NCBI GenBank assembly: GCA_946566685.1
Contig: CAMNXA010000017.1
Coordinates: forward strand, 1 to 61,579
From: an uncultured Lachnospiraceae bacterium
GTDB lineage: Bacteria > Bacillota > Clostridia > Lachnospirales > Lachnospiraceae
Direction: 5' to 3'
DNA length: 61,579 bases
Position 1 is the first letter of the stretch; each line of letters begins with the position of its first letter. Position numbers and translations under genes: made by a program. Below are positions 1-61,579 of this stretch, piece by piece. The notes beneath the pieces were generated by a model that saw nothing but the letters and a program-made list of their open reading frames with translations, ran no database searches and was not told where the DNA came from.

Positions 1-2
1 TA

Positions 3-713
3 CTCAACGACAACACCAAGATCGATATTGAGATGCAGGTGTACAGGCAGAAACATTATACCCAAAGAAAATTGTACTATCTGGCCAGGATGTACACCGA
101 TGACCTGGTAGTTGGAGAAAAATACAGGAAACTGCGCCGGTGCATCAGTATCAGTCTGGTGGATTTTGAACTTCTTTCGGATACGGAGGAATACCACAGC
201 GTCTATCGTCTGCGGGATGAAGCAGGCAGGGAACTGACGGATCTGTGGGAGATACATATCATCGAACTGGGGAAGGACTTGACCGGCAGCAGAGTAGACG
301 ACTGGATTCGGTTATTCAATGCGACCAGCCAGGAGGAGATAGACCGGATTGCAGAACAGAATGGGAGGATGAGAGACGTGGCAGAGGTGGTAAGGCAGAT
401 GGGACTTATAAGGACATTACGCTGGATATATGACGATTACTGGAGAGCAAAGAGAGACCGCTGGGATGAGGATGAGTATGTGCGGGATGAGGGCATTGCC
501 ATCGGTGAGACGAGAGGGAGAGCAGAAGATATCCTTCATTTGCTGGAAAATACAGGCAGAGGAGAAACTTTACCGGCGTGTCTGATACAGAAGATAAAAT
601 CCCAGAAAGATGAGGAGGTTTTAAAGCGCTGGCTCTTGTCAGCGGCCAGGGCGGAATCTGTGGCGCAGTTCATGGAGCAAGAGAATCTGGTATCAGAAAA
701 TATGCGTGAATAA
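3..713 (+). CDS. Rpn-family PD-(D/E)XK nuclease / transposase-like protein, 5' end cut off
   Basis: The reading frame is open from the first full codon at base 3, so the true start lies outside the window and about 236 residues remain. The first codons read LNDNTKIDIEMQ, followed by YTQRKLYYLARMY. The D-x-E-x-Q core is typical of the PDDEXK_2 / Rpn (recombination-promoting nuclease) family, whose members usually have about 280-320 residues, so only the N-terminal lobe is missing. These proteins are DNA endonucleases often annotated as putative transposases. The C-terminal third is charged and helical, also usual for the family. A hairpin plus T-run follows at once. The family assignment is firm; the biological role is unknown. 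Confidence 0.8.
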   Translation, partial: LNDNTKIDIEMQVYRQKHYTQRKLYYLARMYTDDLVVGEKYRKLRRCISISLVDFELLSDTEEYHSVYRLRDEAGRELTDLWEIHIIELGKDLTGSRVDDWIRLFNATSQEEIDRIAEQNGRMRDVAEVVRQMGLIRTLRWIYDDYWRAKRDRWDEDEYVRDEGIAIGETRGRAEDILHLLENTGRGETLPACLIQKIKSQKDEEVLKRWLLSAARAESVAQFMEQENLVSENMRE

Positions 714-741
714 TTTAATCAGGGTCATGACAATCTGGTCT

Positions 742-776
742 GAGTCCATGCCTTACAGCATGGACTCTATTTTTTC
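742..776 (+). terminator. Rho-independent terminator of the Rpn-type gene
   Basis: A perfect 9-bp stem (GAGTCCATG at 742-750, CATGGACTC at 759-767) with an 8-nt loop is followed by TATTTTTTCT. It lies 29 bp after the stop codon of the upstream gene. The right arm and T-run overlap the 3' end of the convergent DUF3842 gene. There is no T-run on the other strand, so it should act on rightward transcripts only. Confidence 0.8.
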
Positions 777-1157
777 TATGGCGATACGGATGTAATCTCC
801 CATGGGGGCGTCTTTACAGCCTGCAACGAAATGGTTGCAACGGTTCACTGGAATTAGAATCTTAAAAGCTTTGCTTGCGCCGATGGCAGAAGAAATAGCG
901 GGTGTTATTTCTCCTAAAAGCGCATTGGCAAATACAATACCGATGGGGCCCACGATCAGATCAGAATCAGCCGCATTGACAATCACTGCGTTATCTCCGG
1001 TAGCGCCATAGTCTGCGCCCGCTTTCAACATGGCAGAGGTGGCGATACTGTTGGTGCCAATGGCGTATAGTTCCAGGTCCGGGTGCTTCTTTTTCATTTG
1101 TTCGATAATTGATTTACCAATCCGGCCGCCCTGGCCGTCTATAATTGTGATTTTCAT
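753..1157 (-). CDS. DUF3842 family protein
   Basis: A 134-residue protein beginning MKITIIDGQGGRIGKSII, a Rossmann-like first beta strand and glycine-rich loop, with a later SDLIVGPIGIVFANALLGEI block. The pattern matches the DUF3842 family of Clostridia, whose function is not known. A Met four codons upstream is possible, but ATGGAGGAAATTATG places a ribosome site directly before the chosen ATG. A conserved VNRCNHFVAGC segment with two cysteines lies near the C terminus. The gene is monocistronic and convergent with the upstream nuclease gene, whose terminator overlaps its last codons. Confidence 0.75.
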   Translation of the reverse strand: MKITIIDGQGGRIGKSIIEQMKKKHPDLELYAIGTNSIATSAMLKAGADYGATGDNAVIVNAADSDLIVGPIGIVFANALLGEITPAISSAIGASKAFKILIPVNRCNHFVAGCKDAPMGDYIRIAIEKIESML

Positions 1158-1226
1158 AATTTCCTCCATTTTGGGAATTCAGAGCTTCTTATGTTCTCAT
1201 ATATTCCACTATCCATAATTAAATAA

Positions 1227-1243
1227 CGATAGATATTCTATCG
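1227..1243. repeat. Small inverted repeat in the 1158-1485 gap
   Basis: CGATAG and CTATCG flank ATATT, giving a 17-bp symmetric site. It lies upstream of the leftward DUF3842 gene and 138 bp before the rightward promoter, so it could be an operator for either. Apart from this and the promoter below I see nothing else in the gap. Confidence 0.35.
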
Positions 1244-1380
1244 ACTTTACTATGTATAACTATACTCTATTTCTTACGTGTCTACAATTATTATTGGTGA
1301 TAAATTATTTGTTAAATCATTTTGCAGGCATGGTCTTTGTAGAAGGCTGCATAATTTTCGTGTCTTTAGCAAAAAATACA

Positions 1381-1409
1381 TTGACAATATCTGTGCAGTT
1401 TGTTATTAT
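1381..1409 (+). promoter_or_regulatory. Sigma-A promoter for the 1486 operon
   Basis: TTGACA (1381-1386), a 17-bp spacer, then TATTAT (1404-1409), about 77 bp before the start codon of the next gene. Both boxes are near consensus with ideal spacing. It probably drives the three genes up to 4665, which are closely spaced. Confidence 0.75.
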
Positions 1410-1485
1410 TCGAGTATGAACAACCGATTGCGCAAAGTAAAAGTGAACAAACAAGAAGCAGAAAGAAATGGGAGGGCAGGGAAGT

Positions 1486-3324
1486 ATGGATAAGTTTATT
1501 GTTAACATCATCCATCGTCCGGAGATGGTGCCTGAGTATGCGGAGAAGGTGACCGGACATGGCAAAGAGGAGGATATCGGAAGGAAGGAACTTCTGACAG
1601 AATCATTGGATATTTTTAAGACGCAGCAGGCGATCGCACACAAGAATGGGCTTAAGACAACCATTCAGATGACGTATGCGTCTTTGTTCAATGATGAGGC
1701 GGTGGCGCTTGCCAAAGAGGATCATGAGAAATACGGGGATGAGATTGCGCTATCCCTGCTGGGACTTCCCTGTGAGGAGTTCCGTGAGAAATACAAGACG
1801 AAAGATTTCTGTATCTGGATGTTTTCCATGGAAGATAAGAAGTCGATCGTAGATGATGTGTTTGGGAAATTCCGCGACAGGTTCGGATTTTATCCGGAAT
1901 CTACGGGTTCCTATTATATGGATGCGGATCTGGTCAATTATATCAAGGAAAAGTATCCCATGGTCAAATGTGCCGTGGCGACCTGCTGGGAGGAAGGGCC
2001 GAAGGCGTATCATACCTGCAATAACTCCTGGTATACGTTTATGGACGGCGGCCCCTGGGCGCCCTGGATTCCCAGTAAGCAGAATGTACATGCACCGGCG
2101 GCCAATGAGGCGGAGGACAGCGGCATTGTGGCAATCCCCCATTTGTCGCGGGATCTGATTGCCTGCTATGATGGCAACGGGTCCAATTTCGGGACGCATC
2201 CGCAGAACGTATTGCGTAGCATGTGTTATGATTCCAAGACCTGGGAGTATCCTTATCTTTACAATCTGATCGATCAGTTCCGGTCACTGGCAAAGTATAA
2301 CAATGGTTATGCTTATAATATGATGTTCGTGGGACCCGGCTGGATGAACAAGATGGGGCGCTGGGAAGCACCCTATGAGCTTCTCCTTAAGTCTTACGAA
2401 GATGGTATGGCTTATTATGGTAAATTGAAAAAGGAAGGCCAGCTGGACGATATGACCATGGCGGAGTTTGCAGATTATTTCCGTGCCCACAGGAGGCTGA
2501 CGGAGCCGGAGTGTGCACTCTGGCGGGATATCCTTTACGGATCGGATAAGCAGCTGTTCTGGTACTGTGATCCTTATATGAGAGTCTGTGCCAATATGGA
2601 TCAGGGCGGCGCCATCGTGGATCTTCGCCCTTATGCGGCTAAGCTGGAATGGCCGGTGGGTATCGGTACCAAACATGTGACCGATGCTTCTTATCCTTTC
2701 CTGATACAGGAGAAATATCGGGCTGGATATTTCACGCACTATGCCGGCGAAGGCACGGTCAGAAGTGCAAAACTCACCTATAAGGGTGAGGAAGTGGATC
2801 TGTGCCTGTGCAGGACGAAAGCGCATTTTTCCCAGGAGGGCAATACGAGAATCCTGACGCTGGATCCGGTGGATATTGCGTTTCATGATCTGACAGTGAA
2901 ATTGCAGACGAAGATGTACTTTGAGGAAGGCAGTTCCAATGTTAAGATTGAGCGGGCGATACTGGAGATGAGCGATCCTTCGGCAGAGGTGGAGATTAAC
3001 GAATATATGGTTGCATGTTATGGCACCACGGAGTATTCGGAAGATATGACCAATGTGAAGTTATCTGTCACAGATGGGAAAGAGACGAAGAAGATTGATT
3101 ATGCTTACAAATGCCGCGAAGAGCAGATGACTGGAGCGACAGAGACGGTGGCGGTGGTGCCGGAGATTGAGACGAGGGTATCCATCAGCTGTGAGAAAAA
3201 GGATGCGGTTGGCTATATCAGGGAAGGGTATGCATTCTCTCCCATGTTTACGTTGGGTTACACCACCAGTTTAAAGGATAAGGAGGTATTTGCGACATGG
3301 CTCAATCTGGCAAAGGCAAATTAA
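1486..3324 (+). CDS. Putative carbohydrate-active barrel protein (DUF3863/DUF3864-like)
   Basis: A 612-residue soluble protein with no signal peptide, so cytoplasmic. The N-terminal half, about residues 1-370, resembles a barrel fold with a FGFYPESTGSYYMDADL segment and many aromatics (WYTFMDGGPWAPW, WEAPYELLLKSYEDG). The last 200 residues are beta-rich, like a C-terminal sandwich. This arrangement recalls the DUF3863 plus DUF3864 proteins thought to act on sugars, but I cannot confirm this from sequence alone. The start at 1486 was chosen over 1468 because GGAGGG lies 9 bases before it. The gene overlaps the next by 28 bases and sits two genes before a GH53 galactanase, which supports a role in glycan use. 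Confidence 0.5.
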   Translation: MDKFIVNIIHRPEMVPEYAEKVTGHGKEEDIGRKELLTESLDIFKTQQAIAHKNGLKTTIQMTYASLFNDEAVALAKEDHEKYGDEIALSLLGLPCEEFREKYKTKDFCIWMFSMEDKKSIVDDVFGKFRDRFGFYPESTGSYYMDADLVNYIKEKYPMVKCAVATCWEEGPKAYHTCNNSWYTFMDGGPWAPWIPSKQNVHAPAANEAEDSGIVAIPHLSRDLIACYDGNGSNFGTHPQNVLRSMCYDSKTWEYPYLYNLIDQFRSLAKYNNGYAYNMMFVGPGWMNKMGRWEAPYELLLKSYEDGMAYYGKLKKEGQLDDMTMAEFADYFRAHRRLTEPECALWRDILYGSDKQLFWYCDPYMRVCANMDQGGAIVDLRPYAAKLEWPVGIGTKHVTDASYPFLIQEKYRAGYFTHYAGEGTVRSAKLTYKGEEVDLCLCRTKAHFSQEGNTRILTLDPVDIAFHDLTVKLQTKMYFEEGSSNVKIERAILEMSDPSAEVEINEYMVACYGTTEYSEDMTNVKLSVTDGKETKKIDYAYKCREEQMTGATETVAVVPEIETRVSISCEKKDAVGYIREGYAFSPMFTLGYTTSLKDKEVFATWLNLAKAN

Positions 3325-3515
3325 ATTACAGGTGTCCTTCTTGTTTTATGAGGGATCTGGATATTGATATGTTTTATGATAAAGATAAAAAGGAATATCA
3401 CTGTATCCGCTGTCAGTATGTGGGGACAGAGGAAGATGTGCTTGAGAAGAATGAACTGGTTAGGTTCCGTTATAAGGATGCCATGAAGCGGTTTACCAAG
3501 TTCGACTTTGACTGA
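3297..3515 (+). CDS. Zinc-ribbon mini-protein
   Basis: A 72-residue protein with two CxxC knuckles (CPSC near residue 13, CIRC near residue 36), about 20 residues apart, as in rubredoxin-like zinc ribbons. It starts inside the last codons of the upstream gene with a good ribosome site (AAGGAGGT, then 9 bases), which points to translational coupling. The charged C-terminal tail has no recognisable motif. No function can be assigned. Its position between a putative glycan-active protein and a GH53 enzyme may only reflect operon packing. Confidence 0.7.
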   Translation: MAQSGKGKLNYRCPSCFMRDLDIDMFYDKDKKEYHCIRCQYVGTEEDVLEKNELVRFRYKDAMKRFTKFDFD

Positions 3516-3549
3516 AAAGATTGACTACGTTTAAGAAGGAGCATATATC

Positions 3550-4665
3550 ATGCAGTATCTGAAGGGAGCGGACATTTCCACCATCAAAGAGGTGGAGGAA
3601 CTGGGCGGCAGGTTTTATGATCAGGGTGTTGAGAAGGATGTATTTGTCATATTGAAGGATTACGGTTTCAATGCGGTACGCCTCAGACTGTGGAATGATC
3701 CCTATTCGGAGGGTGGCAGACCATATGGGGCAGGCACCAATGACCTGCCCACAACCATAGAACTTTCACGCAGGGCGCGCTCCCATGATATGGAAGTGCT
3801 GCTGGATATTCAGTACAGTGATTTCTGGGCGGATCCGGGAAAACAGCGTGTGCCCAAGGCCTGGCGGGGTATGGATGCGAAACAGCTGGAGCAGGCGGTC
3901 TTTACCTTTACGAGGGATACCCTGCTGTCGATGAAAGAGGCAGGGGCGTTCCCTACGATGATTCAAGTGGGAAATGAACTGACCAATGGTATGTTATGGC
4001 CTTTGGGGAAGCTGCCGAACTACGATAATCTGGCTCGCTTTATCAATGCGGGCATCCGCGGGGTGCGGGCGGTGGATCAGGATGTGCCGGTCATGCTGCA
4101 TCTGGACAATGGCGGCAACAATGCAATGTACCGGGATTGGTTTGACCATTATCTGGAAAAGGGAGAAGAGTTCCAGATCATTGGGCTTTCGTACTATCCT
4201 TTCTGGCATGGGTCTCTGGATGATTTACAGTATAATATGAATGACCTGGCGCGGCGTTATGGCAAAGAATTGATGGTGGTTGAGGTGTCCATGGGTTTCA
4301 CCATGGAAGACTATGCGGCTTATGAGAAACTGCAACCAGGAGAGAGAAAAGGGTATGCTACCAGACAGGAACTGGTGGAGAAGATTCCCTTCGACATGAG
4401 CAGGGAGGGGCAGTGCGAGTTTATGCGGGCATTGCTCCAGGTGATAGAACAGGTGCCGGAACATAAGGGAAGAGGATTTTTTTACTGGGAACCGGCATGG
4501 ATTCCGGTGCCGGGTTCCGGCTGGGCCAACGAAGAGGCACTGATATATATAGAAGAAAAAGGGCCCGGCGGCAATGAGTGGGCCAACCAGGCGCTGTTTG
4601 ATTATGATGGAAATGCGCTGCCCGCGCTTAAAGTAATTCGGGACTATCAGCCGAAGGAAGATTAA
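3550..4665 (+). CDS. Arabinogalactan endo-beta-1,4-galactanase (GH53), intracellular
   Basis: A 371-residue enzyme carrying the GH53 signature: KGADIST at the N terminus, NAVRLRLWNDPY, TTIELSRRARSHDMEVLLD and YSDFWADPGKQRVPKAW. Such enzymes cut beta-1,4-galactan side chains of pectin. The acid/base Glu is E143 (QVGNEL) and the nucleophile Glu is E245 (VVEVSMG), both present. Unlike most GH53 enzymes it has no signal peptide, so it should act on imported galacto-oligosaccharides in the cytosol. The ribosome site AAGGAG precedes the ATG. It is the last gene of the 1486 operon and is followed by a tandem repeat in place of an obvious terminator. Confidence 0.92.
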   Translation: MQYLKGADISTIKEVEELGGRFYDQGVEKDVFVILKDYGFNAVRLRLWNDPYSEGGRPYGAGTNDLPTTIELSRRARSHDMEVLLDIQYSDFWADPGKQRVPKAWRGMDAKQLEQAVFTFTRDTLLSMKEAGAFPTMIQVGNELTNGMLWPLGKLPNYDNLARFINAGIRGVRAVDQDVPVMLHLDNGGNNAMYRDWFDHYLEKGEEFQIIGLSYYPFWHGSLDDLQYNMNDLARRYGKELMVVEVSMGFTMEDYAAYEKLQPGERKGYATRQELVEKIPFDMSREGQCEFMRALLQVIEQVPEHKGRGFFYWEPAWIPVPGSGWANEEALIYIEEKGPGGNEWANQALFDYDGNALPALKVIRDYQPKED

Positions 4666-4754
4666 GCCGGCCAGGCAGAAGCTTATGAGCGGACGAAAGG
4701 TTATAGCCGGCCAGGCAGAAGCTTATGACCGGACGAAAGGTTATAGCCGGCCAG
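4665..4754. repeat. 40-bp tandem direct repeat, 2.25 copies
   Basis: Two units of 40 bp (4665-4704 and 4705-4744) differ at one base (GAGC against GACC), and a third unit breaks off after 10 bases (AGCCGGCCAG). The first base of unit 1 is the last base of the GH53 stop codon and the partial copy ends just before the lacI stop, so the array fills the gap between two convergent genes. Each unit contains the GGCCAGGCAGAAGC core. No protein is encoded. Confidence 0.85.
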
Positions 4755-4757
4755 ACA

Positions 4758-5753
4758 TCAGGCTTTTGCCTGGGCAGTAGATTTGCGGACAATCAGTTGC
4801 GGACGCAGCAGGGTTCTGCTGATGGAGATATGATTGATCAGGGAATTCAAAGTATGAAACCCTGATTTGCCAAGTTCCAGGCGATCTTGTCTGACCGTGG
4901 TGAGCGGCGGTTGCAGTTTGGCGGAGAGCGGTATATCGTCAAAGCCGATGACACTCACATCCTCAGGCACCCGGACGCCTCGTTTATTACATTCGGTGAT
5001 CACACCGGAGGCAATCAGGTCATTGCCGCACAGAATGGCGGTGATACCCATGGAGAGCAGGCCGCCCACGTGATCTTTGGCGGCATCCGCCACATAGTAG
5101 CCATAGGGCATGGTGGCCTCACTGAAAGGAAGGTCGTGAGCCGTCATGCTGTCGATATACGCCTGACGCCGCCGCTCTGAGATCATGGAATTGCGCGAAC
5201 CGTTGATCAGGGCAATGCGGCTGTGACCGCGCTGCATCAGATGGATAATGGCATCGTCAATCCCTTCTAGGCTGTCTGTACCAATGGAACCCACGCAGGG
5301 GTTTTTACTAATATAATTATCGAAAAGAACGGTGGGGATGGTAGTTGTGTTGAACTGGCTCATCCAGTCATCCTGGAGGGCAAAACCTACCATGAAGCCG
5401 CCCACAAATCCGTTCTTTAACATATAAGTGTCATATTTTTCCGTGGATTGGAAAAGAGGCGTGATGGGCAACACTGTGACATCGAATTTCTCCCGAACCG
5501 CAACCTGACGAAAACCCAAGATGATATCGTATCCGAACTGATCCGGGGTTTCATAGTCCATATTTTCAACGAAGAGGCAGACCTTTCTGCTGTCGCGTCC
5601 GCGCATCTGTTTCGTGGTATATCCCAGTTCCACAGCCGTATCGAGTACAGCCTGGCGCAGGGATTCACTGATGTCGCTGGCACCGTTGAGTCCTTTGGAG
5701 ACTGTACTGACAGATACACCAAGGCGGTTGGCAATGTCTTTGATTGTAGCCAT
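4758..5753 (-). CDS. LacI-family transcriptional regulator
   Basis: A 331-residue LacI/GalR repressor. Residues 1-25 are the classic HTH (MATIKDIANRLGVSVSTVSKGLNG), followed by a periplasmic-binding-protein-like ligand domain ending with GFDDIPLSAKLQPPLTTVRQD, the usual family block. The start is the second Met, because GGAGGTCATT directly precedes it. The gene is divergent from malQ and the maltodextrin ABC genes, so a malto-oligosaccharide-responsive repressor is the natural reading. The upstream GH53 operon is a less likely target. Inverted repeats in the intergenic region are candidate binding sites. Confidence 0.92.
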   Translation of the reverse strand: MATIKDIANRLGVSVSTVSKGLNGASDISESLRQAVLDTAVELGYTTKQMRGRDSRKVCLFVENMDYETPDQFGYDIILGFRQVAVREKFDVTVLPITPLFQSTEKYDTYMLKNGFVGGFMVGFALQDDWMSQFNTTTIPTVLFDNYISKNPCVGSIGTDSLEGIDDAIIHLMQRGHSRIALINGSRNSMISERRRQAYIDSMTAHDLPFSEATMPYGYYVADAAKDHVGGLLSMGITAILCGNDLIASGVITECNKRGVRVPEDVSVIGFDDIPLSAKLQPPLTTVRQDRLELGKSGFHTLNSLINHISISRTLLRPQLIVRKSTAQAKA

Positions 5754-5786
5754 AATGACCTCCATTATCCGAAAGGGTTTTAATTA

Positions 5787-5815
5787 AGCATAGTAGAAAA
5801 ATAGCAAGAAATCAA
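5787..5815 (-). promoter_or_regulatory. Promoter of the lacI-type gene
   Basis: On the minus strand, TTGATT (5815-5810), a 17-bp spacer and TATGCT (5792-5787) lie about 35 bp before the start codon. A symmetric TTTCGAAA core inside CGAAAACTTTCG (5825-5836) sits just upstream of the -35 box and could be an auto-regulatory operator. Confidence 0.55.
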
Positions 5816-5916
5816 GAAAAATTGCGAAAACTTTCGAAAAATTGTGAAAGATATACAATTTGTAACCCCCAAATCCGTTTAAAATAGCAGAAAACTTGTA
5901 AAAAACGATTTCCGTA

Positions 5917-5946
5917 TTGACAAAAACAGTTAAAAAGTGGTAAATT
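5917..5946 (+). promoter_or_regulatory. Promoter of the malQ-ABC-amylase operon
   Basis: TTGACA (5917-5922), an 18-bp spacer and TAAATT (5941-5946), 125 bp before the malQ GTG. The long leader contains the inverted repeat described next. The gap 5754-6071 therefore holds two divergent promoters and their operators. Confidence 0.6.
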
Positions 5947-5959
5947 TGATTCAGATACG

Positions 5960-5976
5960 AAAGTTTACGAAACTTT
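5960..5976. promoter_or_regulatory. Candidate LacI operator at the malQ promoter
   Basis: A perfect 7-bp inverted repeat, AAAGTTT-ACG-AAACTTT, begins 13 bp after the -10 box, where a bound repressor would block transcription. LacI-family proteins bind short palindromes of this size, and the only nearby regulator gene is the divergent lacI homologue. The assignment of the site to that protein is inferred. Confidence 0.55.
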
Positions 5977-6071
5977 AGGACCCGAAGATGCAAGAGGGTC
6001 TTCATAATCGGAATTGCTTGTTCTGTTATTCTGCGAAGCAAGTTACTTCTTTAAATTGGGGGACATAAAGG

Positions 6072-7562
6072 GTGAAGGAGAAAACATTGACGAGAGGCGC
6101 CGGTGTGCTGATGTCGATATCCAGCCTGCCTTCGGCCTATGGGATAGGAACATTCGGGAGCGCGGCTTTCCGGTTTGTAGATCTTCTGGTAGATCTCAAA
6201 CAGAAGTATTGGCAGATCCTGCCGATGGGGCCGATCACCGTGGGGGACAGTCCATTTCAGGCAATTTCCCTGTTTGCGGGGAATCCCTATTATATCGATC
6301 TGGAAGAACTGATCGAAAGAGGGTTTCTTAGGCAGGAGGAAGTAAATGCCTACCGCTGGGGAGAGAGCGAGGAGAAGGTAGATTACGGAATCCTCTATCA
6401 GAACAGGTACACGGTCTTACAGCAGGCATTTAAGCGGTTTGACCTCTCTGATCAGAATTACATAGTATTTTGTGACAGAAATCAGACATGGCTTGAGGAT
6501 TACAGCCTCTATATGGCGCTCAAGTATCATCTTGATAATAAGGCCTGGTATGAATGGGAAAGGCCAGTTAAGGACAGAATGGAAGAAGAGCTTATAAAAT
6601 ACAGAAGCCTTCTGTCGGAGGATATAGCCTTCTGGAAGTTCTGTCAGTATGAGTTCTATAGACAGTGGAACATGTTGAAACGCTACGCCAACGGACGAGG
6701 GATACAGTTGATTGGCGATATGCCCTTTTATGTGGCGTATGACAGCGTGGATGTGTGGACACACAGGGAACTTTTTCAGCTTGACGGCGAGGGCCGGATG
6801 CTCAATATAGCAGCTTGCCCGCCGGATGATTTTTCTGCCGCAGGACAGATCTGGGGCAATCCGGTCTATGACTGGAAGGCCATGGAGAAAGATAACTTTA
6901 GCTGGTGGCAGGACAGGATGAGGCACCAGGCGGAACTTTTCGATGTGATCAAGATAGATTATTTCCTGGGGATTGTCAAATACTTCAGCCTTCCGGCAGG
7001 AGAAGAAGACATCCGGATGGGAAGATGGTCGAAAGGGCCCGGCAGGAAGTTAACGGATATTCTGGAGCAGGCGGCAGGCGGCAGACCCATCATTGCGGAG
7101 AACATGGGGACGGTGCTGCCAGGAGTCAACAGGTTGATCCAAAGAATGGGGTGGCCTGATATGAAGGTGCTGCTATTTGCTTTTAATGGTAAGGCGGACA
7201 ATGTATATCTGCCCCATAATTATGAGGATACCAATACCGTGGTGTATGCGGGAACCCATGACAATGATACGATTGTTGGTTATTACAGGGATTGCACCGA
7301 TTATGAACTGGCTTATCTGTATTCCTATTTAAATATAGAAAAGAAAGAGCAGATTTCGGATGCTTTTATCAGGGCAGCCTACGCCAGCATTGCGGATGTG
7401 GTAATATTTCAGATGCAGGATATTCTGAAGCTGGACAGCGAGGCCAGGATGAACCAGCCTTCTACGGTAGGGGGCAACTGGAAGTGGCGGATCATGGAGG
7501 ATGCGCTTCCGGAGGAGAGAAGAAGCTGGATCCGCACGCAGACCGCACTTTACAGGAGATAA
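6072..7562 (+). CDS. malQ: 4-alpha-glucanotransferase (amylomaltase, GH77)
   Basis: A 496-residue cytosolic enzyme that transfers alpha-1,4-glucan chains between malto-oligosaccharides. Visible GH77 blocks are RGAGVLMSISSLPSAYGIG at the N terminus, KYWQILPMGPI, the nucleophile region IKIDYFLG (D296), the acid/base IAENMG (E343) and AGTHDNDT (D395). The start is GTG, with GGGGG 9 bases upstream. The usual nucleophile motif is RIDHFRG; here the Arg is Lys294 and the His is Tyr297, an unusual change next to the catalytic Asp. It is the first gene after the LacI-controlled promoter and precedes the importer that delivers its substrate. Confidence 0.92.
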   Translation: MKEKTLTRGAGVLMSISSLPSAYGIGTFGSAAFRFVDLLVDLKQKYWQILPMGPITVGDSPFQAISLFAGNPYYIDLEELIERGFLRQEEVNAYRWGESEEKVDYGILYQNRYTVLQQAFKRFDLSDQNYIVFCDRNQTWLEDYSLYMALKYHLDNKAWYEWERPVKDRMEEELIKYRSLLSEDIAFWKFCQYEFYRQWNMLKRYANGRGIQLIGDMPFYVAYDSVDVWTHRELFQLDGEGRMLNIAACPPDDFSAAGQIWGNPVYDWKAMEKDNFSWWQDRMRHQAELFDVIKIDYFLGIVKYFSLPAGEEDIRMGRWSKGPGRKLTDILEQAAGGRPIIAENMGTVLPGVNRLIQRMGWPDMKVLLFAFNGKADNVYLPHNYEDTNTVVYAGTHDNDTIVGYYRDCTDYELAYLYSYLNIEKKEQISDAFIRAAYASIADVVIFQMQDILKLDSEARMNQPSTVGGNWKWRIMEDALPEERRSWIRTQTALYRR

Positions 7563-7606
7563 GAGCAGGAAAGACAAACAGGTGCCCGCCGCAGGGCGAA
7601 GCGCCG

Positions 7607-7649
7607 GAAAGGACTAGTCCTTTCCTTATATCCTATATATAGGATATAA
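7607..7649. repeat. Two adjacent palindromes between malQ and the binding-protein gene
   Basis: Bases 7607-7625 form a near-perfect palindrome centred on GACTAGTC with one extra G. Directly after it, 7626-7649 is a perfect 24-bp palindrome built on CCTATATATAGG. Together they could fold as two RNA hairpins behind malQ or act as a protein site. No long T-run follows, so a simple terminator is not the best reading. Confidence 0.6.
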
Positions 7650-7718
7650 AACCTCTGTCCATCTGGAAAACGCAGAGCGTTTTCAGCCCGGCAGCCCGGG
7701 CGCCCATATCAGTTACGG

Positions 7719-7744
7719 TATAAAATGTGACGGCACATTTTATA
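7719..7744. promoter_or_regulatory. 11-bp inverted repeat before the maltodextrin-binding protein gene
   Basis: TATAAAATGTG and CACATTTTATA flank ACGG, a perfect 11-bp stem with a 4-nt loop, ending 54 bp before the start codon. The left arm resembles a -10 box, but I find no matching -35 box. It may be an operator, or an mRNA hairpin that tunes the large expression difference usual between malQ and a binding protein. Confidence 0.5.
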
Positions 7745-7798
7745 TAGAAACAACAGTTGACTTTTGATTATAAAGTCGGAAAGAGAGAGGAAAAGATT

Positions 7799-9163
7799 AT
7801 GAAGAAGAAAGTATTGGCAACATTACTGGCAACAGCATTGGCAGCCAGCTGTCTTGCAGGCTGTGGCGGATCTGGCGATGCAGCACAGACACCGGCAGCA
7901 GATGCACCGGCAGCAGAGACACCTGCGGCAGATGCACCGGCAGCAGATGCACCTGAAGCAGAAGCACCCGCGGCAGAAGCGCCTGCGGCAGATGCAGCAG
8001 CAGATCCGATCGCAAACCTGATCGCAGCTACAACTGACACCGTAACTTTAAAGGTATGGGCATCTGAGGAAGATCAGGATCTCACAACAAAACTGCTTGA
8101 TGAGTTCAAGGCAGCTTATCCGGACGTGACTTTTGATATCACACTCGGTGCAGAATCTGAGTCCACAGCAAAAGATACAATCCTTACAGACGTAGAGGCA
8201 GCAGCAGATGTGTTCGCATTTGCGGATGACCAGATCAACGAGTTGGTAAAGGCTGGCGCATTGCAGGAAGTAGTTGCAAATTACACCTATGATGTGGCAA
8301 ACGATAACGTAAGCGGCGCCGTTGAAGCGGCTACCATCGATGGAAAATTGTATGCATATCCGATGACAGCTGATAACGGTTATTTCATGTTCTATGACTC
8401 TTCCGTATTCTCCGAGAGCGATGTACAGTCCTTAGAGAAGATGGTTGAAGTTGCGCAGGCAGCTAACAAGAAGATTGCAATGGATATCTCCAATGGCTGG
8501 TATATTTATGCATTCTTCCAGGGTGCAGGCCTTGACCTGAAACTGAATGATGACGGCCTTACCAATACCTGTACATGGAACGCAGCAGGCGGTACAGATG
8601 TGGCACAGGCAATCCTTGATCTGACAGCATCTAACGTATTGGTAGATATGGGTGATGAGGATATGGCTACCCAGATCGCAGAGGGTAATGTGGTTGCATG
8701 TGTAAATGGTACCTGGAGAGCAGAGACAGCAGCAGAAGCATGGGGAGACAACTATGCGGCTACCAAGCTTCCTACGTTCAAGGCAGGCGGCAAAGACTGC
8801 CAGATGTCTTCTTACTCCGGTTACAAGCTGATCGGTGTAAATCCTCACTCCGCTAACATCGGTTGGGCAATGCTCCTTGCAGAGTATCTGACCAGCGAGG
8901 CAGCACAGACAGCAAGATTTGAAGCAAGAGGCCTTGGCCCTGCAAACGTTGCGGCAGCATCTTCACCGGCAGTTCAGGCAAATCCTGCTATCGCAGCACT
9001 GGCAGCACAGGCAGCATACGCAACACCTCAGCGTGTAGGCGGCAACTTCTGGTCTCCTGCTGAGACATTAGGACAGATTCTTGCATCTGGTAATCCGGAC
9101 GGAACAGACCTTCAGGAACTGTTGGATACCACAGTTGAGGGTATTACGGCTCCTGTCGAATAA
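7799..9163 (+). CDS. Maltodextrin-type ABC transporter, substrate-binding lipoprotein
   Basis: A 454-residue extracellular solute-binding protein (family 1). A lipoprotein signal peptide ends at the lipobox LAGC (C22), anchoring it to the outer face of the membrane. Residues 23-70 are a low-complexity Ala/Pro/Glu/Asp linker. The binding domain begins at about residue 80 with TVTLKVWASEED and contains YAYPMTADNGYFMFYDSS and VACVNGTWRAE blocks typical of maltose-binding homologues. The start is the ATG with GAGAGG upstream; the frame also runs open for 14 codons before it. Two permeases follow. No ATPase gene is linked, so a shared MsmX-type ATPase encoded elsewhere is likely. Confidence 0.92.
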   Translation: MKKKVLATLLATALAASCLAGCGGSGDAAQTPAADAPAAETPAADAPAADAPEAEAPAAEAPAADAAADPIANLIAATTDTVTLKVWASEEDQDLTTKLLDEFKAAYPDVTFDITLGAESESTAKDTILTDVEAAADVFAFADDQINELVKAGALQEVVANYTYDVANDNVSGAVEAATIDGKLYAYPMTADNGYFMFYDSSVFSESDVQSLEKMVEVAQAANKKIAMDISNGWYIYAFFQGAGLDLKLNDDGLTNTCTWNAAGGTDVAQAILDLTASNVLVDMGDEDMATQIAEGNVVACVNGTWRAETAAEAWGDNYAATKLPTFKAGGKDCQMSSYSGYKLIGVNPHSANIGWAMLLAEYLTSEAAQTARFEARGLGPANVAAASSPAVQANPAIAALAAQAAYATPQRVGGNFWSPAETLGQILASGNPDGTDLQELLDTTVEGITAPVE

Positions 9164-9167
9164 AAAA

Positions 9168-9216
9168 GTAAATTTGCTTCGCAAATTAACTTTACGAGAT
9201 CCGCTTCGCGGACTCG
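9168..9216 (+). repeat. Palindromic repeat element A (two hairpins)
   Basis: Hairpin 1 is AATTTGC-TTC-GCAAATT and hairpin 2 is CGAG(A)TCCGC-TTC-GCGGACTCG. It begins 5 bp after the binding-protein stop codon. It matches the reverse complement of element B at 17527-17578, with paired changes in the stem (TGC/GCA here, TCC/GGA there). See the repeat-family finding. Confidence 0.75.
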
Positions 9217-9259
9217 GCATTAGGAATGTGGGAAAAGTTTTAAAGTAATAAGGAAAACG

Positions 9260-9287
9260 AGAGGGTGGGTGTGTTCACTCGCCCTCT
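9260..9287 (+). terminator. Intercistronic hairpin between binding protein and permease
   Basis: A 12-bp stem with two G-U pairs (AGAGGGTGGGTG and CACTCGCCCTCT, loop TGTT) is followed by TCTT only. It is strong enough to stall polymerase or block 3' decay and so keep binding-protein mRNA above permease mRNA. A matching hairpin sits at 43553-43574 in the second ABC operon. Confidence 0.6.
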
Positions 9288-9325
9288 TCTTGAAAAGTGA
9301 CAGTTGCTTCTGAGAGGAGTTTCGT

Positions 9326-10753
9326 ATGAAGAAGGCATTAAGCGCAATAGGAAATTATTTTAAGGATTTTGGAATTGCCTTTGTCAAGGGAGATGTGTGG
9401 GTTAAGGTTTCGGCTGTCCTGATGGGTGTGGGTTATATAGCCAGGAAACAGGTGGTCAACGGTATTATCATGTTTCTGGTGGAGGCTTTGTTTGCAGTGC
9501 TGTGTGTCGGCTATGCGGCACCCAACCTTGCTAAATTTGGAACACTCGGTACAGTGCAGTTTGAGCAGGTGTTTGATCCGCTGACGATGACCAGCACGAT
9601 CAACGATTATGATAATTCTTTCCTGATTTTGTTAAATTCCATTATTGCACTGTTTTTGATTCTGGTATTTGTTATCTTCTGGATCGCAAACGTGAAAGCG
9701 GTCTATCGTCTACAGCTTCAGCAAGAAAATGGAGAACATATCAATACTTTTGCGGAAGACATACGGGCGTTATTTAATGAAAAATTTCATATTACTTTGT
9801 TAACACTGCCGACTATCGGCGTTATTCTGATGAATATCCTGCCAATCCTGGTTCTGGTGGCGGTCGCATTTACCAATTACGATCAGCAGCATATGCCGCC
9901 AAGTGCATTGTTTACCTGGGTGGGATGGTCTAACTTTAAGAACCTGTTTACCAGTTCCGTGACAGTGACCTTTGGATATTCCTTTAAAAAAGTATTAGTC
10001 TGGACATTAGAGTGGGCGGTACTTGCTACCTTTACAACATATATCGGTGGTATTTTACTTGCCAAGTTTATCAATAATAAGAAGACGAAACTGCCGAAGA
10101 TGTGGAGGACTCTTTTCATCATTGCCATTGCGGTACCGCAGTTCGTCACATTGCTTTTGGTACGTAACTTCTTTGCAGACAGCGGTATTGTCAATACCTT
10201 CTGCAATAATGTCGGTCTCACGGATTTCCTGAAGAATGTGGGACTGGTTCCGGCCAATTTAAGTTATATCCCGTTTTTGACGAATCCGGGATGGGCGAAA
10301 GTGATGATCGTCATCATCAATATCTGGGTCGGTATACCCTACCAGATGCTGATTGCAACGGGTGTGTTGATGAATATTCCGGAGGATCAGATTGAGAGTG
10401 CGAGGATTGACGGAGCGAATCCGTTCCAGATCTTTATAAAGATTACAATGCCGTACATGCTCTTTGTGACCGGCCCGAGTCTGATTACAGACTTTGTCAA
10501 GAACATCAATAACTTTAACGTAATCTACCTGCTGACGCAGGATGTGTTTGTCACAAGCGACCAGCTGCTTGCAAACTCCAACGCGAAGGAGGTTGACCTG
10601 CTCGTCACCTGGCTGTTCCGTCTGACGAACGAGTATTACAACTATAAGATGGCGTCCGTTATCGGTATTATCGTATTTATTATCTGTGCGGCGTTTACCC
10701 TGGTTACCTTTACCAGAACGATCAAAGGAGATAAGGAGGAGGAGTTTCAATAA
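9326..10753 (+). CDS. ABC sugar transporter permease, MalF type
   Basis: A 475-residue inner-membrane permease, longer than most Gram-positive homologues because of about 150 extra N-terminal residues with several membrane segments (GIIMFLVEALFAVLCVGYAA, LILLNSIIALFLILVFVIFW). The core holds the transport domain, and the ATPase-docking EAA loop is EDQIESARIDGANPFQIFIKI near residue 355. The ribosome site GAGAGGAG precedes the ATG. The stop codon overlaps the start of the MalG-type gene by one base, so the two partners are translationally coupled. Confidence 0.92.
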   Translation: MKKALSAIGNYFKDFGIAFVKGDVWVKVSAVLMGVGYIARKQVVNGIIMFLVEALFAVLCVGYAAPNLAKFGTLGTVQFEQVFDPLTMTSTINDYDNSFLILLNSIIALFLILVFVIFWIANVKAVYRLQLQQENGEHINTFAEDIRALFNEKFHITLLTLPTIGVILMNILPILVLVAVAFTNYDQQHMPPSALFTWVGWSNFKNLFTSSVTVTFGYSFKKVLVWTLEWAVLATFTTYIGGILLAKFINNKKTKLPKMWRTLFIIAIAVPQFVTLLLVRNFFADSGIVNTFCNNVGLTDFLKNVGLVPANLSYIPFLTNPGWAKVMIVIINIWVGIPYQMLIATGVLMNIPEDQIESARIDGANPFQIFIKITMPYMLFVTGPSLITDFVKNINNFNVIYLLTQDVFVTSDQLLANSNAKEVDLLVTWLFRLTNEYYNYKMASVIGIIVFIICAAFTLVTFTRTIKGDKEEEFQ

Positions 10754-11595
10754 TGAAAAAGACAGTAAATTCTATTTTAAGACATTTAGTTTTGCTTCTC
10801 CTTGCGGTGATTTGGCTGATTCCGATTCTCTGGCTTTTTGTTACCTCGTTTAGTGGGTACAAGGGAATCAATACGTCCCATTTCTTCCCGGAGACGTGGA
10901 CACTCGACAATTATGCACAGCTGTTCTTCCGGTCAGACTCCATCGTGCAGTATAACAGGTGGTTTGTGAACACACTGGTGATCGCGATTTTTACCTGTCT
11001 GATTTCCACCATACTCGTGCTGATGGTGAGTTATACGATGAGTAAGCTGCGTTTCCCGGGCAGAAAACAGCTGATGAGTTTTAGCATCATTTTAAATATG
11101 TTCCCTGGTGTGCTGTCCATGATCGCGATTTACTTTATCTTAAAGACCTTTAACCTGACAAACAGCCACATAGGCATGATCATTGTCTACTCAGCAGGCG
11201 CGGGGCTTGGGTTCTTGATCTGTAAGGGCTTCATGGATACGATTTCCGTATCTTTAAGTGAGGCGGCAAGACTGGAGGGCGCTTCCGAGGCGAAGATTTT
11301 CTTCCGGATCATCATTCCGCTTTCTAAACCGATCATCGTGTACACCGTTATCAGTTCTTTCCTGGTACCGTGGGGCGATTTCGTGTTTGCGAAGCTGATG
11401 CTGAATTCCGGTATTGCGACAGACTGGACTGTTGCAATTGGGCTTTTCAATATGCTTGGTAAGTCCATGATTGCTAAATACTTCTCCGTATTCTGCGCAG
11501 GCGGTGTGGTGATATCCGTGCCGATTTCAATCCTGTTCCTGATCATGCAGAAGTTCTATGTGGAAGGTATTACAGGCGGTTCTGTCAAGGGTTAA
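10753..11595 (+). CDS. ABC sugar transporter permease, MalG type
   Basis: A 280-residue permease of the CUT1 family and the partner of the MalF-type protein. It has a first membrane segment at residues 10-30 (LVLLLLAVIWLIPILWLFVTSF) and the docking loop SLSEAARLEGASEAKIFFRI near residue 165, and it ends with the common VEGITGGSVKG tail. It starts within the stop codon of the previous gene. It should import malto-oligosaccharides together with the lipoprotein at 7799. Confidence 0.92.
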   Translation: MKKTVNSILRHLVLLLLAVIWLIPILWLFVTSFSGYKGINTSHFFPETWTLDNYAQLFFRSDSIVQYNRWFVNTLVIAIFTCLISTILVLMVSYTMSKLRFPGRKQLMSFSIILNMFPGVLSMIAIYFILKTFNLTNSHIGMIIVYSAGAGLGFLICKGFMDTISVSLSEAARLEGASEAKIFFRIIIPLSKPIIVYTVISSFLVPWGDFVFAKLMLNSGIATDWTVAIGLFNMLGKSMIAKYFSVFCAGGVVISVPISILFLIMQKFYVEGITGGSVKG

Positions 11596-11706
11596 TCCCT
11601 GACGGGAACGTGACAGAGAAGACATTAAAAGATGTGAAGATAGTGGCAGGCTGTGCTTTTAGGGTGCAGCCTGTTATTCACGGGATAGGGGTAAAGGGAG
11701 TGTGTT

Positions 11707-13446
11707 ATGAAGAGAGACAGGATGAGAGCAGTGGCAGGGGTTCTGACAGCGGTTTTATTGTTGGGTGGCTGCGGCGGCTCTGGCAATGGTAAGACCATTG
11801 TATTGACGAACGAAGCCGGGCAAGCCACAGAACAGTCTGAAAAGGAATCCGAGACAAATGGGAATGAGGAATCTGCGGCAGAATCCTGGGAGTCTCTGCC
11901 CTTACAGATGATAAACGATAACTACAGGACATATTATGAAGTTTTTGTCTATTCCTTCTGTGACAGTGACGGCGATGGGGTGGGAGACCTGCAAGGGCTG
12001 ATCTCGAAGCTTGATTATATCAATGACGGAGATGACACCACAGATACGGACTTGGGTTGTAACGGCATCTGGCTGATGCCGGTGAACCCTTCGCCCACCT
12101 ATCACAAATATGACGTGGCGGATTATTATGCCATCGATGAGGAATATGGCACCTTGGAAGATTTTCAGGAATTTCTTGCGGAATGTGACAGGCGCGGCAT
12201 CAAGGTCATCATGGATCTGGTACTCAATCACAGTTCTTCTCAAAATCCCTGGTTCCAGGAGGCCTGCGCTTATCTGCGGGGCTTGCATGGGGCAGAACCG
12301 GATGCAGAGGCGTGTCCGTATTTTGCGTACTATCATTTTTCCAAAGAACAGGGCGGCGGTTATTATGAGGTGGAGGGTACGGACTGGTATTATGAAGCCC
12401 AGTTCTGGTCTGAGATGCCGGACCTTAATCTGGACTGCGAGGCTCTGCGGGATGAGATTGCACAGATCACGCAGTACTGGCTGGATATGGGCGTGGGCGG
12501 ATTCCGTCTGGATGCGGTGAAAGAATACTATACCGGAGCGCCGCAGTCCAATATTGACTTCCTGAATTGGTTGACTAATACAGTCAAATCCCAGAAAGAG
12601 GATGCCTATCTGGTGGGAGAAGCCTGGCTGGATATGGCGGATTATGCGAAATATTATGAAAGCGGCATCGACAGTATCTTTGACTTTGCCTTTGCGGATA
12701 AGGATGGCATTATCTCCAAAGTGTTAAACGGTTCCTCGGCAGCCAAATACGGTGCAGCAGTCGGTTCTCTGGATAGTATGTACCGTGCATACAATGAGAA
12801 TTATATTGATGCGCCTTTCTATACCAATCATGATATGGGGAGAAGCGCCGGGTACTATGCCGGGGATAATTCGGAGGCACAGACCAAGATGGCAGGCGCC
12901 ATGAACCTGTTTATGAGCGGATCGGCCTTCCTGTATTATGGGGAGGAACTTGGCATGAAGGGATCCGGCAAAGATGAAAACAAACGTGCACCCATGTATT
13001 GGAGCAAGGATGCCTCGGCGGAAGGGATGTGCGATGGCCCGGCTGACATGGACGATGTGAAGATGAAGTTTGAAAGCCTGGAAGAGCAGGCACAGGATCC
13101 GGATTCGGTTTATCAATATTATAAGAAGGTTCTCAGGATACGCAACCAGAATCCTGAGATTGCCCGCGGCAGGGCGGAATACGTGCTGGTGGGAGATTTT
13201 CTGGCAGAGGATACCAAAGAGAGTGTCTGCGCGATCAAAAAGACCTATGAAGAGCAGGAAATCCTGTTATTGTTTGTGACAGGACCGGATACGGAAGAAC
13301 TGGATCTGACCGGGATCACACTGAATGGAAAGGCTGTCGGTGCGGATACGGAGATTCGAGGTACGCTTACGACCGGTGAGGAGCCGATCACATTTATCGA
13401 TGGCACTGCGGTGATGCCTGGATTTTCGGTAATGGTGCTGCGCTAA
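11707..13446 (+). CDS. Alpha-amylase family glycosidase (GH13), surface lipoprotein
   Basis: A 579-residue extracellular enzyme anchored as a lipoprotein (lipobox LGGC, C22), then a short Gln/Glu-rich linker and the GH13 barrel from about residue 64. Conserved regions are VIMDLVLNHS, GGFRLDAVKE with nucleophile D269, YLVGEAW with acid/base E305, and FYTNHDMGR with D376. All catalytic residues are intact. It should cut starch or long maltodextrins at the cell surface and feed the ABC importer encoded just upstream. A 111-bp gap separates it from the permease gene, with only a weak inverted repeat (AGGCTG/CAGCCT), so it is probably the last gene of the malQ operon. Confidence 0.92.
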   Translation: MKRDRMRAVAGVLTAVLLLGGCGGSGNGKTIVLTNEAGQATEQSEKESETNGNEESAAESWESLPLQMINDNYRTYYEVFVYSFCDSDGDGVGDLQGLISKLDYINDGDDTTDTDLGCNGIWLMPVNPSPTYHKYDVADYYAIDEEYGTLEDFQEFLAECDRRGIKVIMDLVLNHSSSQNPWFQEACAYLRGLHGAEPDAEACPYFAYYHFSKEQGGGYYEVEGTDWYYEAQFWSEMPDLNLDCEALRDEIAQITQYWLDMGVGGFRLDAVKEYYTGAPQSNIDFLNWLTNTVKSQKEDAYLVGEAWLDMADYAKYYESGIDSIFDFAFADKDGIISKVLNGSSAAKYGAAVGSLDSMYRAYNENYIDAPFYTNHDMGRSAGYYAGDNSEAQTKMAGAMNLFMSGSAFLYYGEELGMKGSGKDENKRAPMYWSKDASAEGMCDGPADMDDVKMKFESLEEQAQDPDSVYQYYKKVLRIRNQNPEIARGRAEYVLVGDFLAEDTKESVCAIKKTYEEQEILLLFVTGPDTEELDLTGITLNGKAVGADTEIRGTLTTGEEPITFIDGTAVMPGFSVMVLR

Positions 13447-13533
13447 ATTGCAGAATAAGGATTGCTTGTGGGCTATGTCGTGAACGGTTATGATCTCAAT
13501 AGGCTGGGGCATGCCAACTATGTATAATGAGTC

Positions 13534-13562
13534 TTGAAATTCTAAAAATTTTATTATAAAAT
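13534..13562 (+). promoter_or_regulatory. Promoter of the OFA transporter gene
   Basis: TTGAAA (13534-13539), 17-bp spacer, TAAAAT (13557-13562), in an AT-rich stretch 71 bp before the start codon. The preceding gene ends 87 bp upstream of the -35 box, which fits an independent transcription unit. Confidence 0.6.
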
Positions 13563-13632
13563 TATTAAAGTTACATTCAGCTTTTTTAATTTCTTAAATA
13601 ATACTATAACGAAAGGATAACAGGTAATTATC

Positions 13633-14931
13633 ATGAAAAACTGTCAAAACAAATGGGTGCGTGCCGCAATTCCGGCATTGCTCCTGCATTTCAGTATCGG
13701 TACTGTGTACTGCTGGTCTATTTTCAGTCAGGAGATTGCTGACTACATAGGATTTTCCAAGGCGGCTACGGAGTGGGCTTTCAGTTTTGCCATCTTTTTC
13801 CTGGGTATGTCGGCAGCTTTCCTGGGAAACGTGGTGGAGAAAGATATTCATAAGTCATCCCTGATTGCAACCATCACTTTTGCGCTGGGTATGGCGGGCA
13901 CCGGATTCTTTATTTATTACGGTGGAAGCCATAAGGGCAGTGTTCTGGCACTTGTGGGTATTTATATCTGTTATGGTTTTATTATGGGTATTGGTCTGGG
14001 AACCGGATATCTGTCGCCGGTTAAGACCTTGATGCTCTGGTTCGAGGATAAGAAGGGCTTGGCAACCGGTCTTGCCGTAGCAGGATTCGGCGGTGCCAAG
14101 GCAATTGCAAGCCCTATCATGCAGGCTTTGCTTTCCAATCTTGGTGAGGGCGGTATTTACAAGATGTTCTTTATCCTGGCAGCAGTTTATTTTGTAATGA
14201 TGTTTGTAGGCCATCTGCTTCTGGCGAAACCTGCGGGATGGCATGAGCCCCAGAAGAAAGAAAAGGGACAGGGAATCATGGCTACCATAAAGACCCGTCC
14301 GATTGTCAACTATATCGGTATCTGGCTGATGTTCTACATCAATATCACCTGTGGTCTGGCTTTGATTTCCCAGGAGAAGATGATTGTAAAATGTATTGGC
14401 CTTGCAGGCGTGGTGGGTGTGATTTCTACCATCTCCGCTGTCTTTAATGCGGGCGGCCGTCTGGGATTCTCCGCATGGGCAGATCATCTGAAGGACAGAA
14501 ATACGATCTATAAACTGATTTTTATTCTTTCCATTGTATTCACCGGTGCGGTAATGCTTACCGGCGGTATCAAGAACGGAGAAGGCAATATCCTGTTGAT
14601 CGTTCTGGTACTGGCATTGATCTTTATGGTAAATGCCGGATACGGCGGCGGCTTCTCCAATGTGCCGACCCTGCTTTCGGATCATTATGGCATGGGCAGT
14701 ATCAGTGCCATTCATGGTATCACACTCTCAGCCTGGGCCTTTGCCGGTCTTACGGGTAACCAGATTGCAACGCTGATTGTGAGCAACACGGGAAGCTTTA
14801 TCGAGGATAGTCATGGAAATATGATCAATCCGGTAGGATATCAGAATGTGTTGTATTTCACGATTATACTTTATATCATAGCCTTACTGATCAGTTTGTT
14901 TATGGTGAAGCAATACAAAGAGGAGAAATAA
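13633..14931 (+). CDS. OFA-type MFS transporter (oxalate/formate or lactate antiporter-like)
   Basis: A 432-residue protein with 12 predicted membrane segments. The N terminus PALLLHFSIGTVYCWSIF and the GIGLGTGYLSPVKTLMLWFEDKKGLATGLAVAGFGGAKA block are hallmarks of the oxalate:formate antiporter branch of the major facilitator family, which in Clostridia usually moves small organic acids such as lactate. The exact substrate cannot be read from sequence. It is a single-gene unit with its own promoter and a strong terminator directly downstream. The ribosome site is poor (GAAAGGATAACAGG, distant). Confidence 0.8.
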   Translation: MKNCQNKWVRAAIPALLLHFSIGTVYCWSIFSQEIADYIGFSKAATEWAFSFAIFFLGMSAAFLGNVVEKDIHKSSLIATITFALGMAGTGFFIYYGGSHKGSVLALVGIYICYGFIMGIGLGTGYLSPVKTLMLWFEDKKGLATGLAVAGFGGAKAIASPIMQALLSNLGEGGIYKMFFILAAVYFVMMFVGHLLLAKPAGWHEPQKKEKGQGIMATIKTRPIVNYIGIWLMFYINITCGLALISQEKMIVKCIGLAGVVGVISTISAVFNAGGRLGFSAWADHLKDRNTIYKLIFILSIVFTGAVMLTGGIKNGEGNILLIVLVLALIFMVNAGYGGGFSNVPTLLSDHYGMGSISAIHGITLSAWAFAGLTGNQIATLIVSNTGSFIEDSHGNMINPVGYQNVLYFTIILYIIALLISLFMVKQYKEEK

Positions 14932-14943
14932 ACAGTGACAGCA

Positions 14944-14975
14944 AAAACCCCGAAGGATAAAACCTTCGGGGTTTT
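14944..14975. terminator. Strong, probably bidirectional terminator
   Basis: A perfect 13-bp stem (AAAACCCCGAAGG and CCTTCGGGGTTTT, loop ATAAAA) lies 12 bp after the transporter stop codon. A-runs on the left and T-runs on the right let it serve both strands; the convergent gene from the right ends at 15176. Confidence 0.9.
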
Positions 14976-14991
14976 CGCTGTGTAAAAGGGG

Positions 14992-15037
14992 AATTCTTCG
15001 GAATTGCTATTGCTGACTTGATTTCCGCGATCAAGTC
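14992..15037. repeat. Two-hairpin element resembling the palindromic repeat family
   Basis: Hairpin 1 is AATTC-TTCG-GAATT (14992-15005) and hairpin 2 is GACTTGAT-TTCCGCG-ATCAAGTC (15015-15037). The first hairpin matches hairpin 1 of the repeat family apart from one lost base pair, and the second has the same place but a different stem. It may be a diverged copy. Confidence 0.45.
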
Positions 15038-15175
15038 TAACATTACTATAATATCTTTTGGTACGACAGTCTATAATTATATTGCAGAAGAATAACACTA
15101 TATTGGCGAAAAATGTCGAATCTACTCATAATCATTCCAAAAAACTGATTCATAATAAAAACATTTTGCGCTTTT

Positions 15176-17431
15176 CTAGCGATTTAAGAAATCCCTCTGA
15201 TTTTGTAACTCTTCCGGTACGGGTGTATTTGTATTTTTCAGCTTCTGGAAGAGGTTGTTATAATGGTGTATCTTCTGGCTGAGTTTGATATCATAACGAT
15301 CCATCATTTCCTTATACAGCGGGTTTGCTTTGAGCCTGTTACGGATTTCCTTGGCAAACGGACAGTAAGTGAAGAGGATTGTGCGGGATACCTTATTCAG
15401 GCGGGGCGAGCCGGAACCTTCATAGAGGATCCAGGCTTCATAATCCCTGATGAACATTTCTTTATAACTGTTCTTTGCTTTCTGCATACTGAGCTTGATC
15501 TTATCCTTGGCATCTGCCGACAGATCCCGGTTCTTTTTGTAGAACTGGATGTAATCGAAGTATTCGCTGGTGAGGGACGCTTCGGATACATCGTTCCAGC
15601 GGGCGCCCTGCACACGTTTGCACATTTCCCAACGGAAATCGCCGGTCAGGCGGACTAAGATATTGGTCAGATCTTCCATCTGGAAGATGGATACCATCAT
15701 ACGGGCCGGGGTGGTACGTTTGCGGCCTTCAATTTCCTGCCATGCAACGCCGCGGATTCCCACATTGGGCATCAGGATCAGATCCGGCAGTACCTCTACA
15801 CCCACAGACTCCTTACCGATACCGATGTCCGGATTGGTATAGATGATGTCGCGGTAGTAAGCACTGAAGTCCAGGGAACGTATCATCTTAAAGGCATCTT
15901 CGACCTTATCTGCGGAGACCAGGGAAACATCCAGGTCTTTTAAGATATTGTGTTCCGAGAAGATAGGGCAGAAATTGATAATACGGCCAAAGGTAATCTT
16001 GTTGACGGTGGGGAACATATTGTTCATCTCGAACAGTACCTGTTTCTCCCTGTTGTTCTGCCATTCGATTTCCTGGGCGGCAGTGATCTTACCAGTCATC
16101 TTCTGCTCATGCAGATAAGCGATATAATCGGCATCAAATTCGTTGCGGCTGGGTGCCTTTTCACCATTGTAAATAGCTTTGAGCCATTCGTAAATGGTGT
16201 AGACTTTCCGCTTGGGATCTGTGGGAAGTCTATCTACAATGGAGTACAGGTAGGAAGCATTCTCCATGCCTGCCAGGTTTTCGTCCACATAGCCAAAGTT
16301 GAAGAACATTTTCACAACTTTGGGGATGGCATTGTCATTTAGACTCTTTAAGAAAGCGCCCTCATAAATCTGATAGAACAGCTTGGTGATCGTGAGACGC
16401 AGTTTTCTTGCGGCGTCATCAGAAGCGTTCTTGTCAGTCATCTTGGCATATTTTTCAACATTTGCCCGGAAAGCGGTGGCGGTTTCGCTGCTGACACCGG
16501 AGTAGGCGAGGATTGTATTCATGGAATCTGTGATTTCCGGTACTTCATCCGTCTTGGTATCCTCATCACCGGAGGAAGTGCTTACCTTGTTGAGTTTCTC
16601 ACGGTATTCAGCCACGCGCTGCTTGTACATGTCCTTGTCGATTGAGGGCTGGCTCTCAAGCTGGATCATCATGGTAGATAATGCCGCAATGATCGTGGTG
16701 GAATTCTCGGCATTGGGGCCGATCTTATAGAGAATGCCTGCATATAAATCAAAGAAATCCAGATGATTTTCATTCATCAGGAGGTTGGTAATCTCCGATT
16801 TGTAATCATATAGTACACGGCAGATAGAGATAATATTGTAGATATCCTGATCTACCTTTAAGATTAAGCCGGTCATAAAGTCGGGATCCAGGTTTTTGGC
16901 AGTTTTTTCTGTCACCAGCGTGCCCAGCTGGGTGTAGAAGCCGTCAATCCAGCTGTCCACATCTTCTTCGAGGACCAGCTGAGTCAATGTCTCCATAGCC
17001 GGCAGTTCCCTTGCGGCAAAGCCAAGTTTTGTACAAAAGGACTTATAATCTTCATAGCTGTCCATCAGGTAATGGTAGAAATTATTACAGTCAAAATGGC
17101 TCAGTTCATACTGGTCAAGAATTTCATGAAGCTGCTTGAACAAAGACGTGATAAGGAAATTTGACAGTTCCTTGTTACTTTTCATAAAACTGGATAATTG
17201 TGCGGCAGAACAGGGATAAGAAGCAAATGAAGTGGCTTCCTCTGCCTGGTAAGAGATGAAATAGGATCCGAAAAAAAGTTCGCAGATGCCCACAACATCA
17301 CCTTTTCCCAGATAAAATTCGCCGCCTGGATAGGTGGCGCGCACGCTCCCCTTAGCGATTACATGTAAGGCGGTGAGATTTTGACCACTCTGGATCAACT
17401 GCGTCCCCGCCGGAAATTCTTTTACAGCCAT
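15176..17431 (-). CDS. Large protein with N-terminal cyclic-nucleotide-binding-like domain
   Basis: A 751-residue cytosolic protein. Residues 5-115 look like a cNMP-binding beta roll (PAGTQLIQSGQNLTALHVIAKGSVRATYPGGEFYLGKGDVVGICELFF). The phosphate-cassette Arg/Ala are not obvious, so ligand binding may be lost. The remaining 630 residues have no motif I know; they are mostly helical with a later VLPDLILMPNVGIRGVAWQEIEGRKRTTPARM segment. There is no HTH, so it is not a CRP-type regulator. The start is the ATG preceded by GGGGAGG; the frame runs open for 59 more codons upstream, but those lie in the palindromic repeat. It is monocistronic. Confidence 0.65.
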   Translation of the reverse strand: MAVKEFPAGTQLIQSGQNLTALHVIAKGSVRATYPGGEFYLGKGDVVGICELFFGSYFISYQAEEATSFASYPCSAAQLSSFMKSNKELSNFLITSLFKQLHEILDQYELSHFDCNNFYHYLMDSYEDYKSFCTKLGFAARELPAMETLTQLVLEEDVDSWIDGFYTQLGTLVTEKTAKNLDPDFMTGLILKVDQDIYNIISICRVLYDYKSEITNLLMNENHLDFFDLYAGILYKIGPNAENSTTIIAALSTMMIQLESQPSIDKDMYKQRVAEYREKLNKVSTSSGDEDTKTDEVPEITDSMNTILAYSGVSSETATAFRANVEKYAKMTDKNASDDAARKLRLTITKLFYQIYEGAFLKSLNDNAIPKVVKMFFNFGYVDENLAGMENASYLYSIVDRLPTDPKRKVYTIYEWLKAIYNGEKAPSRNEFDADYIAYLHEQKMTGKITAAQEIEWQNNREKQVLFEMNNMFPTVNKITFGRIINFCPIFSEHNILKDLDVSLVSADKVEDAFKMIRSLDFSAYYRDIIYTNPDIGIGKESVGVEVLPDLILMPNVGIRGVAWQEIEGRKRTTPARMMVSIFQMEDLTNILVRLTGDFRWEMCKRVQGARWNDVSEASLTSEYFDYIQFYKKNRDLSADAKDKIKLSMQKAKNSYKEMFIRDYEAWILYEGSGSPRLNKVSRTILFTYCPFAKEIRNRLKANPLYKEMMDRYDIKLSQKIHHYNNLFQKLKNTNTPVPEELQNQRDFLNR

Positions 17432-17494
17432 GATAATACCTCCCCTGTGATTTAGTACAAACTGATTCTGTCGGAATTCCAAAGAAAAACTTAT

Positions 17495-17578
17495 TTGTTC
17501 CGAAGGAACACAACTAAAATTGGATTGCGAGGTCCGCGAAGCGGAACTCGCAGAGTTAATTCCGAAGGAATTTACTCT
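17495..17578. repeat. Palindromic repeat element B (three hairpins)
   Basis: A small hairpin TTGTTCC-GAA-GGAACACAA (17495-17513) is followed by GCGAG(G)TCCGC-GAA-GCGGAACTCGC (17527-17551) and GAGTTAATTCC-GAA-GGAATTTACTC (17553-17577). It lies in the 385-bp gap between divergent genes, in the leader of the leftward 751-residue protein. It is inverted relative to element A. Confidence 0.75.
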
Positions 17579-17701
17579 TATTATATGACGATGGCCTCCA
17601 AAATACAAGAATATAGAAAATAGAAAAGCGGGAGATGGATTTTAGCAAAATGCACAAGAAGATAAAAAGTTTTTTGTGCTGTACTTTTAAAAAATTTGTG
17701 C

Positions 17702-17725
17702 TAGAATGAAAATGACAATCTTGTC
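17702..17725 (+). promoter_or_regulatory. Possible extended -10 promoter and small operator for the 17817 gene
   Basis: TGCTAGAAT (extended -10, with TAGAAT at 17702-17707) has no good -35 box. GACAA-TC-TTGTC (17714-17725) is a 12-bp inverted repeat about 7 bases after it, a plausible repressor site. The rest of the gap 17432-17816 holds repeat elements B and E. Confidence 0.4.
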
Positions 17726-17756
17726 GAAAAAGTAAATGATGAGAAAATTTGTTTTT

Positions 17757-17779
17757 CGGGTTCCGCTTTGCGGATCCCG
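17757..17779 (+). repeat. Palindromic repeat element E (single hairpin)
   Basis: CGGG(T)TCCGC-TTT-GCGGATCCCG, the hairpin-2 half of the repeat family alone, 38 bp before the start codon of the next gene and within its likely 5' leader. Confidence 0.6.
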
Positions 17780-17816
17780 TATTATATGAGATTCAGGAAG
17801 AAAGGCAGCAGAAGTT

Positions 17817-18299
17817 ATGGAAAGAAGAACAGAACAGGAGGACATCGCTTATAGACAGCAGATCGTCAATGAATATAAACCCGATGTGGAGAGGCTGGTA
17901 CGGTACCTGCCCTGGCTGGAAAGTAAGACGGGTACCAGTGTACAGCAGACTTATTCCGCTTCCGGGATTGCTGAACATTCGGTGGCATTTCCGGTATATG
18001 ACAGCACAGTGATGAGTTTTGTCAAGGAGGCACAGCGGACCCAGTTGATGGACAGGAACTACATGTATGTTTATTCCCGTTGCAGAATCCGCACAGTGCA
18101 GGATGAGATCAAGGCAATCGAGCGGGCAAGTATCAAAGAAATGGATGTATTAAAAGCGATTCTTTCCAAATATGTGATGGGCGGGATGACGAAAGGAAGA
18201 ATGTGGTCTGAAGCCGTGGAGAGCGGGATATTTCTATATGTGATCAGGAAGATGAAGGCGAATCTGGATTTCTGGGACAGACCGGCACCGACCAGATAA
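17817..18299 (+). CDS. Conserved hypothetical protein
   Basis: A 160-residue soluble protein I cannot place in a characterised family. It has a VERLVRYLPWLESKTG segment, a central HSVAFPVYDSTVMSFVKEA block and a helical C-terminal half (MDVLKAILSKYVMGGMTKGRMW). It lacks signal peptide, membrane segment and metal motif. It precedes a TetR-family gene by 76 bp on the same strand, so the two may be co-transcribed. The ribosome site is weak (AAAGGCAGCAG). Confidence 0.65.
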   Translation: MERRTEQEDIAYRQQIVNEYKPDVERLVRYLPWLESKTGTSVQQTYSASGIAEHSVAFPVYDSTVMSFVKEAQRTQLMDRNYMYVYSRCRIRTVQDEIKAIERASIKEMDVLKAILSKYVMGGMTKGRMWSEAVESGIFLYVIRKMKANLDFWDRPAPTR

Positions 18300-18375
18300 G
18301 TCAAATCAGGGGCGGCAATACAGCCATAGAGGAAGGCAGTCAATCACACTGGAGAAAATTTAGGAGAGAAGATTC

Positions 18376-18960
18376 ATGGGAGAAAAATCGGTACAGAAAA
18401 AGAAATATATTCTGGAGACAGCCAGAAAGGTGTTTGTGGAGAAAGGGTTCAAGAATGTGACCATGAAAGATATCGTGGAAGCCTGCGAGATCAGCCGGGG
18501 CGGTCTGTATCTTTATTTTGACAGCACGGAGCAGATTCTGATGGAAGTGTTGCAGATGGAAGCGGATGAGACGGATGATGTCTTTACGGAGCAGATTACC
18601 CAGGAAGATAATGCAGCGGATATCCTGACACTTTTCTTAAAGGAACAGAAGAAAGAACTTCTGCAAAAGAAGGATAATTTGACTGTTGCAGTCTATGAAT
18701 ATTTCTTTGCCCATAAATCGACTGATAAGAACAATATGCTGCGCAGACAATTTGACGCGGGTGTCAGGGTGATTGAGAAGCTGATTGAGGCGGGAATCGC
18801 CAGCGGCGAGTTTTATTGCGAGGATCCCAAGGGAGCCGCAGCCAACATTATGTATGTGCTGGAGGGCATGAAGATTGATGCGCAGACTTTTGGCATCACA
18901 GAGAAGATGGTGGATGCCCAGTTATTGTATATCATGCAGGGACTGATCATAGAGGACTGA
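18376..18960 (+). CDS. TetR/AcrR-family transcriptional regulator
   Basis: A 194-residue protein with the TetR N-terminal HTH (ILETARKVFVEKGFKNVTMKDIVEACEISRGGLYLYFDSTEQIL, about residues 12-55) and a helical ligand domain. The ribosome site GGAGAG precedes ATG. Its target is not evident: the nearest candidates are the hypothetical gene upstream and the deacylase-like pair downstream, 232 bp away. I see no feature in that 232-bp gap. Confidence 0.9.
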   Translation: MGEKSVQKKKYILETARKVFVEKGFKNVTMKDIVEACEISRGGLYLYFDSTEQILMEVLQMEADETDDVFTEQITQEDNAADILTLFLKEQKKELLQKKDNLTVAVYEYFFAHKSTDKNNMLRRQFDAGVRVIEKLIEAGIASGEFYCEDPKGAAANIMYVLEGMKIDAQTFGITEKMVDAQLLYIMQGLIIED

Positions 18961-19192
18961 TGATGCACAGATTTGAGAACCTGTAATACGAATTCAGGGA
19001 AAATGGGTTGAGAAATCGCCTTTGCGCTGATTAGTATATGAGATTGAATGGGACTGAATAGGAAACTGACGGTAGATAAGATGCTTCGGAAAGACTTTCG
19101 AGGCATTTTGTTTGCGGTCATACAGCGGGTATTTATGCCAGTGTTGTGGATTGTCATGATGGCGGTCAATGGCGCTGACAGGAAGGATTGCC

Positions 19193-20125
19193 ATGTTAGA
19201 AAAAGTATATTCGGCGCAATTGCCGGTGGGGGAAGATCTGGTCATTTATAAGAACAGGATTGCCTGCGAGAATCCTGTGGGAAGAATCGCCGTGGTATCA
19301 GGTACCCATGGAGATGAGCTGGAAGGGCAGTATGTCTGTTATGAGATGATCAGGAGACTGGAAGAACATCCGGAATATCTGCGGGGAACCGTGGATATTT
19401 ATCCGCAGCTGAATCCACTGGGCATCGATATGGCCAGACGCAATGTGCCAAAGATGGAGATGGATATGAACCGGATTTTTCCGGGGAGCATGGATGGGAC
19501 GGTGATGGAACGCGCGGCGGCCTCTGTAGTAAAAGATATCTCAGGGGCGGATGTCTGTATTGATGTCCATGCATCTGACATGTATGTCAGGGAAATTCCA
19601 CAGGTGCGTGTGAGTGCGGAATTTGCCCAGAAACTTCTGCCTTTTGCGAAACTTCTGAATGCGGATATGATCTGGCTGAATGCCACAGCTACAGTGCATG
19701 AGTCTACGCTGGCTCATTCCATGAATATGCTGGGGGTTCCTACCCTGGTGATGGAGATGGGATTGGGGCTTCGGATTACCAGGATTTATGGAGATCAGGT
19801 TGTGGACGGCATTTTTTATCTGATGCGGGAGATGGGACTGTGGACCGGGTCGGTCAGTCCGGTGAGGGAGCCTGTGATATCCAGCGATGGGGAAGTGGAG
19901 TTTATCCGGGCGGAACACGCAGGCATTTTTCTGCCGAATATCGCGCATAGACATTACCTGCATCAGGGGGAAAAGATCGGAGAGATTGTGGATGTATTGA
20001 CCGGTAAAGTCGTGCAGGAGATCGTGGCAAAGAAGGGCGGTGTGGTCTTCACCCTGCGGGAGTATCCTTTTGTTTATGAGGGATCTTTGATCGCACGGAT
20101 ACTGGAGCAGGATACGCAGGCATAA
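19193..20125 (+). CDS. M14/AspA-AstE-type zinc deacylase
   Basis: A 310-residue protein of the succinylglutamate desuccinylase/aspartoacylase group. Zinc ligands are visible as GTHGDELEG (H39, E42) and DVHASD (H126); the likely catalytic Glu is E188 in VMEMGLG, and the substrate-binding MNRIFPGS block is present. Such enzymes remove acyl groups from amino acids or peptides. The start was taken at the ATG behind AGGAAGGA rather than the ATG eight codons upstream. It is followed 23 bp later by a paralogue without the metal site, so the two products probably work together. The substrate is unknown. Confidence 0.8.
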   Translation: MLEKVYSAQLPVGEDLVIYKNRIACENPVGRIAVVSGTHGDELEGQYVCYEMIRRLEEHPEYLRGTVDIYPQLNPLGIDMARRNVPKMEMDMNRIFPGSMDGTVMERAAASVVKDISGADVCIDVHASDMYVREIPQVRVSAEFAQKLLPFAKLLNADMIWLNATATVHESTLAHSMNMLGVPTLVMEMGLGLRITRIYGDQVVDGIFYLMREMGLWTGSVSPVREPVISSDGEVEFIRAEHAGIFLPNIAHRHYLHQGEKIGEIVDVLTGKVVQEIVAKKGGVVFTLREYPFVYEGSLIARILEQDTQA

Positions 20126-20148
20126 AAGAAAAGGGAATGGAGAACGGC

Positions 20149-21084
20149 ATGTATATAGAGGAAATCTACCGGGTGGAAGCACCTTACAGGGAAGATATGG
20201 TGGTGAAGGGCTACCGCTTTGGCAAGGGGGATAAGGCGGCCTGCATTTTGGGACCCATGCGGGGCAGCGAGATACAGCAGCTTTATATCTGTTCCCAGCT
20301 GGTGCGGGTATTAAAGGAACTGGAGGGCAATGGCTGTATCAGTGCCGGCAAGGAGATCATGGTGATTCCGGTGGTCAATAACTATGCCATGAATGTGGGC
20401 AAACGTTACTGGGGTGTGGAAGATGTGGATATCAACCGCAAGTTCCCGGGAAGCAGTTACGGGGAGGCGGCGGCCAGGATTGCCGGCGGTATCTTTGAGG
20501 CTGTCAAAGACTACAGCTACGGGATTCAGCTGGCGAGTTTTTATATGACAGGAGAATTTGTGCCCCATGTGCGCATGATGGAGACGGGGTATCAGAATAC
20601 TTCCCTGGCCAATCTTTTTGGCCTGCCTTATGTGGCGGTCAGGAAGCCGGCGCCCATCGATACGCGGACGCTCAATTATAACTGGCAGGATGAGATGACG
20701 GCAGCCTTTTCCCTGTATACGAATAAAAATACGGAGATAGATGAGGAAAGCGCCAGTCAGGCGGTGGCGGCGGTACTGCGGTTTTTGACCAGAATGGGGA
20801 TCATCCGCTACGAGAGTCACAGCGGGTATATCAGTCATGTGATACTGGAAGAGGATCTGTCCAATATTCATGTGACCTGCGGCGGTATTTTCCGCAGTCT
20901 TGTGAAAACAGGGGCGGATGTGCGTTATGGCAATAAACTGGCGGAAGTGATCGACCCTTACGAGGGAAGCGTGAAAGAGACCGTGTATGCGCCGACAGAT
21001 GGGATTGTGTTTTTCCAATATACGGAGCCCCTGATCATGCAGGGTGAGATGGCATATCGGCTGATTCACAGGCTGCATGCATAG
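20149..21084 (+). CDS. M14/AspA-like paralogue lacking the metal ligands (predicted pseudoenzyme)
   Basis: A 311-residue protein that aligns along its length with the preceding deacylase: the shared NRKFPGS block, the APTDGIVFF C-terminal beta domain and a similar length. The HxxE zinc motif is replaced by MRGSE (residues 37-41), the third ligand region reads IQLASF where the paralogue has DVHASD, and the catalytic Glu region reads FSLYTN. Loss of every metal ligand with the fold kept suggests a non-catalytic partner or sensor. The start was chosen at MYIEE because GGAG lies 6 bases upstream; 20137 is the alternative. The reading frame is intact, so this is not decay. Confidence 0.7.
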   Translation: MYIEEIYRVEAPYREDMVVKGYRFGKGDKAACILGPMRGSEIQQLYICSQLVRVLKELEGNGCISAGKEIMVIPVVNNYAMNVGKRYWGVEDVDINRKFPGSSYGEAAARIAGGIFEAVKDYSYGIQLASFYMTGEFVPHVRMMETGYQNTSLANLFGLPYVAVRKPAPIDTRTLNYNWQDEMTAAFSLYTNKNTEIDEESASQAVAAVLRFLTRMGIIRYESHSGYISHVILEEDLSNIHVTCGGIFRSLVKTGADVRYGNKLAEVIDPYEGSVKETVYAPTDGIVFFQYTEPLIMQGEMAYRLIHRLHA

Positions 21085-21119
21085 AGATAGGGAATCCCAC
21101 AGGATGCAGAGAGATTCCG

Positions 21120-21146
21120 AATCCGTGCATTGAAATATGCCGGATT
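21120..21146 (+). other. Hairpin in the purL leader
   Basis: AATCCG-T-GCAT-TGAAAT-ATGC-CGGATT folds into a 10-bp stem with one bulge, 61 bp before purL. No T-run follows. The purine-riboswitch core sequence is not recognisable, so its role is open. Confidence 0.35.
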
Positions 21147-21207
21147 ATCTGGTAGGATAAAAAAGTAGCGGATTTTAGCTTTCACAAGGATAAGGAGAAA
21201 ATTCATC

Positions 21208-24200
21208 ATGGGCAACGTGAGACGTATTTATGTGGAGAAAAAGGAGCCTTTTGCGGTCAGGGCGAAGGAACTGAAGGAGGAGATTGAAAGTTTTCTGGGG
21301 ATAAAGAGTGTGGAGAAGGTGCGCGTCTTTATCCGGTATGATGTGGAGAATATTTCAGACGAAGTCTTTGAGAGAGCCTGTAAGACGGTGTTTTCGGAAC
21401 CGCCGGTGGATATCTTATATCAGGAACAGATTGAGATTCCGGGGGACGGCAGAGTGTTTTCCGTGGAGTATCTGCCGGGGCAGTTCGACCAGCGGGCGGA
21501 TTCCGCAGTCCAGTGCGTACAGCTTTTGAAGGAGGATGAGAATCCGACCATCAGGACAGCGGTGACTTACTTGCTGACTGGATTGGTCAATGATGATGAA
21601 TTTGAAAAGATAAAGGCGTATTGCATCAATCCGGTGGATTCCAGGCAGACGGATATGGTGAAGCCGGATACGCTTGCAATGGATTATGACGAGCCTGCGG
21701 ACGTGACTGTGTTTGACGGTTTTAGTTCCATGCCGGAGGAGGAACTGCGCAAGCTGTATGATTCTCTGGGACTGGCCATGACTTTTAAGGACTTTTTGCA
21801 TATCCAGCATTATTATAGCGGTGAGGAACACCGGGATCCCACGATGACAGAGATCCGGGTGCTGGATACTTACTGGTCAGATCATTGCCGTCATACCACT
21901 TTTTCTACGGAATTAAAGGATGTGGCTTTTGCGGAAGGGTACTACCAGAAGCCCATCAAGGAGACCTATGAGGATTATTTACAGGTGCGGGAAGAGATTT
22001 TCGCGGGCCGTGAAGATAAGTTTGTCTGTCTGATGGATCTGGCGCTGATGGCCATGCGCAAATTGAAGAAGGACGGGAAACTGAATGATATGGAGGAATC
22101 TGACGAGATCAATGCCTGCTCCGTGGTGGTGCCGGTGGAGATGGACTATGGCGATGGCCCGGTGCGTGAGGAGTGGCTGGTGTTTTTCAAAAATGAGACC
22201 CACAATCACCCGACAGAGATAGAGCCCTTCGGTGGGGCGGCTACCTGTCTGGGCGGCGCGATCCGTGATCCCCTTTCCGGAAGGGGCTATGTCTATCAGG
22301 CCATGCGCGTGACGGGTGCGGCGGATCCCACGGTGCCAGTGGCAGATACCCTGAAAGGCAAGCTGCCCCAGAAGAAGCTGGTGCGGGGTGCGGCGGACGG
22401 TTATTCTTCCTACGGTAATCAGATTGGTCTGGCGACCGGCCTGGTAAAAGAGATTTATCATCCCGACTATGTGGCGAAACGAATGGAAATCGGTGCGGTC
22501 ATGGGGGCGGCGCCCAGAAAAAATGTGATCCGCGAAACCTCCGATCCTGACGATATCATCATTCTCTTAGGCGGCAGGACCGGCCGTGACGGCTGCGGCG
22601 GCGCTACCGGTTCCTCCAAGGTACACACGGAGAGTTCCATTGATACCTGCGGCGCGGAAGTGCAGAAGGGAAATGCGCCTACGGAGAGAAAGATTCAGCG
22701 GCTATTCCGCCGTGAGGAAGTGAGCCGCCTGATCAAGAAATGTAATGACTTCGGCGCGGGCGGTGTGTCCGTGGCCATCGGTGAACTGGCGGACGGCCTG
22801 GTGGTGGACTTAGATAAGGTGCCCAAGAAATATGCGGGTCTTGACGGCACGGAGCTTGCAATCTCCGAGTCCCAGGAGCGTATGGCAGTGGTGGTATCTC
22901 CCGCCGATGTGGATACTTTCCTGGCCTATGCATCAGAAGAAAATCTGGAGGCAGTGCCTGTGGCGGTAGTCACGAAGGAGCCCCGCCTGGTCTTGAAATG
23001 GCGCGGTAAGGAGATTGTGAACCTGTCCAGGGCATTTCTGGATACCAACGGCGCCCATCAGGAGACCAATGTGTCTGTGGACATGCCGGATGAGAAGGAG
23101 AATTACTTTAAGAAGATTGCAACGCCTGCTGTGGCGGAGGCGTTAGAGAAAGATGATGTGAAGGCGGCGTGGACAGCCCTGTTGAATGACCTGAACGTGT
23201 GCTCCCAGAAAGGTCTGGTAGAGATGTTTGACGCTTCGATTGGCGCGGGCAGCGTGTATATGCCCTATGGCGGTAAGTATCAGTTGACGGAGACCCAGGC
23301 CATGGTGGCCAAGCTTCCCGTATTGCAGGGCAAGACAGACACCGTGACCATGATGAGTTATGGGTTTGACCCCTATCTGTCCAGCTGGAGCCCGTATCAC
23401 GGCGCAGTCTATGCGGTGACCGAGTCCATGGCCAAGATTGTGGCTAACGGCGGGGATTACAGAACCATCCGCTTCACGTTCCAGGAATATTTCAGACGTA
23501 TGAGCGAGGAGGCATCCCGCTGGAGCCAGCCGTTTGCGGCGCTTCTGGGCGCTTATGACGCGCAGATGAAGTATGGCCTGCCTTCCATCGGCGGCAAGGA
23601 CTCCATGTCCGGTACCTTCAATGATATCGATGTGCCGCCTACGTTGGTTTCTTTTGCGGTGGATGTGAGCAAGAGCGGCCACATCGTGACACCGGAACTG
23701 AAATGTCCGGGCGACAGACTGGTGCGGTTCCGTATCCCGAGAGACGAGTATGACCTGCCCGTCTATGACAAGGTGATGGCACTCTATGATCAGATTATGA
23801 CACTGATGTCAGAAGAAACCGTAACCAGGACCCATGGGCATGTCACGGCGCAGTTTATGGAGAGAAAGATTGTGGCGGCTTATGCACTGGATGCCAGGGG
23901 CGTAGCGGCGGCGATCAGTAAGATGGCTTTCGGTAACGGCCTGGGTGTGGCGGTGGATTCTTCTTATAAGAAGGAAGCCCTCTTTGACAATGGTATCGGT
24001 GATATCGTGGCGGAAATGCCGGCGGAGGAAGTGCATAAGCTACAGGCGATGTATATTGACTTTGAAGAGATCGGTACGGTGACGGCTAACGGCGTCTTCA
24101 GTTACGGTTCCATGAAGCTGACCCAGGAAGAAGCGCTTGCGGCGTGGACTTCCAAACTGGATAAGGTATTCCCCTACACTGCCAGCAAGGATAAGAGTGC

Positions 24201-25056
24201 GGTGGAATCCAGGGTATATCACACAGATAAGGTTTATGTGTGCAGACATAAAGTGGCAAAACCTTCCGTCTTTATCCCGGTATTCCCGGGAACCAACTGC
24301 GAGTATGACAGCGCCAGGGCTTTTGAGGCGGCAGGTGCAGACGTGACGGTCAAAGTCTTCAAGAATTTGACGGCGCAGGATATCCGGGAGAGCGTGGAGG
24401 TCTTTGAGCAGGCCATCGGCCAGGCGCAGATCATTATGTTCCCGGGCGGCTTTTCCGCAGGCGATGAGCCGGACGGTTCCGCGAAATTCTTTGCCACAGC
24501 TTTCCAGAATGAAAAAATCAAAGAAGCTGTGATGAAGCTGATCAATGAGAGAGACGGTCTGGCGCTGGGCATCTGTAACGGTTTCCAGGCGCTGATCAAG
24601 CTGGGACTCGTGCCTTATGGAGAGATTGTGGGACAGAAAGAGGATTCTCCGACCTTGACGTTCAACACCGTAAACCGTCTTATCTCCAAGATGGCTTATT
24701 TGAAAGTGGTGTCTGATAAGTCTCCATGGCTTGCCGGAGCGGAAGCTGGACAGGTCTACGTGAATCCGGCATCTCACGGCGAGGGACGGTTCGTGGCGCC
24801 GAAGGAGTGGATTGAGAAATTGTTTGCAAACGGCCAGGTTGCTACCCAGTATGCGGATCCGGAAGGAAATGTGTCCATGGATGAAGAGTGGAATATTAAC
24901 GGATCTTATGCGGCAATCGAGGGTATCACTTCCCCTGACGGGCGTATCTTTGGGAAGATGGTCCATGCGGAGAGACGGGGAGAAGGCGTGGCGATCAATA
25001 TTTATGGGGAGCAGGATATGAAGATATTTGAAAGCGGGGTTAGGTATTTTCTGTGA
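21208..25056 (+). CDS. purL: Phosphoribosylformylglycinamidine synthase, single-chain
   Basis: A 1282-residue enzyme that converts FGAR to FGAM with glutamine and ATP in purine synthesis. It has an N-terminal PurS-like region, two AIRS-type halves (HNHPTEIEPFGGAATCLGGAIRD and GGKDSMSGTF blocks) and a C-terminal glutaminase from about residue 1030 with C1123 (GICNGFQ), H1253 and E1255 (HAERRGEG). Bacillus splits this into PurS, PurL and PurQ; the fused form is common in Clostridia. It stands alone, without other pur genes nearby. A ribosome site (AAGGAGAAAA) precedes the ATG and a terminator follows. Confidence 0.96.
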   Translation: MGNVRRIYVEKKEPFAVRAKELKEEIESFLGIKSVEKVRVFIRYDVENISDEVFERACKTVFSEPPVDILYQEQIEIPGDGRVFSVEYLPGQFDQRADSAVQCVQLLKEDENPTIRTAVTYLLTGLVNDDEFEKIKAYCINPVDSRQTDMVKPDTLAMDYDEPADVTVFDGFSSMPEEELRKLYDSLGLAMTFKDFLHIQHYYSGEEHRDPTMTEIRVLDTYWSDHCRHTTFSTELKDVAFAEGYYQKPIKETYEDYLQVREEIFAGREDKFVCLMDLALMAMRKLKKDGKLNDMEESDEINACSVVVPVEMDYGDGPVREEWLVFFKNETHNHPTEIEPFGGAATCLGGAIRDPLSGRGYVYQAMRVTGAADPTVPVADTLKGKLPQKKLVRGAADGYSSYGNQIGLATGLVKEIYHPDYVAKRMEIGAVMGAAPRKNVIRETSDPDDIIILLGGRTGRDGCGGATGSSKVHTESSIDTCGAEVQKGNAPTERKIQRLFRREEVSRLIKKCNDFGAGGVSVAIGELADGLVVDLDKVPKKYAGLDGTELAISESQERMAVVVSPADVDTFLAYASEENLEAVPVAVVTKEPRLVLKWRGKEIVNLSRAFLDTNGAHQETNVSVDMPDEKENYFKKIATPAVAEALEKDDVKAAWTALLNDLNVCSQKGLVEMFDASIGAGSVYMPYGGKYQLTETQAMVAKLPVLQGKTDTVTMMSYGFDPYLSSWSPYHGAVYAVTESMAKIVANGGDYRTIRFTFQEYFRRMSEEASRWSQPFAALLGAYDAQMKYGLPSIGGKDSMSGTFNDIDVPPTLVSFAVDVSKSGHIVTPELKCPGDRLVRFRIPRDEYDLPVYDKVMALYDQIMTLMSEETVTRTHGHVTAQFMERKIVAAYALDARGVAAAISKMAFGNGLGVAVDSSYKKEALFDNGIGDIVAEMPAEEVHKLQAMYIDFEEIGTVTANGVFSYGSMKLTQEEALAAWTSKLDKVFPYTASKDKSAVESRVYHTDKVYVCRHKVAKPSVFIPVFPGTNCEYDSARAFEAAGADVTVKVFKNLTAQDIRESVEVFEQAIGQAQIIMFPGGFSAGDEPDGSAKFFATAFQNEKIKEAVMKLINERDGLALGICNGFQALIKLGLVPYGEIVGQKEDSPTLTFNTVNRLISKMAYLKVVSDKSPWLAGAEAGQVYVNPASHGEGRFVAPKEWIEKLFANGQVATQYADPEGNVSMDEEWNINGSYAAIEGITSPDGRIFGKMVHAERRGEGVAINIYGEQDMKIFESGVRYFL

Positions 25057-25102
25057 GGTGAATAACTGAGGAAAACATATAGGGTGTTATAAGTAAAATA
25101 AA

Positions 25103-25144
25103 GGCGGCTTTGGAATGGAGTTAGACATTCCAGGGCCGCTTTTT
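25103..25144 (+). terminator. Terminator of purL
   Basis: A GC-rich stem (GGCGGC...GGAATG paired with CATTCC...GGCCGC, small internal loop) with a TTTTT tail, starting 47 bp after the purL stop codon. The convergent methyltransferase gene ends 66 bp further on. Confidence 0.75.
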
Positions 25145-25209
25145 GAGGGGTTCCTTAAGATATTCTATCCTGGACGGGCTGGTGTATTGGATATGCCTGC
25201 CATGGATGA

Positions 25210-25830
25210 TTATGGGATTCTTCGGGCGACTATTTTGTTTGAGGCATGTAAGTGTTTGGGGACGCCGGGGTGCTCATCCTCGAAGACGTATGACTTAAAC
25301 TGTAGGATTTCCCAATCGGCATATAATTCTTGTATTTCTCCGTCTTTTGCGAGGCCGATTGCGAAGGGGGCGATGTCGTCTGAGGCGGGTATTGTGTCGG
25401 TAAAGATCTGCATGATATGGATGCCGTTTATATTGGTATGTGCTTTGGCTTGGCGTATGAAGGTTTTCCAATCTGTCTTTGCTACGAAATGTAAGGTTCC
25501 GAAAGACATTACCATATCGTAATTTTTATTGAATTGATATGTGGTCAGGTCTGCGGTAAATGCATTTAAGTGGATGTTGCTTTTCTGACATCGCCGTTGC
25601 AGTTTCGCAATGCCGTGTTCTGAGAGGTCGAAGGCATCAACGTTACAATACCCCTGTTTTGCCAAATAGAAAGCATTTTGGCCTTCTCCGCACCCAACAT
25701 CGATTATGTTTGACTGTCTGTCCAGTAAATGCTCAAATTCTTTCAGGGTCGTATTTGGTTCGGAAGAGAAGGCGGTACTATTTTCGTCCTGATATGCTTG
25801 TTCCCAAAAAGGTTTCAAATCTTTGTTCAT
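25210..25830 (-). CDS. Class I SAM-dependent methyltransferase (TehB-like)
   Basis: A 206-residue protein. It starts with PFWEQAYQ, has SAM motif I as NIIDVGCGEGQNAFYLAKQGY (about residues 41-61), an acidic ADLTTY post-motif and MVMSFGTLHFV. The layout matches the TehB/thiopurine-type methyltransferases, which methylate small molecules including chalcogen or thiol compounds. The real substrate is not known. It is transcribed towards purL and alone. The ribosome site is AGGAGGCGC before ATG. Confidence 0.85.
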   Translation of the reverse strand: MNKDLKPFWEQAYQDENSTAFSSEPNTTLKEFEHLLDRQSNIIDVGCGEGQNAFYLAKQGYCNVDAFDLSEHGIAKLQRRCQKSNIHLNAFTADLTTYQFNKNYDMVMSFGTLHFVAKTDWKTFIRQAKAHTNINGIHIMQIFTDTIPASDDIAPFAIGLAKDGEIQELYADWEILQFKSYVFEDEHPGVPKHLHASNKIVARRIP

Positions 25831-25931
25831 TTGCGCCTCCTGTCAAGTATAACAACCTTATGTGTGATTAATTTTATACACGGTATCATAATTGTTTTTT
25901 CCTGTCAATGCTTTATTTGTTGATGAATAAC

Positions 25932-25972
25932 CTGATGTATAACAATGACAAATAACAATTGTTATACATCAG
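25932..25972. repeat. Perfect 15-bp inverted repeat
   Basis: CTGATGTATAACAAT and ATTGTTATACATCAG flank an 11-nt AT-rich loop. It lies about 100 bp upstream of the leftward methyltransferase gene and 88 bp left of the padR promoter palindrome. It has no T-run, so it is more likely a protein-binding site than a terminator. The gap 25831-26150 otherwise holds only the padR promoter. Confidence 0.6.
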
Positions 25973-26057
25973 ACAACAATACGTATTTTAGGGTAAAACG
26001 ATATGGATGCATTGTAATAATTTATAACAAGCAATGGCTTTGATTTTCTATTCTGTG

Positions 26058-26103
26058 TTGACCATAGTATAATTTTATATTATTATAAAATTATACTATG
26101 GTC
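26058..26103 (+). promoter_or_regulatory. padR promoter embedded in a perfect 20-bp palindrome
   Basis: TTGACC (26058-26063), 17-bp spacer, TATTAT (26081-26086). The inverted repeat has arms 26060-26079 and 26084-26103 with a 4-bp centre (TTAT), every base paired. It spans most of the -35 box, the spacer and the whole -10 box. A dimeric regulator bound here would exclude RNA polymerase. The gene 48 bp downstream encodes a PadR-type regulator, so auto-repression is the simplest reading. Confidence 0.75.
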
Positions 26104-26150
26104 ATGTTTTTCAGATGAAAAGATATATAGATAGAAACGGAGGCAGAAGA

Positions 26151-26699
26151 ATGTCTTTAGCGTTTGGCATTTTAGGATTTTTAAATTATAAGCCCATGAG
26201 CGGCTATGATCTGGTGAAAGCCTTTGACTCGTCTGTGGAGTTTTTCTGGCATGCCCAGAACAGTCATATTTATCTGGAATTAAAGAAGCTGGAGAAGCAG
26301 GGTTATATCAGCGGCGAGACTGTGATGCAGGAGGATCGTCCTAATAAAAGGATATATTCCATTACGGAAAGCGGCCGGGAAAAGTTTTTGGATTGGCTTG
26401 CCAAAGGCGAGGGGGAAGATGCTTTACATTTTAAAAGCGCCTTCCTGATGAAGGTATTTTTTAGCGGAAATATGCCGCCGGCGCAAAGCGCTGCCATGTT
26501 ACGGCAGTTTAAGGTACAGTGCGAATCTTATCTTAGGAAGATGGAGGCGATACCGGAAAGTATCGATAGTTATGGTTCGGACAAAGAGGCTTACCAGACG
26601 ATGTACTGGCAGTTCACGGCTGATTTTGGCCGCAGACTGATTGAGACCTTCATCGCCTGGGCAGGACAGTGCATTGAAACATTGGAAGCGATATCGTGA
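26151..26699 (+). CDS. PadR-family transcriptional regulator
   Basis: A 182-residue protein with the PadR winged helix at residues 1-85 (MSLAFGILGFLNYKPMSGYDLVKAF, SHIYLELKKLEKQGYISGE, YSITESGREKFLDWL) and the C-terminal Vir-type helical domain of the longer PadR class. These repressors respond to phenolic acids or drugs. The start at 26151 has GGAGG seven bases upstream; an ATG 12 codons earlier lacks one. It is preceded by a palindromic promoter and followed by a hairpin terminator, so it is monocistronic. Confidence 0.9.
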   Translation: MSLAFGILGFLNYKPMSGYDLVKAFDSSVEFFWHAQNSHIYLELKKLEKQGYISGETVMQEDRPNKRIYSITESGREKFLDWLAKGEGEDALHFKSAFLMKVFFSGNMPPAQSAAMLRQFKVQCESYLRKMEAIPESIDSYGSDKEAYQTMYWQFTADFGRRLIETFIAWAGQCIETLEAIS

Positions 26700-26702
26700 A
26701 GT

Positions 26703-26732
26703 AAGGTTAATTCCGAAGGAATTTACCTTTTT
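26703..26732 (+). terminator. Terminator of padR, made from repeat element D
   Basis: AAGG(T)TAATTCC-GAA-GGAATTTACCTT plus a TTT tail begins 4 bp after the padR stop codon. The core is identical to hairpin 1 of element B. A copy of the repeat family has thus become, or supplied, a terminator. Confidence 0.7.
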
Positions 26733-26760
26733 GACAAGGGAGAAAGAAAACAAATGTTAT
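26731..26760 (+). promoter_or_regulatory. Possible promoter of the NapH-like gene
   Basis: TTGACA (26731-26736), 18-bp spacer, TGTTAT (26755-26760). The -35 box begins inside the T-tail of the preceding terminator. The -10 box is imperfect. Confidence 0.45.
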
Positions 26761-26792
26761 AAAAAGTCTGCAAGGAGGGAAGAACGACTGTT

Positions 26793-27632
26793 ATGAAAAA
26801 GACGGAGAAAATTAAAAAAATCATATTGCCGGCTGTTTTATGGCTGCTTTTTGAGGGCATAGCGGTCACACTCTGGCTCACGAAGCAGAATCTGTTCTAT
26901 CTGTTTAATTTCACCTATATCGGAACATCTCTGGCGATTGGGATTCTATTGTTGCAGTTTCGATACAGGCACGCCCGCAGGGTAGCACAGCTTCTGGTCG
27001 GTACATATATGCTTGTCTATCTGGGACTCATCTGTCATGAAAATATGCAGATAGAAGGATTCTGGTACTATCTGTTTACCGGGGTATTTGAGGCAGCGAC
27101 CATCCATTATGCGGTGGCAAAGATATTCGGCCCCCTGGTGTTTGGCCGGGGCTGGTGCGGCTATGCCTGCTGGACGGCGATGATCCTGGATCTTTTGCCC
27201 TATAAGGTGCCGCAGCAGCCCCGGAAAAAGTGGGGATTTATCAGATATATCGTTTTTGTGTTATCGTTTGTTTTTGTCAGTGCCCTGTTCCTTGCCCGGG
27301 TAAATCATATGGAGCAGATTATGTTCTGGGCGTTTTTGATCGGGAACGTTTTGTATTATATCGTGGGAATTGTGCTTGCTTTTGCCCTGAAAGATAATCG
27401 GGCTTTTTGCAAATATATCTGTCCGGTTACTGTATTTCTGAAGCCCATGTCTTATTTTTCCCTGCTTCGTATCAGGTGTGATGAGAGTAAATGCATCTCC
27501 TGTGGCAAGTGCAAAAAGGTCTGTCCCATGAATGTGGATATGACGGATAATGCTAGGAAACGCGGGAACGGGACGGAATGTATCCTGTGTTATGAATGTA
27601 CGAAGGCTTGTCCGAAAGAAGCTTTGAAATAA
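26793..27632 (+). CDS. NapH-like membrane 4Fe-4S ferredoxin protein
   Basis: A 279-residue inner-membrane protein with about five membrane segments, a cysteine pair in GRGWCGYACW (near residue 125), a second pair in FCKYICPV (near residue 210), and two C-terminal 4Fe-4S motifs, CISCGKCKKVCP and CILCYECTKACP. This is the NapH/CcoG-type layout, in which the protein passes electrons between the membrane and a soluble partner. No nitrate or nitrite reductase is nearby, so its partner is unknown. AAGGAGGG lies 13 bases before the ATG, longer than usual. Confidence 0.8.
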   Translation: MKKTEKIKKIILPAVLWLLFEGIAVTLWLTKQNLFYLFNFTYIGTSLAIGILLLQFRYRHARRVAQLLVGTYMLVYLGLICHENMQIEGFWYYLFTGVFEAATIHYAVAKIFGPLVFGRGWCGYACWTAMILDLLPYKVPQQPRKKWGFIRYIVFVLSFVFVSALFLARVNHMEQIMFWAFLIGNVLYYIVGIVLAFALKDNRAFCKYICPVTVFLKPMSYFSLLRIRCDESKCISCGKCKKVCPMNVDMTDNARKRGNGTECILCYECTKACPKEALK

Positions 27633-27657
27633 AATGAAATAAATTTCCAATTATCTA

Positions 27658-27686
27658 TTGACAATCACTAAATCCCGTTCTATACT
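27658..27686 (+). promoter_or_regulatory. Strong promoter of the cysteine/Fe-S operon
   Basis: TTGACA (27658-27663), 17-bp spacer, TATACT (27681-27686), 26 bp after the preceding stop codon and 226 bp before the first large gene. Both boxes are nearly perfect, so a repressor is expected to control it. Confidence 0.85.
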
Positions 27687-27688
27687 AA

Positions 27689-27708
27689 TACCAACCTAAT
27701 TGGTAGGT
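27689..27708. promoter_or_regulatory. Candidate Rrf2 operator
   Basis: Two overlapping inverted repeats, TACCAA-N5-TTGGTA (27689-27705) and ACCTA-N5-TAGGT (27694-27708), start 3 bp after the -10 box. The last gene of the operon encodes an Rrf2 regulator with four clustered cysteines, a family that represses cys and isc operons from such sites. Pairing of site and protein is inferred. Confidence 0.55.
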
Positions 27709-27749
27709 AATAACAAATTTACTTTTTTACTAAGGAAGGAAAAGGGATC

Positions 27750-27821
27750 ATGCAGCATTATTTGGAAAAGCTTGTCAGGGAAAACTTTCGATTCGGACGA
27801 ATGTGGCGATGTTGGTTTTAG
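27750..27821 (+). CDS. Short leader ORF upstream of the cysteine operon
   Basis: A 23-codon ORF (ATG to TAG) with a strong ribosome site (AAGGAAGGAAAAGGG) in the 225-nt leader between the operator and the first enzyme gene. The peptide ends MWRCWF with a single Cys codon three codons before the stop. The stop is preceded by TTT in the context TGG-TTT-TAG-T. A shift of one base forward on the T-run would continue for 16 more codons, with two more cysteines, to TAA at 27868-27870. It may be a regulatory leader peptide or a decayed gene; I recognise no homologue. Confidence 0.4.
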   Translation: MQHYLEKLVRENFRFGRMWRCWF

Positions 27822-27911
27822 TGTTACAATCGGAAACCCATACATCATCTGCAACATGGCCTGCAAATAAAAGGCAGGACTGATTGCGGAACATCGAAAG
27901 GAGAAAACATT

Positions 27912-29195
27912 ATGTCTGATTATAAATTTGAAACATTACAACTTCATGTGGGACAGGAGAATCCGGATCCGGCAAGCGATGCCCGCGCTGTTCCCATTTA
28001 TGCGACCACTTCCTATGTGTTCCGGGACTCCGCTCACGCGGCGGCACGTTTTGGACTGGCGGATGCCGGCAACATTTACGGCAGGCTGACCAATTCCACG
28101 CAGGATGTTCTGGAAAAGAGAGTGGCGGCTTTGGAGGGCGGTGTGGCGGCCCTGGCTCTGGCTTCCGGTGCGGCGGCCATTACATATACTTTGGAAGCCC
28201 TGGGGCTAAACGGCGGCCATTTTGTGGCCCAGAAGACAATTTATGGCGGAAGTTATAACCTGTTAGCGCACACCCTTCCGGCCTTCGGCATTACAGCCAG
28301 CTTTGTAAACATCCATGACCTGGCTGAGGTGGAGGCGGCGATTCAGGAGAACACCAGGGCCATCTATATCGAAACCCTTGGCAATCCGAACAGTGATATC
28401 CCGGATATTGATGCTTTGGCAAAGCTGGCACATAAACATGGACTGCCGCTGGTGGTGGATAATACCTTCGGTACACCGTATCTGATCCGTCCTATTGAAC
28501 ATGGCGCGGACATTGTCGTACATTCCGCCACGAAGTTCTTGGGCGGTCATGGGACAACGCTTGGCGGAGTCATCGTGGATTCGGGCAAGTTTGACTGGGC
28601 GGCATCCGGTAAATATCCGGCGATTGCCGAATCCAATCCCAGCTATCACGGGGTGTCCTTTGTCAAAGCGGCAGGCCCGGCGGCTTTTGTAACGTATATC
28701 CGTGCGATTTTACTGCGTGACACAGGGGCAACGATCTCGCCCTTTGCGGCATTCCTGCTTTTGCAGGGTATTGAGACATTGTCGCTTCGTCTGGAACGCC
28801 ATGCGGCAAACACGAAGAAGGTGGTGGAGTTCCTGAATGGCCATCCGCAGGTGGAGAAGGTCAATCACCCGTCCCTGCCTGACCATCCTGATCATGCTTT
28901 GTATCAGAAATACTTTCCGAATGGCGGGGCATCTATCTTTACATTTGAGATTAAGGGCGGTGTGGAAGAAGCCCATAAATTTATCGACAACCTTAAGATT
29001 TTCTCACTGCTTGCCAATGTGGCCGATGTGAAGAGTCTGGTGATCCATCCGGCGACCACCACCCACAGTCAGCTGACAGAGGAAGAGTTGCTCGATCAGG
29101 GTATCGAGCCCAATACCATCCGGCTTTCCATCGGTACGGAACATATCGATGATATCATCGCTGATTTGCAAAATGGTTTTGATGCGGTAAAATAA
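27912..29195 (+). CDS. metY: O-acetylhomoserine aminocarboxypropyltransferase / sulfhydrylase
   Basis: A 427-residue PLP enzyme that makes homocysteine (or cysteine) from the O-acetylated amino acid and sulfide. It shows the Cys/Met-metabolism family signature: YARLTN-like YGRLTNSTQDVLEKR, LASGAAAITYTL, NPNSDIPDI, VVDNTFGTPYLIRP and the PLP Lys K208 in HSATKFLGGHG. The length is usual for the MetY/CysD group, longer than MetB/MetC. The ribosome site is AAAGGAG. First structural gene of the operon, followed 40 bp later by cysK. Confidence 0.93.
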   Translation: MSDYKFETLQLHVGQENPDPASDARAVPIYATTSYVFRDSAHAAARFGLADAGNIYGRLTNSTQDVLEKRVAALEGGVAALALASGAAAITYTLEALGLNGGHFVAQKTIYGGSYNLLAHTLPAFGITASFVNIHDLAEVEAAIQENTRAIYIETLGNPNSDIPDIDALAKLAHKHGLPLVVDNTFGTPYLIRPIEHGADIVVHSATKFLGGHGTTLGGVIVDSGKFDWAASGKYPAIAESNPSYHGVSFVKAAGPAAFVTYIRAILLRDTGATISPFAAFLLLQGIETLSLRLERHAANTKKVVEFLNGHPQVEKVNHPSLPDHPDHALYQKYFPNGGASIFTFEIKGGVEEAHKFIDNLKIFSLLANVADVKSLVIHPATTTHSQLTEEELLDQGIEPNTIRLSIGTEHIDDIIADLQNGFDAVK

Positions 29196-29235
29196 GTCTA
29201 GATAAAAGGAAAACAGGTAGATGGGAGGTACTATC

Positions 29236-30168
29236 ATGTCAAATATTTATACATCCGCCGATCAGCTGATCGGCAAAACGCCCCTTTTGGAACTGACTCA
29301 TATTGAAAAGGCATATGACCTGAAAGCAAAGGTTCTTGCCAAACTGGAATACCTGAATCCGGCGGGGTCTGTCAAAGACCGCGTGGCAAAGGAAATGCTT
29401 GACGAGGCGGAGAGAAGCGGCAAATTGAAACCCAATTCCGTCATCATTGAGCCCACATCCGGAAATACGGGTATCGGCCTTGCGGCAGTGGCGGCGGCAA
29501 GAGGTTATAGAATCATCATCGTTATGCCTGAGACCATGTCAGTAGAACGCAGGCAGCTTATGAAAGCTTATGGCGCCGAACTGGTACTCAGCGATGGGGC
29601 CAAAGGCATGACAGGTGCTATTGAAAAGGCGGATGAACTGGCAAAGGAAATTCCGGACAGCTTTATACCGGGGCAGTTTGTCAATCCGGCGAACCCAAAG
29701 GCACACAGGGAGAGCACAGGCCCTGAGATTTATGAGGATACGGACGGTAAAGTGGATATTTTTGTGGCAGGCGTGGGCACAGGCGGAACCGTGACGGGAG
29801 TCGGTGAATATCTGAAAGCGCAGAATCCTTCCATAAAGGTGGTTGCGGTGGAGCCGGAATCCTCAGCGGTACTCTCCACCGGTGTGGCAGGATCCCATAA
29901 GATTCAGGGCATTGGGGCAGGGTTTGTGCCGGAGGTGTTGAATACGGATATCTATGATGAGATATTCCCGGTTTCCAATGAGGATGCCTTTGCGACCGGC
30001 AGACTGATCGGAAAGAGCGAAGGGGTTCTCGTAGGCATCTCCTCCGGTGCGGCGGCTTTTGCGGCCATAGAACTTGCCAAACGTCCGGAGAATGCGGGAA
30101 AGAGTATTGTGGTGCTTTTGCCTGATACGGGGGACAGGTATCTGTCTACACCGCTGTTTGCGGAATAA
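29236..30168 (+). CDS. cysK: Cysteine synthase (O-acetylserine sulfhydrylase)
   Basis: A 310-residue PLP enzyme that joins O-acetylserine and sulfide to give cysteine. It has IGKTPLLEL, the PLP Lys K47 in [11 protein letters not shown], the substrate loop [12 protein letters not shown] and [15 protein letters not shown]. The start was chosen at MSNIYTS because GGGAGGT stands 7 bases before it; an ATG five codons upstream overlaps that ribosome site. It forms a complete sulfide-fixing pair with the preceding sulfhydrylase. Confidence 0.95.
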
Positions 30169-30211
30169 TAGTGTGAAATTGAGATATCAAAAGCAATATT
30201 ATGGAGGCGGA

Positions 30212-31402
30212 ATGACAATATATTTAGATAATGCGGCAACCACCAAAATGCGTAAAACAGCAATTGCGGCCATGCTGCCGTATTTGGATACCATTTATGG
30301 CAACCCGTCCAGCCTTCATTCGGCCGGACAGGATGCGGCAGAGGCGCTGTTGCAGGCAAGGCAGAGAATCGCAGGCCGTATCGGCGCTTCGCCGGAGGAG
30401 ATTATCTTTACCTCCGGCGGCAGTGAGGCGGATAACCAGGCCCTTATTTCAGCAGCGAGGATTGGGCATAAACAGGGCAAAAGACATATTATCTCCACCG
30501 CCTTTGAACATCACGCGGTACTGCATACTCTGGAAAAGCTGGCAAAAGAGGGCTTTGAGATTACGCTGTTGGACGTTCATGAGAACGGGATTGTTCTGCC
30601 ACAGCAGGCAGCGGATGCCATTCGTGAAGATACCTGCCTTGTCAGTGTGATGTATGCCAATAATGAGATCGGAACCATTCAACCAATAGAGGAGATCGGG
30701 GCGATCTGCCGGGAAAGAAAAGTCCTTTTCCATACGGATGCGGTACAGGCGGCGGGGCATCTGCCTATTGATGTGAAAGAACAGAACATTGACATGCTTT
30801 CCCTCTCCGCGCATAAATTTCACGGGCCCAAGGGCATCGGTGTCCTTTATGTAAAAAAAGGAATACCTATAACAGCTGTTATTGAAGGCGGTGCACAGGA
30901 AAGGGGAAGAAGGGCAGGAACTGAGAATATATCGGCAATCATGGGAATGGCGGCGGCGCTTGATGAGGCCTGTACCCACATGGATGACTGTGCCGGAAGA
31001 GTGCGTATATTGCGTGATAAACTGATTGCCGGGCTCACACAGATACCACATGCAATTCTAAACGGAGATGCAGGGAGGAGGCTCCCCGGGAATGTGAATT
31101 TTTGCTTTGAAGGAATCGAGGGAGAGTCCCTTTTGCTGCTTTTAGATGACAGAGGAATCTGCGCCTCTTCCGGGTCTGCATGTACCTCCGGATCCCTGGA
31201 GCCCAGTCATGTACTGCTTGCGATTGGAAGGGCGCATGATATTGCCCATGGATCGCTTCGGCTGACGCTTTCAGAAGAAAATACGGAAGAGGAGATAGGA
31301 TACACGATTCAGGCGGTCAAAGAGGTCGTAGCCTATCTGCGCAGTATTTCACCCATTTGGCGGGATCTTGTTGATGGGAAAAAGGATTTTATGATTAAAT
31401 GA
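30212..31402 (+). CDS. Cysteine desulfurase (NifS/IscS family)
   Basis: A 396-residue PLP enzyme that removes sulfur from cysteine and passes it to the scaffold encoded next. Motifs are IYLDNAATTKMR at the N terminus, the PLP Lys K192 (SAHKFHGPKG) and the persulfide Cys C314 in ASSGSACTSGS. ATGGAGGCGGA precedes the chosen ATG; 46 in-frame codons upstream overlap cysK and are not used. It is followed 10 bp later by the IscU-type scaffold, a standard pair for Fe-S assembly or thiolation. Confidence 0.94.
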   Translation: MTIYLDNAATTKMRKTAIAAMLPYLDTIYGNPSSLHSAGQDAAEALLQARQRIAGRIGASPEEIIFTSGGSEADNQALISAARIGHKQGKRHIISTAFEHHAVLHTLEKLAKEGFEITLLDVHENGIVLPQQAADAIREDTCLVSVMYANNEIGTIQPIEEIGAICRERKVLFHTDAVQAAGHLPIDVKEQNIDMLSLSAHKFHGPKGIGVLYVKKGIPITAVIEGGAQERGRRAGTENISAIMGMAAALDEACTHMDDCAGRVRILRDKLIAGLTQIPHAILNGDAGRRLPGNVNFCFEGIEGESLLLLLDDRGICASSGSACTSGSLEPSHVLLAIGRAHDIAHGSLRLTLSEENTEEEIGYTIQAVKEVVAYLRSISPIWRDLVDGKKDFMIK

Positions 31403-31412
31403 GGTTGATACA

Positions 31413-31805
31413 ATGGCTTTGTACAGTGAAAAGGTGATGGATCATTTCCGGAATCCAAGAAATACAGGTGTTATTGAAAATGCTGATGGAGTCGGCGAAG
31501 TCGGCAATGCCAAATGCGGCGATATTATGAAAATCTATCTGAAAGTGGAAGAAGATATAATCGTAGATGCCAAATTTGAGACTTTTGGATGTGGTTCCGC
31601 CATAGCGTCAAGTTCCATGGCAACGGAACTGATCAAGGGGAAGCCGGTCTCAGAGGCTCTTGCGCTGACCAATCAGGCAGTGGTTGAGGCGCTGGACGGT
31701 CTTCCGCCTCATAAGGTGCATTGTTCGGTGCTTGCGGAAGAGGCGATCAGGAAAGCTTTGCAGGATTATTATGGGAAAAGGGATGCGAAAGATATCTGTG
31801 AGTAA
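31413..31805 (+). CDS. IscU/NifU-type Fe-S scaffold protein
   Basis: A 130-residue scaffold with the three cluster cysteines C35 (AKCGDIM), C60 (FGCGSAIASSS) and C104 (KVHCSVLAEEA) at the expected spacing. It matches the N-terminal domain of NifU, as in clostridial nifS-nifU pairs. It accepts sulfur from the desulfurase encoded 10 bp upstream and assembles clusters for transfer. The length is normal and no additional ferredoxin or Nfu domain is fused. Confidence 0.94.
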   Translation: MALYSEKVMDHFRNPRNTGVIENADGVGEVGNAKCGDIMKIYLKVEEDIIVDAKFETFGCGSAIASSSMATELIKGKPVSEALALTNQAVVEALDGLPPHKVHCSVLAEEAIRKALQDYYGKRDAKDICE

Positions 31806-31855
31806 TATCTTTGCTGATAGGATAGGACGAGTGTCGGTAGAGGCAGGTGCAAGTT

Positions 31856-32257
31856 ATGATGATTTCAACAAAAGGAAGATATGCGCTTAGGGTGATGATT
31901 GATCTGGCCGAGCATTATGGGAAGGGTTATGTTCCCATGAAAGAGGTGGCTGAGAGACAGAATATTTCTTTGAAATATCTGGAGCGGATTCTTCCGGTAC
32001 TGACCAGGAACAAGATGATAGAAGGACTACAGGGAAAGGGCGGCGGATACCGTTTGACGGCTATGCCGTCTGAATACCGGGTGGGGGATATTCTGCGCCT
32101 CACAGAGGGAGATCTGGCGCCGGTGGCCTGTCTGGGCTGTGATGCCAACATATGTGAACGGGCCGAAACCTGTAAGACACTGCCTATGTGGACGGAGTTC
32201 TATAAAGTGACAAATGCATATTTTGATGGAATCAGTCTGGCGGAACTCGTAAAATAG
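31856..32257 (+). CDS. Rrf2-family regulator (IscR/CymR-like)
   Basis: A 133-residue protein with the Rrf2 winged helix: ISTKGRYALRVMIDLAEHY at the N terminus, ISLKYLERILPVL recognition region and GKGGGYRLT wing. Four cysteines (C92, C95, C100, C106) in VACLGCDANICERAETC fall where IscR holds its Fe-S cluster, suggesting that it senses cluster or sulfur supply; CymR lacks them. It is the last gene of the operon it probably represses. Start 31856 was chosen; GTG at 31847 and ATG at 31859 are alternatives. Confidence 0.9.
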   Translation: MMISTKGRYALRVMIDLAEHYGKGYVPMKEVAERQNISLKYLERILPVLTRNKMIEGLQGKGGGYRLTAMPSEYRVGDILRLTEGDLAPVACLGCDANICERAETCKTLPMWTEFYKVTNAYFDGISLAELVK

Positions 32258-32269
32258 GATTATAGTATC

Positions 32270-32470
32270 TATGATATCAAAGACAGCGAAAGCCAGAAAA
32301 TTTGCAGAAGAGATGGTTGTCGGCGGGCAATTGATGTCCATTATGCCTCACCCATGATGGACAAGAACATAGAACTCCGGAATCAATATGACCTGCACAT
32401 GAAAGTAGAACGGTATGTGTCTGATGAGGCCGGAGTTCCTGCGAAAGATGCGGCATTTATTAAAGAATAG
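32270..32470 (+). other. Possible remnant coding region of unknown origin
   Basis: Two short ORFs on different frames lie side by side: 32270-32356 (28 codons ending PHP) and 32354-32470 (38 codons, MMDKNIELRNQY... ending AAFIKE). The second frame stays open back to the rrf2 stop codon, so it could be the tail of a decayed gene. I recognise neither and see no ribosome site before either. The remaining gap to trpE holds the T-box leader. Confidence 0.3.
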
Positions 32471-32538
32471 GTGGTGTAGAGGTTGTTTTAAGAGAGTTGA
32501 TTTGAGACGTGATTTATAATTAAAATTAAAAAAGCACC

Positions 32539-32567
32539 TTGACAGCAGTTTGTTCAGGTGGTATTCT
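32539..32567 (+). promoter_or_regulatory. Promoter of the trp operon
   Basis: TTGACA (32539-32544), 17-bp spacer, TATTCT (32562-32567), directly before the T-box leader and some 420 bp before trpE. Confidence 0.8.
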
Positions 32568-32591
32568 ATAGAAAATTTAACAAGTTAAACC

Positions 32592-32863
32592 GTTGAAGCG
32601 GAGATAACGGTGGTTATGCCTTTACAGAGAGCCTGTGATGCTGAGAGACAGGCAAGAAACAAGTCATCAAATGGACCGCTGAGGGTGCAGTCAAATGCGC
32701 GTAGCGCAAAGTATTCTGCAACGTGTGGGCATACGTCAGTTGCCGGGGATATGTTGGTATCCTGCTAAGTGCACGGAGCAATCCGTGAATCAAGGTGGCA
32801 CCGCGGATAAAGTCTGTTATTCGTCCTTGACAAAACACAGTTTTTGTCAGGGGCGTTTTTTTG
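32592..32863 (+). promoter_or_regulatory. T-box leader with Trp specifier, controlling the trp operon
   Basis: The T-box sequence AAGGTGGCACCGCG is at 32792-32805. Stem I is closed by AGCGG (near 32597) pairing with CCGCT (32676-32680). The specifier codon TGG (32672-32674), read just before that 3' arm, matches tRNA-Trp. A terminator follows at 32822-32863: CGTCCTTGACAAAA pairs with TTTTTGTCAGGGGCG and a run of seven T. Uncharged tRNA-Trp should stabilise the antiterminator and allow transcription of trpE-A. The AGATA loop-E-like bulge after AGCGG also fits. Confidence 0.92.
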
Positions 32864-32985
32864 CGCGCATCAGCTTATGACGAGGGAAGACGAAGTCTTA
32901 CGAGTCTGCTGATGCAGGCATGACAAAGTCAAGAGTCAGAAGGCGCCAGTCTGCGTGCTGGCACTTATGAAAGGAGCCAATTGAT

Positions 32986-34464
32986 ATGAAATTCTCACCA
33001 TCTTATGAAGAAGTGCAAAAGATTGCATCCACCGGAGCATACAGGATACTCCCGGTCAGCTGTGAGATACTTTCGGATATTTGTACACCGATTGAGGCGC
33101 TTAAAATCCTCAAGCATGTATCTACGCACTGTTACATGCTGGAATCGGTGGCGGAGAAGGAAAAGTGGGGACGCTACACTTTCCTCGGCTTTGACCCCAA
33201 GATGGAGATAACCTGCCTGAACGGGGAAATGAAAGCGGGAAGCCTCACCTTTCAAACAGAGGATCCATCAGCCTATCTGCGGCAGATCCTTCAGGAATAT
33301 AAAAGTCCGCGGTTTGACTATCTTCCGTCTTTTACCGGAGGGCTGGTAGGGTATTTTGCCTATGATTATCTGGGGTACAGGGAGCCTTCGATCAGAATGG
33401 GCGTGCAGGATACGGAGTCCTTCAAGGATGTGGATTTGATGCTTTTTGATAAGGTCATTGCGTTTGATAACTTCCGCCAGAAAATCATACTGATTGTGAA
33501 TATGCAGCTTTCCGAGGCGGAAGCCGGTTATAACAAGGCAATACGGGAATTGCGGCAGCTTGCGGAGCTGCTGCGTACAGGTCAGAAGAAAGAGGAAGAG
33601 AAGGGGCGTCTGCTGGGAGCGGTAACGCCATTGTTTGACAAGGAAGCCTATTGCCGGATTGTGGAGCGGGCAAAACATCATATCCGGGAGGGAGATATTT
33701 TTCAAATCGTTCTTTCTAACAGGCTGGAAGCGCCCTTTGAAGGGAGTCTGTTAGACACGTATCGGATTCTGCGGACGATGAATCCGTCTCCCTATATGTT
33801 TTACTTTTCGGGTACGGATGTGGAAGTGGCGGGGGCTTCTCCGGAGACGCTTGTGAAGCTGGAAAACGGCGTACTTCATACGTTTCCGCTGGCAGGAACG
33901 CGGCCGCGGGGACGGACGGAAGCAGAAGACAGGAAGCTGGAGGAGGAACTGCTTACAGATGCGAAGGAACTGGCGGAGCATAATATGTTAGTGGATTTGG
34001 GCCGCAATGATCTGGGCAAAATCAGTAAATTTGGCACGGTGCAGGTGGAGAAGCTTCATTCCATCGAGCGTTACTCTCATGTGATGCATATTGGTTCCAC
34101 GGTGCGGGGTGAGATTAGGGAAGAGTTCGATGCGCTTTCCGCCATTGAGGCGGTACTGCCGGCGGGAACACTGTCAGGAGCGCCGAAGATTCGAGCCTGT
34201 CAGCTGATCGGCGAACTGGAAAATAATAAGAGGGGAATTTACGGCGGAGCCATTGGTTATATTGACTTTACCGGTAATATGGACACCTGTATTGCCATCC
34301 GTATTGCTTATCAGAAAAACGGCAGGGTATTTGTCAGAAGCGGTGCGGGCATTGTAGCCGACTCTGAGCCGGAAAAGGAATATCAGGAGTGTATCAATAA
34401 GGCGAAAGCGGTGATCCGGGCCATGGAACTGGCACAGGAGGAAGAGGAGCGTGGTCAAAAATGA
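32986..34464 (+). CDS. trpE: Anthranilate synthase component I
   Basis: A 492-residue enzyme that makes anthranilate from chorismate with ammonia from TrpG. The chorismate-binding core is complete: IVLSNRLEAPFEG, PSPYMFYF, AGASPETLV, the FPLAGTRPRGRTEAED block, DLGRNDLGK and LPAGTLSGAPKIRA. The N-terminal LESVAEKEKWGRYTFLG segment is the region that binds Trp in feedback-inhibited enzymes. First gene of a complete trp operon, with AAAGGAG before the ATG and the T-box leader upstream. Confidence 0.96.
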   Translation: MKFSPSYEEVQKIASTGAYRILPVSCEILSDICTPIEALKILKHVSTHCYMLESVAEKEKWGRYTFLGFDPKMEITCLNGEMKAGSLTFQTEDPSAYLRQILQEYKSPRFDYLPSFTGGLVGYFAYDYLGYREPSIRMGVQDTESFKDVDLMLFDKVIAFDNFRQKIILIVNMQLSEAEAGYNKAIRELRQLAELLRTGQKKEEEKGRLLGAVTPLFDKEAYCRIVERAKHHIREGDIFQIVLSNRLEAPFEGSLLDTYRILRTMNPSPYMFYFSGTDVEVAGASPETLVKLENGVLHTFPLAGTRPRGRTEAEDRKLEEELLTDAKELAEHNMLVDLGRNDLGKISKFGTVQVEKLHSIERYSHVMHIGSTVRGEIREEFDALSAIEAVLPAGTLSGAPKIRACQLIGELENNKRGIYGGAIGYIDFTGNMDTCIAIRIAYQKNGRVFVRSGAGIVADSEPEKEYQECINKAKAVIRAMELAQEEEERGQK

Positions 34465-35030
34465 TAGTACTGATTGATAATTACGACAGTTTTTCCTACA
34501 ATCTCTATCAGTTAATAGGAGAGATAGAACCTGACATTCGTGTCATAAGAAATGATGAAATGACGGTACAGCAGGTCAGGGAACTTGCACCGCACCATAT
34601 CATACTATCTCCGGGGCCGGGGCGATCGGAGAAGGCAGGAATTACCATGGAGGCGGCCAGGATATTGGGCAGGGAGATTCCCCTCCTGGGAGTATGTCTG
34701 GGACATCAGGCAATCTGTGCGGCGTATGGTGCCACAGTTACCTATGCAAAGGAATTGATGCACGGCAAACAGTCGGAAGTCACTTTTGACAAGACCTGTC
34801 CGCTGTTTAACGGATGTCCGGATAAGGCATATGTGGCAAGATATCATTCCCTTGCGGCGGATGAGGAGACGATACCGGCCTGTCTGCGGATTGTGGCGCG
34901 CACGGCGGACGGGGAAGTGATGGCCGTACAGCATCAGGAATATCCAATCTATGGGGTGCAGTTTCATCCGGAATCCATCATGACGCCGGACGGAAAGAAG
35001 ATGTTGGAGAACTTTATAACAACAATCTGA
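34461..35030 (+). CDS. trpG: Anthranilate synthase component II (glutamine amidotransferase)
   Basis: A 189-residue class I glutaminase that supplies ammonia to TrpE. The triad is C79 in GVCLGHQAI, H169 and E171 in VQFHPES. The oxyanion strand SPGPGRSEKAG is present. It overlaps trpE by four bases (ATGA), which implies translational coupling and equal amounts of the two subunits. In many Firmicutes such a subunit also serves PabB; no pab gene is nearby to decide this. Confidence 0.95.
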   Translation: MIVLIDNYDSFSYNLYQLIGEIEPDIRVIRNDEMTVQQVRELAPHHIILSPGPGRSEKAGITMEAARILGREIPLLGVCLGHQAICAAYGATVTYAKELMHGKQSEVTFDKTCPLFNGCPDKAYVARYHSLAADEETIPACLRIVARTADGEVMAVQHQEYPIYGVQFHPESIMTPDGKKMLENFITTI

Positions 35031-35079
35031 ATAAAAGGCAAAGAATGAATAATAGGCAAAGAAAGGAAGGACACAGACT

Positions 35080-36099
35080 ATGATCAAAGAGGCAATTGTT
35101 AAAATCGTTAACAAAGGGGATCTCACTTATGATGAGGCCTACACTGTGATGAATGAGATTATGAGCGGGGAGACATCTCCCACCCAGAATGCTGCTTTCC
35201 TGGCGGCGCTTTCCACCAAGAGCGCCAGGGCGGAGACCACCGATGAGATAGCGGGCTGTGCGGCGGCCATGCGGGATCATGCCACAAAGGTACAGACGGA
35301 TATGGAACTCTTTGAGATTGTCGGTACAGGCGGGGACAATGCCCACAGTTTTAATATTTCCACCACTTCTGCACTGGTGGCGGCGGCGGGAGGCATGAAG
35401 GTGGCCAAACACGGCAATCGTGCGGCTTCTTCCCAGTGCGGAACGGCGGATTGCCTGGAAGCTTTGGGCGTCAATATCGAACAGAGTCCTGCCCAGTGCG
35501 AGAAACTTTTACGGGAAGTGGGCATGTGTTTCTTCTTCGCACAAAAATACCATACTTCCATGAAATATGTGGGAGCCATCCGCAAGGAATTAGGATTCCG
35601 CACGGTGTTTAATATTCTGGGGCCGCTGACCAATCCCGGGAGTCCGAAGATGCAGCTTCTGGGCGTGTACGATGCGTATCTGGTGGAGCCTCTGGCACAG
35701 GTACTGATCAGTCTTGGCGTGGAGCGGGGCATGGTGGTATACGGGCAGGATAAGCTGGATGAGATATCCATGAGTGCTCCCACCACTGTCTGCGAGTTCA
35801 AGGACGGATGGTTTAAATCCTATACCATATGTCCCGAGGATTTCGGATTTGAGCGCTGTACCAGGGCGGATCTGACAGGTGGCACACCGGAAGAAAATGC
35901 AGAAATCACACGTGCTATTTTAAGGGGAGAAAAAGGACATAAAAGAAATGCAGTGCTGATGAATGCTGGCGCGGCTCTCTATATCGGAGGCAAGGCGGAG
36001 AGCATGAAGGATGGTGTGGCGCTGGCGGCGGAGTTGATTGATTCCGGGAAAGCGTTGGCAGCGTTGGAGAAATTTATTGAGGTGAGTAATCAGGGGTGA
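35080..36099 (+). CDS. trpD: Anthranilate phosphoribosyltransferase
   Basis: A 339-residue enzyme that joins anthranilate to PRPP. Motifs are [26 protein letters not shown] (PRPP binding), [21 protein letters not shown], and [19 protein letters not shown] [15 protein letters not shown]. It is a normal-length, unfused enzyme, with AAAGGAAGGA before the ATG and 49 bp after trpG. Confidence 0.96.
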
Positions 36100-36185
36100 T
36101 TGGAGTATCATGGACAGGACGCGGAAGGACGTCTTTTGAAACAGAGGGACAGAAAGATAGAAGGTTTATAACAGAGAGGAACATT

Positions 36186-36968
36186 ATGAACATATTAGAG
36201 CAACTGGCGAACCATGCCGCATATCGTACCGAACAGGCAAAATCCCAGATTCCTTTAGAAGAAATAAAAGAACGCGCGCTATCAATTCCAAAAGGAGATT
36301 TTATCTTTGAAAAGGCACTCAGAAAGCCGGGCATTTCTTTTATCTGCGAATGTAAGAAGGCTTCCCCGTCCAAGGGTCTGATTGCGCCGGATTTCCCTTA
36401 TTTGCAGATTGCCCGGGAATATGAGGAAGCTGGGGCGGACTGTATCTCGGTGCTGACAGAGCCTAAGTGGTTTCTGGGCAGTGACAGATACTTGCAGGAG
36501 ATTGCAGAGACGGTAAAGATTCCCTGCCTGCGCAAGGATTTCACGGTGGATGAGTATATGATTTATGAGGCGAAAGTCCTCGGTGCATCGGCAGTGCTTT
36601 TGATCTGTGCCATCCTCGGTGAGGCTCAGATGAAAGAATATCTGACAATCTGCGAAATGCTTGGGATTTCTGCTCTGGTGGAGGCCCATGATGAGGCCGA
36701 AGTTGAGATGGCATTGTCTGCCGGGGCACGTATCATCGGGGTTAACAATCGGAATCTGAAAGACTTTACCGTGGATACAGATAACAGCCGCAGACTGCGG
36801 GCGTTGATTCCGGCGGATGTTCTGTTTGTCTCCGAGAGCGGAGTCCAGGGGCCGGCGGATGTGAAGCGGTCGGCAGAGATTGGCGTGGATGCGGTGCTGA
36901 TTGGAGAAGCGTTGATGCGGGCGGCGGATAAGAAGGAAATGCTTGCGCGGCTGCGGGCAGCAGATTAG
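36186..36968 (+). CDS. trpC: Indole-3-glycerol phosphate synthase
   Basis: A 260-residue barrel enzyme that closes the indole ring. It has FICECKKASPSKGLI, LTEPKWFLGSDRYL, PCLRKDFTVDEYMIYEA, GVNNRNLKDFTVD and VSESGVQGPADV, all family blocks with the catalytic Lys and Glu residues. The start was set at MNILEQ behind GAGAGGAACATT; the open frame 30 codons upstream overlaps the trpD end. It is separate from TrpF, as usual in Firmicutes. Confidence 0.95.
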   Translation: MNILEQLANHAAYRTEQAKSQIPLEEIKERALSIPKGDFIFEKALRKPGISFICECKKASPSKGLIAPDFPYLQIAREYEEAGADCISVLTEPKWFLGSDRYLQEIAETVKIPCLRKDFTVDEYMIYEAKVLGASAVLLICAILGEAQMKEYLTICEMLGISALVEAHDEAEVEMALSAGARIIGVNNRNLKDFTVDTDNSRRLRALIPADVLFVSESGVQGPADVKRSAEIGVDAVLIGEALMRAADKKEMLARLRAAD

Positions 36969-37032
36969 AGAAGAGATGCCTGTGACTGCGGGCAGCAGGT
37001 AAGGGAGAAATATGCGAGGAGGGCAACTGATT

Positions 37033-37641
37033 ATGACCAGAATTAAACTCTGTGGCTTGACAAGGCCCTGCGATATAGAGACTGCCAATACACTCATACC
37101 GGAATATATCGGATTTGTATTTTATAAAAATAGCAGACGTTATGTGTCTGGCAGTCAGGCAAAGGCGCTTAAAAAGATGCTTCATCCTAATATCATGGCG
37201 GTAGGCGTATTTGTGGATGAAGCTATAGAAACTATCGGTGCTTTGCTGGAAGAAGGGATAATCGATGCAGTACAGCTGCATGGCAGGGAAGATGAAGCCT
37301 ATATGAAAAGACTGCGGAAGATTACAGATAAGCCGCTTATAAAAGCCTTTCGCATCGATGGCAAAGAGGATATTGTCAAAGCGGAAGCGAGTACGGCGGA
37401 CTATGTACTGCTGGATTCCGGCGGCGGCACCGGCGCTTCCTTTGAATGGAAGCTGTTATCGCAGATGACACGGCCTTATTTTTTGGCCGGCGGGCTGAAC
37501 GCAGAGATCGTGCGGGAGGTGGTGGACAGATGGCATCCCTATGCGGTGGACGTCAGTTCCGGCATCGAAGCAGATGGATATAAGGATGCAGATAAGATGC
37601 GGGAATTTGTAAAGGCGGTGAGAAATCACGCTAAGTGTTGA
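37033..37641 (+). CDS. trpF: Phosphoribosylanthranilate isomerase
   Basis: A 202-residue barrel enzyme performing the Amadori rearrangement of PRA. It shows IKLCGLTRPCD with the catalytic Cys near the N terminus, GFVFYKNSRRYVS, VGVFVDEA, VQLHGREDEAY, LLDSGGGTGASFEW and FLAGGLNAENV-like FLAGGLNAEIV. GGAGGG lies 10 bases before the chosen ATG. A 71-bp gap to trpB holds no obvious signal. Confidence 0.93.
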   Translation: MTRIKLCGLTRPCDIETANTLIPEYIGFVFYKNSRRYVSGSQAKALKKMLHPNIMAVGVFVDEAIETIGALLEEGIIDAVQLHGREDEAYMKRLRKITDKPLIKAFRIDGKEDIVKAEASTADYVLLDSGGGTGASFEWKLLSQMTRPYFLAGGLNAEIVREVVDRWHPYAVDVSSGIEADGYKDADKMREFVKAVRNHAKC

Positions 37642-37712
37642 TCGTTTTCGTCTGAAGAATTGAAGTAGAAGAAAGTAAGATGGTGACTGTAATTAAATAA
37701 GGAGAAATCATT

Positions 37713-38903
37713 ATGACAAATCAAAATGGACGTTTCGGAGTCCACGGGGGACAATATATCCCGGAAACTCTGATGAACGCAGTGATCGAATTAGAAGAGG
37801 CTTACAATCATTATAAGGAAGATGCGCAGTTTAACCGGGAATTGACGGACTTGTTTAATGACTATGCGGGCAGGCCTTCCAGATTATATTATGCGCGGAA
37901 GATGAGTGAGGATCTGGGCGGAGCGAAGATTTACTTAAAGAGAGAGGATTTGAACCATACCGGTTCCCATAAGATTAATAATGTATTGGGGCAGGCTCTT
38001 TTGGCGAAGAAGATGGGCAAGACCAGACTGATTGCGGAGACCGGCGCCGGACAGCACGGGGTGGCTACGGCCACGGCGGCGGCTCTGATGGGCATGGAGT
38101 GTGTGGTTTTTATGGGGGAGGAGGATACCATCCGGCAGGCGCTCAATGTCTATCGTATGCGTCTTCTGGGGGCGGAGGTGGTTCCGGTGAAGACAGGAAC
38201 AGGCACCTTGAAGGATGCGGTGTCGGAAACCATGAGGGAGTGGACGTCACGGATTGCTGATACCCATTATTGCCTGGGTTCTGTGATGGGGCCTCATCCT
38301 TTTCCCACGATCGTCCGGGATTTTCAGGCGGTCATTTCCAGGGAGATGAAGGCACAGCTTATGGAGAAAGAGGGGCGGCTGCCGGATGCGGTGATTGCCT
38401 GTGTGGGCGGCGGCTCCAATGCCATGGGCAGTTTCTATCATTTTATAGAGGAGGAAAATGTCAGGCTGATCGGCTGTGAGGCTGCCGGGAGAGGGATAGA
38501 CACCTTCGAGACGGCGGCTACCATCAGCACGGGACGGCTGGGGATTTTCCATGGGATGAAGTCGTATTTCTGTCAGGATGCATACGGACAGATCGCACCG
38601 GTCTATTCGATTTCGGCGGGCCTTGATTATCCGGGGATTGGGCCGGAGCATGCCTATCTGCATGATACCGGCAGGGCAGAGTATGTGCCCGTCACGGACG
38701 AGGAGGCTGTGGAGGCTTTTGAGTATCTGTCACGGACGGAGGGGATCATTCCGGCAATCGAGTCGGCTCATGCCATAGCATATGCCACAAAGATTGCACC
38801 TGTTATGGAAAAGGAGCAGATTATTGTCATCACCATATCGGGCAGAGGAGATAAAGATTGTGCCGCAATTGCGCGTTACAGAGGGGAGGATATTCATGAC
38901 TAG
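37713..38903 (+). CDS. trpB: Tryptophan synthase beta chain
   Basis: A 396-residue PLP enzyme that condenses indole with serine. Features are [16 protein letters not shown], the PLP Lys K87 in [44 protein letters not shown] and VGGGSNAMG. It belongs to the standard TrpB1 class that pairs with TrpA. Its last 8 bases overlap the start of trpA, so the two partners are coupled. Confidence 0.96.
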
Positions 38904-39675
38904 GATACAAAGGGCTTTTGACAATCAAAAGGCATTCATTGCTTTTATTACCTGCGGCGATCCGGATTTGCAGACCACAGCCGCCTGTGTGCGGGCAGCC
39001 GTGGAGGGAGGAGCGGATTTGATCGAACTTGGGATTCCTTTTTCAGACCCTACCGCTGAAGGCCCTGTGATTCAGGGGGCGAACCTGCGGGCACTGACAG
39101 GCGGTGTGACAACCGATCAGATTTTTGATCTGGTAAGGAATCTGCGGCGGGATGTGGAGGTGCCGATGGTATTCATGACCTACGCCAATGTGGTGTTTTC
39201 CTACGGGGCGGAGCGTTTTATTGCGACTTGTAAGGAGATTGGAATGGATGGTATTATCCTGCCGGATCTGCCTTATGAGGAAAAGGAAGAGTTCCTGCCG
39301 CTTTGTCATACTTATGGGGTGGACTTGATCTCTCTGGTAGCGCCTACCTCTGAAAAACGGATTGCCATGATTGCCAGGGAAGCGGAGGGGTTTCTCTATA
39401 TCGTTTCCAGCCTGGGCGTGACTGGCACCCGGAGTGAGATTAAGACGGACTTAGAGTCGATTGTGGAGGTGGTCAGGCAGAATACGGATATTCCATGTGC
39501 TATCGGATTCGGTATTTCCACGCCGGAGCAGGCGGCAAAAATGGCCGGCATAGCGGACGGCGCCATAGTAGGTTCGGCGATCGTGAAGTTGATTGAGAAG
39601 TACGGAAAAGAGGCGCCTGCGTATGTGAAGGCATATGTGAAGAGTATGAAAGATGCGATAACGGATGTTACGTGA
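38896..39675 (+). CDS. trpA: Tryptophan synthase alpha chain
   Basis: A 259-residue barrel that cleaves indole-3-glycerol phosphate to indole. It has [26 protein letters not shown] with catalytic E44, and [15 protein letters not shown]. The second acid of the active site, Asp60 in the enteric enzyme, is Glu (E55) here, a substitution I believe also occurs in other Firmicutes. The start lies inside the end of trpB behind GGGGAGGATATTC. It ends the trp operon; no strong terminator follows, only a 6-bp AAAAGT/ACTTTT stem before six T at about 39738-39763. Confidence 0.95.
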
Positions 39676-39787
39676 AATGTTTACTAACAGAGAGATTCTG
39701 TAATCCGCACTGGAACAGTGTTGCCTTTTACCAACGTGTGAAAAGTAGCGGAACACTTTTTTGTAGATAAATCCCTCAATAATCTTC

Positions 39788-39817
39788 TTGTGACTCCTTG
39801 ACCATATGAGATATACT
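39788..39817 (+). promoter_or_regulatory. Promoter of the xyloside locus
   Basis: TTGTGA (39788-39793), 18-bp spacer, TATACT (39812-39817), about 117 bp before the GH120 start codon. Confidence 0.5.
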
Positions 39818-39933
39818 GTAGGAAATCGATAGCAGGTACATAGAGATGGAATCAGTATGTGGTTCGTCAGGAAAATGTGCCATGGGACAATGAAGCGTAA
39901 GCGATGAAAAGCGGCGCAGAAATGGAGAGAACG

Positions 39934-41877
39934 ATGAAGAGAGAATATCATGTAGCTGTCACGGGATGTGACAGGAACGAAGGAAGCGAAAAAGCGCCTT
40001 TCCGGACAATATCCAGGGCGGCGGCTCTTGCCATGCCGGGCGATACGGTGATTGTACATGGCGGAGAGTACCGCGAGTGGGTGAAACCGGAGAACGGCGG
40101 CAGCAGCGAGTTTGAGCGTATTGTATATCGAGCCGCAGAGGGCGAGAAAGTAGTCATTAAAGGCTCGGAGAAGATCACAGGCTGGGAGAATGTGGAAGGC
40201 ACAGTCTGGAAAGTGGTCTTACCAAACAGTATGTTTGGGGATTATAACCCGTATAAAGAGATTCTGGGCGGGGACTGGTTCGTGGCGCCGGAAGGCGATC
40301 TGCTCCATCCGGGTGAGGTTTATCTGAATGGAAGATCATTTTATGAGGCAGAGACCCTGGAAGATGTGAAGCATCCGGTGATGCGCACAGAGGGCGTTAA
40401 TCCACCCTGGACGAACCATGCGGAGCCATTGCTTCATCCGGAGGATTCCGTGTATCAGTGGTGCTGTGAGACGGATGAAGAGTCTACCACAATCTATGCC
40501 AATTTTCAGGGAGCGGATCCGAATCAGGAACTGGTGGAGATCAATGTGCGCAAGTGCTGTTTCTATCCCGTCAAGACAGGCAGGAACTATATTACGGTTT
40601 CCGGGTTTGAGATGGCGCAGGCGGCCTGTCCCTGGACGCCGCCAACGGCAGACCAGCCGGGACTTCTGGGCGTCAACTGGAGCAAGGGCTGGATTATTGA
40701 GAACAACATTATCCATGACGCCAAGTGCAGCGGTATCAGTATCGGCAAGGAGGAGTCCACAGGACATAATCTCTGCACGAGGACACACAGGAAGCCGGGG
40801 TATCAGTACCAGATGGAAGCTGTGTTCAGGGCCCGTCATATTGGTTGGAGCAAGGAGACCATCGGATCCCATATTATCAGGAACAATGTGATCTATGACT
40901 GCGGACAGAACGGTATCGTAGGGCATATGGGGTGTGTGTTCAGTCAGATTTACGGGAATCATATCTATAATATTGCGGTGAAGCATGAGTTTTTCGGATA
41001 TGAGATTGCGGGTATCAAACTGCACGCGGCCATCGATGTGCAGATTCACCACAATAATATCCACAACAGTACGCTGGGGACATGGCTGGACTGGCAGGCC
41101 CAGGGCGCCCGTGTGAGCAGTAACCTGTATTACAACAATGACAGGGATCTGATGATCGAGGTGACCCACGGCCCTTATGTTGTGGATCATAATATCTTTG
41201 CCTCAGATTATAACTTTGATAACATTGCCCAGGGCGGCGCTTATGTTCATAACCTTTGCTGTGGCACGATGCGGCGGGAGCCGGTGCCCGACAGATCCAC
41301 GCCTTATCATTATCCGCATACCACGGAAGTTGCGGGCAGTACGGTGGTGTATGGAGGCGATGACAGGCTGTACCGGAATATTTTCTTAGGGGGCGCCCAG
41401 ACTTACACGGAGCAGTCCACCTACGGAACAGAAGGGTATCAGGGCAGTACGGTATCCCTGGAAGAATATATCGATGAGGTACTGGCACAGGGAAATGGCG
41501 ACCTGGAGATGTATCTGCTGGTAAAACAGCCGGTGTACATCAACCAGAACTGCTATCTCAAGGGCGCGAAGAACTTTGAGCGGGAAGAGGAGTACCAGAT
41601 GGCGGCGGATGACCCGCAGGTACAGATTCTGCAAGAGGAGGACGGCACCTGGTTGCAGATGATGGTGTCGGAGGCCATGTTAAAAGAATGGGACGAAGTA
41701 CTTCACTCCGCAGATTTGGGGATGACCCGTATCACCGAGGGTGCGTATGAGACGCCGCTTGGGGAGGAGATTGTATTTGATACGGACTATCTGGGCAAGA
41801 AATGGAATGGGCATGTGCTGGCAGGGCCTTTGGCAGGGCTGACCCAGGGCGTGAATCGGATAAAAGTGTGGGGTTGA
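39934..41877 (+). CDS. Beta-xylosidase, GH120 family, intracellular
   Basis: A 647-residue right-handed beta-helix protein. The sequence follows the known GH120 beta-xylosidase of Thermoanaerobacterium closely as I recall it: EYHVAVTGCD, GDTVIVHGGEYREWVKP, ATTPWTPPTADQPG-like CPWTPPTADQPGLLG and NWSKGWIIENNIIHDAKCS. With a constant offset of four, its reported D382, E405 and E353 fall on D386 (WLDWQAQG), E409 (MIEVTHGP) and E357 here. No signal peptide, so it should act on imported xylo-oligosaccharides. The start is the Met behind GGAG; Met residues 10 and 4 codons upstream are less likely. Confidence 0.85.
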   Translation: MKREYHVAVTGCDRNEGSEKAPFRTISRAAALAMPGDTVIVHGGEYREWVKPENGGSSEFERIVYRAAEGEKVVIKGSEKITGWENVEGTVWKVVLPNSMFGDYNPYKEILGGDWFVAPEGDLLHPGEVYLNGRSFYEAETLEDVKHPVMRTEGVNPPWTNHAEPLLHPEDSVYQWCCETDEESTTIYANFQGADPNQELVEINVRKCCFYPVKTGRNYITVSGFEMAQAACPWTPPTADQPGLLGVNWSKGWIIENNIIHDAKCSGISIGKEESTGHNLCTRTHRKPGYQYQMEAVFRARHIGWSKETIGSHIIRNNVIYDCGQNGIVGHMGCVFSQIYGNHIYNIAVKHEFFGYEIAGIKLHAAIDVQIHHNNIHNSTLGTWLDWQAQGARVSSNLYYNNDRDLMIEVTHGPYVVDHNIFASDYNFDNIAQGGAYVHNLCCGTMRREPVPDRSTPYHYPHTTEVAGSTVVYGGDDRLYRNIFLGGAQTYTEQSTYGTEGYQGSTVSLEEYIDEVLAQGNGDLEMYLLVKQPVYINQNCYLKGAKNFEREEEYQMAADDPQVQILQEEDGTWLQMMVSEAMLKEWDEVLHSADLGMTRITEGAYETPLGEEIVFDTDYLGKKWNGHVLAGPLAGLTQGVNRIKVWG

Positions 41878-41964
41878 TTCATAAAACCACAGACAGGAAG
41901 CAGGAGATGCGAATAGACGGATTTCCTGCTCCTTTTTATGTGATAGGAAAGTTCTGCCGCTAAT

Positions 41965-42008
41965 CCGAGGCCGCGAAGCGGATCTCGTAATCGAACTCTG
42001 CTCGATTC
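41965..42008. repeat. Palindromic repeat element F
   Basis: CCGAGGCCGC-GAA-GCGGATCTCG is hairpin 2 of the family and is followed by AATCGA-N7-TCGATT in the place of hairpin 1. It has the same orientation as element B. It lies in the 261-bp gap between the GH120 gene and the ABC operon; that gap also holds the promoter listed next. Confidence 0.65.
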
Positions 42009-42049
42009 AGGTAAGATTTTTATAGAATCGTGACAGATTATTAAATGGA

Positions 42050-42077
42050 TTGGGAAAAGGTGGTTTGTTATCATAAT
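42050..42077 (+). promoter_or_regulatory. Possible promoter of the second ABC operon
   Basis: TTGGGA (42050-42055), 16-bp spacer, CATAAT (42072-42077), 62 bp before the binding-protein start codon. Both boxes have mismatches. Confidence 0.4.
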
Positions 42078-42138
42078 CATATGAAGTGCAGAGACTCTTA
42101 CAGAATGGAGAGCAACGATAAGAAAGGGAGAGAAAAGT

Positions 42139-43533
42139 ATGAAAAAAAGAATGAAATCTTTTATGGCATTAGGGTTGTCAGTCTGCATGTGTCTTTCCAT
42201 GGCAGGATGCGGTGGAAGCGGTGAGTCGGCGTCCGGTTCGGCTCCGGCGGATACGGGTGCGGAAGCCGATGGAGGCAGCGCAGCACAGGCAACGGACAGC
42301 AGTGCGGATTCCGGAGATAAGGTCATTACTTTCTGGAATGTAGGAACTGAGGGGGCGGATAAGGAGACTTATGAGATGGCAATCCGCCAGTTTGAGGAGA
42401 AATCCCAGAGCGGCTACACCATCGAGAATATCCCCACCCAGAATGACAAGTACAAGGAGAAACTGGTAATTGCCATGAGTTCGGGCGAATGTCCTGATAT
42501 GTATACCACATGGTCTGGCGGCCCGATGAATGAATATATTGATTCTGGATATGCGCAGCCTCTGGATGATCTGTATGAAAAATATGGTTTGAAAGACCGA
42601 TTCATGGAGGGTGCAATCGAACAGGCAAGCTATAATGGCAAGATTTATGCAATCCCGGTCAAAAACATTTCCATCGCAGGTATTTACTATAATAAAGACC
42701 TCTTTGCAAAGTGCGGTGTGAGTGTACCTACGACAGTGTCCGAACTGGAAGCGGCATGTGATACTTTCCTGGCAAATGGCATTATCCCATTTACACTGGC
42801 TAACGGCCCGAAGTGGACAGGTTCCATGTATTTCCAGTGCCTGGCGGCCAGAAAGGGCGGTCTGGAGCCGTTCCAGAAGGCATCTGCAGGAGATGGCACT
42901 TTTGAAGATGAATGTTTCGTATACGCAGGCGAGAAGATTCAGGAATGGGTCAACAAGGGTTATTTTCCGGAAGGGTTCAACTCTATGAGCGAGGATGACG
43001 GTCAGGCGAAGTCCTTCTTCTATACGGAGGAAGCGGCTATGTATCTGACAGGTTCCTGGAATACGGCAGCCTTTAAGACAGACAGCGAGGACGCGGGCAG
43101 TGACTTCTACAGCAAGGTTGACTGGTTCTCCTTCCCGGCAGTGGACGGATCCAGTGCAGATGCATCTATTCTCTGCGGTACCATGGGAGACCAGTTTGTA
43201 TCCTTCAACTGCACAGGGGATAAGCTGGAGGCAGCTTTCGAGTTTGCAACCTGTCTTTCCAGTGACGAGACCATCGAGTACATGGTAGGTGCAAGTCTGA
43301 TCCCGCCGGTAAAAGGGGTTGACGAACTGATCACGGATCCTGTTTCCAAGTCTATCATTGATGCGGCTAATAAGGCGTCCGCGGTACAGCTGTGGTATGA
43401 CCAGTATCTGAATCCGACAGTAGCTAACGCGCATCTGGACGGTAATCAGGAAGTGTTTGGTCTGACAATGACCCCACAGGATGCGAATCAGAAGATGCAG
43501 CAGGCACAGACAGAATATCTCTCCGGCAAGTAA
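42139..43533 (+). CDS. ABC sugar transporter, substrate-binding lipoprotein
   Basis: A 464-residue extracellular solute-binding protein (family 1). The lipoprotein signal ends at SMAGC (C24), then a Gly/Ser/Ala linker to about residue 55. The binding domain starts KVITFWNVGTEGADKETYE and has MYTTWSGGPMNEYIDSG, IYAIPVKNISIAGIYYNKDLF and MYLTGSWNTAAFK. The GH120 gene upstream and the YesMN pair downstream suggest a xylo-oligosaccharide or other plant-glycan ligand. No ATPase gene is linked. Confidence 0.9.
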   Translation: MKKRMKSFMALGLSVCMCLSMAGCGGSGESASGSAPADTGAEADGGSAAQATDSSADSGDKVITFWNVGTEGADKETYEMAIRQFEEKSQSGYTIENIPTQNDKYKEKLVIAMSSGECPDMYTTWSGGPMNEYIDSGYAQPLDDLYEKYGLKDRFMEGAIEQASYNGKIYAIPVKNISIAGIYYNKDLFAKCGVSVPTTVSELEAACDTFLANGIIPFTLANGPKWTGSMYFQCLAARKGGLEPFQKASAGDGTFEDECFVYAGEKIQEWVNKGYFPEGFNSMSEDDGQAKSFFYTEEAAMYLTGSWNTAAFKTDSEDAGSDFYSKVDWFSFPAVDGSSADASILCGTMGDQFVSFNCTGDKLEAAFEFATCLSSDETIEYMVGASLIPPVKGVDELITDPVSKSIIDAANKASAVQLWYDQYLNPTVANAHLDGNQEVFGLTMTPQDANQKMQQAQTEYLSGK

Positions 43534-43552
43534 GAACGGACGGAGCATCATG

Positions 43553-43580
43553 AGAGGGGGAGACTTCCCCCTCTTTGTTT
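43553..43580 (+). terminator. Intercistronic hairpin after the binding-protein gene
   Basis: A perfect 9-bp stem (AGAGGGGGA, loop GACT, TCCCCCTCT) with TTGTTT after it, 20 bp past the stop codon. Likely a partial terminator or 3' stabiliser that sets binding protein above permeases, as at 9260-9287. Confidence 0.7.
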
Positions 43581-43618
43581 ACCACGGTGTGGTAAGTTTG
43601 GAAAGGGGTATGGTAAAT

Positions 43619-44524
43619 ATGAAAGAACAGACAAATTCGCTGGGAAAGCGCAGGCAGAGAAGTACGAACATTGCGGCTTTTGTCTTCCTGATTCCGGTTG
43701 TCTTGATTTTAAGTGTCTTTATTTTTTATCCGATCGTGGATTCCTTTATCATCAGTACATACAGATGGAACGGCATTGCAGCCGAGAAAACCTTTGTGGG
43801 TGCTTCCAACTGGGTGAAACTGGCCAGTGACAGAGATTTCTGGTTTGCATTTCGCAACAATATCATCATTATGGTCATGTCCATCATCATCCAGATACCA
43901 ATCGGACTGGCGGAAGCTACTTTTATCGAGTTTGCAGGCAAAAAGTCTACCGTGTGCAAGGTGTTATGGTTCATTCCCATGCTTATGTCCTCAGTGGCAA
44001 TCGGTTTTCTCTTTAACTATGCGCTTGCGGCCAACGGCGGTATGATCAGTGCGGTTTCCCAGCTTTTTGGCGGTGGCAATATAGACCTGCTTGGTAATAA
44101 GAATACGGCCCTTATGACGGTAATTTTTGTAATCGCATGGCAGTTTATCCCTTTTTATATGGTATACTGTATGGCGGCGTACACAAATGTATCGGAGGAT
44201 GTGTATGAGGCGTCCCTGATTGACGGGGCGACCAAGGGACAGTATTTCCGGCAGATTGCCCTGCCTCTTCTGATGCCCTCCATCAAGAGCGCTGCGATTC
44301 TTTCCATGGTAGGTTCTTTAAAATATTTTGATCTGATCTATGTCATGACAGGCGGTGGGCCTGGAACGGCTACGGAGTTGATGGCAACCTATATGTACAA
44401 GAATGCCTTTGCGCAGTTTAATATGGGTTACGGGTCCGCAGTTGCAGTGGGGATGTTTATATTGATTACGCTCCTCTCTCTGGTGACGATGCGCGCGATT
44501 AATGGCAGGAAAGAGGTAGAATAG
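43619..44524 (+). CDS. ABC sugar transporter permease 1 (CUT1)
   Basis: A 301-residue inner-membrane permease. First membrane segment about residues 22-42 (FVFLIPVVLILSVFIFYPIVDS), then RWNGIAAEKTFVGASNW, and the docking loop VSEDVYEASLIDGATKGQYFRQI near residue 195. The start was chosen at MKEQTN with GGAAAGGGG 10 bases upstream; a Met three codons earlier is too close to that site. It ends 12 bases before the partner permease. Confidence 0.9.
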   Translation: MKEQTNSLGKRRQRSTNIAAFVFLIPVVLILSVFIFYPIVDSFIISTYRWNGIAAEKTFVGASNWVKLASDRDFWFAFRNNIIIMVMSIIIQIPIGLAEATFIEFAGKKSTVCKVLWFIPMLMSSVAIGFLFNYALAANGGMISAVSQLFGGGNIDLLGNKNTALMTVIFVIAWQFIPFYMVYCMAAYTNVSEDVYEASLIDGATKGQYFRQIALPLLMPSIKSAAILSMVGSLKYFDLIYVMTGGGPGTATELMATYMYKNAFAQFNMGYGSAVAVGMFILITLLSLVTMRAINGRKEVE

Positions 44525-44536
44525 GAGGGCATGCAG

Positions 44537-45388
44537 ATGGAAAAACAATATGCGTACAGCAAAATCAAAAGCAGGATTAGTTGGATTGTGGCAATCTTAC
44601 TGGCCGTAATCGTGACATTTATGGCAGTCATGCCTTTTATATTCATGGTATTTAATTCCTTTAAGGGGAAATTTGAGATGCTCACCAAAGGCGTGTTTTC
44701 GCCACCGGAAAAGCTGAATTTTTCGAATTATCAGGAGGTGCTGAATGGTGGATTTGTACGGTACTTCGGTAACAGTGTGTTTGTATTGTGCATTTCTTTG
44801 CTGTTAGTGCTGTTTATCGCGGCATGTGCAGCATATCCTCTGGCACGTTTTAAATTCCGAATGAACGGATTCATGTATGCGCTTATCGTGGCGTGTATGG
44901 CAATCCCGATTCACATCACTCTGATACCAGTGTTTCAGATGACCAAGAGTCTGAAGATTTATGATACCATCTGGGCGATGATCGGGCCCAATGTGGCTTT
45001 TGCCCTGCCGATTTCCGTGTTCATCCTCACCAGCTTCATGATGGGGATTCCGCGGGAGATAGAAGAGTCGGCGGAGATAGACGGCTGTAACAAGTACAGG
45101 ATGTTCTTTACGATGATTCTGCCGCTTGCAAAGCCTGGGCTGTCCACACTGGCAATTTATAATGGCGTGAATATCTGGAATGAGTTCAGCTTTGCCTATA
45201 CGCTGACACAGTCACCGAAGAACAGGACACTACCTTTGGCCGTATGGGATTTTCAGGGGCAGTATTCCATGAATACGCCGATGATCATGTCGGTATTGAC
45301 CCTGACGGTGCTACCGATGATCATTCTGTTTATCTTTGCCCAGGATAAACTGGTAAAAGGCATGACGGCCGGGGCGGTCAAAGGATAG
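44537..45388 (+). CDS. ABC sugar transporter permease 2 (CUT1)
   Basis: A 283-residue permease and partner of the previous one. It has a first membrane segment near residues 15-38 (IVAILLAVIVTFMAVMPFIFMVF), the docking loop PREIEESAEIDGCNKYRMFFTMI near residue 172 and the family tail KLVKGMTAGAVKG. The start was chosen two codons after the first ATG, because GGAGGG is 7 bases before it but only one base before the other. Confidence 0.9.
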   Translation: MEKQYAYSKIKSRISWIVAILLAVIVTFMAVMPFIFMVFNSFKGKFEMLTKGVFSPPEKLNFSNYQEVLNGGFVRYFGNSVFVLCISLLLVLFIAACAAYPLARFKFRMNGFMYALIVACMAIPIHITLIPVFQMTKSLKIYDTIWAMIGPNVAFALPISVFILTSFMMGIPREIEESAEIDGCNKYRMFFTMILPLAKPGLSTLAIYNGVNIWNEFSFAYTLTQSPKNRTLPLAVWDFQGQYSMNTPMIMSVLTLTVLPMIILFIFAQDKLVKGMTAGAVKG

Positions 45389-45456
45389 AACAGGAGTGTT
45401 GGCAATAAGACACATGAAGGCTGTAGATAACGATATTACACCGGGAGGAGTATGAG

Positions 45457-47214
45457 ATGAACTTCTGGAAAAAGTGGAATAACGATTGGAATTTTGAAAA
45501 GAAGATGGATTACGTCATTATCTGGACAGTTACCGTGATCACAGTGGCGGCAATCGTGATTTCCACCTTTTCCTATATTGTGTCCATTACGGATCAGAAC
45601 AGCCGCTATGTGGCAGAGCAGCTGATGATCCTGGCGGAGGATTATGAGGATAACCTGGAACAGTATAAGGCGCTGGCTACCTCTATTAATTTGGATTCCC
45701 ATGTGCAGAAATTCAGCGAGAGCAAAATGGAGGAAGGAATTTATGAAGAGATGGGGAATGTTTACAGCACATTTCTAAATCTTCTTTACTTACAGCATAA
45801 CGCGAATTTTATTGTCGTGACCAATGAAAAGCTGGGGCAGTTTGTCTATAATGGCAACAATGCGATGAGTGAGAGCGGCTTTGAGACCATGTATGCCAAA
45901 GATTATGAGGAAAGCATACAGGCAAAAACTAAGGGAACTCTGCGGGTTAGCTTTTCCGATAATTATTACCGGGGCAGGAAGTATACGCTGACCCTGTACT
46001 TTCCGGCATATTCTGTGACCAAATTGGAAACCAGTAACGGGATGATCATTGTCAATCTGGATGACGATTTGCTGCAGCGTTTTGGTCAGGGAGACTTGCA
46101 GTACAGTTCCAATCTGTATTTGACGGATGTGGACGGAAATATTGTGTCCACACAGTATGAGGAGACGATAGGAACACAGATTCCGTTCTGGGACAGGATA
46201 AAAGGCAGTCAGGGAATGTTCTGGCGAGACGGTAAACTGGTCAGCTACAGGAAGGTGGACGACTGGAATTTCTATATTATCAATGAAGTCCCGGCCTGGT
46301 CCTTGTACCAGAACTGCTTTGGCACAATACTTGTTCTGGTCATTGTGACACTTGTAGCTACGGGAGTCGCTCTCATGCTGGCAAGGAATATCACCAAAAG
46401 ACTGTATCGGCCAATCAACAAGGTAGTTGCCAAGATGAACGATGTATCCAGAGGAGACCTGAGCACGCGTATTTATGTGGAAGATATGGATAGTGACGGG
46501 CGCAAGCTGGCGGATGGCTTCAATATTATGATGGATGAGATTGACGTCCTGATGGAACAGGTCAAGGAGGAACAGCGCCAGTACGATAAGATGCGCTTCG
46601 TGGCGCTGCAAGCACAGATACAGCCGCATTTTCTGTATAATACGCTGGAATGTATCCACTGGCAGGCGCTGGCGGGCGGCAATGAAGAGATATCCACGAT
46701 GGTCAAAGCATTGGCGCAGTATTACCGCATCTGTCTAAGCGAGGGCAAGGAAATCATTCCGCTTACAATGGAACTGGAACATATCAGAAATTATCTGATC
46801 ATACAGAATATGCGATATGGTAATATCATTTCATTTGAGGAAAATGTGCCGGAAAGTTATGCGTATGTGATGGTGCCGAAACTGACACTTCAGCCTCTTG
46901 TGGAAAATGCAATCTACCATGGCATCCGTGTCAAAGAAGGTGTAAAAGGGAAAATTGAAATAGTGGTATCGGAAAGAGAAGGCAATGTCTGCTTGACAGT
47001 GTCTGACAACGGGGTCGGTATGGAGCCGGATCGGATTGACTATATCAACAGCCATATATCAGAGACAGAGGGTAATATCGGATATGGGATTACGAATATT
47101 AACAAACGGATTGAACTTATGTATGGGGAACAGTATGGGCTGCATTTTCTGCCAAACGAAGGCGGCGGAATCTGTGTGGAGATATGGCTGCCGAAGGAAA
47201 TTGAAAAGCACTGA
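45457..47214 (+). CDS. YesM-type sensor histidine kinase
   Basis: A 585-residue membrane kinase. One membrane segment near residues 24-46, an extracellular sensing region to about 285, a second segment (FGTILVLVIVTLVATGVALML), a HAMP linker, then the LytS/YesM kinase core with phospho-acceptor H391 in QAQIQPHFLYNTLECIHW and ATP-binding LQPLVENAIYHG and DNGVGM. This class senses extracellular sugars or a binding protein in carbohydrate loci. It lies 68 bp after the permease and 17 bp before its response regulator. Confidence 0.93.
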   Translation: MNFWKKWNNDWNFEKKMDYVIIWTVTVITVAAIVISTFSYIVSITDQNSRYVAEQLMILAEDYEDNLEQYKALATSINLDSHVQKFSESKMEEGIYEEMGNVYSTFLNLLYLQHNANFIVVTNEKLGQFVYNGNNAMSESGFETMYAKDYEESIQAKTKGTLRVSFSDNYYRGRKYTLTLYFPAYSVTKLETSNGMIIVNLDDDLLQRFGQGDLQYSSNLYLTDVDGNIVSTQYEETIGTQIPFWDRIKGSQGMFWRDGKLVSYRKVDDWNFYIINEVPAWSLYQNCFGTILVLVIVTLVATGVALMLARNITKRLYRPINKVVAKMNDVSRGDLSTRIYVEDMDSDGRKLADGFNIMMDEIDVLMEQVKEEQRQYDKMRFVALQAQIQPHFLYNTLECIHWQALAGGNEEISTMVKALAQYYRICLSEGKEIIPLTMELEHIRNYLIIQNMRYGNIISFEENVPESYAYVMVPKLTLQPLVENAIYHGIRVKEGVKGKIEIVVSEREGNVCLTVSDNGVGMEPDRIDYINSHISETEGNIGYGITNINKRIELMYGEQYGLHFLPNEGGGICVEIWLPKEIEKH

Positions 47215-47231
47215 AGCAGCGAGGCTCAGAA

Positions 47232-48809
47232 ATGAGGGTTAAAATGAAGTATAAGATTCTAATTGTCGATGATGAGAAGATGATCCGTATGGGTATTAAG
47301 AATGCAATGCCTTGGGAAGAAATGTCCATCGGCGAAGTGTATACGGCATCGTCCGCCAAAGAGGCGGCACAGATGATTGAAGAGCATACGCCGCAAATCA
47401 TGATAACGGATATCAGCATGGCGGAAATGTCGGGATTAGAGCTGGTGGGACAGATTCGGGAAATGCATCAGAATATGCGGATTATCGTATTGACAGGGTA
47501 TGACCGTTTTGAATATGCAAGACAGGCATTGAAGCTACAGGTGCATGACTTTTTGCTCAAGCCAATTGATGAAACCGAACTTAAGAAGAGCATCCTTTCA
47601 CAAGTAGACTGGCTGGAAGAGCGCAGGCTGGAAGAGAAGGAAAACCTGACCGTTAAACGGACGCAGGGCGTCAGGCAGCAGATGGAACTGGAAAGTTTCA
47701 TGCGTGCACTGGTCATGGGCAGTGAGGAGGCGAAGGAGCGTGCAGGGGTGTTTCGTCAGGAGTTTCATTTTGAAGAAGGCCAGATGATGCGGATCGGTAT
47801 TGTGATTCCGGGGATATCCAACGATGAGGATTCAGACAGTGAAGGGTTCCGTATGCAGACGGTGAAACAGATCTGTATCGGGATGATTGACGGACAGAAA
47901 CGGGGAATTACCTTTTCCGATGAGAAGAGGCGGATTGTCATTGCCTTCTTTTGTGATGAAGGTCGAAAAGAAGATGAACTGGCGCAGCAGCTCATCGAGA
48001 TTTTAAACGATGAATTGGAGACAAGGCCGAGGATCATTTGGGGCAGTGTGAAAAAAGGAATTGAAAACTTACGCATTTCATATAATGATGCGATCTTTGC
48101 TTTAGAACATGAGAGAGAAGAGTTTGAAAAACTCTGTGCGGTGGATTGGAGTCGGAAGGGCGAGGATATATTTCAGGATGTATTCCGGGAATTCCGTAAT
48201 GCCTTGGTATATAATGTCAGTGACAAAGAGAAATTACTGCATATTTTTGACCGGTTCAGTGTGGCGGTACAGTCATATAATCTGTCTGCCAAGTATGCCA
48301 GAAGCTGCTGCTTTGAACTGGCCTCATCGGTATATTTTGCGCGGTTCAGCGATACGGGGAATAACAACAACGAGAAACTGAGTGCCTTGATGCAGGCATT
48401 GTCCGGTGCAGACCGGGATAGGGCCTGCCAGGTGACGGCAATGTTTATGGAAAATCTCTTTGATGGAGAGGACGGGGAGGTACATGAACTGATCGGCAAG
48501 GTGAAGCGCAGGATTCATGAGGATCTGGCGGATGATCTGACGGTTGCGAGCCTGGCGGAAGAATTCTATGTGACGCCCAATTATCTGTCCCGGCTTTTTA
48601 AGCGTGTGACAGGGGAAGGGTGCAATGAGTATATTGTCCGTAAGCGTATAGAACAGGCCAAGTCCCTGCTGGCCACTACCACCCTGAAAGTGGGGGAAAT
48701 ATCACTGATGGTGGGATATCGGGACATGAACTATTTTTCCCTGGCATTTAAGAAACATATGGGGGTGTCTCCGGTGAAATACAGGGAGCAGATACAGAAG
48801 AATCTGTGA
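47232..48809 (+). CDS. YesN-type response regulator, AraC output
   Basis: A 525-residue regulator. Receiver domain at residues 6-120 (ILIVDDEKMIRMGI, phospho-Asp D60 in MITDISMAEMSG, VLTGYDRFEYARQAL), a long middle region, and a C-terminal AraC HTH (LADDLTVASLAEEFYVTPNYLSRLFKRVTGEGCNEYIVRKRIEQAK, then VGYRDMNYFSLAFKKHMGVSPVKYR). It pairs with the YesM kinase and should activate the ABC and xylosidase genes upstream. Both ATG 47232 and ATG 47244 have ribosome sites; the choice does not affect the domains. Confidence 0.93.
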   Translation: MRVKMKYKILIVDDEKMIRMGIKNAMPWEEMSIGEVYTASSAKEAAQMIEEHTPQIMITDISMAEMSGLELVGQIREMHQNMRIIVLTGYDRFEYARQALKLQVHDFLLKPIDETELKKSILSQVDWLEERRLEEKENLTVKRTQGVRQQMELESFMRALVMGSEEAKERAGVFRQEFHFEEGQMMRIGIVIPGISNDEDSDSEGFRMQTVKQICIGMIDGQKRGITFSDEKRRIVIAFFCDEGRKEDELAQQLIEILNDELETRPRIIWGSVKKGIENLRISYNDAIFALEHEREEFEKLCAVDWSRKGEDIFQDVFREFRNALVYNVSDKEKLLHIFDRFSVAVQSYNLSAKYARSCCFELASSVYFARFSDTGNNNNEKLSALMQALSGADRDRACQVTAMFMENLFDGEDGEVHELIGKVKRRIHEDLADDLTVASLAEEFYVTPNYLSRLFKRVTGEGCNEYIVRKRIEQAKSLLATTTLKVGEISLMVGYRDMNYFSLAFKKHMGVSPVKYREQIQKNL

Positions 48810-48850
48810 AAGAGACTATGCAGGTTGGAATGGTGGAAAAGAGGATAGGG

Positions 48851-49885
48851 ATGACGGGATTAAAAGGGATATTTGAGGCAGAAAAAGCTGTGTGGATCAG
48901 GAAGAGCCGGGCAGCAGTCTTGACAGGATGTCTGCTGTTGGCAGCGTGTGCATTCGGAGGATGTGGACAGAAAGTACAGGAAGCTATCACAGAAATACCG
49001 GAAATAGAAGAGAACAGCCTCGCCCAATGGAAAGCGTCCCTGGAAGAAGGTGAAATAGACGAATTGAGTGCAGAGAGTATCCGGGGTGTGTCTGTCGTGC
49101 GGGACGGGAAGCCTCTTTTTGCGGTATCCTATGAGCCGAGAACCTATAAGAATACCTTTGACTGCTGGGCGATTTCCGAACCTTACCAGTCGATGGTCGT
49201 GGTAGATACGGAGGCCATGTATGATTATTTCCATGTGCTGGCAGAGATGGAACTTACGCCGGCTGGGGATGTGACCAAAGAGCAGGCTGGTGTTACGGAT
49301 TCTTCGAATACGATTTATGTGGCCTATTATAAAGATCAGACGCCGGAAGGCGGGCAGGCGGCGCCTGACCGCAGCATTTCTTATCGTTTCGGTGGACAAG
49401 ACAGTGCGGGGGATTATTATGTGGAGGCGGATGGTGCGGTTTGGACTGTCAGTGCGGAGACGGTGGAGAAACTTTTTACGGTCAATCCTTATGACTGTAT
49501 CCTGAAAATAGTCGGCGTGGTCGGCGTGGATACCATTTCGAAGGTGGAAGTCATGTTCGGGGACAAAACCCATGAGATGGAAATCAAGGAGGAAAAATTT
49601 AAGATTGATGGAAAGACCGTGGATGATACACGATTCAACGAACTTTATACGGAATTGATGAGCATTTTTATTGAAAAGGAGTTGCTGGAAGCTGTCGGCA
49701 CAGATGGAGAGAGGGAACTTCTCATGACAGTGGTTTACCACCGGAATACATCACAGGCGCCCCGGATTATCCAGCGCTATTATGTGTATGATGAAAATTA
49801 CGCATCGGTGCAGGTGAATGGTACAGAGTTTTTCTTGGTGAGCAGAGAGGCGGTGGAGAGACTGGGGGAGATGTTTGAAGGGTGA
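48851..49885 (+). CDS. Uncharacterised lipoprotein (DUF4340-like)
   Basis: A 344-residue protein with a lipoprotein signal peptide (AAVLTGCLLLAACAFGGC, lipid Cys C38). The mature part is beta-rich with SIRGVSVVRDGKPLFAVSY, an alternating pattern and a KFKIDGKTVDDTRFNELYTEL segment, which loosely recalls the DUF4340 repeat. The function is unknown. The open frame begins 15 codons earlier and overlaps the response-regulator stop, so it is probably translated from the same mRNA; the ATG at 48851 has AGAGG 6 bases upstream and gives the best signal peptide. Confidence 0.6.
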   Translation: MTGLKGIFEAEKAVWIRKSRAAVLTGCLLLAACAFGGCGQKVQEAITEIPEIEENSLAQWKASLEEGEIDELSAESIRGVSVVRDGKPLFAVSYEPRTYKNTFDCWAISEPYQSMVVVDTEAMYDYFHVLAEMELTPAGDVTKEQAGVTDSSNTIYVAYYKDQTPEGGQAAPDRSISYRFGGQDSAGDYYVEADGAVWTVSAETVEKLFTVNPYDCILKIVGVVGVDTISKVEVMFGDKTHEMEIKEEKFKIDGKTVDDTRFNELYTELMSIFIEKELLEAVGTDGERELLMTVVYHRNTSQAPRIIQRYYVYDENYASVQVNGTEFFLVSREAVERLGEMFEG

Positions 49886-49918
49886 GGTTTGGGCCGGGTT
49901 CGTTGTGATACATATTTT

Positions 49919-50059
49919 ATGATGTCTGTAAAGGGAAGTGAAGAATCGATAGGACATTATAATGTATATAAAACAACTTTGGTGGTTAGAAAGACACCAA
50001 AAGGTCTCTATTTATATGATGTTATAAATATAAAAAAAGAAGCAAGTAAGCCGCTTTAG
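49919..50059 (+). pseudogene. Remnant of a mobile-element protein C terminus
   Basis: A 46-codon frame, open back to the preceding stop, ends with VVRKTPKGLYLYDVINIKKEASKPL. The RKTPKG-YLYDV-NIKKE pattern resembles the last residues of large phage or conjugative-element proteins as I remember them. No start with a ribosome site and no upstream portion remain, so I read this as a decayed fragment. Recognition is from memory and moderate. Confidence 0.4.
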
Positions 50060-50268
50060 CCCTAATAGACTGTACGGTAAAAAACTGCTCCTTTTGATAA
50101 TATATTATAAAATGTACAAAGTTATGTCAAGAAAAAGATGAGCAAATTTGATGATAATATATTGCAGATAATCCCCTTGTTCGCAGATTTTTTAGTAAAA
50201 ATATTGACTGAAAGATATGTGTGCTGGCAATGTGTACGGATATGCACATTTGAGATGAAATAAAATTG

Positions 50269-50297
50269 TTGACAACCAAAAGTATATATGATAGTAT
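50269..50297 (+). promoter_or_regulatory. Strong promoter in the 49886-50556 gap
   Basis: TTGACA (50269-50274), 17-bp spacer, TAGTAT (50292-50297). Its transcript would begin near 50304 and carry the foldable region 50404-50467 and element C before the Uma2 gene. Confidence 0.65.
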
Positions 50298-50403
50298 CCT
50301 AACAAAGCATAAATTCTTTGATGTCAAAACGTATTGCACGTATCTCATTATCTAAGAGTTATTTCAGGAAATCTATGCTTTTGAATCCAAATAATATGCA
50401 AAA

Positions 50404-50467
50404 GCAGGAGATTTACTGATAGTCCGGATTTGAAAATCGGATTTTATAAAGTATACCATTCTCCTGC
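50404..50467 (+). ncRNA. Candidate structured RNA upstream of the Uma2 gene
   Basis: An outer stem GCAGGAGA (50404-50411) with TCTCCTGC (50460-50467) encloses an inner hairpin TCC-G-GATTT-GA-AAATC-GGA (50423-50441). A competing small hairpin TCTCC-TGCG-GGAGA can form with the right outer arm, giving a possible two-state switch. It lies about 100 bases downstream of a strong promoter. I know no matching riboswitch class. Confidence 0.4.
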
Positions 50468-50490
50468 GGGAGAAGTAGGTAAATATTATT

Positions 50491-50541
50491 TCGAGTTCGC
50501 GGAGCGAAACTCGAGGAGTTAATTCCATAGGAATTTACTCC
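50491..50541. repeat. Palindromic repeat element C (two hairpins)
   Basis: TCGAGTTCGC-GGA-GCGAAACTCGA then GGAGTTAATTCC-ATA-GGAATTTACTCC, same orientation as element B. The first stem differs from B at several places but stays paired. It ends 15 bp before the Uma2 start codon, so it could also hide or expose the ribosome site. Confidence 0.75.
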
Positions 50542-50556
50542 GGGGGTAGAGAGAAG

Positions 50557-51090
50557 ATGAATGAAAAGGTTGGAAGTGACTGCACAGTCAGGGATATCGA
50601 GGCGCTGCCGGCAGGACAGCGGGCAGAACTAATTGACGGGCAGATATATATGATGGCGAGCCCGGAACGTATACACCAGCAGATTCTTGGGAAATTATAC
50701 AGAATCATTGCTGACTATATTGATGAAAAAGGTGGCGGCTGTGAAATAAACTTGGCGCCTCTGGCTGTGTATATCAATGATGATGAGCGTAATTACGTGG
50801 AGCCGGATATCTTTATCGTGTGTGACCAGAACAAATTGGATACAAAGGGCTGTCATGGCGCTCCTGACTGGATCATAGAGATTCTGTCACCGACCAGTGA
50901 GAAGATGGATCGGAAAATTAAGTTATTTAAATATCGGACAGCAGGTGTGCGGGAGTATTGGATTGTTGATCCGGGCCAGGGGATTGTCGAGGTATATGAT
51001 TTTGAGAAAGGACTGGAAGAGAAGTATTCTTTCCGGGAACATGTGCCAGTGGGGATTTATGGAGGGCTTGAAATAGTTTTAGATGTCTGA
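50557..51090 (+). CDS. Uma2-family PD-(D/E)XK endonuclease
   Basis: A 177-residue protein of the Uma2/DUF820 family. Visible features are RAELIDGQIYMMASPERIHQ at the N terminus, the nuclease residues D84 (YVEPDIF) and E108 (PDWIIEILSP), and KLFKYRTAGVREYWIVDP. Such proteins are common in cyanobacteria and scattered Firmicutes, often in multiple copies; most have no assigned role. It is alone, with GGGGGTAGAGAG before the ATG, behind a structured leader. Confidence 0.88.
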   Translation: MNEKVGSDCTVRDIEALPAGQRAELIDGQIYMMASPERIHQQILGKLYRIIADYIDEKGGGCEINLAPLAVYINDDERNYVEPDIFIVCDQNKLDTKGCHGAPDWIIEILSPTSEKMDRKIKLFKYRTAGVREYWIVDPGQGIVEVYDFEKGLEEKYSFREHVPVGIYGGLEIVLDV

Positions 51091-51146
51091 TCGGGAAGTG
51101 GCCGGGGTAGAAGATGTTTTAGGCTGATGTTTTACAAGATTTCCGG

Positions 51147-51175
51147 TTGAAGCCGTATTCTGCTTATGCTATAAT
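51147..51175 (+). promoter_or_regulatory. Promoter of the carAB operon
   Basis: TTGAAG (51147-51152), 17-bp spacer, TATAAT (51170-51175) with an extended TGC before it. It lies 73 bp before carA. Confidence 0.8.
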
Positions 51176-51247
51176 TAATCGATTATGGAGTTGGGATATA
51201 AATTCCGGGGGAGTAAATTGCATCAGCAGAAGGGACAAGGTCATAAG

Positions 51248-52447
51248 ATGAAAGCATTCTTGATTTTGGAAGACGGCACGGTGTTTGAAGGGATTCACAT
51301 CGGGGCCAGGAAAGAAGTAATCAGTGAGATCGTTTTTAATACGTCCATGGCGGGTTATCTGGAAGTGCTGACGGATCCATCCTACGCCGGGCAGGCCGTG
51401 TGTATGACTTATCCGTTGATCGGCAATTACGGCATATGTATGGACGACATGGAATCGAAGCGGCCCTGGCCGGACGGTTTCATTGTGCGGGAACTAAGCA
51501 GGGTTCCCAGTAATTTCAGATGTGACATTACAATTCAACAATTTCTGGAGCAGAATGGTGTGCCGGGCATCGCCGGAATCGATACCAGGGCTCTTACAAG
51601 GATTCTTCGTGAAAAGGGTACCATGAACGGTATGATCACGACTAACGAGAACTATCATCTGGACGAAATCATTCCCAAGTTAAAATCATATACAACAGGC
51701 AAGGTGGTGGAGCGTGTCAGCTGTACAGAGAAGTATACGCTGTCAGGGACACAGGAACTGACGGAGAACGGGCCGCTTTCAGGAAGCAGTGTTTTTTGCA
51801 GGGAGGACTATGCGGCAGGGATCCGGGAGAAGAAGCCAAGTCTTGTGAGAGAATTAAACGGCAAAGGACTGCGGGTGGCGCTCTTAGACCTTGGCGCCAA
51901 GGATAATATCGCAAAGTCCCTGGCGGCCAGAGGCTGTGAGGTGACAGTCTATCCGGCATGGACTGCGGCGGCGGAAATCCTTGCGGATGAGCCGGATGGC
52001 ATTATGCTCAGTAACGGGCCGGGAGATCCCAAGGAGTGTACTTCTATTATAGAAGAAATCCGTAAACTTTATGAGGCGGATGTACCGATTTTTGCCATCT
52101 GTCTGGGACATCAGCTGATGGCCTTAGCCACCGGGGCGGATACTTTTAAGATGAAATACGGGCACCGAGGCGGAAACCATCCGGTGAAAGATCTTCAGAC
52201 CGGCAGAGTGTACATTTCCTCCCAGAACCACGGTTATGTGGTGGATATGGAGAAGCTGGATCCGAAGGTGGCGGTGCCTGCGTTTGTCAATGTCAATGAC
52301 GGCACCAATGAGGGACTTTCCTACACCGGCAAGAATATCTTTACGGTGCAGTTCCATCCGGAGGCATGTCCGGGACCGCAGGATTCCTCGTATTTGTTTG
52401 ACCGGTTTATAAAGATGATGCGGGAGGAGGAAGTGTGCCATGCCTAA
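51248..52447 (+). CDS. carA: Carbamoyl-phosphate synthase small subunit
   Basis: A 399-residue glutaminase subunit supplying ammonia to CarB. N-terminal KAFLILEDGTVFEGIHIG and GIAGIDTRALTRILREKG are CarA blocks; the amidotransferase half has SNGPGDPK, C285 in FAICLGHQLMALATG and VQFHPEACPGP. The start is the Met behind AAGG rather than the frame opening 21 codons upstream. It overlaps carB by 8 bases. The product feeds pyrimidine or arginine synthesis; neither pathway is encoded next to it and no PyrR-type attenuator is visible. Confidence 0.95.
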   Translation: MKAFLILEDGTVFEGIHIGARKEVISEIVFNTSMAGYLEVLTDPSYAGQAVCMTYPLIGNYGICMDDMESKRPWPDGFIVRELSRVPSNFRCDITIQQFLEQNGVPGIAGIDTRALTRILREKGTMNGMITTNENYHLDEIIPKLKSYTTGKVVERVSCTEKYTLSGTQELTENGPLSGSSVFCREDYAAGIREKKPSLVRELNGKGLRVALLDLGAKDNIAKSLAARGCEVTVYPAWTAAAEILADEPDGIMLSNGPGDPKECTSIIEEIRKLYEADVPIFAICLGHQLMALATGADTFKMKYGHRGGNHPVKDLQTGRVYISSQNHGYVVDMEKLDPKVAVPAFVNVNDGTNEGLSYTGKNIFTVQFHPEACPGPQDSSYLFDRFIKMMREEEVCHA

Positions 52448-55400
52448 GAATCCAAATGTAAAAAGAGTATTGGTGATTGGTTCCGGGCCGATTGTGATCG
52501 GGCAGGCGGCGGAGTTTGATTATGCGGGGACCCAGGCATGCCGGTCTTTGAAGGAAGAGGGCATGGAAGTTATTCTGGTGAACTCCAATCCGGCGACCAT
52601 CATGACGGACGGCGATATCGCAGATAAAGTATATATTGAGCCTTTGACGGCCAAAGTGCTTGAACAGATTATTTTAAAAGAGAAACCGGATTCCCTGCTT
52701 CCGAATATGGGAGGGCAGGCCGGCCTTAATCTGGGGATGGAGTTGGATGAGTCCGGTTTCTTAAGAGAGCATGGAGTGACGCTTCTGGGCACTACAGCAG
52801 GGACGATCCGTAAGGCGGAGGATCGTCTGGAATTTAAGGAGACCATGGAAAAGATAGGGGAGCCCTGTGCGCCTTCCCTGGTGGTGGAGAATATCGAGGA
52901 TGGTGTGGCTTTTGCCAGCAAGATTGGTTATCCGGTGGTGCTGCGTCCGGCTTATACCCTGGGCGGTTCCGGCGGCGGCATCGCGCATGATCAGGTGCAG
53001 CTGGAAGAAATCCTGGCCAACGGCCTGCGCCTTTCCCGAGTGGGACAGGTGCTGGTGGAGCGCTGTATTGCGGGCTGGAAAGAGATTGAGTATGAAGTGA
53101 TGCGGGACGGAGCCGGCAACTGTATCACGGTCTGTAACATGGAAAACATCGATCCGGTGGGGGTGCATACCGGGGACAGTATTGTGGTGGCGCCTTCCCA
53201 GACGCTGGGGGATAAGGAATACCAGATGCTTCGAAGTTCTGCCCTCAATATCATCAATGAACTGGGGATTACCGGCGGCTGTAACGTGCAGTTTGCCCTG
53301 CATCCCACCAGTTTTGAATATTGTGTGATCGAGGTCAATCCCCGTGTGAGCCGTTCTTCTGCCCTGGCCAGCAAGGCTACCGGTTATCCGATTGCCAAGG
53401 TGGCGGCCAAGATTGCGCTGGGGTATACCCTGGATGAGATCAAGAACGCCATTACCGGCAAGACTTACGCCAGCTTTGAACCCACACTGGACTATTGTGT
53501 GGTGAAGATTCCGAGACTGCCTTTTGATAAATTTATCACGGCAAAACGTACCCTGACGACTCAGATGAAAGCCACCGGCGAGGTCATGAGTATCGGCAAT
53601 AACTTTGAGGGGGCGCTGATGAAAGCCATCCGTTCCCTGGAACAGCATGTGGACTGCCTGCGCAGTTATGATTTCACGGAACTTTCCAAAGAAGAATTGC
53701 TGGAGCGTCTGGAGATTGTGGATGATCAGCGGATTTATATCATTGCCGAGGCCATCCGCAAGGGAATTGACTATGAGACCATCCATAAGATTACCATGGT
53801 AGATATTTGGTTTATCGATAAGATTGCCATTCTCACGGAGATGGAAGCGGCGCTGGAGCAGGGGCCGCTCACGGTGGAACTCTTAAAGGAGGCCAAGAGG
53901 CTGGAATTTCCTGACAATGTGATTGCAAGACTCACAGGGAAAGGTGAGGATGAGATCAAAAAGATGCGCTATGAGAATGGGATTGTGGCGGCCTTTAAGA
54001 TGGTGGATACCTGTGCGGCGGAGTTCGCGGCTTCCACGCCTTACTATTACTCCGTATTCGGTTCCGAGACAGAGGTGGTGGAGTCCCATCCGAAGAAAAA
54101 AGTGCTGGTCTTGGGTTCCGGCCCCATCCGGATCGGACAGGGGATCGAGTTCGACTATTGTTCCGTACACGCCACCTGGGCCTTTGCCAAAGCGGGATAT
54201 GAAACGATCATCATCAACAATAACCCTGAGACGGTCAGCACCGACTTCGATATTGCGGATAAGCTGTATTTTGAGCCTCTGACCCCGGAAGATGTGGAGA
54301 ACATCGTCAATGTGGAGAAACCGGACGGTGCTGTGGTGCAGTTTGGCGGTCAGACAGCCATCAAGCTGACGGAGAGCCTGATGAAGATGGGCGTGCCGAT
54401 CCTGGGTACCAGGGCGGAGGACGTGGATGCCGCAGAGGATCGGGAACTTTTTGATAAAATACTGGAAGAAACCGAGATACCGAGAGCGGCGGGCGGCACG
54501 GTCTACACTGCCGAACAGGCCAAGGAAGTGGCGAACAGACTGGGATATCCGGTACTGGTGCGGCCTTCTTATGTGTTGGGCGGCCAGGGGATGCAGATTG
54601 CCATTTCCGATGAGGAGATTGAAGAGTTTATGGCAGTCATCAACCGCTATGAGCAGGATCACCCGATTCTGGTAGATAAATATTTGCAGGGGAAGGAACT
54701 GGAAGTGGACGCGGTCTGTGACGGCACGGATATCCTGATTCCGGGCATTATGGAGCACATCGAGCGCACGGGCGTACATTCCGGCGACAGTATTTCCGTC
54801 TATCCTGCGCCCACAGTCAGCGAGAAGGTCAAGGAGACCATCGCGGAGTACTCCAGAAGACTGGCCAGAGCCCTGCATGTGATTGGTCTGATCAATATCC
54901 AGTTTATTGCGGTGGAGGATGAGGTGTATGTGATCGAGGTCAATCCCCGGTCTTCCCGTACCGTGCCCTATATCAGCAAGGTGACAGGAATCCCGATTGT
55001 GGATTTGGCAACGGATGTTATTATTGGAAAGAAAATCAGGGATTTGGGATACGAGCCCGGATTACAGCCTGCGGCGGATTATTATGCCATCAAGATGCCG
55101 GTATTTTCCTTTGAGAAAATCCGTGGTGCGGAGATCAGTTTAGGGCCGGAGATGAAGTCCACCGGAGAGTGTCTGGGGATTGCCAGAACCTTTAATGAGG
55201 CGCTTTATAAAGCGTTCCTTGGCGCAGGGGTCAATCTGCCGAAACACAAACAGATGATCATTACCGTCAAAGATGCCGATAAAGGGGAAGCCATAGAAGT
55301 GGCCAGACGCTTTGAAAAGCTGGGATATATCATATATGCCACCCGGAGTACGGCCAAAGCGCTGAACGATGCCGGCATAAAGGCCCGTAAGGTCAATAAG

Positions 55401-55655
55401 ATCAGGCAGGAGTCACCCACGGTCATGGATCTGATCTTAGGACACCGGATCGATCTGGTCATCGATACCCCCACGCAGGGGCGGGATAAGAACAGGGATG
55501 GTTTCCTGATCAGGCGTACCGCCATTGAGACGGGTGTCAATTGTATCACGGCCATGGATACGGCAACGGCGCTGGTTACCAGTCTGGAGAATGCGGCATC
55601 CCAGGGGGAGATGACATTGATTGATGTAGCTACGATTGCGAGACGTGGAAGATAA
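52440..55655 (+). CDS. carB: Carbamoyl-phosphate synthase large subunit
   Basis: A 1071-residue enzyme with two homologous ATP-grasp halves. First half: KRVLVIGSGPIVIGQAAEFDYAGTQACRSLKEEG and VLRPAYTLGGSGGGIA. Second half from about residue 545: KVLVLGSGPIRIGQGIEFDYCSVHA and VLVRPSYVLGGQGMQIA. A C-terminal MGS-like domain (IDLVIDTPTQGRDKNRDGFLIRRTAIE) provides allosteric control. Full length and intact, starting 8 bases inside carA. Confidence 0.96.
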   Translation: MPKNPNVKRVLVIGSGPIVIGQAAEFDYAGTQACRSLKEEGMEVILVNSNPATIMTDGDIADKVYIEPLTAKVLEQIILKEKPDSLLPNMGGQAGLNLGMELDESGFLREHGVTLLGTTAGTIRKAEDRLEFKETMEKIGEPCAPSLVVENIEDGVAFASKIGYPVVLRPAYTLGGSGGGIAHDQVQLEEILANGLRLSRVGQVLVERCIAGWKEIEYEVMRDGAGNCITVCNMENIDPVGVHTGDSIVVAPSQTLGDKEYQMLRSSALNIINELGITGGCNVQFALHPTSFEYCVIEVNPRVSRSSALASKATGYPIAKVAAKIALGYTLDEIKNAITGKTYASFEPTLDYCVVKIPRLPFDKFITAKRTLTTQMKATGEVMSIGNNFEGALMKAIRSLEQHVDCLRSYDFTELSKEELLERLEIVDDQRIYIIAEAIRKGIDYETIHKITMVDIWFIDKIAILTEMEAALEQGPLTVELLKEAKRLEFPDNVIARLTGKGEDEIKKMRYENGIVAAFKMVDTCAAEFAASTPYYYSVFGSETEVVESHPKKKVLVLGSGPIRIGQGIEFDYCSVHATWAFAKAGYETIIINNNPETVSTDFDIADKLYFEPLTPEDVENIVNVEKPDGAVVQFGGQTAIKLTESLMKMGVPILGTRAEDVDAAEDRELFDKILEETEIPRAAGGTVYTAEQAKEVANRLGYPVLVRPSYVLGGQGMQIAISDEEIEEFMAVINRYEQDHPILVDKYLQGKELEVDAVCDGTDILIPGIMEHIERTGVHSGDSISVYPAPTVSEKVKETIAEYSRRLARALHVIGLINIQFIAVEDEVYVIEVNPRSSRTVPYISKVTGIPIVDLATDVIIGKKIRDLGYEPGLQPAADYYAIKMPVFSFEKIRGAEISLGPEMKSTGECLGIARTFNEALYKAFLGAGVNLPKHKQMIITVKDADKGEAIEVARRFEKLGYIIYATRSTAKALNDAGIKARKVNKIRQESPTVMDLILGHRIDLVIDTPTQGRDKNRDGFLIRRTAIETGVNCITAMDTATALVTSLENAASQGEMTLIDVATIARRGR

Positions 55656-55669
55656 GGTGAGGGAAAAGT

Positions 55670-56146
55670 ATGGAAGAACAATGGACTTATAAAACAGATG
55701 ATCAGATACATCCGCCCAAAGAGGTGCGGGGCAGTACGCCTGATTCCCGGGGAGTGGACTGGGAGGATGACAGCGGGGCGATACATTCTCGCAAATATAC
55801 CTATAAGATAACGAAAGAGGACGGCTGGAAGGCCAATGCCTATTACAGAAGACTTCCGGTGGGGCAGAGAAGGAAAACCCCACAGATGATCAAGGGAACA
55901 CAGGTCGGCATGGTTTACACGACAGACGATTACCGGGTGGTGGTTCCGGTTTTGATTGTGTTAGGGATTTTGATGACGGCTGTCTGTGTATTTTTGACGA
56001 TTAAGGTTCCGCCGCTGGGAATTTTATTTGATGTTTTCTGGTTTGTGGTGCTTATCAGTAATCTCAGACCCAAGCATATCAGGAAGTGGCGTAATCAGGC
56101 AAAGCGCCATAAAGAGCAGAAGGAAAACGATATCTATAGACAGTGA
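55670..56146 (+). CDS. Small membrane protein of unknown function
   Basis: A 158-residue protein with an acidic, polar N-terminal half (residues 1-80) and two membrane segments near residues 87-130 (VVVPVLIVLGILMTAVCVFLTI and LGILFDVFWFVVLISNL), ending in a very basic tail (KHIRKWRNQAKRHKEQK). By the positive-inside rule both termini should be cytoplasmic. No family recognised. It follows carB by 14 bp with GGTGAGGGAAAAG before the ATG, so it is probably in the same transcript. Confidence 0.65.
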   Translation: MEEQWTYKTDDQIHPPKEVRGSTPDSRGVDWEDDSGAIHSRKYTYKITKEDGWKANAYYRRLPVGQRRKTPQMIKGTQVGMVYTTDDYRVVVPVLIVLGILMTAVCVFLTIKVPPLGILFDVFWFVVLISNLRPKHIRKWRNQAKRHKEQKENDIYRQ

Positions 56147-56213
56147 GTGTGGTCAGGGGCGGATGAGGAGCACAGCAAAACCTGCAAAAAGAGTGGATTA
56201 AGAGGACATCTGT

Positions 56214-56903
56214 GTGAATGCGGTTAGAAATTATCAGAAAGAACTGGATAAGATCATAGAAAAGTTGGTGGCACGGCAAGCGGCAAACGAGACAGAGGGA
56301 GCGGGTGTGCAGATGCCGAGACTCCTTTTGCATGCCTGCTGTGCGCCCTGTAGCAGTTATTGTCTGGAATATTTGCGGGACTATTTTGATCTGACCGTGT
56401 TTTATTATAATCCAAATATCACGGAAGATGTGGAATACCGCAAACGGGTGGCGGAGGAGAAGCGGCTGATTGTGGCGCTGAATACGCAGAGGTGTGCCAG
56501 AATTAAAATGATTGAAGGAGATTACGATTCAGCCGATTTTTACGAGATTGCCAGAGGCTTGGAACAGTGTCCGGAAGGCGGTGAGCGGTGTTTTCGATGC
56601 TATGAACTGCGTCTTCGGGAGAGCGCGAGAGTGGCCAAAGAATTACAGTTTGATTACTTTACCACGACCCTCACCATCAGCCCCCTGAAAAATGCAGATA
56701 AACTTAACGAGATCGGAGAGCGGCTGGGAGAAGAATATGGTGTGGCGTTTCTTCCTTCTGATTTTAAGAAAAGAAACGGTTACAAGCGCTCTATTGAACT
56801 GTCTAAAGAATATCACCTGTATCGTCAGGATTATTGCGGGTGTGTATATTCCCGTATGGAGCGGGAGAGACAGAAGCAGAGTAAAATTGACGGTTTGAGT
56901 TGA
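56214..56903 (+). CDS. queH: Epoxyqueuosine reductase QueH
   Basis: A 229-residue cytosolic enzyme for the last step of queuosine synthesis in tRNA. The DUF208/QueH cysteines are present: LLLHACCAPCSSYC, then RCFRCYELRL and DYCGCVYS, with VFYYNPNI and TTTLTISPLKN in between. It replaces the cobalamin enzyme QueG. GTG start with AGAGGA upstream. No other queuosine gene is in the window, in line with salvage or dispersed genes. Confidence 0.92.
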   Translation: MNAVRNYQKELDKIIEKLVARQAANETEGAGVQMPRLLLHACCAPCSSYCLEYLRDYFDLTVFYYNPNITEDVEYRKRVAEEKRLIVALNTQRCARIKMIEGDYDSADFYEIARGLEQCPEGGERCFRCYELRLRESARVAKELQFDYFTTTLTISPLKNADKLNEIGERLGEEYGVAFLPSDFKKRNGYKRSIELSKEYHLYRQDYCGCVYSRMERERQKQSKIDGLS

Positions 56904-56927
56904 CTTTTAGTTGAAAAACGGTACAAT
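56900..56927 (+). promoter_or_regulatory. Promoter of argS
   Basis: TTGACT (56900-56905), 16-bp spacer, TACAAT (56922-56927), 30 bp before the start codon. The -35 box begins at the queH stop codon. Confidence 0.65.
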
Positions 56928-56956
56928 GATAAAAGTAACAGGAAAGGTAACAAGAC

Positions 56957-58738
56957 ATGCAGAAAATATTAGACCAGATATCAGACAAAATGATGGCGGC
57001 CTTTGAGGCGGCAGGATATGACGCGGAACTGGGCAAAGTTACGCTGTCCAATCGCCCTGATCTTTGTGAATTTCAGTGCAACGGCGCTATGGCGGGGGCG
57101 AAGAGATATCACAAAGCGCCGCTCATGATTGCCCAGGATGTGGCGCAGAAATTGGAAAACAGTGAAGTCTTTAGTGAAGTGAGCGCCGTGGCGCCGGGAT
57201 TTTTGAATCTTAAGATAAGGGAAGATTTCCTGAAGACATACTTGAATGAGATGGAACAGTCGGAGAAGTTTGGACTCACCATGCCTGAGAAGCCCCAGAA
57301 GATCATTCTGGACTATGGCGGACCCAATGTGGCCAAGCCCCTTCATGTGGGTCATCTGCGCTCGGCTATCATCGGGGAGAGTATTAAGAGAATCTGCCGC
57401 TATGCGGGCCATGATGTGACAGGAGATATTCATCTGGGCGACTGGGGGCTGCAGATGGGGCTGATCATTACCGAACTTCAGGCAAGAAAGCCGGATCTGG
57501 TCTATTTCGAGGAGGATTATACGGGAGAGTATCCGCAGGAGGCGCCCTTTACCATTTCGGAACTGGAAGAGATATACCCAACGGCCAGCGCCAAATCCAA
57601 AGAGGATGCGGCCTATAAGGCGGCGGCTATGGAGGCTACCTTTAAATTACAAAACGGCGTGCGCGGCTATCGGGCCCTTTGGCAGCAGATCATTAACGTT
57701 TCTGTGGCTGATTTAAAGAAAAATTACGATAACCTACAGGTATCTTTTGATCTCTGGAAAGGGGAATCTGACGTTCATGATATGATTCCTGCCATGGTGG
57801 ATAAGATGAAACAGGACGGTTTCGCCTATGAGAGCGAGGGCGCCTGGGTGGTGGATGTGAAAGAAGAGACGGACACCAAGGAGATACCGCCCTGTATGAT
57901 TTTAAAGTCTGACGGTGCGTCTTTATACAATACCACAGACTTGGCAACCATAAAAGACAGGGTGGCCAGTTACGATCCGGATAAGATGATTTATCTGACC
58001 GATAAGAGGCAGGATCTGTATTTTGAACAGGTGTTCCGCTGCGCGAGAAAAACGGGACTGGTGAAGCCTGAGACACAGCTTGTTCACATTGGCTTTGGCA
58101 CCATGAACGGTAAGGACGGTAAACCGTTCAAGACCAGGGAAGGCGGCGTTATGCGCCTGGAGAATCTGATACGTGAGATTAATGAGGAGATGATCCGTAA
58201 GATTCACGACAATGCCCAGACAAAGGGGTATCAGGTGGATGACGGGGAAGCGCAGGAGACAGCCAGGGTTGTGGGACTTGCGGCGATCAAATACGGTGAC
58301 CTCTCCAACCAGGCGTCCAAAGATTATATCTTTGATATGGATCGCTTTACTTCCTTTGAGGGCGATACGGGGCCATATATTCTCTACACGATTGTACGGA
58401 TTAAGTCAATCTTAAGTAAGTATGAGGAACAGGGCAGAAAATTGACTGATGTGGTCATTAATGAAGCTCTGAATCCATCCGAAAAAGCCCTGATGCTGGA
58501 ACTGACCAAGTTCCATGGAATGATGGAACTTTCCTTTGAGGAGATTGCGCCCCACAGGATATGTGCTTATATCTATGATCTGGCCAATGCCTTTAACAGG
58601 TTCTATCATGAGACGAAGATTTTGACAGAGACTGACGAGCAGAAAAAATCGGGCTGGATTGCTCTGTTGAAATTGACTAAGGAAGTCCTGGAAGTCTGTA
58701 TTGACCTGCTTGGTTTCGAAGCACCTGACAGGATGTGA
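56957..58738 (+). CDS. argS: Arginyl-tRNA synthetase
   Basis: A 593-residue class I synthetase. It has the N-terminal Add1 domain (residues 1-100), DYGGPNVAKPLHVGHLRSAIIGE with the HIGH-type HVGH motif, GDIHLGDWGLQMG, IYLTDKRQDLYFEQVFRCA and a C-terminal DALR anticodon domain (RICAYIYDLANAFNRFY). KMSK is degenerate, as in most ArgS. No T-box leader is present; it has its own promoter. Confidence 0.96.
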   Translation: MQKILDQISDKMMAAFEAAGYDAELGKVTLSNRPDLCEFQCNGAMAGAKRYHKAPLMIAQDVAQKLENSEVFSEVSAVAPGFLNLKIREDFLKTYLNEMEQSEKFGLTMPEKPQKIILDYGGPNVAKPLHVGHLRSAIIGESIKRICRYAGHDVTGDIHLGDWGLQMGLIITELQARKPDLVYFEEDYTGEYPQEAPFTISELEEIYPTASAKSKEDAAYKAAAMEATFKLQNGVRGYRALWQQIINVSVADLKKNYDNLQVSFDLWKGESDVHDMIPAMVDKMKQDGFAYESEGAWVVDVKEETDTKEIPPCMILKSDGASLYNTTDLATIKDRVASYDPDKMIYLTDKRQDLYFEQVFRCARKTGLVKPETQLVHIGFGTMNGKDGKPFKTREGGVMRLENLIREINEEMIRKIHDNAQTKGYQVDDGEAQETARVVGLAAIKYGDLSNQASKDYIFDMDRFTSFEGDTGPYILYTIVRIKSILSKYEEQGRKLTDVVINEALNPSEKALMLELTKFHGMMELSFEEIAPHRICAYIYDLANAFNRFYHETKILTETDEQKKSGWIALLKLTKEVLEVCIDLLGFEAPDRM

Positions 58739-58757
58739 AAAATTTCCTACAAAACAC

Positions 58758-58816
58758 TTGACAAGCAGTGGCAATAAATTGTATACTAGCAAAGCGGGTT
58801 GTGAAAATAACCCGCT
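58758..58816 (+). promoter_or_regulatory. tRNA promoter and 5' leader hairpin
   Basis: TTGACA (58758-58763), 18-bp spacer, TATACT (58782-58787). Six bases later a perfect 8-bp stem AGCGGGTT-N8-AACCCGCT (58793-58816) ends 5 bases before the mature tRNA-Val, near the RNase P cleavage point. Confidence 0.75.
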
Positions 58817-58821
58817 GATAT

Positions 58822-58894
58822 GGGGTCTTAGCTCAGCTGGGAGAGCATCTGCCTTACAAGCAGAGGGTCATAGGTTCGAGCCCTATAGGCCCCA
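58822..58894 (+). tRNA. tRNA-Val (anticodon TAC)
   Basis: A 73-nt cloverleaf with acceptor GGGGTCT/AGGCCCC, D arm GCTCAGCTGGGAGAGC, anticodon arm TCTGC-CTTACAA-GCAGA with TAC, and T loop TTCGAGC. Discriminator A; the 3' CCA is not encoded. Confidence 0.96.
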
Positions 58895-58909
58895 TTCAAT
58901 ATCATATAT

Positions 58910-58983
58910 GGCGAGATAGCTCAGCTGGCTAGAGCATACGGTTCATACCCGTAGTGTCGAGGGTTCAAGTCCCCCTCTCGCTA
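58910..58983 (+). tRNA. tRNA-Met (anticodon CAT, probably elongator)
   Basis: A 74-nt cloverleaf: acceptor GGCGAGA/TCTCGCT with a G-U first pair, anticodon arm TACGG-TTCATAC-CCGTA, T loop TTCAAGT. The initiator features (unpaired base 1 and three G-C pairs at the anticodon stem base) are missing, so elongator Met is favoured; tRNA-Ile with modified CAT cannot be fully excluded. CCA is not encoded. Confidence 0.92.
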
Positions 58984-58999
58984 TTGCCTTTAAGAGTGC

Positions 59000-59035
59000 G
59001 GAAATGCTGATGGATGCGGCGTTTCCCCTTTTTTT
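59000..59035 (+). terminator. Terminator of the tRNA transcript
   Basis: GGAAATGC and GCGTTTCC (one G-U pair) enclose an 11-nt loop and are followed by CC and seven T, 16 bp past tRNA-Met. Confidence 0.75.
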
Positions 59036-59133
59036 GTCCAAATGTGGCTCCCATTGGAGACACTTCTGAGCGGATTCTTGTGAATATAGTTCTGCGTAGG
59101 GCGTGGATGCTTTATGCATGGGAGTTGGTTTTG

Positions 59134-59142
59134 TGATATAAT
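59134..59142 (+). promoter_or_regulatory. Extended -10 promoter before the isochorismatase-like gene
   Basis: TGATATAAT with a perfect TATAAT (59137-59142) and no clear -35 box, 33 bp before the start codon. Confidence 0.45.
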
Positions 59143-59175
59143 TAGGAGATAAACCGGAATTTGGGAGATAATAGA

Positions 59176-59700
59176 ATGATATTGTTGATTGTTGATACTC
59201 AAAATTTAATTATGACTAATGAATTATATGAATTTGAGATTTTTGTATATCGTATTAAAACACTAATCAAAGAGGCGCGCAATAATAGTATAGAAGTTAT
59301 TTATGTTAGACATGATGATGGTGCTGGACAGAAATTAACGAAAGGTGCATTAGGCTATGAAATATACGAAGAATTTCAGCCAATGCCAAATGAGCGTGTT
59401 TTTGATAAAAATGTAAACAGTGCTTTCAAAGGTACGGGGTTGTTGGACTACCTACATGAAAAAAATGAAGATACAATTATTATTGTAGGGCTACAAACAG
59501 ATTATTGCATAGATGCAACAGTGAAATGTGGTTTTGAGCATGGACTTAAAATGATTGTTCCAGCAAATACAAACAGTACGCTTGATAATGCGTATATGAC
59601 AGCAGAAAAATCTTATAGATATTATAATGAGTTCATGTGGAATGGAAGATACGCAGAATGTATTTCATTTGAAAAAACTCTTGAATTGATGAATAGATAA
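59176..59700 (+). CDS. Isochorismatase-like cysteine hydrolase
   Basis: A 174-residue soluble enzyme of the cysteine hydrolase superfamily. The triad is visible as D7 (LIVDTQN), K78 (VFDKNVNSAF) and C111 (TDYCIDATVKCGF), with cis-peptide context GLQTDYC. Members act on isochorismate, nicotinamide or small amides; the substrate here is open. The start is the ATG behind GGGAGATAATAG. Codons are AT-richer than in the genes left of the tRNAs, as in the next genes. Confidence 0.88.
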   Translation: MILLIVDTQNLIMTNELYEFEIFVYRIKTLIKEARNNSIEVIYVRHDDGAGQKLTKGALGYEIYEEFQPMPNERVFDKNVNSAFKGTGLLDYLHEKNEDTIIIVGLQTDYCIDATVKCGFEHGLKMIVPANTNSTLDNAYMTAEKSYRYYNEFMWNGRYAECISFEKTLELMNR

Positions 59701-59727
59701 ATTCCAGTTTGGGAAGGAGGACTTACT

Positions 59728-60066
59728 GTGAAAGAGTTTCCGGATTTTATGAAGAATCAATTGAATCACATTGACAGCACCCAGCAAAATACGCCGGACA
59801 TTGACGGGTATTACTACGAAGGTGCAGATGGAAGTCAAATTTGCTTTTGGACATACTATTCTGATAGAGATTCCAAAGAGAATGTCCATGAATTTGATGA
59901 ATATGTATTTTGTGTTTCCGGGGAGTATGTAGAGATATTTGATGAAAAAGAACATATATTACATTCCGGAGATGAACTTCTGATACCAAAGGGGATTCCT
60001 CATCATGGCAGAGTTACCCAAGGAACGAGAACAATTCACGCTTTTGGTGGGAAGAGAATAGTATAG
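59728..60066 (+). CDS. Cupin-domain protein
   Basis: A 112-residue single cupin. DEYVFCVSGEYVEIF and HSGDELLIPKGIPHHGRVTQGTRTIHAFGGKRI are the two cupin motifs; the His pair of motif 2 is present (PHHG) but motif 1 has E/F residues where metal-binding His would stand, so metal binding may be altered. GTG start with a good site (GGAAGGAGG, then 8 bases). It is 27 bp after the previous gene. Confidence 0.8.
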   Translation: MKEFPDFMKNQLNHIDSTQQNTPDIDGYYYEGADGSQICFWTYYSDRDSKENVHEFDEYVFCVSGEYVEIFDEKEHILHSGDELLIPKGIPHHGRVTQGTRTIHAFGGKRIV

Positions 60067-60128
60067 TTATTTTATTGATTTGATGAAGTTTACTGTGCGG
60101 TAAAATTCAAATTTGCGAGGAAAAATCT

Positions 60129-60614
60129 ATGATTAGAATAAGACCATATAAAGCTTCGGATGCAGATACAATATTATCGTGGTGTCAAGATGAAAAACTA
60201 TTTTATCAATGGACAGCAGGTATACTCGGTAATTATCCGATAACACAAAAGGAATTTTGTTTTGTTGAATCTCTAATGCCGTTTACTGCATTTGATGAAA
60301 CAGGAATCGTTGGCTTTTTTACATTAAGGAACCCTGATGAATCATTGGATGAATTACGTTTTGGATTTGTAATTGTAAATCCTCACAAGAGAGGAAAAGG
60401 CTATGGAAAGGCTATGCTCCGGCTGGGTTTAAAATTTGTATTTGAAATATATGGGGCAAAAAAAGCATCATTGGGCGTTTTCGAGAATAATCTTCCAGCT
60501 TATTATTGTTATAAAGCTGTTGGTTTTAGCGATACAGTTCTTGATGTGATAGAGACATATTGTATTCTGGGTGAAGAATGGAAGTGCCAAGAATTGATTA
60601 TGGAAAATGGATAA
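60129..60614 (+). CDS. GNAT-family N-acetyltransferase
   Basis: A 161-residue acetyltransferase beginning IRIRPYKASDADTILSW, with the acetyl-CoA loop VNPHKRGKGYGKAMLRLGLKF (motif A Q/RxxGxG/A) near residues 84-104 and motif B ASLGVFENNLPAYYCYKAVGF. This is the RimJ/RimL-like pattern; the substrate is unknown. The ribosome site is GCGAGGAAAAA. AT-rich like its neighbours. Confidence 0.9.
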   Translation: MIRIRPYKASDADTILSWCQDEKLFYQWTAGILGNYPITQKEFCFVESLMPFTAFDETGIVGFFTLRNPDESLDELRFGFVIVNPHKRGKGYGKAMLRLGLKFVFEIYGAKKASLGVFENNLPAYYCYKAVGFSDTVLDVIETYCILGEEWKCQELIMENG

Positions 60615-60734
60615 ATCCCAGCTTGCAAGGAAACTGTAGGAAGAGAGGAACTTTTGCTTTTGATTATAATTAACACAATAAGCTTCCATAATATAGTTCA
60701 AAAATTTCTGATTACCAGGTAGGAGAATGATGGG

Positions 60735-61220
60735 ATGATAAATAAATTACATTTTGAAATGATAATGTTATATAGTGGGGACGCAAAAAGAATACAGCAT
60801 TTTTGTAAGGTTCATAGCTATGCAAAACTGATTGCTGAACTGGAGAATGTTGATGCAGATACCCTGTTCATTCTGGAGGCTGCGGCTTTAACGCATGATA
60901 TTGGGATTCATTATTGTGAAGAAAAATATGGCGAATGTAATGGCAAACTTCAGGAAAAGGAGGGCCCTGCCATTGCCAAAAGGCTCCTGGCAAAGCTGCA
61001 ATTTGAAGACCGGGTGTCTGAGAGGGTCCAATATCTCATCGCCCATCATCATACATATGATGCGATAGATGGTATTGACTATCAAATCCTCGTGGAAGCA
61101 GATTTCCTTGTAAATCTATACGAAGACCGATTATCAGAGCAGGCGATAGAACATGCATATAGGGAAATCTTCAAAACAGATTCCGGTAAGCGTATATGTC
61201 GGGAAATGTATCATTTCTAG
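60735..61220 (+). CDS. HD-domain phosphohydrolase
   Basis: A 161-residue protein with HD-superfamily metal residues: H27 (KVHSYAKLIA), the H54-D55 pair (AALTHDIGIHY), then HHH in LIAHHHTYDAIDG and D in LVEADFLVNLYED. Such small HD proteins hydrolyse nucleotides or related phosphates; the exact reaction is not known. The ATG at 60735 follows TAGGAGAATGATGG. It ends 159 bp before the repeat-protein gene; that gap shows no gene. Confidence 0.88.
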   Translation: MINKLHFEMIMLYSGDAKRIQHFCKVHSYAKLIAELENVDADTLFILEAAALTHDIGIHYCEEKYGECNGKLQEKEGPAIAKRLLAKLQFEDRVSERVQYLIAHHHTYDAIDGIDYQILVEADFLVNLYEDRLSEQAIEHAYREIFKTDSGKRICREMYHF

Positions 61221-61379
61221 AATTGCATGATACTGTTTACGGGTACACATAACTTGGTCGTTTTTAAATGTATCCGTTTTATGATTGCATAAAAATGCAA
61301 TATATTATAAAATATTTATAAAAAGCAGATGCGATTAACTGTTTGTGCCTAAATCTTTAATTGGGGAATGGAGGAAAAA

Positions 61380-61579
61380 ATGGACAATGATTACAACCAG
61401 CAGACGAATGTAAATTCCGATCAGCAGGGGAATTTTTCACAGCAGGGTAATGCTTATCCGCAAGGAAATTTTTATCAACAGGGTAATGGCTATCAACAGG
61501 GCAATACCTACCAACAGGGGAATAGCTATCAACAGGGGAACGCATACCAGCAGGGAAATGGCTATCAACAGGGGAACGC
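61380..61579 (+). CDS. Gln/Asn/Gly-rich repeat protein, 3' end beyond the window
   Basis: The gene starts MDNDYNQQTNVNSDQQGN behind GGAGGAAAAA and runs to the window edge, giving 66 full codons. After residue 12 it consists of a hexapeptide (F/Y)xQQGN(x) repeated with an 18-bp period, most copies reading YQQGN(G/T/S/A). Such low-complexity N termini in Lachnospiraceae often precede a zinc ribbon or membrane domain, but that part is not in view. No function assigned. Confidence 0.75.
   Translation, partial: MDNDYNQQTNVNSDQQGNFSQQGNAYPQGNFYQQGNGYQQGNTYQQGNSYQQGNAYQQGNGYQQGN
61432..61579 (+). repeat. 18-bp tandem repeat coding YQQGN
   Basis: At least seven near-identical units of TATCAACAGGGGAA(C/T)G followed by a variable triplet. 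Differences fall mostly at third positions, so selection on the peptide is likely. The array continues past the window end. Confidence 0.85.

Follow-up and report, generated by a model that had tools for sequence, protein, structure and literature searches.

The window, 61,579 nucleotides long, is the entire contig C17 of assembly G000 (3.9 Mb, 115 contigs). It carries copies of a repeat family of about 50–100 bases that is modular, apparently without coding function and built of short hairpins designated B, A and C. The copy under study, at 17526–17578, is neighboured by a gene on the minus strand (15176–17431) that encodes a 751-aa protein with a weak cyclic-nucleotide-binding match. A search with this protein scored 7994 candidates and yielded 624 relatives, most of them unnamed and some named as Lachnospiraceae. 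A covariance model of the two-hairpin unit (R1) was built from 17 B-A copies; 19 copies were aligned, and L007 and L009 were omitted because of indels in B. The elements of the window are as follows.

9165–9216, minus strand: B-A copy (R1 match, E 1.2e-13)
17494–17513, plus strand: short A-like hairpin TTTGTTCCGAAGGAACACAA, absent from the R1 matches
17526–17552, plus strand: hairpin B of the copy under study, TGCGAGGTCCGC-GAA-GCGGAACTCGCA
17552–17578, plus strand: hairpin A of the copy under study, outer arm AGA/TCT, AGAGTTAATTCC-GAA-GGAATTTACTCT
17757–17779, minus strand: single B-like hairpin from a pattern search, absent from the R1 matches (DNA fold z -4.8)
26703–26729, plus strand: hairpin A alone, arm AAGG/CCTT (R1 match 26695–26729, E 1.8e-6)
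41895–41934, plus strand: terminator-like hairpin followed by a T tract, immediately preceding the element at 41943
41943–41965, plus strand: left module ATAGGAAAGTTCTGCCGCTAATC
41966–42007, plus strand: hairpin B, then the third hairpin type, C (AATCGAACTCTGCTCGATT) (R1 match, E 7.8e-5)
50491–50541, plus strand: B-A copy, arm GGA/TCC (R1 match 50492–50541, E 5.5e-15)

The R1 match to the copy under study covers 17528–17578 (E 3.7e-15). Hairpin B of the three B-A copies in the window has the core pattern CGAG..CCGC-GAA-GCGG..CTCG and is followed by A in the form arm-GTTAATTCC-GAA-GGAATTTAC-arm. Folding as single-stranded DNA, compared with shuffles, gave z-scores of -6.7 (17526–17580), -5.1 (9163–9218), -5.9 (50490–50543), -3.95 (26700–26732) and -4.8 (17755–17781); the fold of 41964–42009 is weak (z -1.6, equalled by 13 of 200 shuffles). 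The sequence-only reading had described six or seven copies, on both strands, with two hairpins in fixed order. Five of its copies are confirmed, here with the limits 9165–9216, 17526–17578, 26703–26729, 41943–42007 and 50491–50541; the membership of 17757–17779 is doubtful, and 14992–15037 does not belong: its hairpins (z -4.25) differ and R1 did not match it. Both orientations do occur, minus at 9165–9216 and plus at 17526–17578 and 50491–50541. The order B then A holds in two-hairpin copies, but 26703–26729 is A alone and 41943–42007 is B then C. The A-like hairpin at 17494–17513 is possibly a decayed upstream unit. The hairpin at 26703–26729 starts three bases past a gene end, and the copy at 50491–50541 lies upstream of the gene at 50557.

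In the 3.9-Mb genome of G000, R1 matched 147 times at E ≤ 1, and 131 of these matches pass E ≤ 0.01. The first pass scored 150 of 1418 candidates, so that 147 may be low, and some matches are inner units of arrays. The interspersed family is thus real and larger than the count in 61 kb had implied, with some 130 or more units genome-wide. Placement only between genes, as first claimed, is largely borne out: 140 of the 147 matches are intergenic (≤15 nt overlap with called genes) in regions that are 84% coding, as judged with our own simple gene caller on 91 fetched regions around the matches (587 kb, including the window). Where both neighbours were called (131 matches), the copy runs against both in 45 cases, with both in 39, between convergent genes in 27 and between divergent genes in 20. 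When three mismatches were allowed, the 21-base A core matched the genome 25 times, compared with none for the reversed control. The set contains 100 classified cores, 81 of them distinct, and a single 50-base B-A core is identical at six loci. A pattern search of the fetched regions left 135 B modules from 259 matches after removal of reverse-strand readings and other loops; 72 are followed by A, 36 by C and 27 by neither. Many of these 27 sit inside arrays, and at least two of the 135 (C8:84004 and C17:14122) look like chance.

The fullest form of the element consists of a left module, GGTATAGGAAAGTCCTCCGCTTATC, then B, then A, C or C-then-A, and finally a T tract. The left module, which by eye could form a small AGGA-AAG-TCCT hairpin, is present with 35 of the 135 B modules and missing from 100. 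Hairpin C follows the pattern AATCGAG-n-CTCGATT. The outer arms of 68 A hairpins are AAA/TTT in 50, AAG/CTT in 5, GGC/GCC, GAA/TTC and GGA/TCC in 2 each, AAC/GTT and AGA/TCT in 1 each, and imperfect in 5. T tracts follow A in many copies; the copies with GGC/GCC arms have none. Tandem arrays contain inner units with just the 5' half of A, the complete A being found in the last unit, and B is repeated at C12:56427–56586, C59:750–926, C20:37424–37629, C79 and C9:24340. At C33:23813 the number of units is two in G000 and G062 and one in G061. Since orthologous junctions differ between species as B-C versus B-A, and likewise as B-C-A versus B-A, the forms B-A and B-C may have arisen by deletion from a longer one.

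A longer element sharing the left end was also sought. The left-end pattern gave 27 places (13 for the control), nine of them beyond the known copies; three of the nine (L296, L303 and L307) resemble 3'-truncated copies, and the remaining six have no hairpin B within 126 bases, so this candidate was rejected. In one case (L154, C19:28241–28290 of G000) a B-A copy sits within the loop of a second A hairpin and is flanked on each side by GCGAAG, which suggests that one copy inserted into another. Two copies, L057 in G002 and L058 in G022, lie right at gene ends; in L058 a TAA within hairpin A appears by eye to be the stop codon of the neighbouring gene.

Among the genomes searched, the repeat family is nearly restricted to one genus. 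In a search of 61 genomes with R1 (E ≤ 0.01), 33 of 37 same-genus genomes, G000 included, and 2 of 24 genomes from other families of the order gave matches. A matching same-genus genome contained 1 to 100 matches, and no more than 98 candidates were scored in any one genome; G004, G008, G024 and G029 gave no match. Across 250 genomes of the taxonomic family (E ≤ 1e-4), both same-genus genomes and 1 of 248 from other genera matched. The covariance model thus returned further copies in the genome and in its relatives alike. Judged by RecD2, the nearest records with a name are assemblies of uncultured Lachnospiraceae and, going by these named relatives, the host genus likely belongs to Lachnospiraceae; the project names Mgla and Lapin among the records are presumably bank vole and rabbit. 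In a literature search with most subscription journals outside its scope, no title dealt with such repeats in Lachnospiraceae.

Insertions of the family differ between close species. The copy upstream of recD2 (C72:8533) is present in G000 and missing from G062, G061 and G028, all three of which retain a terminator-like hairpin, GGACTGCTTTG..AGGCAGTCC, at the site. R1 found no copy at 80 recD2 loci of named records; the 18 of these that were viewed have none either, and most have a terminator by eye, L209 being one without. Similarly, none of the 11 relatives displayed (of 19) has a copy at C8:90040, and the C33:15833 copy is missing in G062 and G061. The reverse is found at two junctions where G000 is empty: L132, with a copy in G002 and G016, and L151, with a copy in G002. 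Empty sites, which the sequence-only reading had proposed to look for in sister strains, are thus found among close species in both directions. At C9:49675, B-A is missing in the nine relatives aligned, and the left-module-like TATGATATAGGAAA occurs also in G028, there without hairpins; part of the left module may therefore be target sequence at this site. At C46, the copies in G000 and G028 lie on opposite strands behind the T tract of apparently the same bidirectional terminator, and at L131 the orientation is likewise opposite in G000 and a relative, which suggests separate insertions in each. Several sites are common to the closest relatives, such as C10:72873, identical in three genomes, and activity may accordingly be low.

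Copies prefer the 3' side of predicted terminators. A terminator-like hairpin with a T tract lies within 18 nt before 15 of the 35 left-module copies, on the same strand; the same test was passed by 85 of 3000 points placed at random between genes and, among 525 intergenic TTTAT sites lying apart from copies, by 39 (Fisher 3.8e-14 and 6.5e-8 respectively). One of the 15 (C4:121183) is at a gene end. No terminator was detected for 20 of the 35; two further copies, C33:4575 and C12:33299, seem by eye to have long-loop terminators and were left out of the 15. In four of the 35, what precedes is another copy or unit. Group IIC introns insert just 3' of intrinsic terminator hairpins. The likeness to them is confined to target choice, the elements described here being just about 50–100 bp long.

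A TTTAT flank accompanies part of the copies. TTTAT ends the left flank in 11 of 35 copies and occurs within 24 nt of the right flank in 30 of 100, compared with 1–8 of about 100 further out, although the right-flank count partly reflects the element's own T tract. TATAGG is weakly enriched at the right boundary (14 of 100 versus 1–4 of about 100 further out). The sequence GGTATAGGAAA is found on both sides of the copies C72:8533 and C33:15833; at the latter site, relatives have a similar native motif in one occurrence. A target-site duplication was sought at recD2, C33:15833, C8:90040, C9:49675 and C33:4575, and no exact or consistent one was found; nor do the copies have a clean boundary. 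In comparison with MITEs, the aligned sites have no exact duplication; inverted end repeats were looked for by eye only.

Paired changes that keep the stems had been claimed from the window copies. With a structure set by eye, the 17 training copies have changes on both sides in 10 of 20 pairs. The claim was then borne out in 79 distinct copies from relatives, outside the training set, although chosen for their high match scores: of 1537 cells, 96.4% are paired, and both sides have changed in 17 of the 20 pairs, a level reached in none of 500 shuffles. Both-side changes amount to 218 cells, compared with 59 in shuffles and 15–62 in slid controls, and one-side changes to 26; the changes in the stems are thus compensatory. 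Orthologous copies behave in the same way. In 16 comparisons at nine sites, six from one site and three from another and therefore non-independent, 37 both-side changes were counted, against a single one-side change and 12 cells in which one species has a broken pair. One A of another stem length was skipped, and in one B an extra base was left out; the L146 site has one aligned flank, and the L061/L073 site was read by eye from the sequence. Window copies take part in this turnover: the ortholog of the 9165–9216 copy in G001 (L349) has two paired changes in B, and the ortholog of the copy under study in G028 (L324) has the A arm GGA/TCC.

GAA is the predominant loop, that of 109 of 133 B hairpins, for which the pattern admitted seven loop types, and of 52 of 68 A hairpins; the inverted loop TTC is found in two of the 68. 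Among the 74 copies for which letters are available at this position, the closing C-G pair of A is invariant. Triloops of the C-GNA-G type have been described as DNA mini-hairpins that are extraordinarily stable and resist nucleases (PMC4686876). Instantaneous paired changes and, rarely, loop inversions are attributed in the literature to template switching from one hairpin arm to the other (PMC8794818).

The tally of one-side to both-side changes was dropped as a sign of DNA folding, since the recD2 terminators, whose alignment goes by loop distance alone, have a similar one (40:268, compared with 26:218 and 1:37 in the elements). With this tally alike in both, only the share of G-T pairs speaks for DNA. 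It is 26 of 1481 standard pairs in the relatives' copies and 6 of 674 in the inner stems of G000, which also hold 20 other mismatches, compared with 103 of 718 in the recD2 terminators (65 of the 80, found with G-U allowed). The low share is partly ascertainment, through the choice of high-scoring matches and the use of Watson–Crick-like patterns. The B stems of G000 contain 5 T.G and 12 C.A among 266, which are equally visible to the pattern, and with Watson–Crick-only scoring the ratio of G.T to A.C is 20:11 in the elements and 51:11 or 58:19 in the terminators. This strict wobble test is suggestive only. Folding of the stems as DNA is therefore favoured, not conclusively, by the low G-T share together with the C(GAA)G triloops.

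The reading preferred here is that these modular intergenic repeats, with their preference for the 3' side of terminators, spread and keep their stems as folded single-stranded DNA hairpins, by way of an enzyme predicted to lie outside the Y1/RAYT class. Its probability is put at roughly 0.45. Insertion would use stretches of single-stranded DNA that become accessible behind a terminator hairpin or a T tract, and the C(GAA)G triloop hairpins would be what the enzyme or the replication machinery sees. Template switching from arm to arm during replication would change both arms together and so account for outer arms that vary yet match, as well as for the few inverted loops. Transcription of neighbouring genes may be affected. 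A bolder form of the same reading would make the family a new mode of mobility, in which strings of ultra-stable C(GNA)G DNA mini-hairpins would be inserted single-stranded into DNA opened behind intrinsic terminators by non-Y1 machinery and arm-templating would turn over the stem alphabets species by species at orthologous sites. This extension is doubtful.

The hairpins might instead be kept for an RNA function, as mRNA 3' ends or processing signals under ordinary compensatory evolution. Copies immediately behind stop codons or terminator-like hairpins, the resemblance of A plus T tract to a terminator in many copies, the persistence of orthologous copies with paired changes and the similar change tally of native terminators (40:268) would all be expected on this account. 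It is nevertheless unlikely, given the absence of a strand preference among the 131 matches (45, 39, 27 and 20), a G-T share below that of the recD2 terminators, the lack of a copy at any of the 80 recD2 loci and the lack of a T tract behind the GGC/GCC arms.

Bacteria commonly carry short hairpin repeats; for several such families, as for the BOX elements, we know of no mover. By analogy, the present family appears to work like the BOX and bcr repeats, which are its closest kinds. BOX elements of Streptococcus pneumoniae are outlined as small interspersed composites of modules, predicted to fold, with the middle boxB in variable tandem number, and are inferred to have spread as a mobile element (PMC3049150). 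The family described here is likewise a modular composite, with a variable tandem number of B. It differs from BOX in its mini-hairpin modules of 20–27 bases with mostly C(GAA)G triloops, the likeness being one of description; in addition, its left-module copies often stand in one orientation behind terminator-like hairpins. The bcr repeats of the Bacillus cereus group are similarly presented as group-restricted and as having a TTTAT motif (PMC6542083). They measure 100–400 bp, and bcr1 is present in tens of copies per genome, 39 on average and up to 130 (PMC6542083). In contrast to bcr, the TTTAT flank is found in part of the copies here, and modular hairpins and arrays dominate; this comparison, too, is by description.

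Movement by bcr-like, double-stranded or circle-mediated recombination at TTTAT or TATAGG, with the hairpins as passengers, is a second alternative. The TTTAT-rich ends, GGTATAGGAAA on either side of C72:8533 and C33:15833, and the head-to-tail arrays with differing unit number at C33:23813 are in keeping with it, and a site-specific recombination-like mechanism has been proposed for the TTTAT-bearing bcr elements (PMC6542083). An exact duplication was, however, found at none of the sites examined, and the pairing of the stems is too well kept for passengers. This alternative is rather improbable.

The sequence-only reading had compared the family with REP/RAYT systems. The comparison holds for the interspersed repeats, the insertions that differ between species and the paired stems, but not for the mechanism. 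REP repeats are characterized, in the sources at hand, as high-copy imperfect intergenic palindromes with complementary stem changes and with stems that vary by species (PMC2817692, PMC3733652). Repeats with GTAG or CGTC are assigned there to other phyla (PMC2817692, PMC3733652), and neither Clostridi- nor Firmicutes occurs in the main text of PMC3733652. In the present family, none of 135 B and 68 A hairpins has a GTAG, GTGG, GGAG or CGTC head on either strand, and no Y1 gene is flanked by copies among the 30 tested: at 30 of the 40 Y1 matches listed, R1 found no copy (best E 0.26). A Y1 transposase (Y1_Tnp, PF01797) was looked for as suggested, and no match was found in G000, which is 94.8% complete. 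Y1 is present in 15 of 41 genomes of the genus. Among the ten genomes with at least 20 R1 matches it is missing in seven, including G000, and present in three, and the numbers of R1 and Y1 matches are uncorrelated (Spearman -0.02, 37 genomes). On the four tests of absence, correlation, copies at Y1 loci and head, a Y1/RAYT mover was judged unlikely, and despite its REP-like upkeep of palindromes the family does not belong to REP/RAYT. No mover enzyme was found, Y1 being the sole class looked for.

Metagenome assembly can lose IS genes that are present in multiple copies. A Y1 transposase of the RAYT or IS200/IS605 type, now lost or missed in assembly, might thus have moved REP-type palindromes here, and the mismatched or bulged palindromes, the lack of a clean duplication, an AT-rich motif on one side and the Y1 genes of three of the ten element-rich genomes would be compatible with this. 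It is very unlikely in view of the absence of Y1 from G000 and six other element-rich genomes, the lack of correlation, the 30 Y1 loci without an element and the missing head tetranucleotide. As a separate observation, G023 (6.1 Mb, same genus) has the most Y1 matches (16) yet four hairpin elements.

That the copies are look-alike ordinary intrinsic terminators, as hairpin plus T tract might suggest, is hardly credible: two or three hairpins follow one another in a fixed order, identical cores recur at different loci, some arms lack a T tract, copies stand behind terminator-like hairpins already present, and the family is nearly confined to one genus.

Across dozens of related genomes, orthologous sites of the family are filled, empty or filled in the opposite orientation; the preference for the 3' side of terminator-like hairpins is measurable, and the paired stem changes come with few wobble pairs. 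The family can therefore be used to ask if selection acts on DNA hairpins or on RNA, and if target DNA becomes accessible to insertion when transcription terminates.

Other features of the window are set apart from the family. An Rfam search of the whole window at gathering score gave no family for the repeats and reported just a T-box leader (RF00230) at 32584–32831 and two tRNA genes within 58822–58983. A perfect, AT-rich 21-base inverted repeat with a 4-base loop, unlike the hairpin family, lies at 26059–26104 in the gap preceding a PadR-type gene at 26115. At 4665–4744, a 40-base unit is present in two tandem copies (98% identical) right behind a gene end. Tandem units of 15 bases are found at 7865–7999, within the solute-binding-protein ORF at 7757, and units of 18 bases at 61413–61576, at the contig end.
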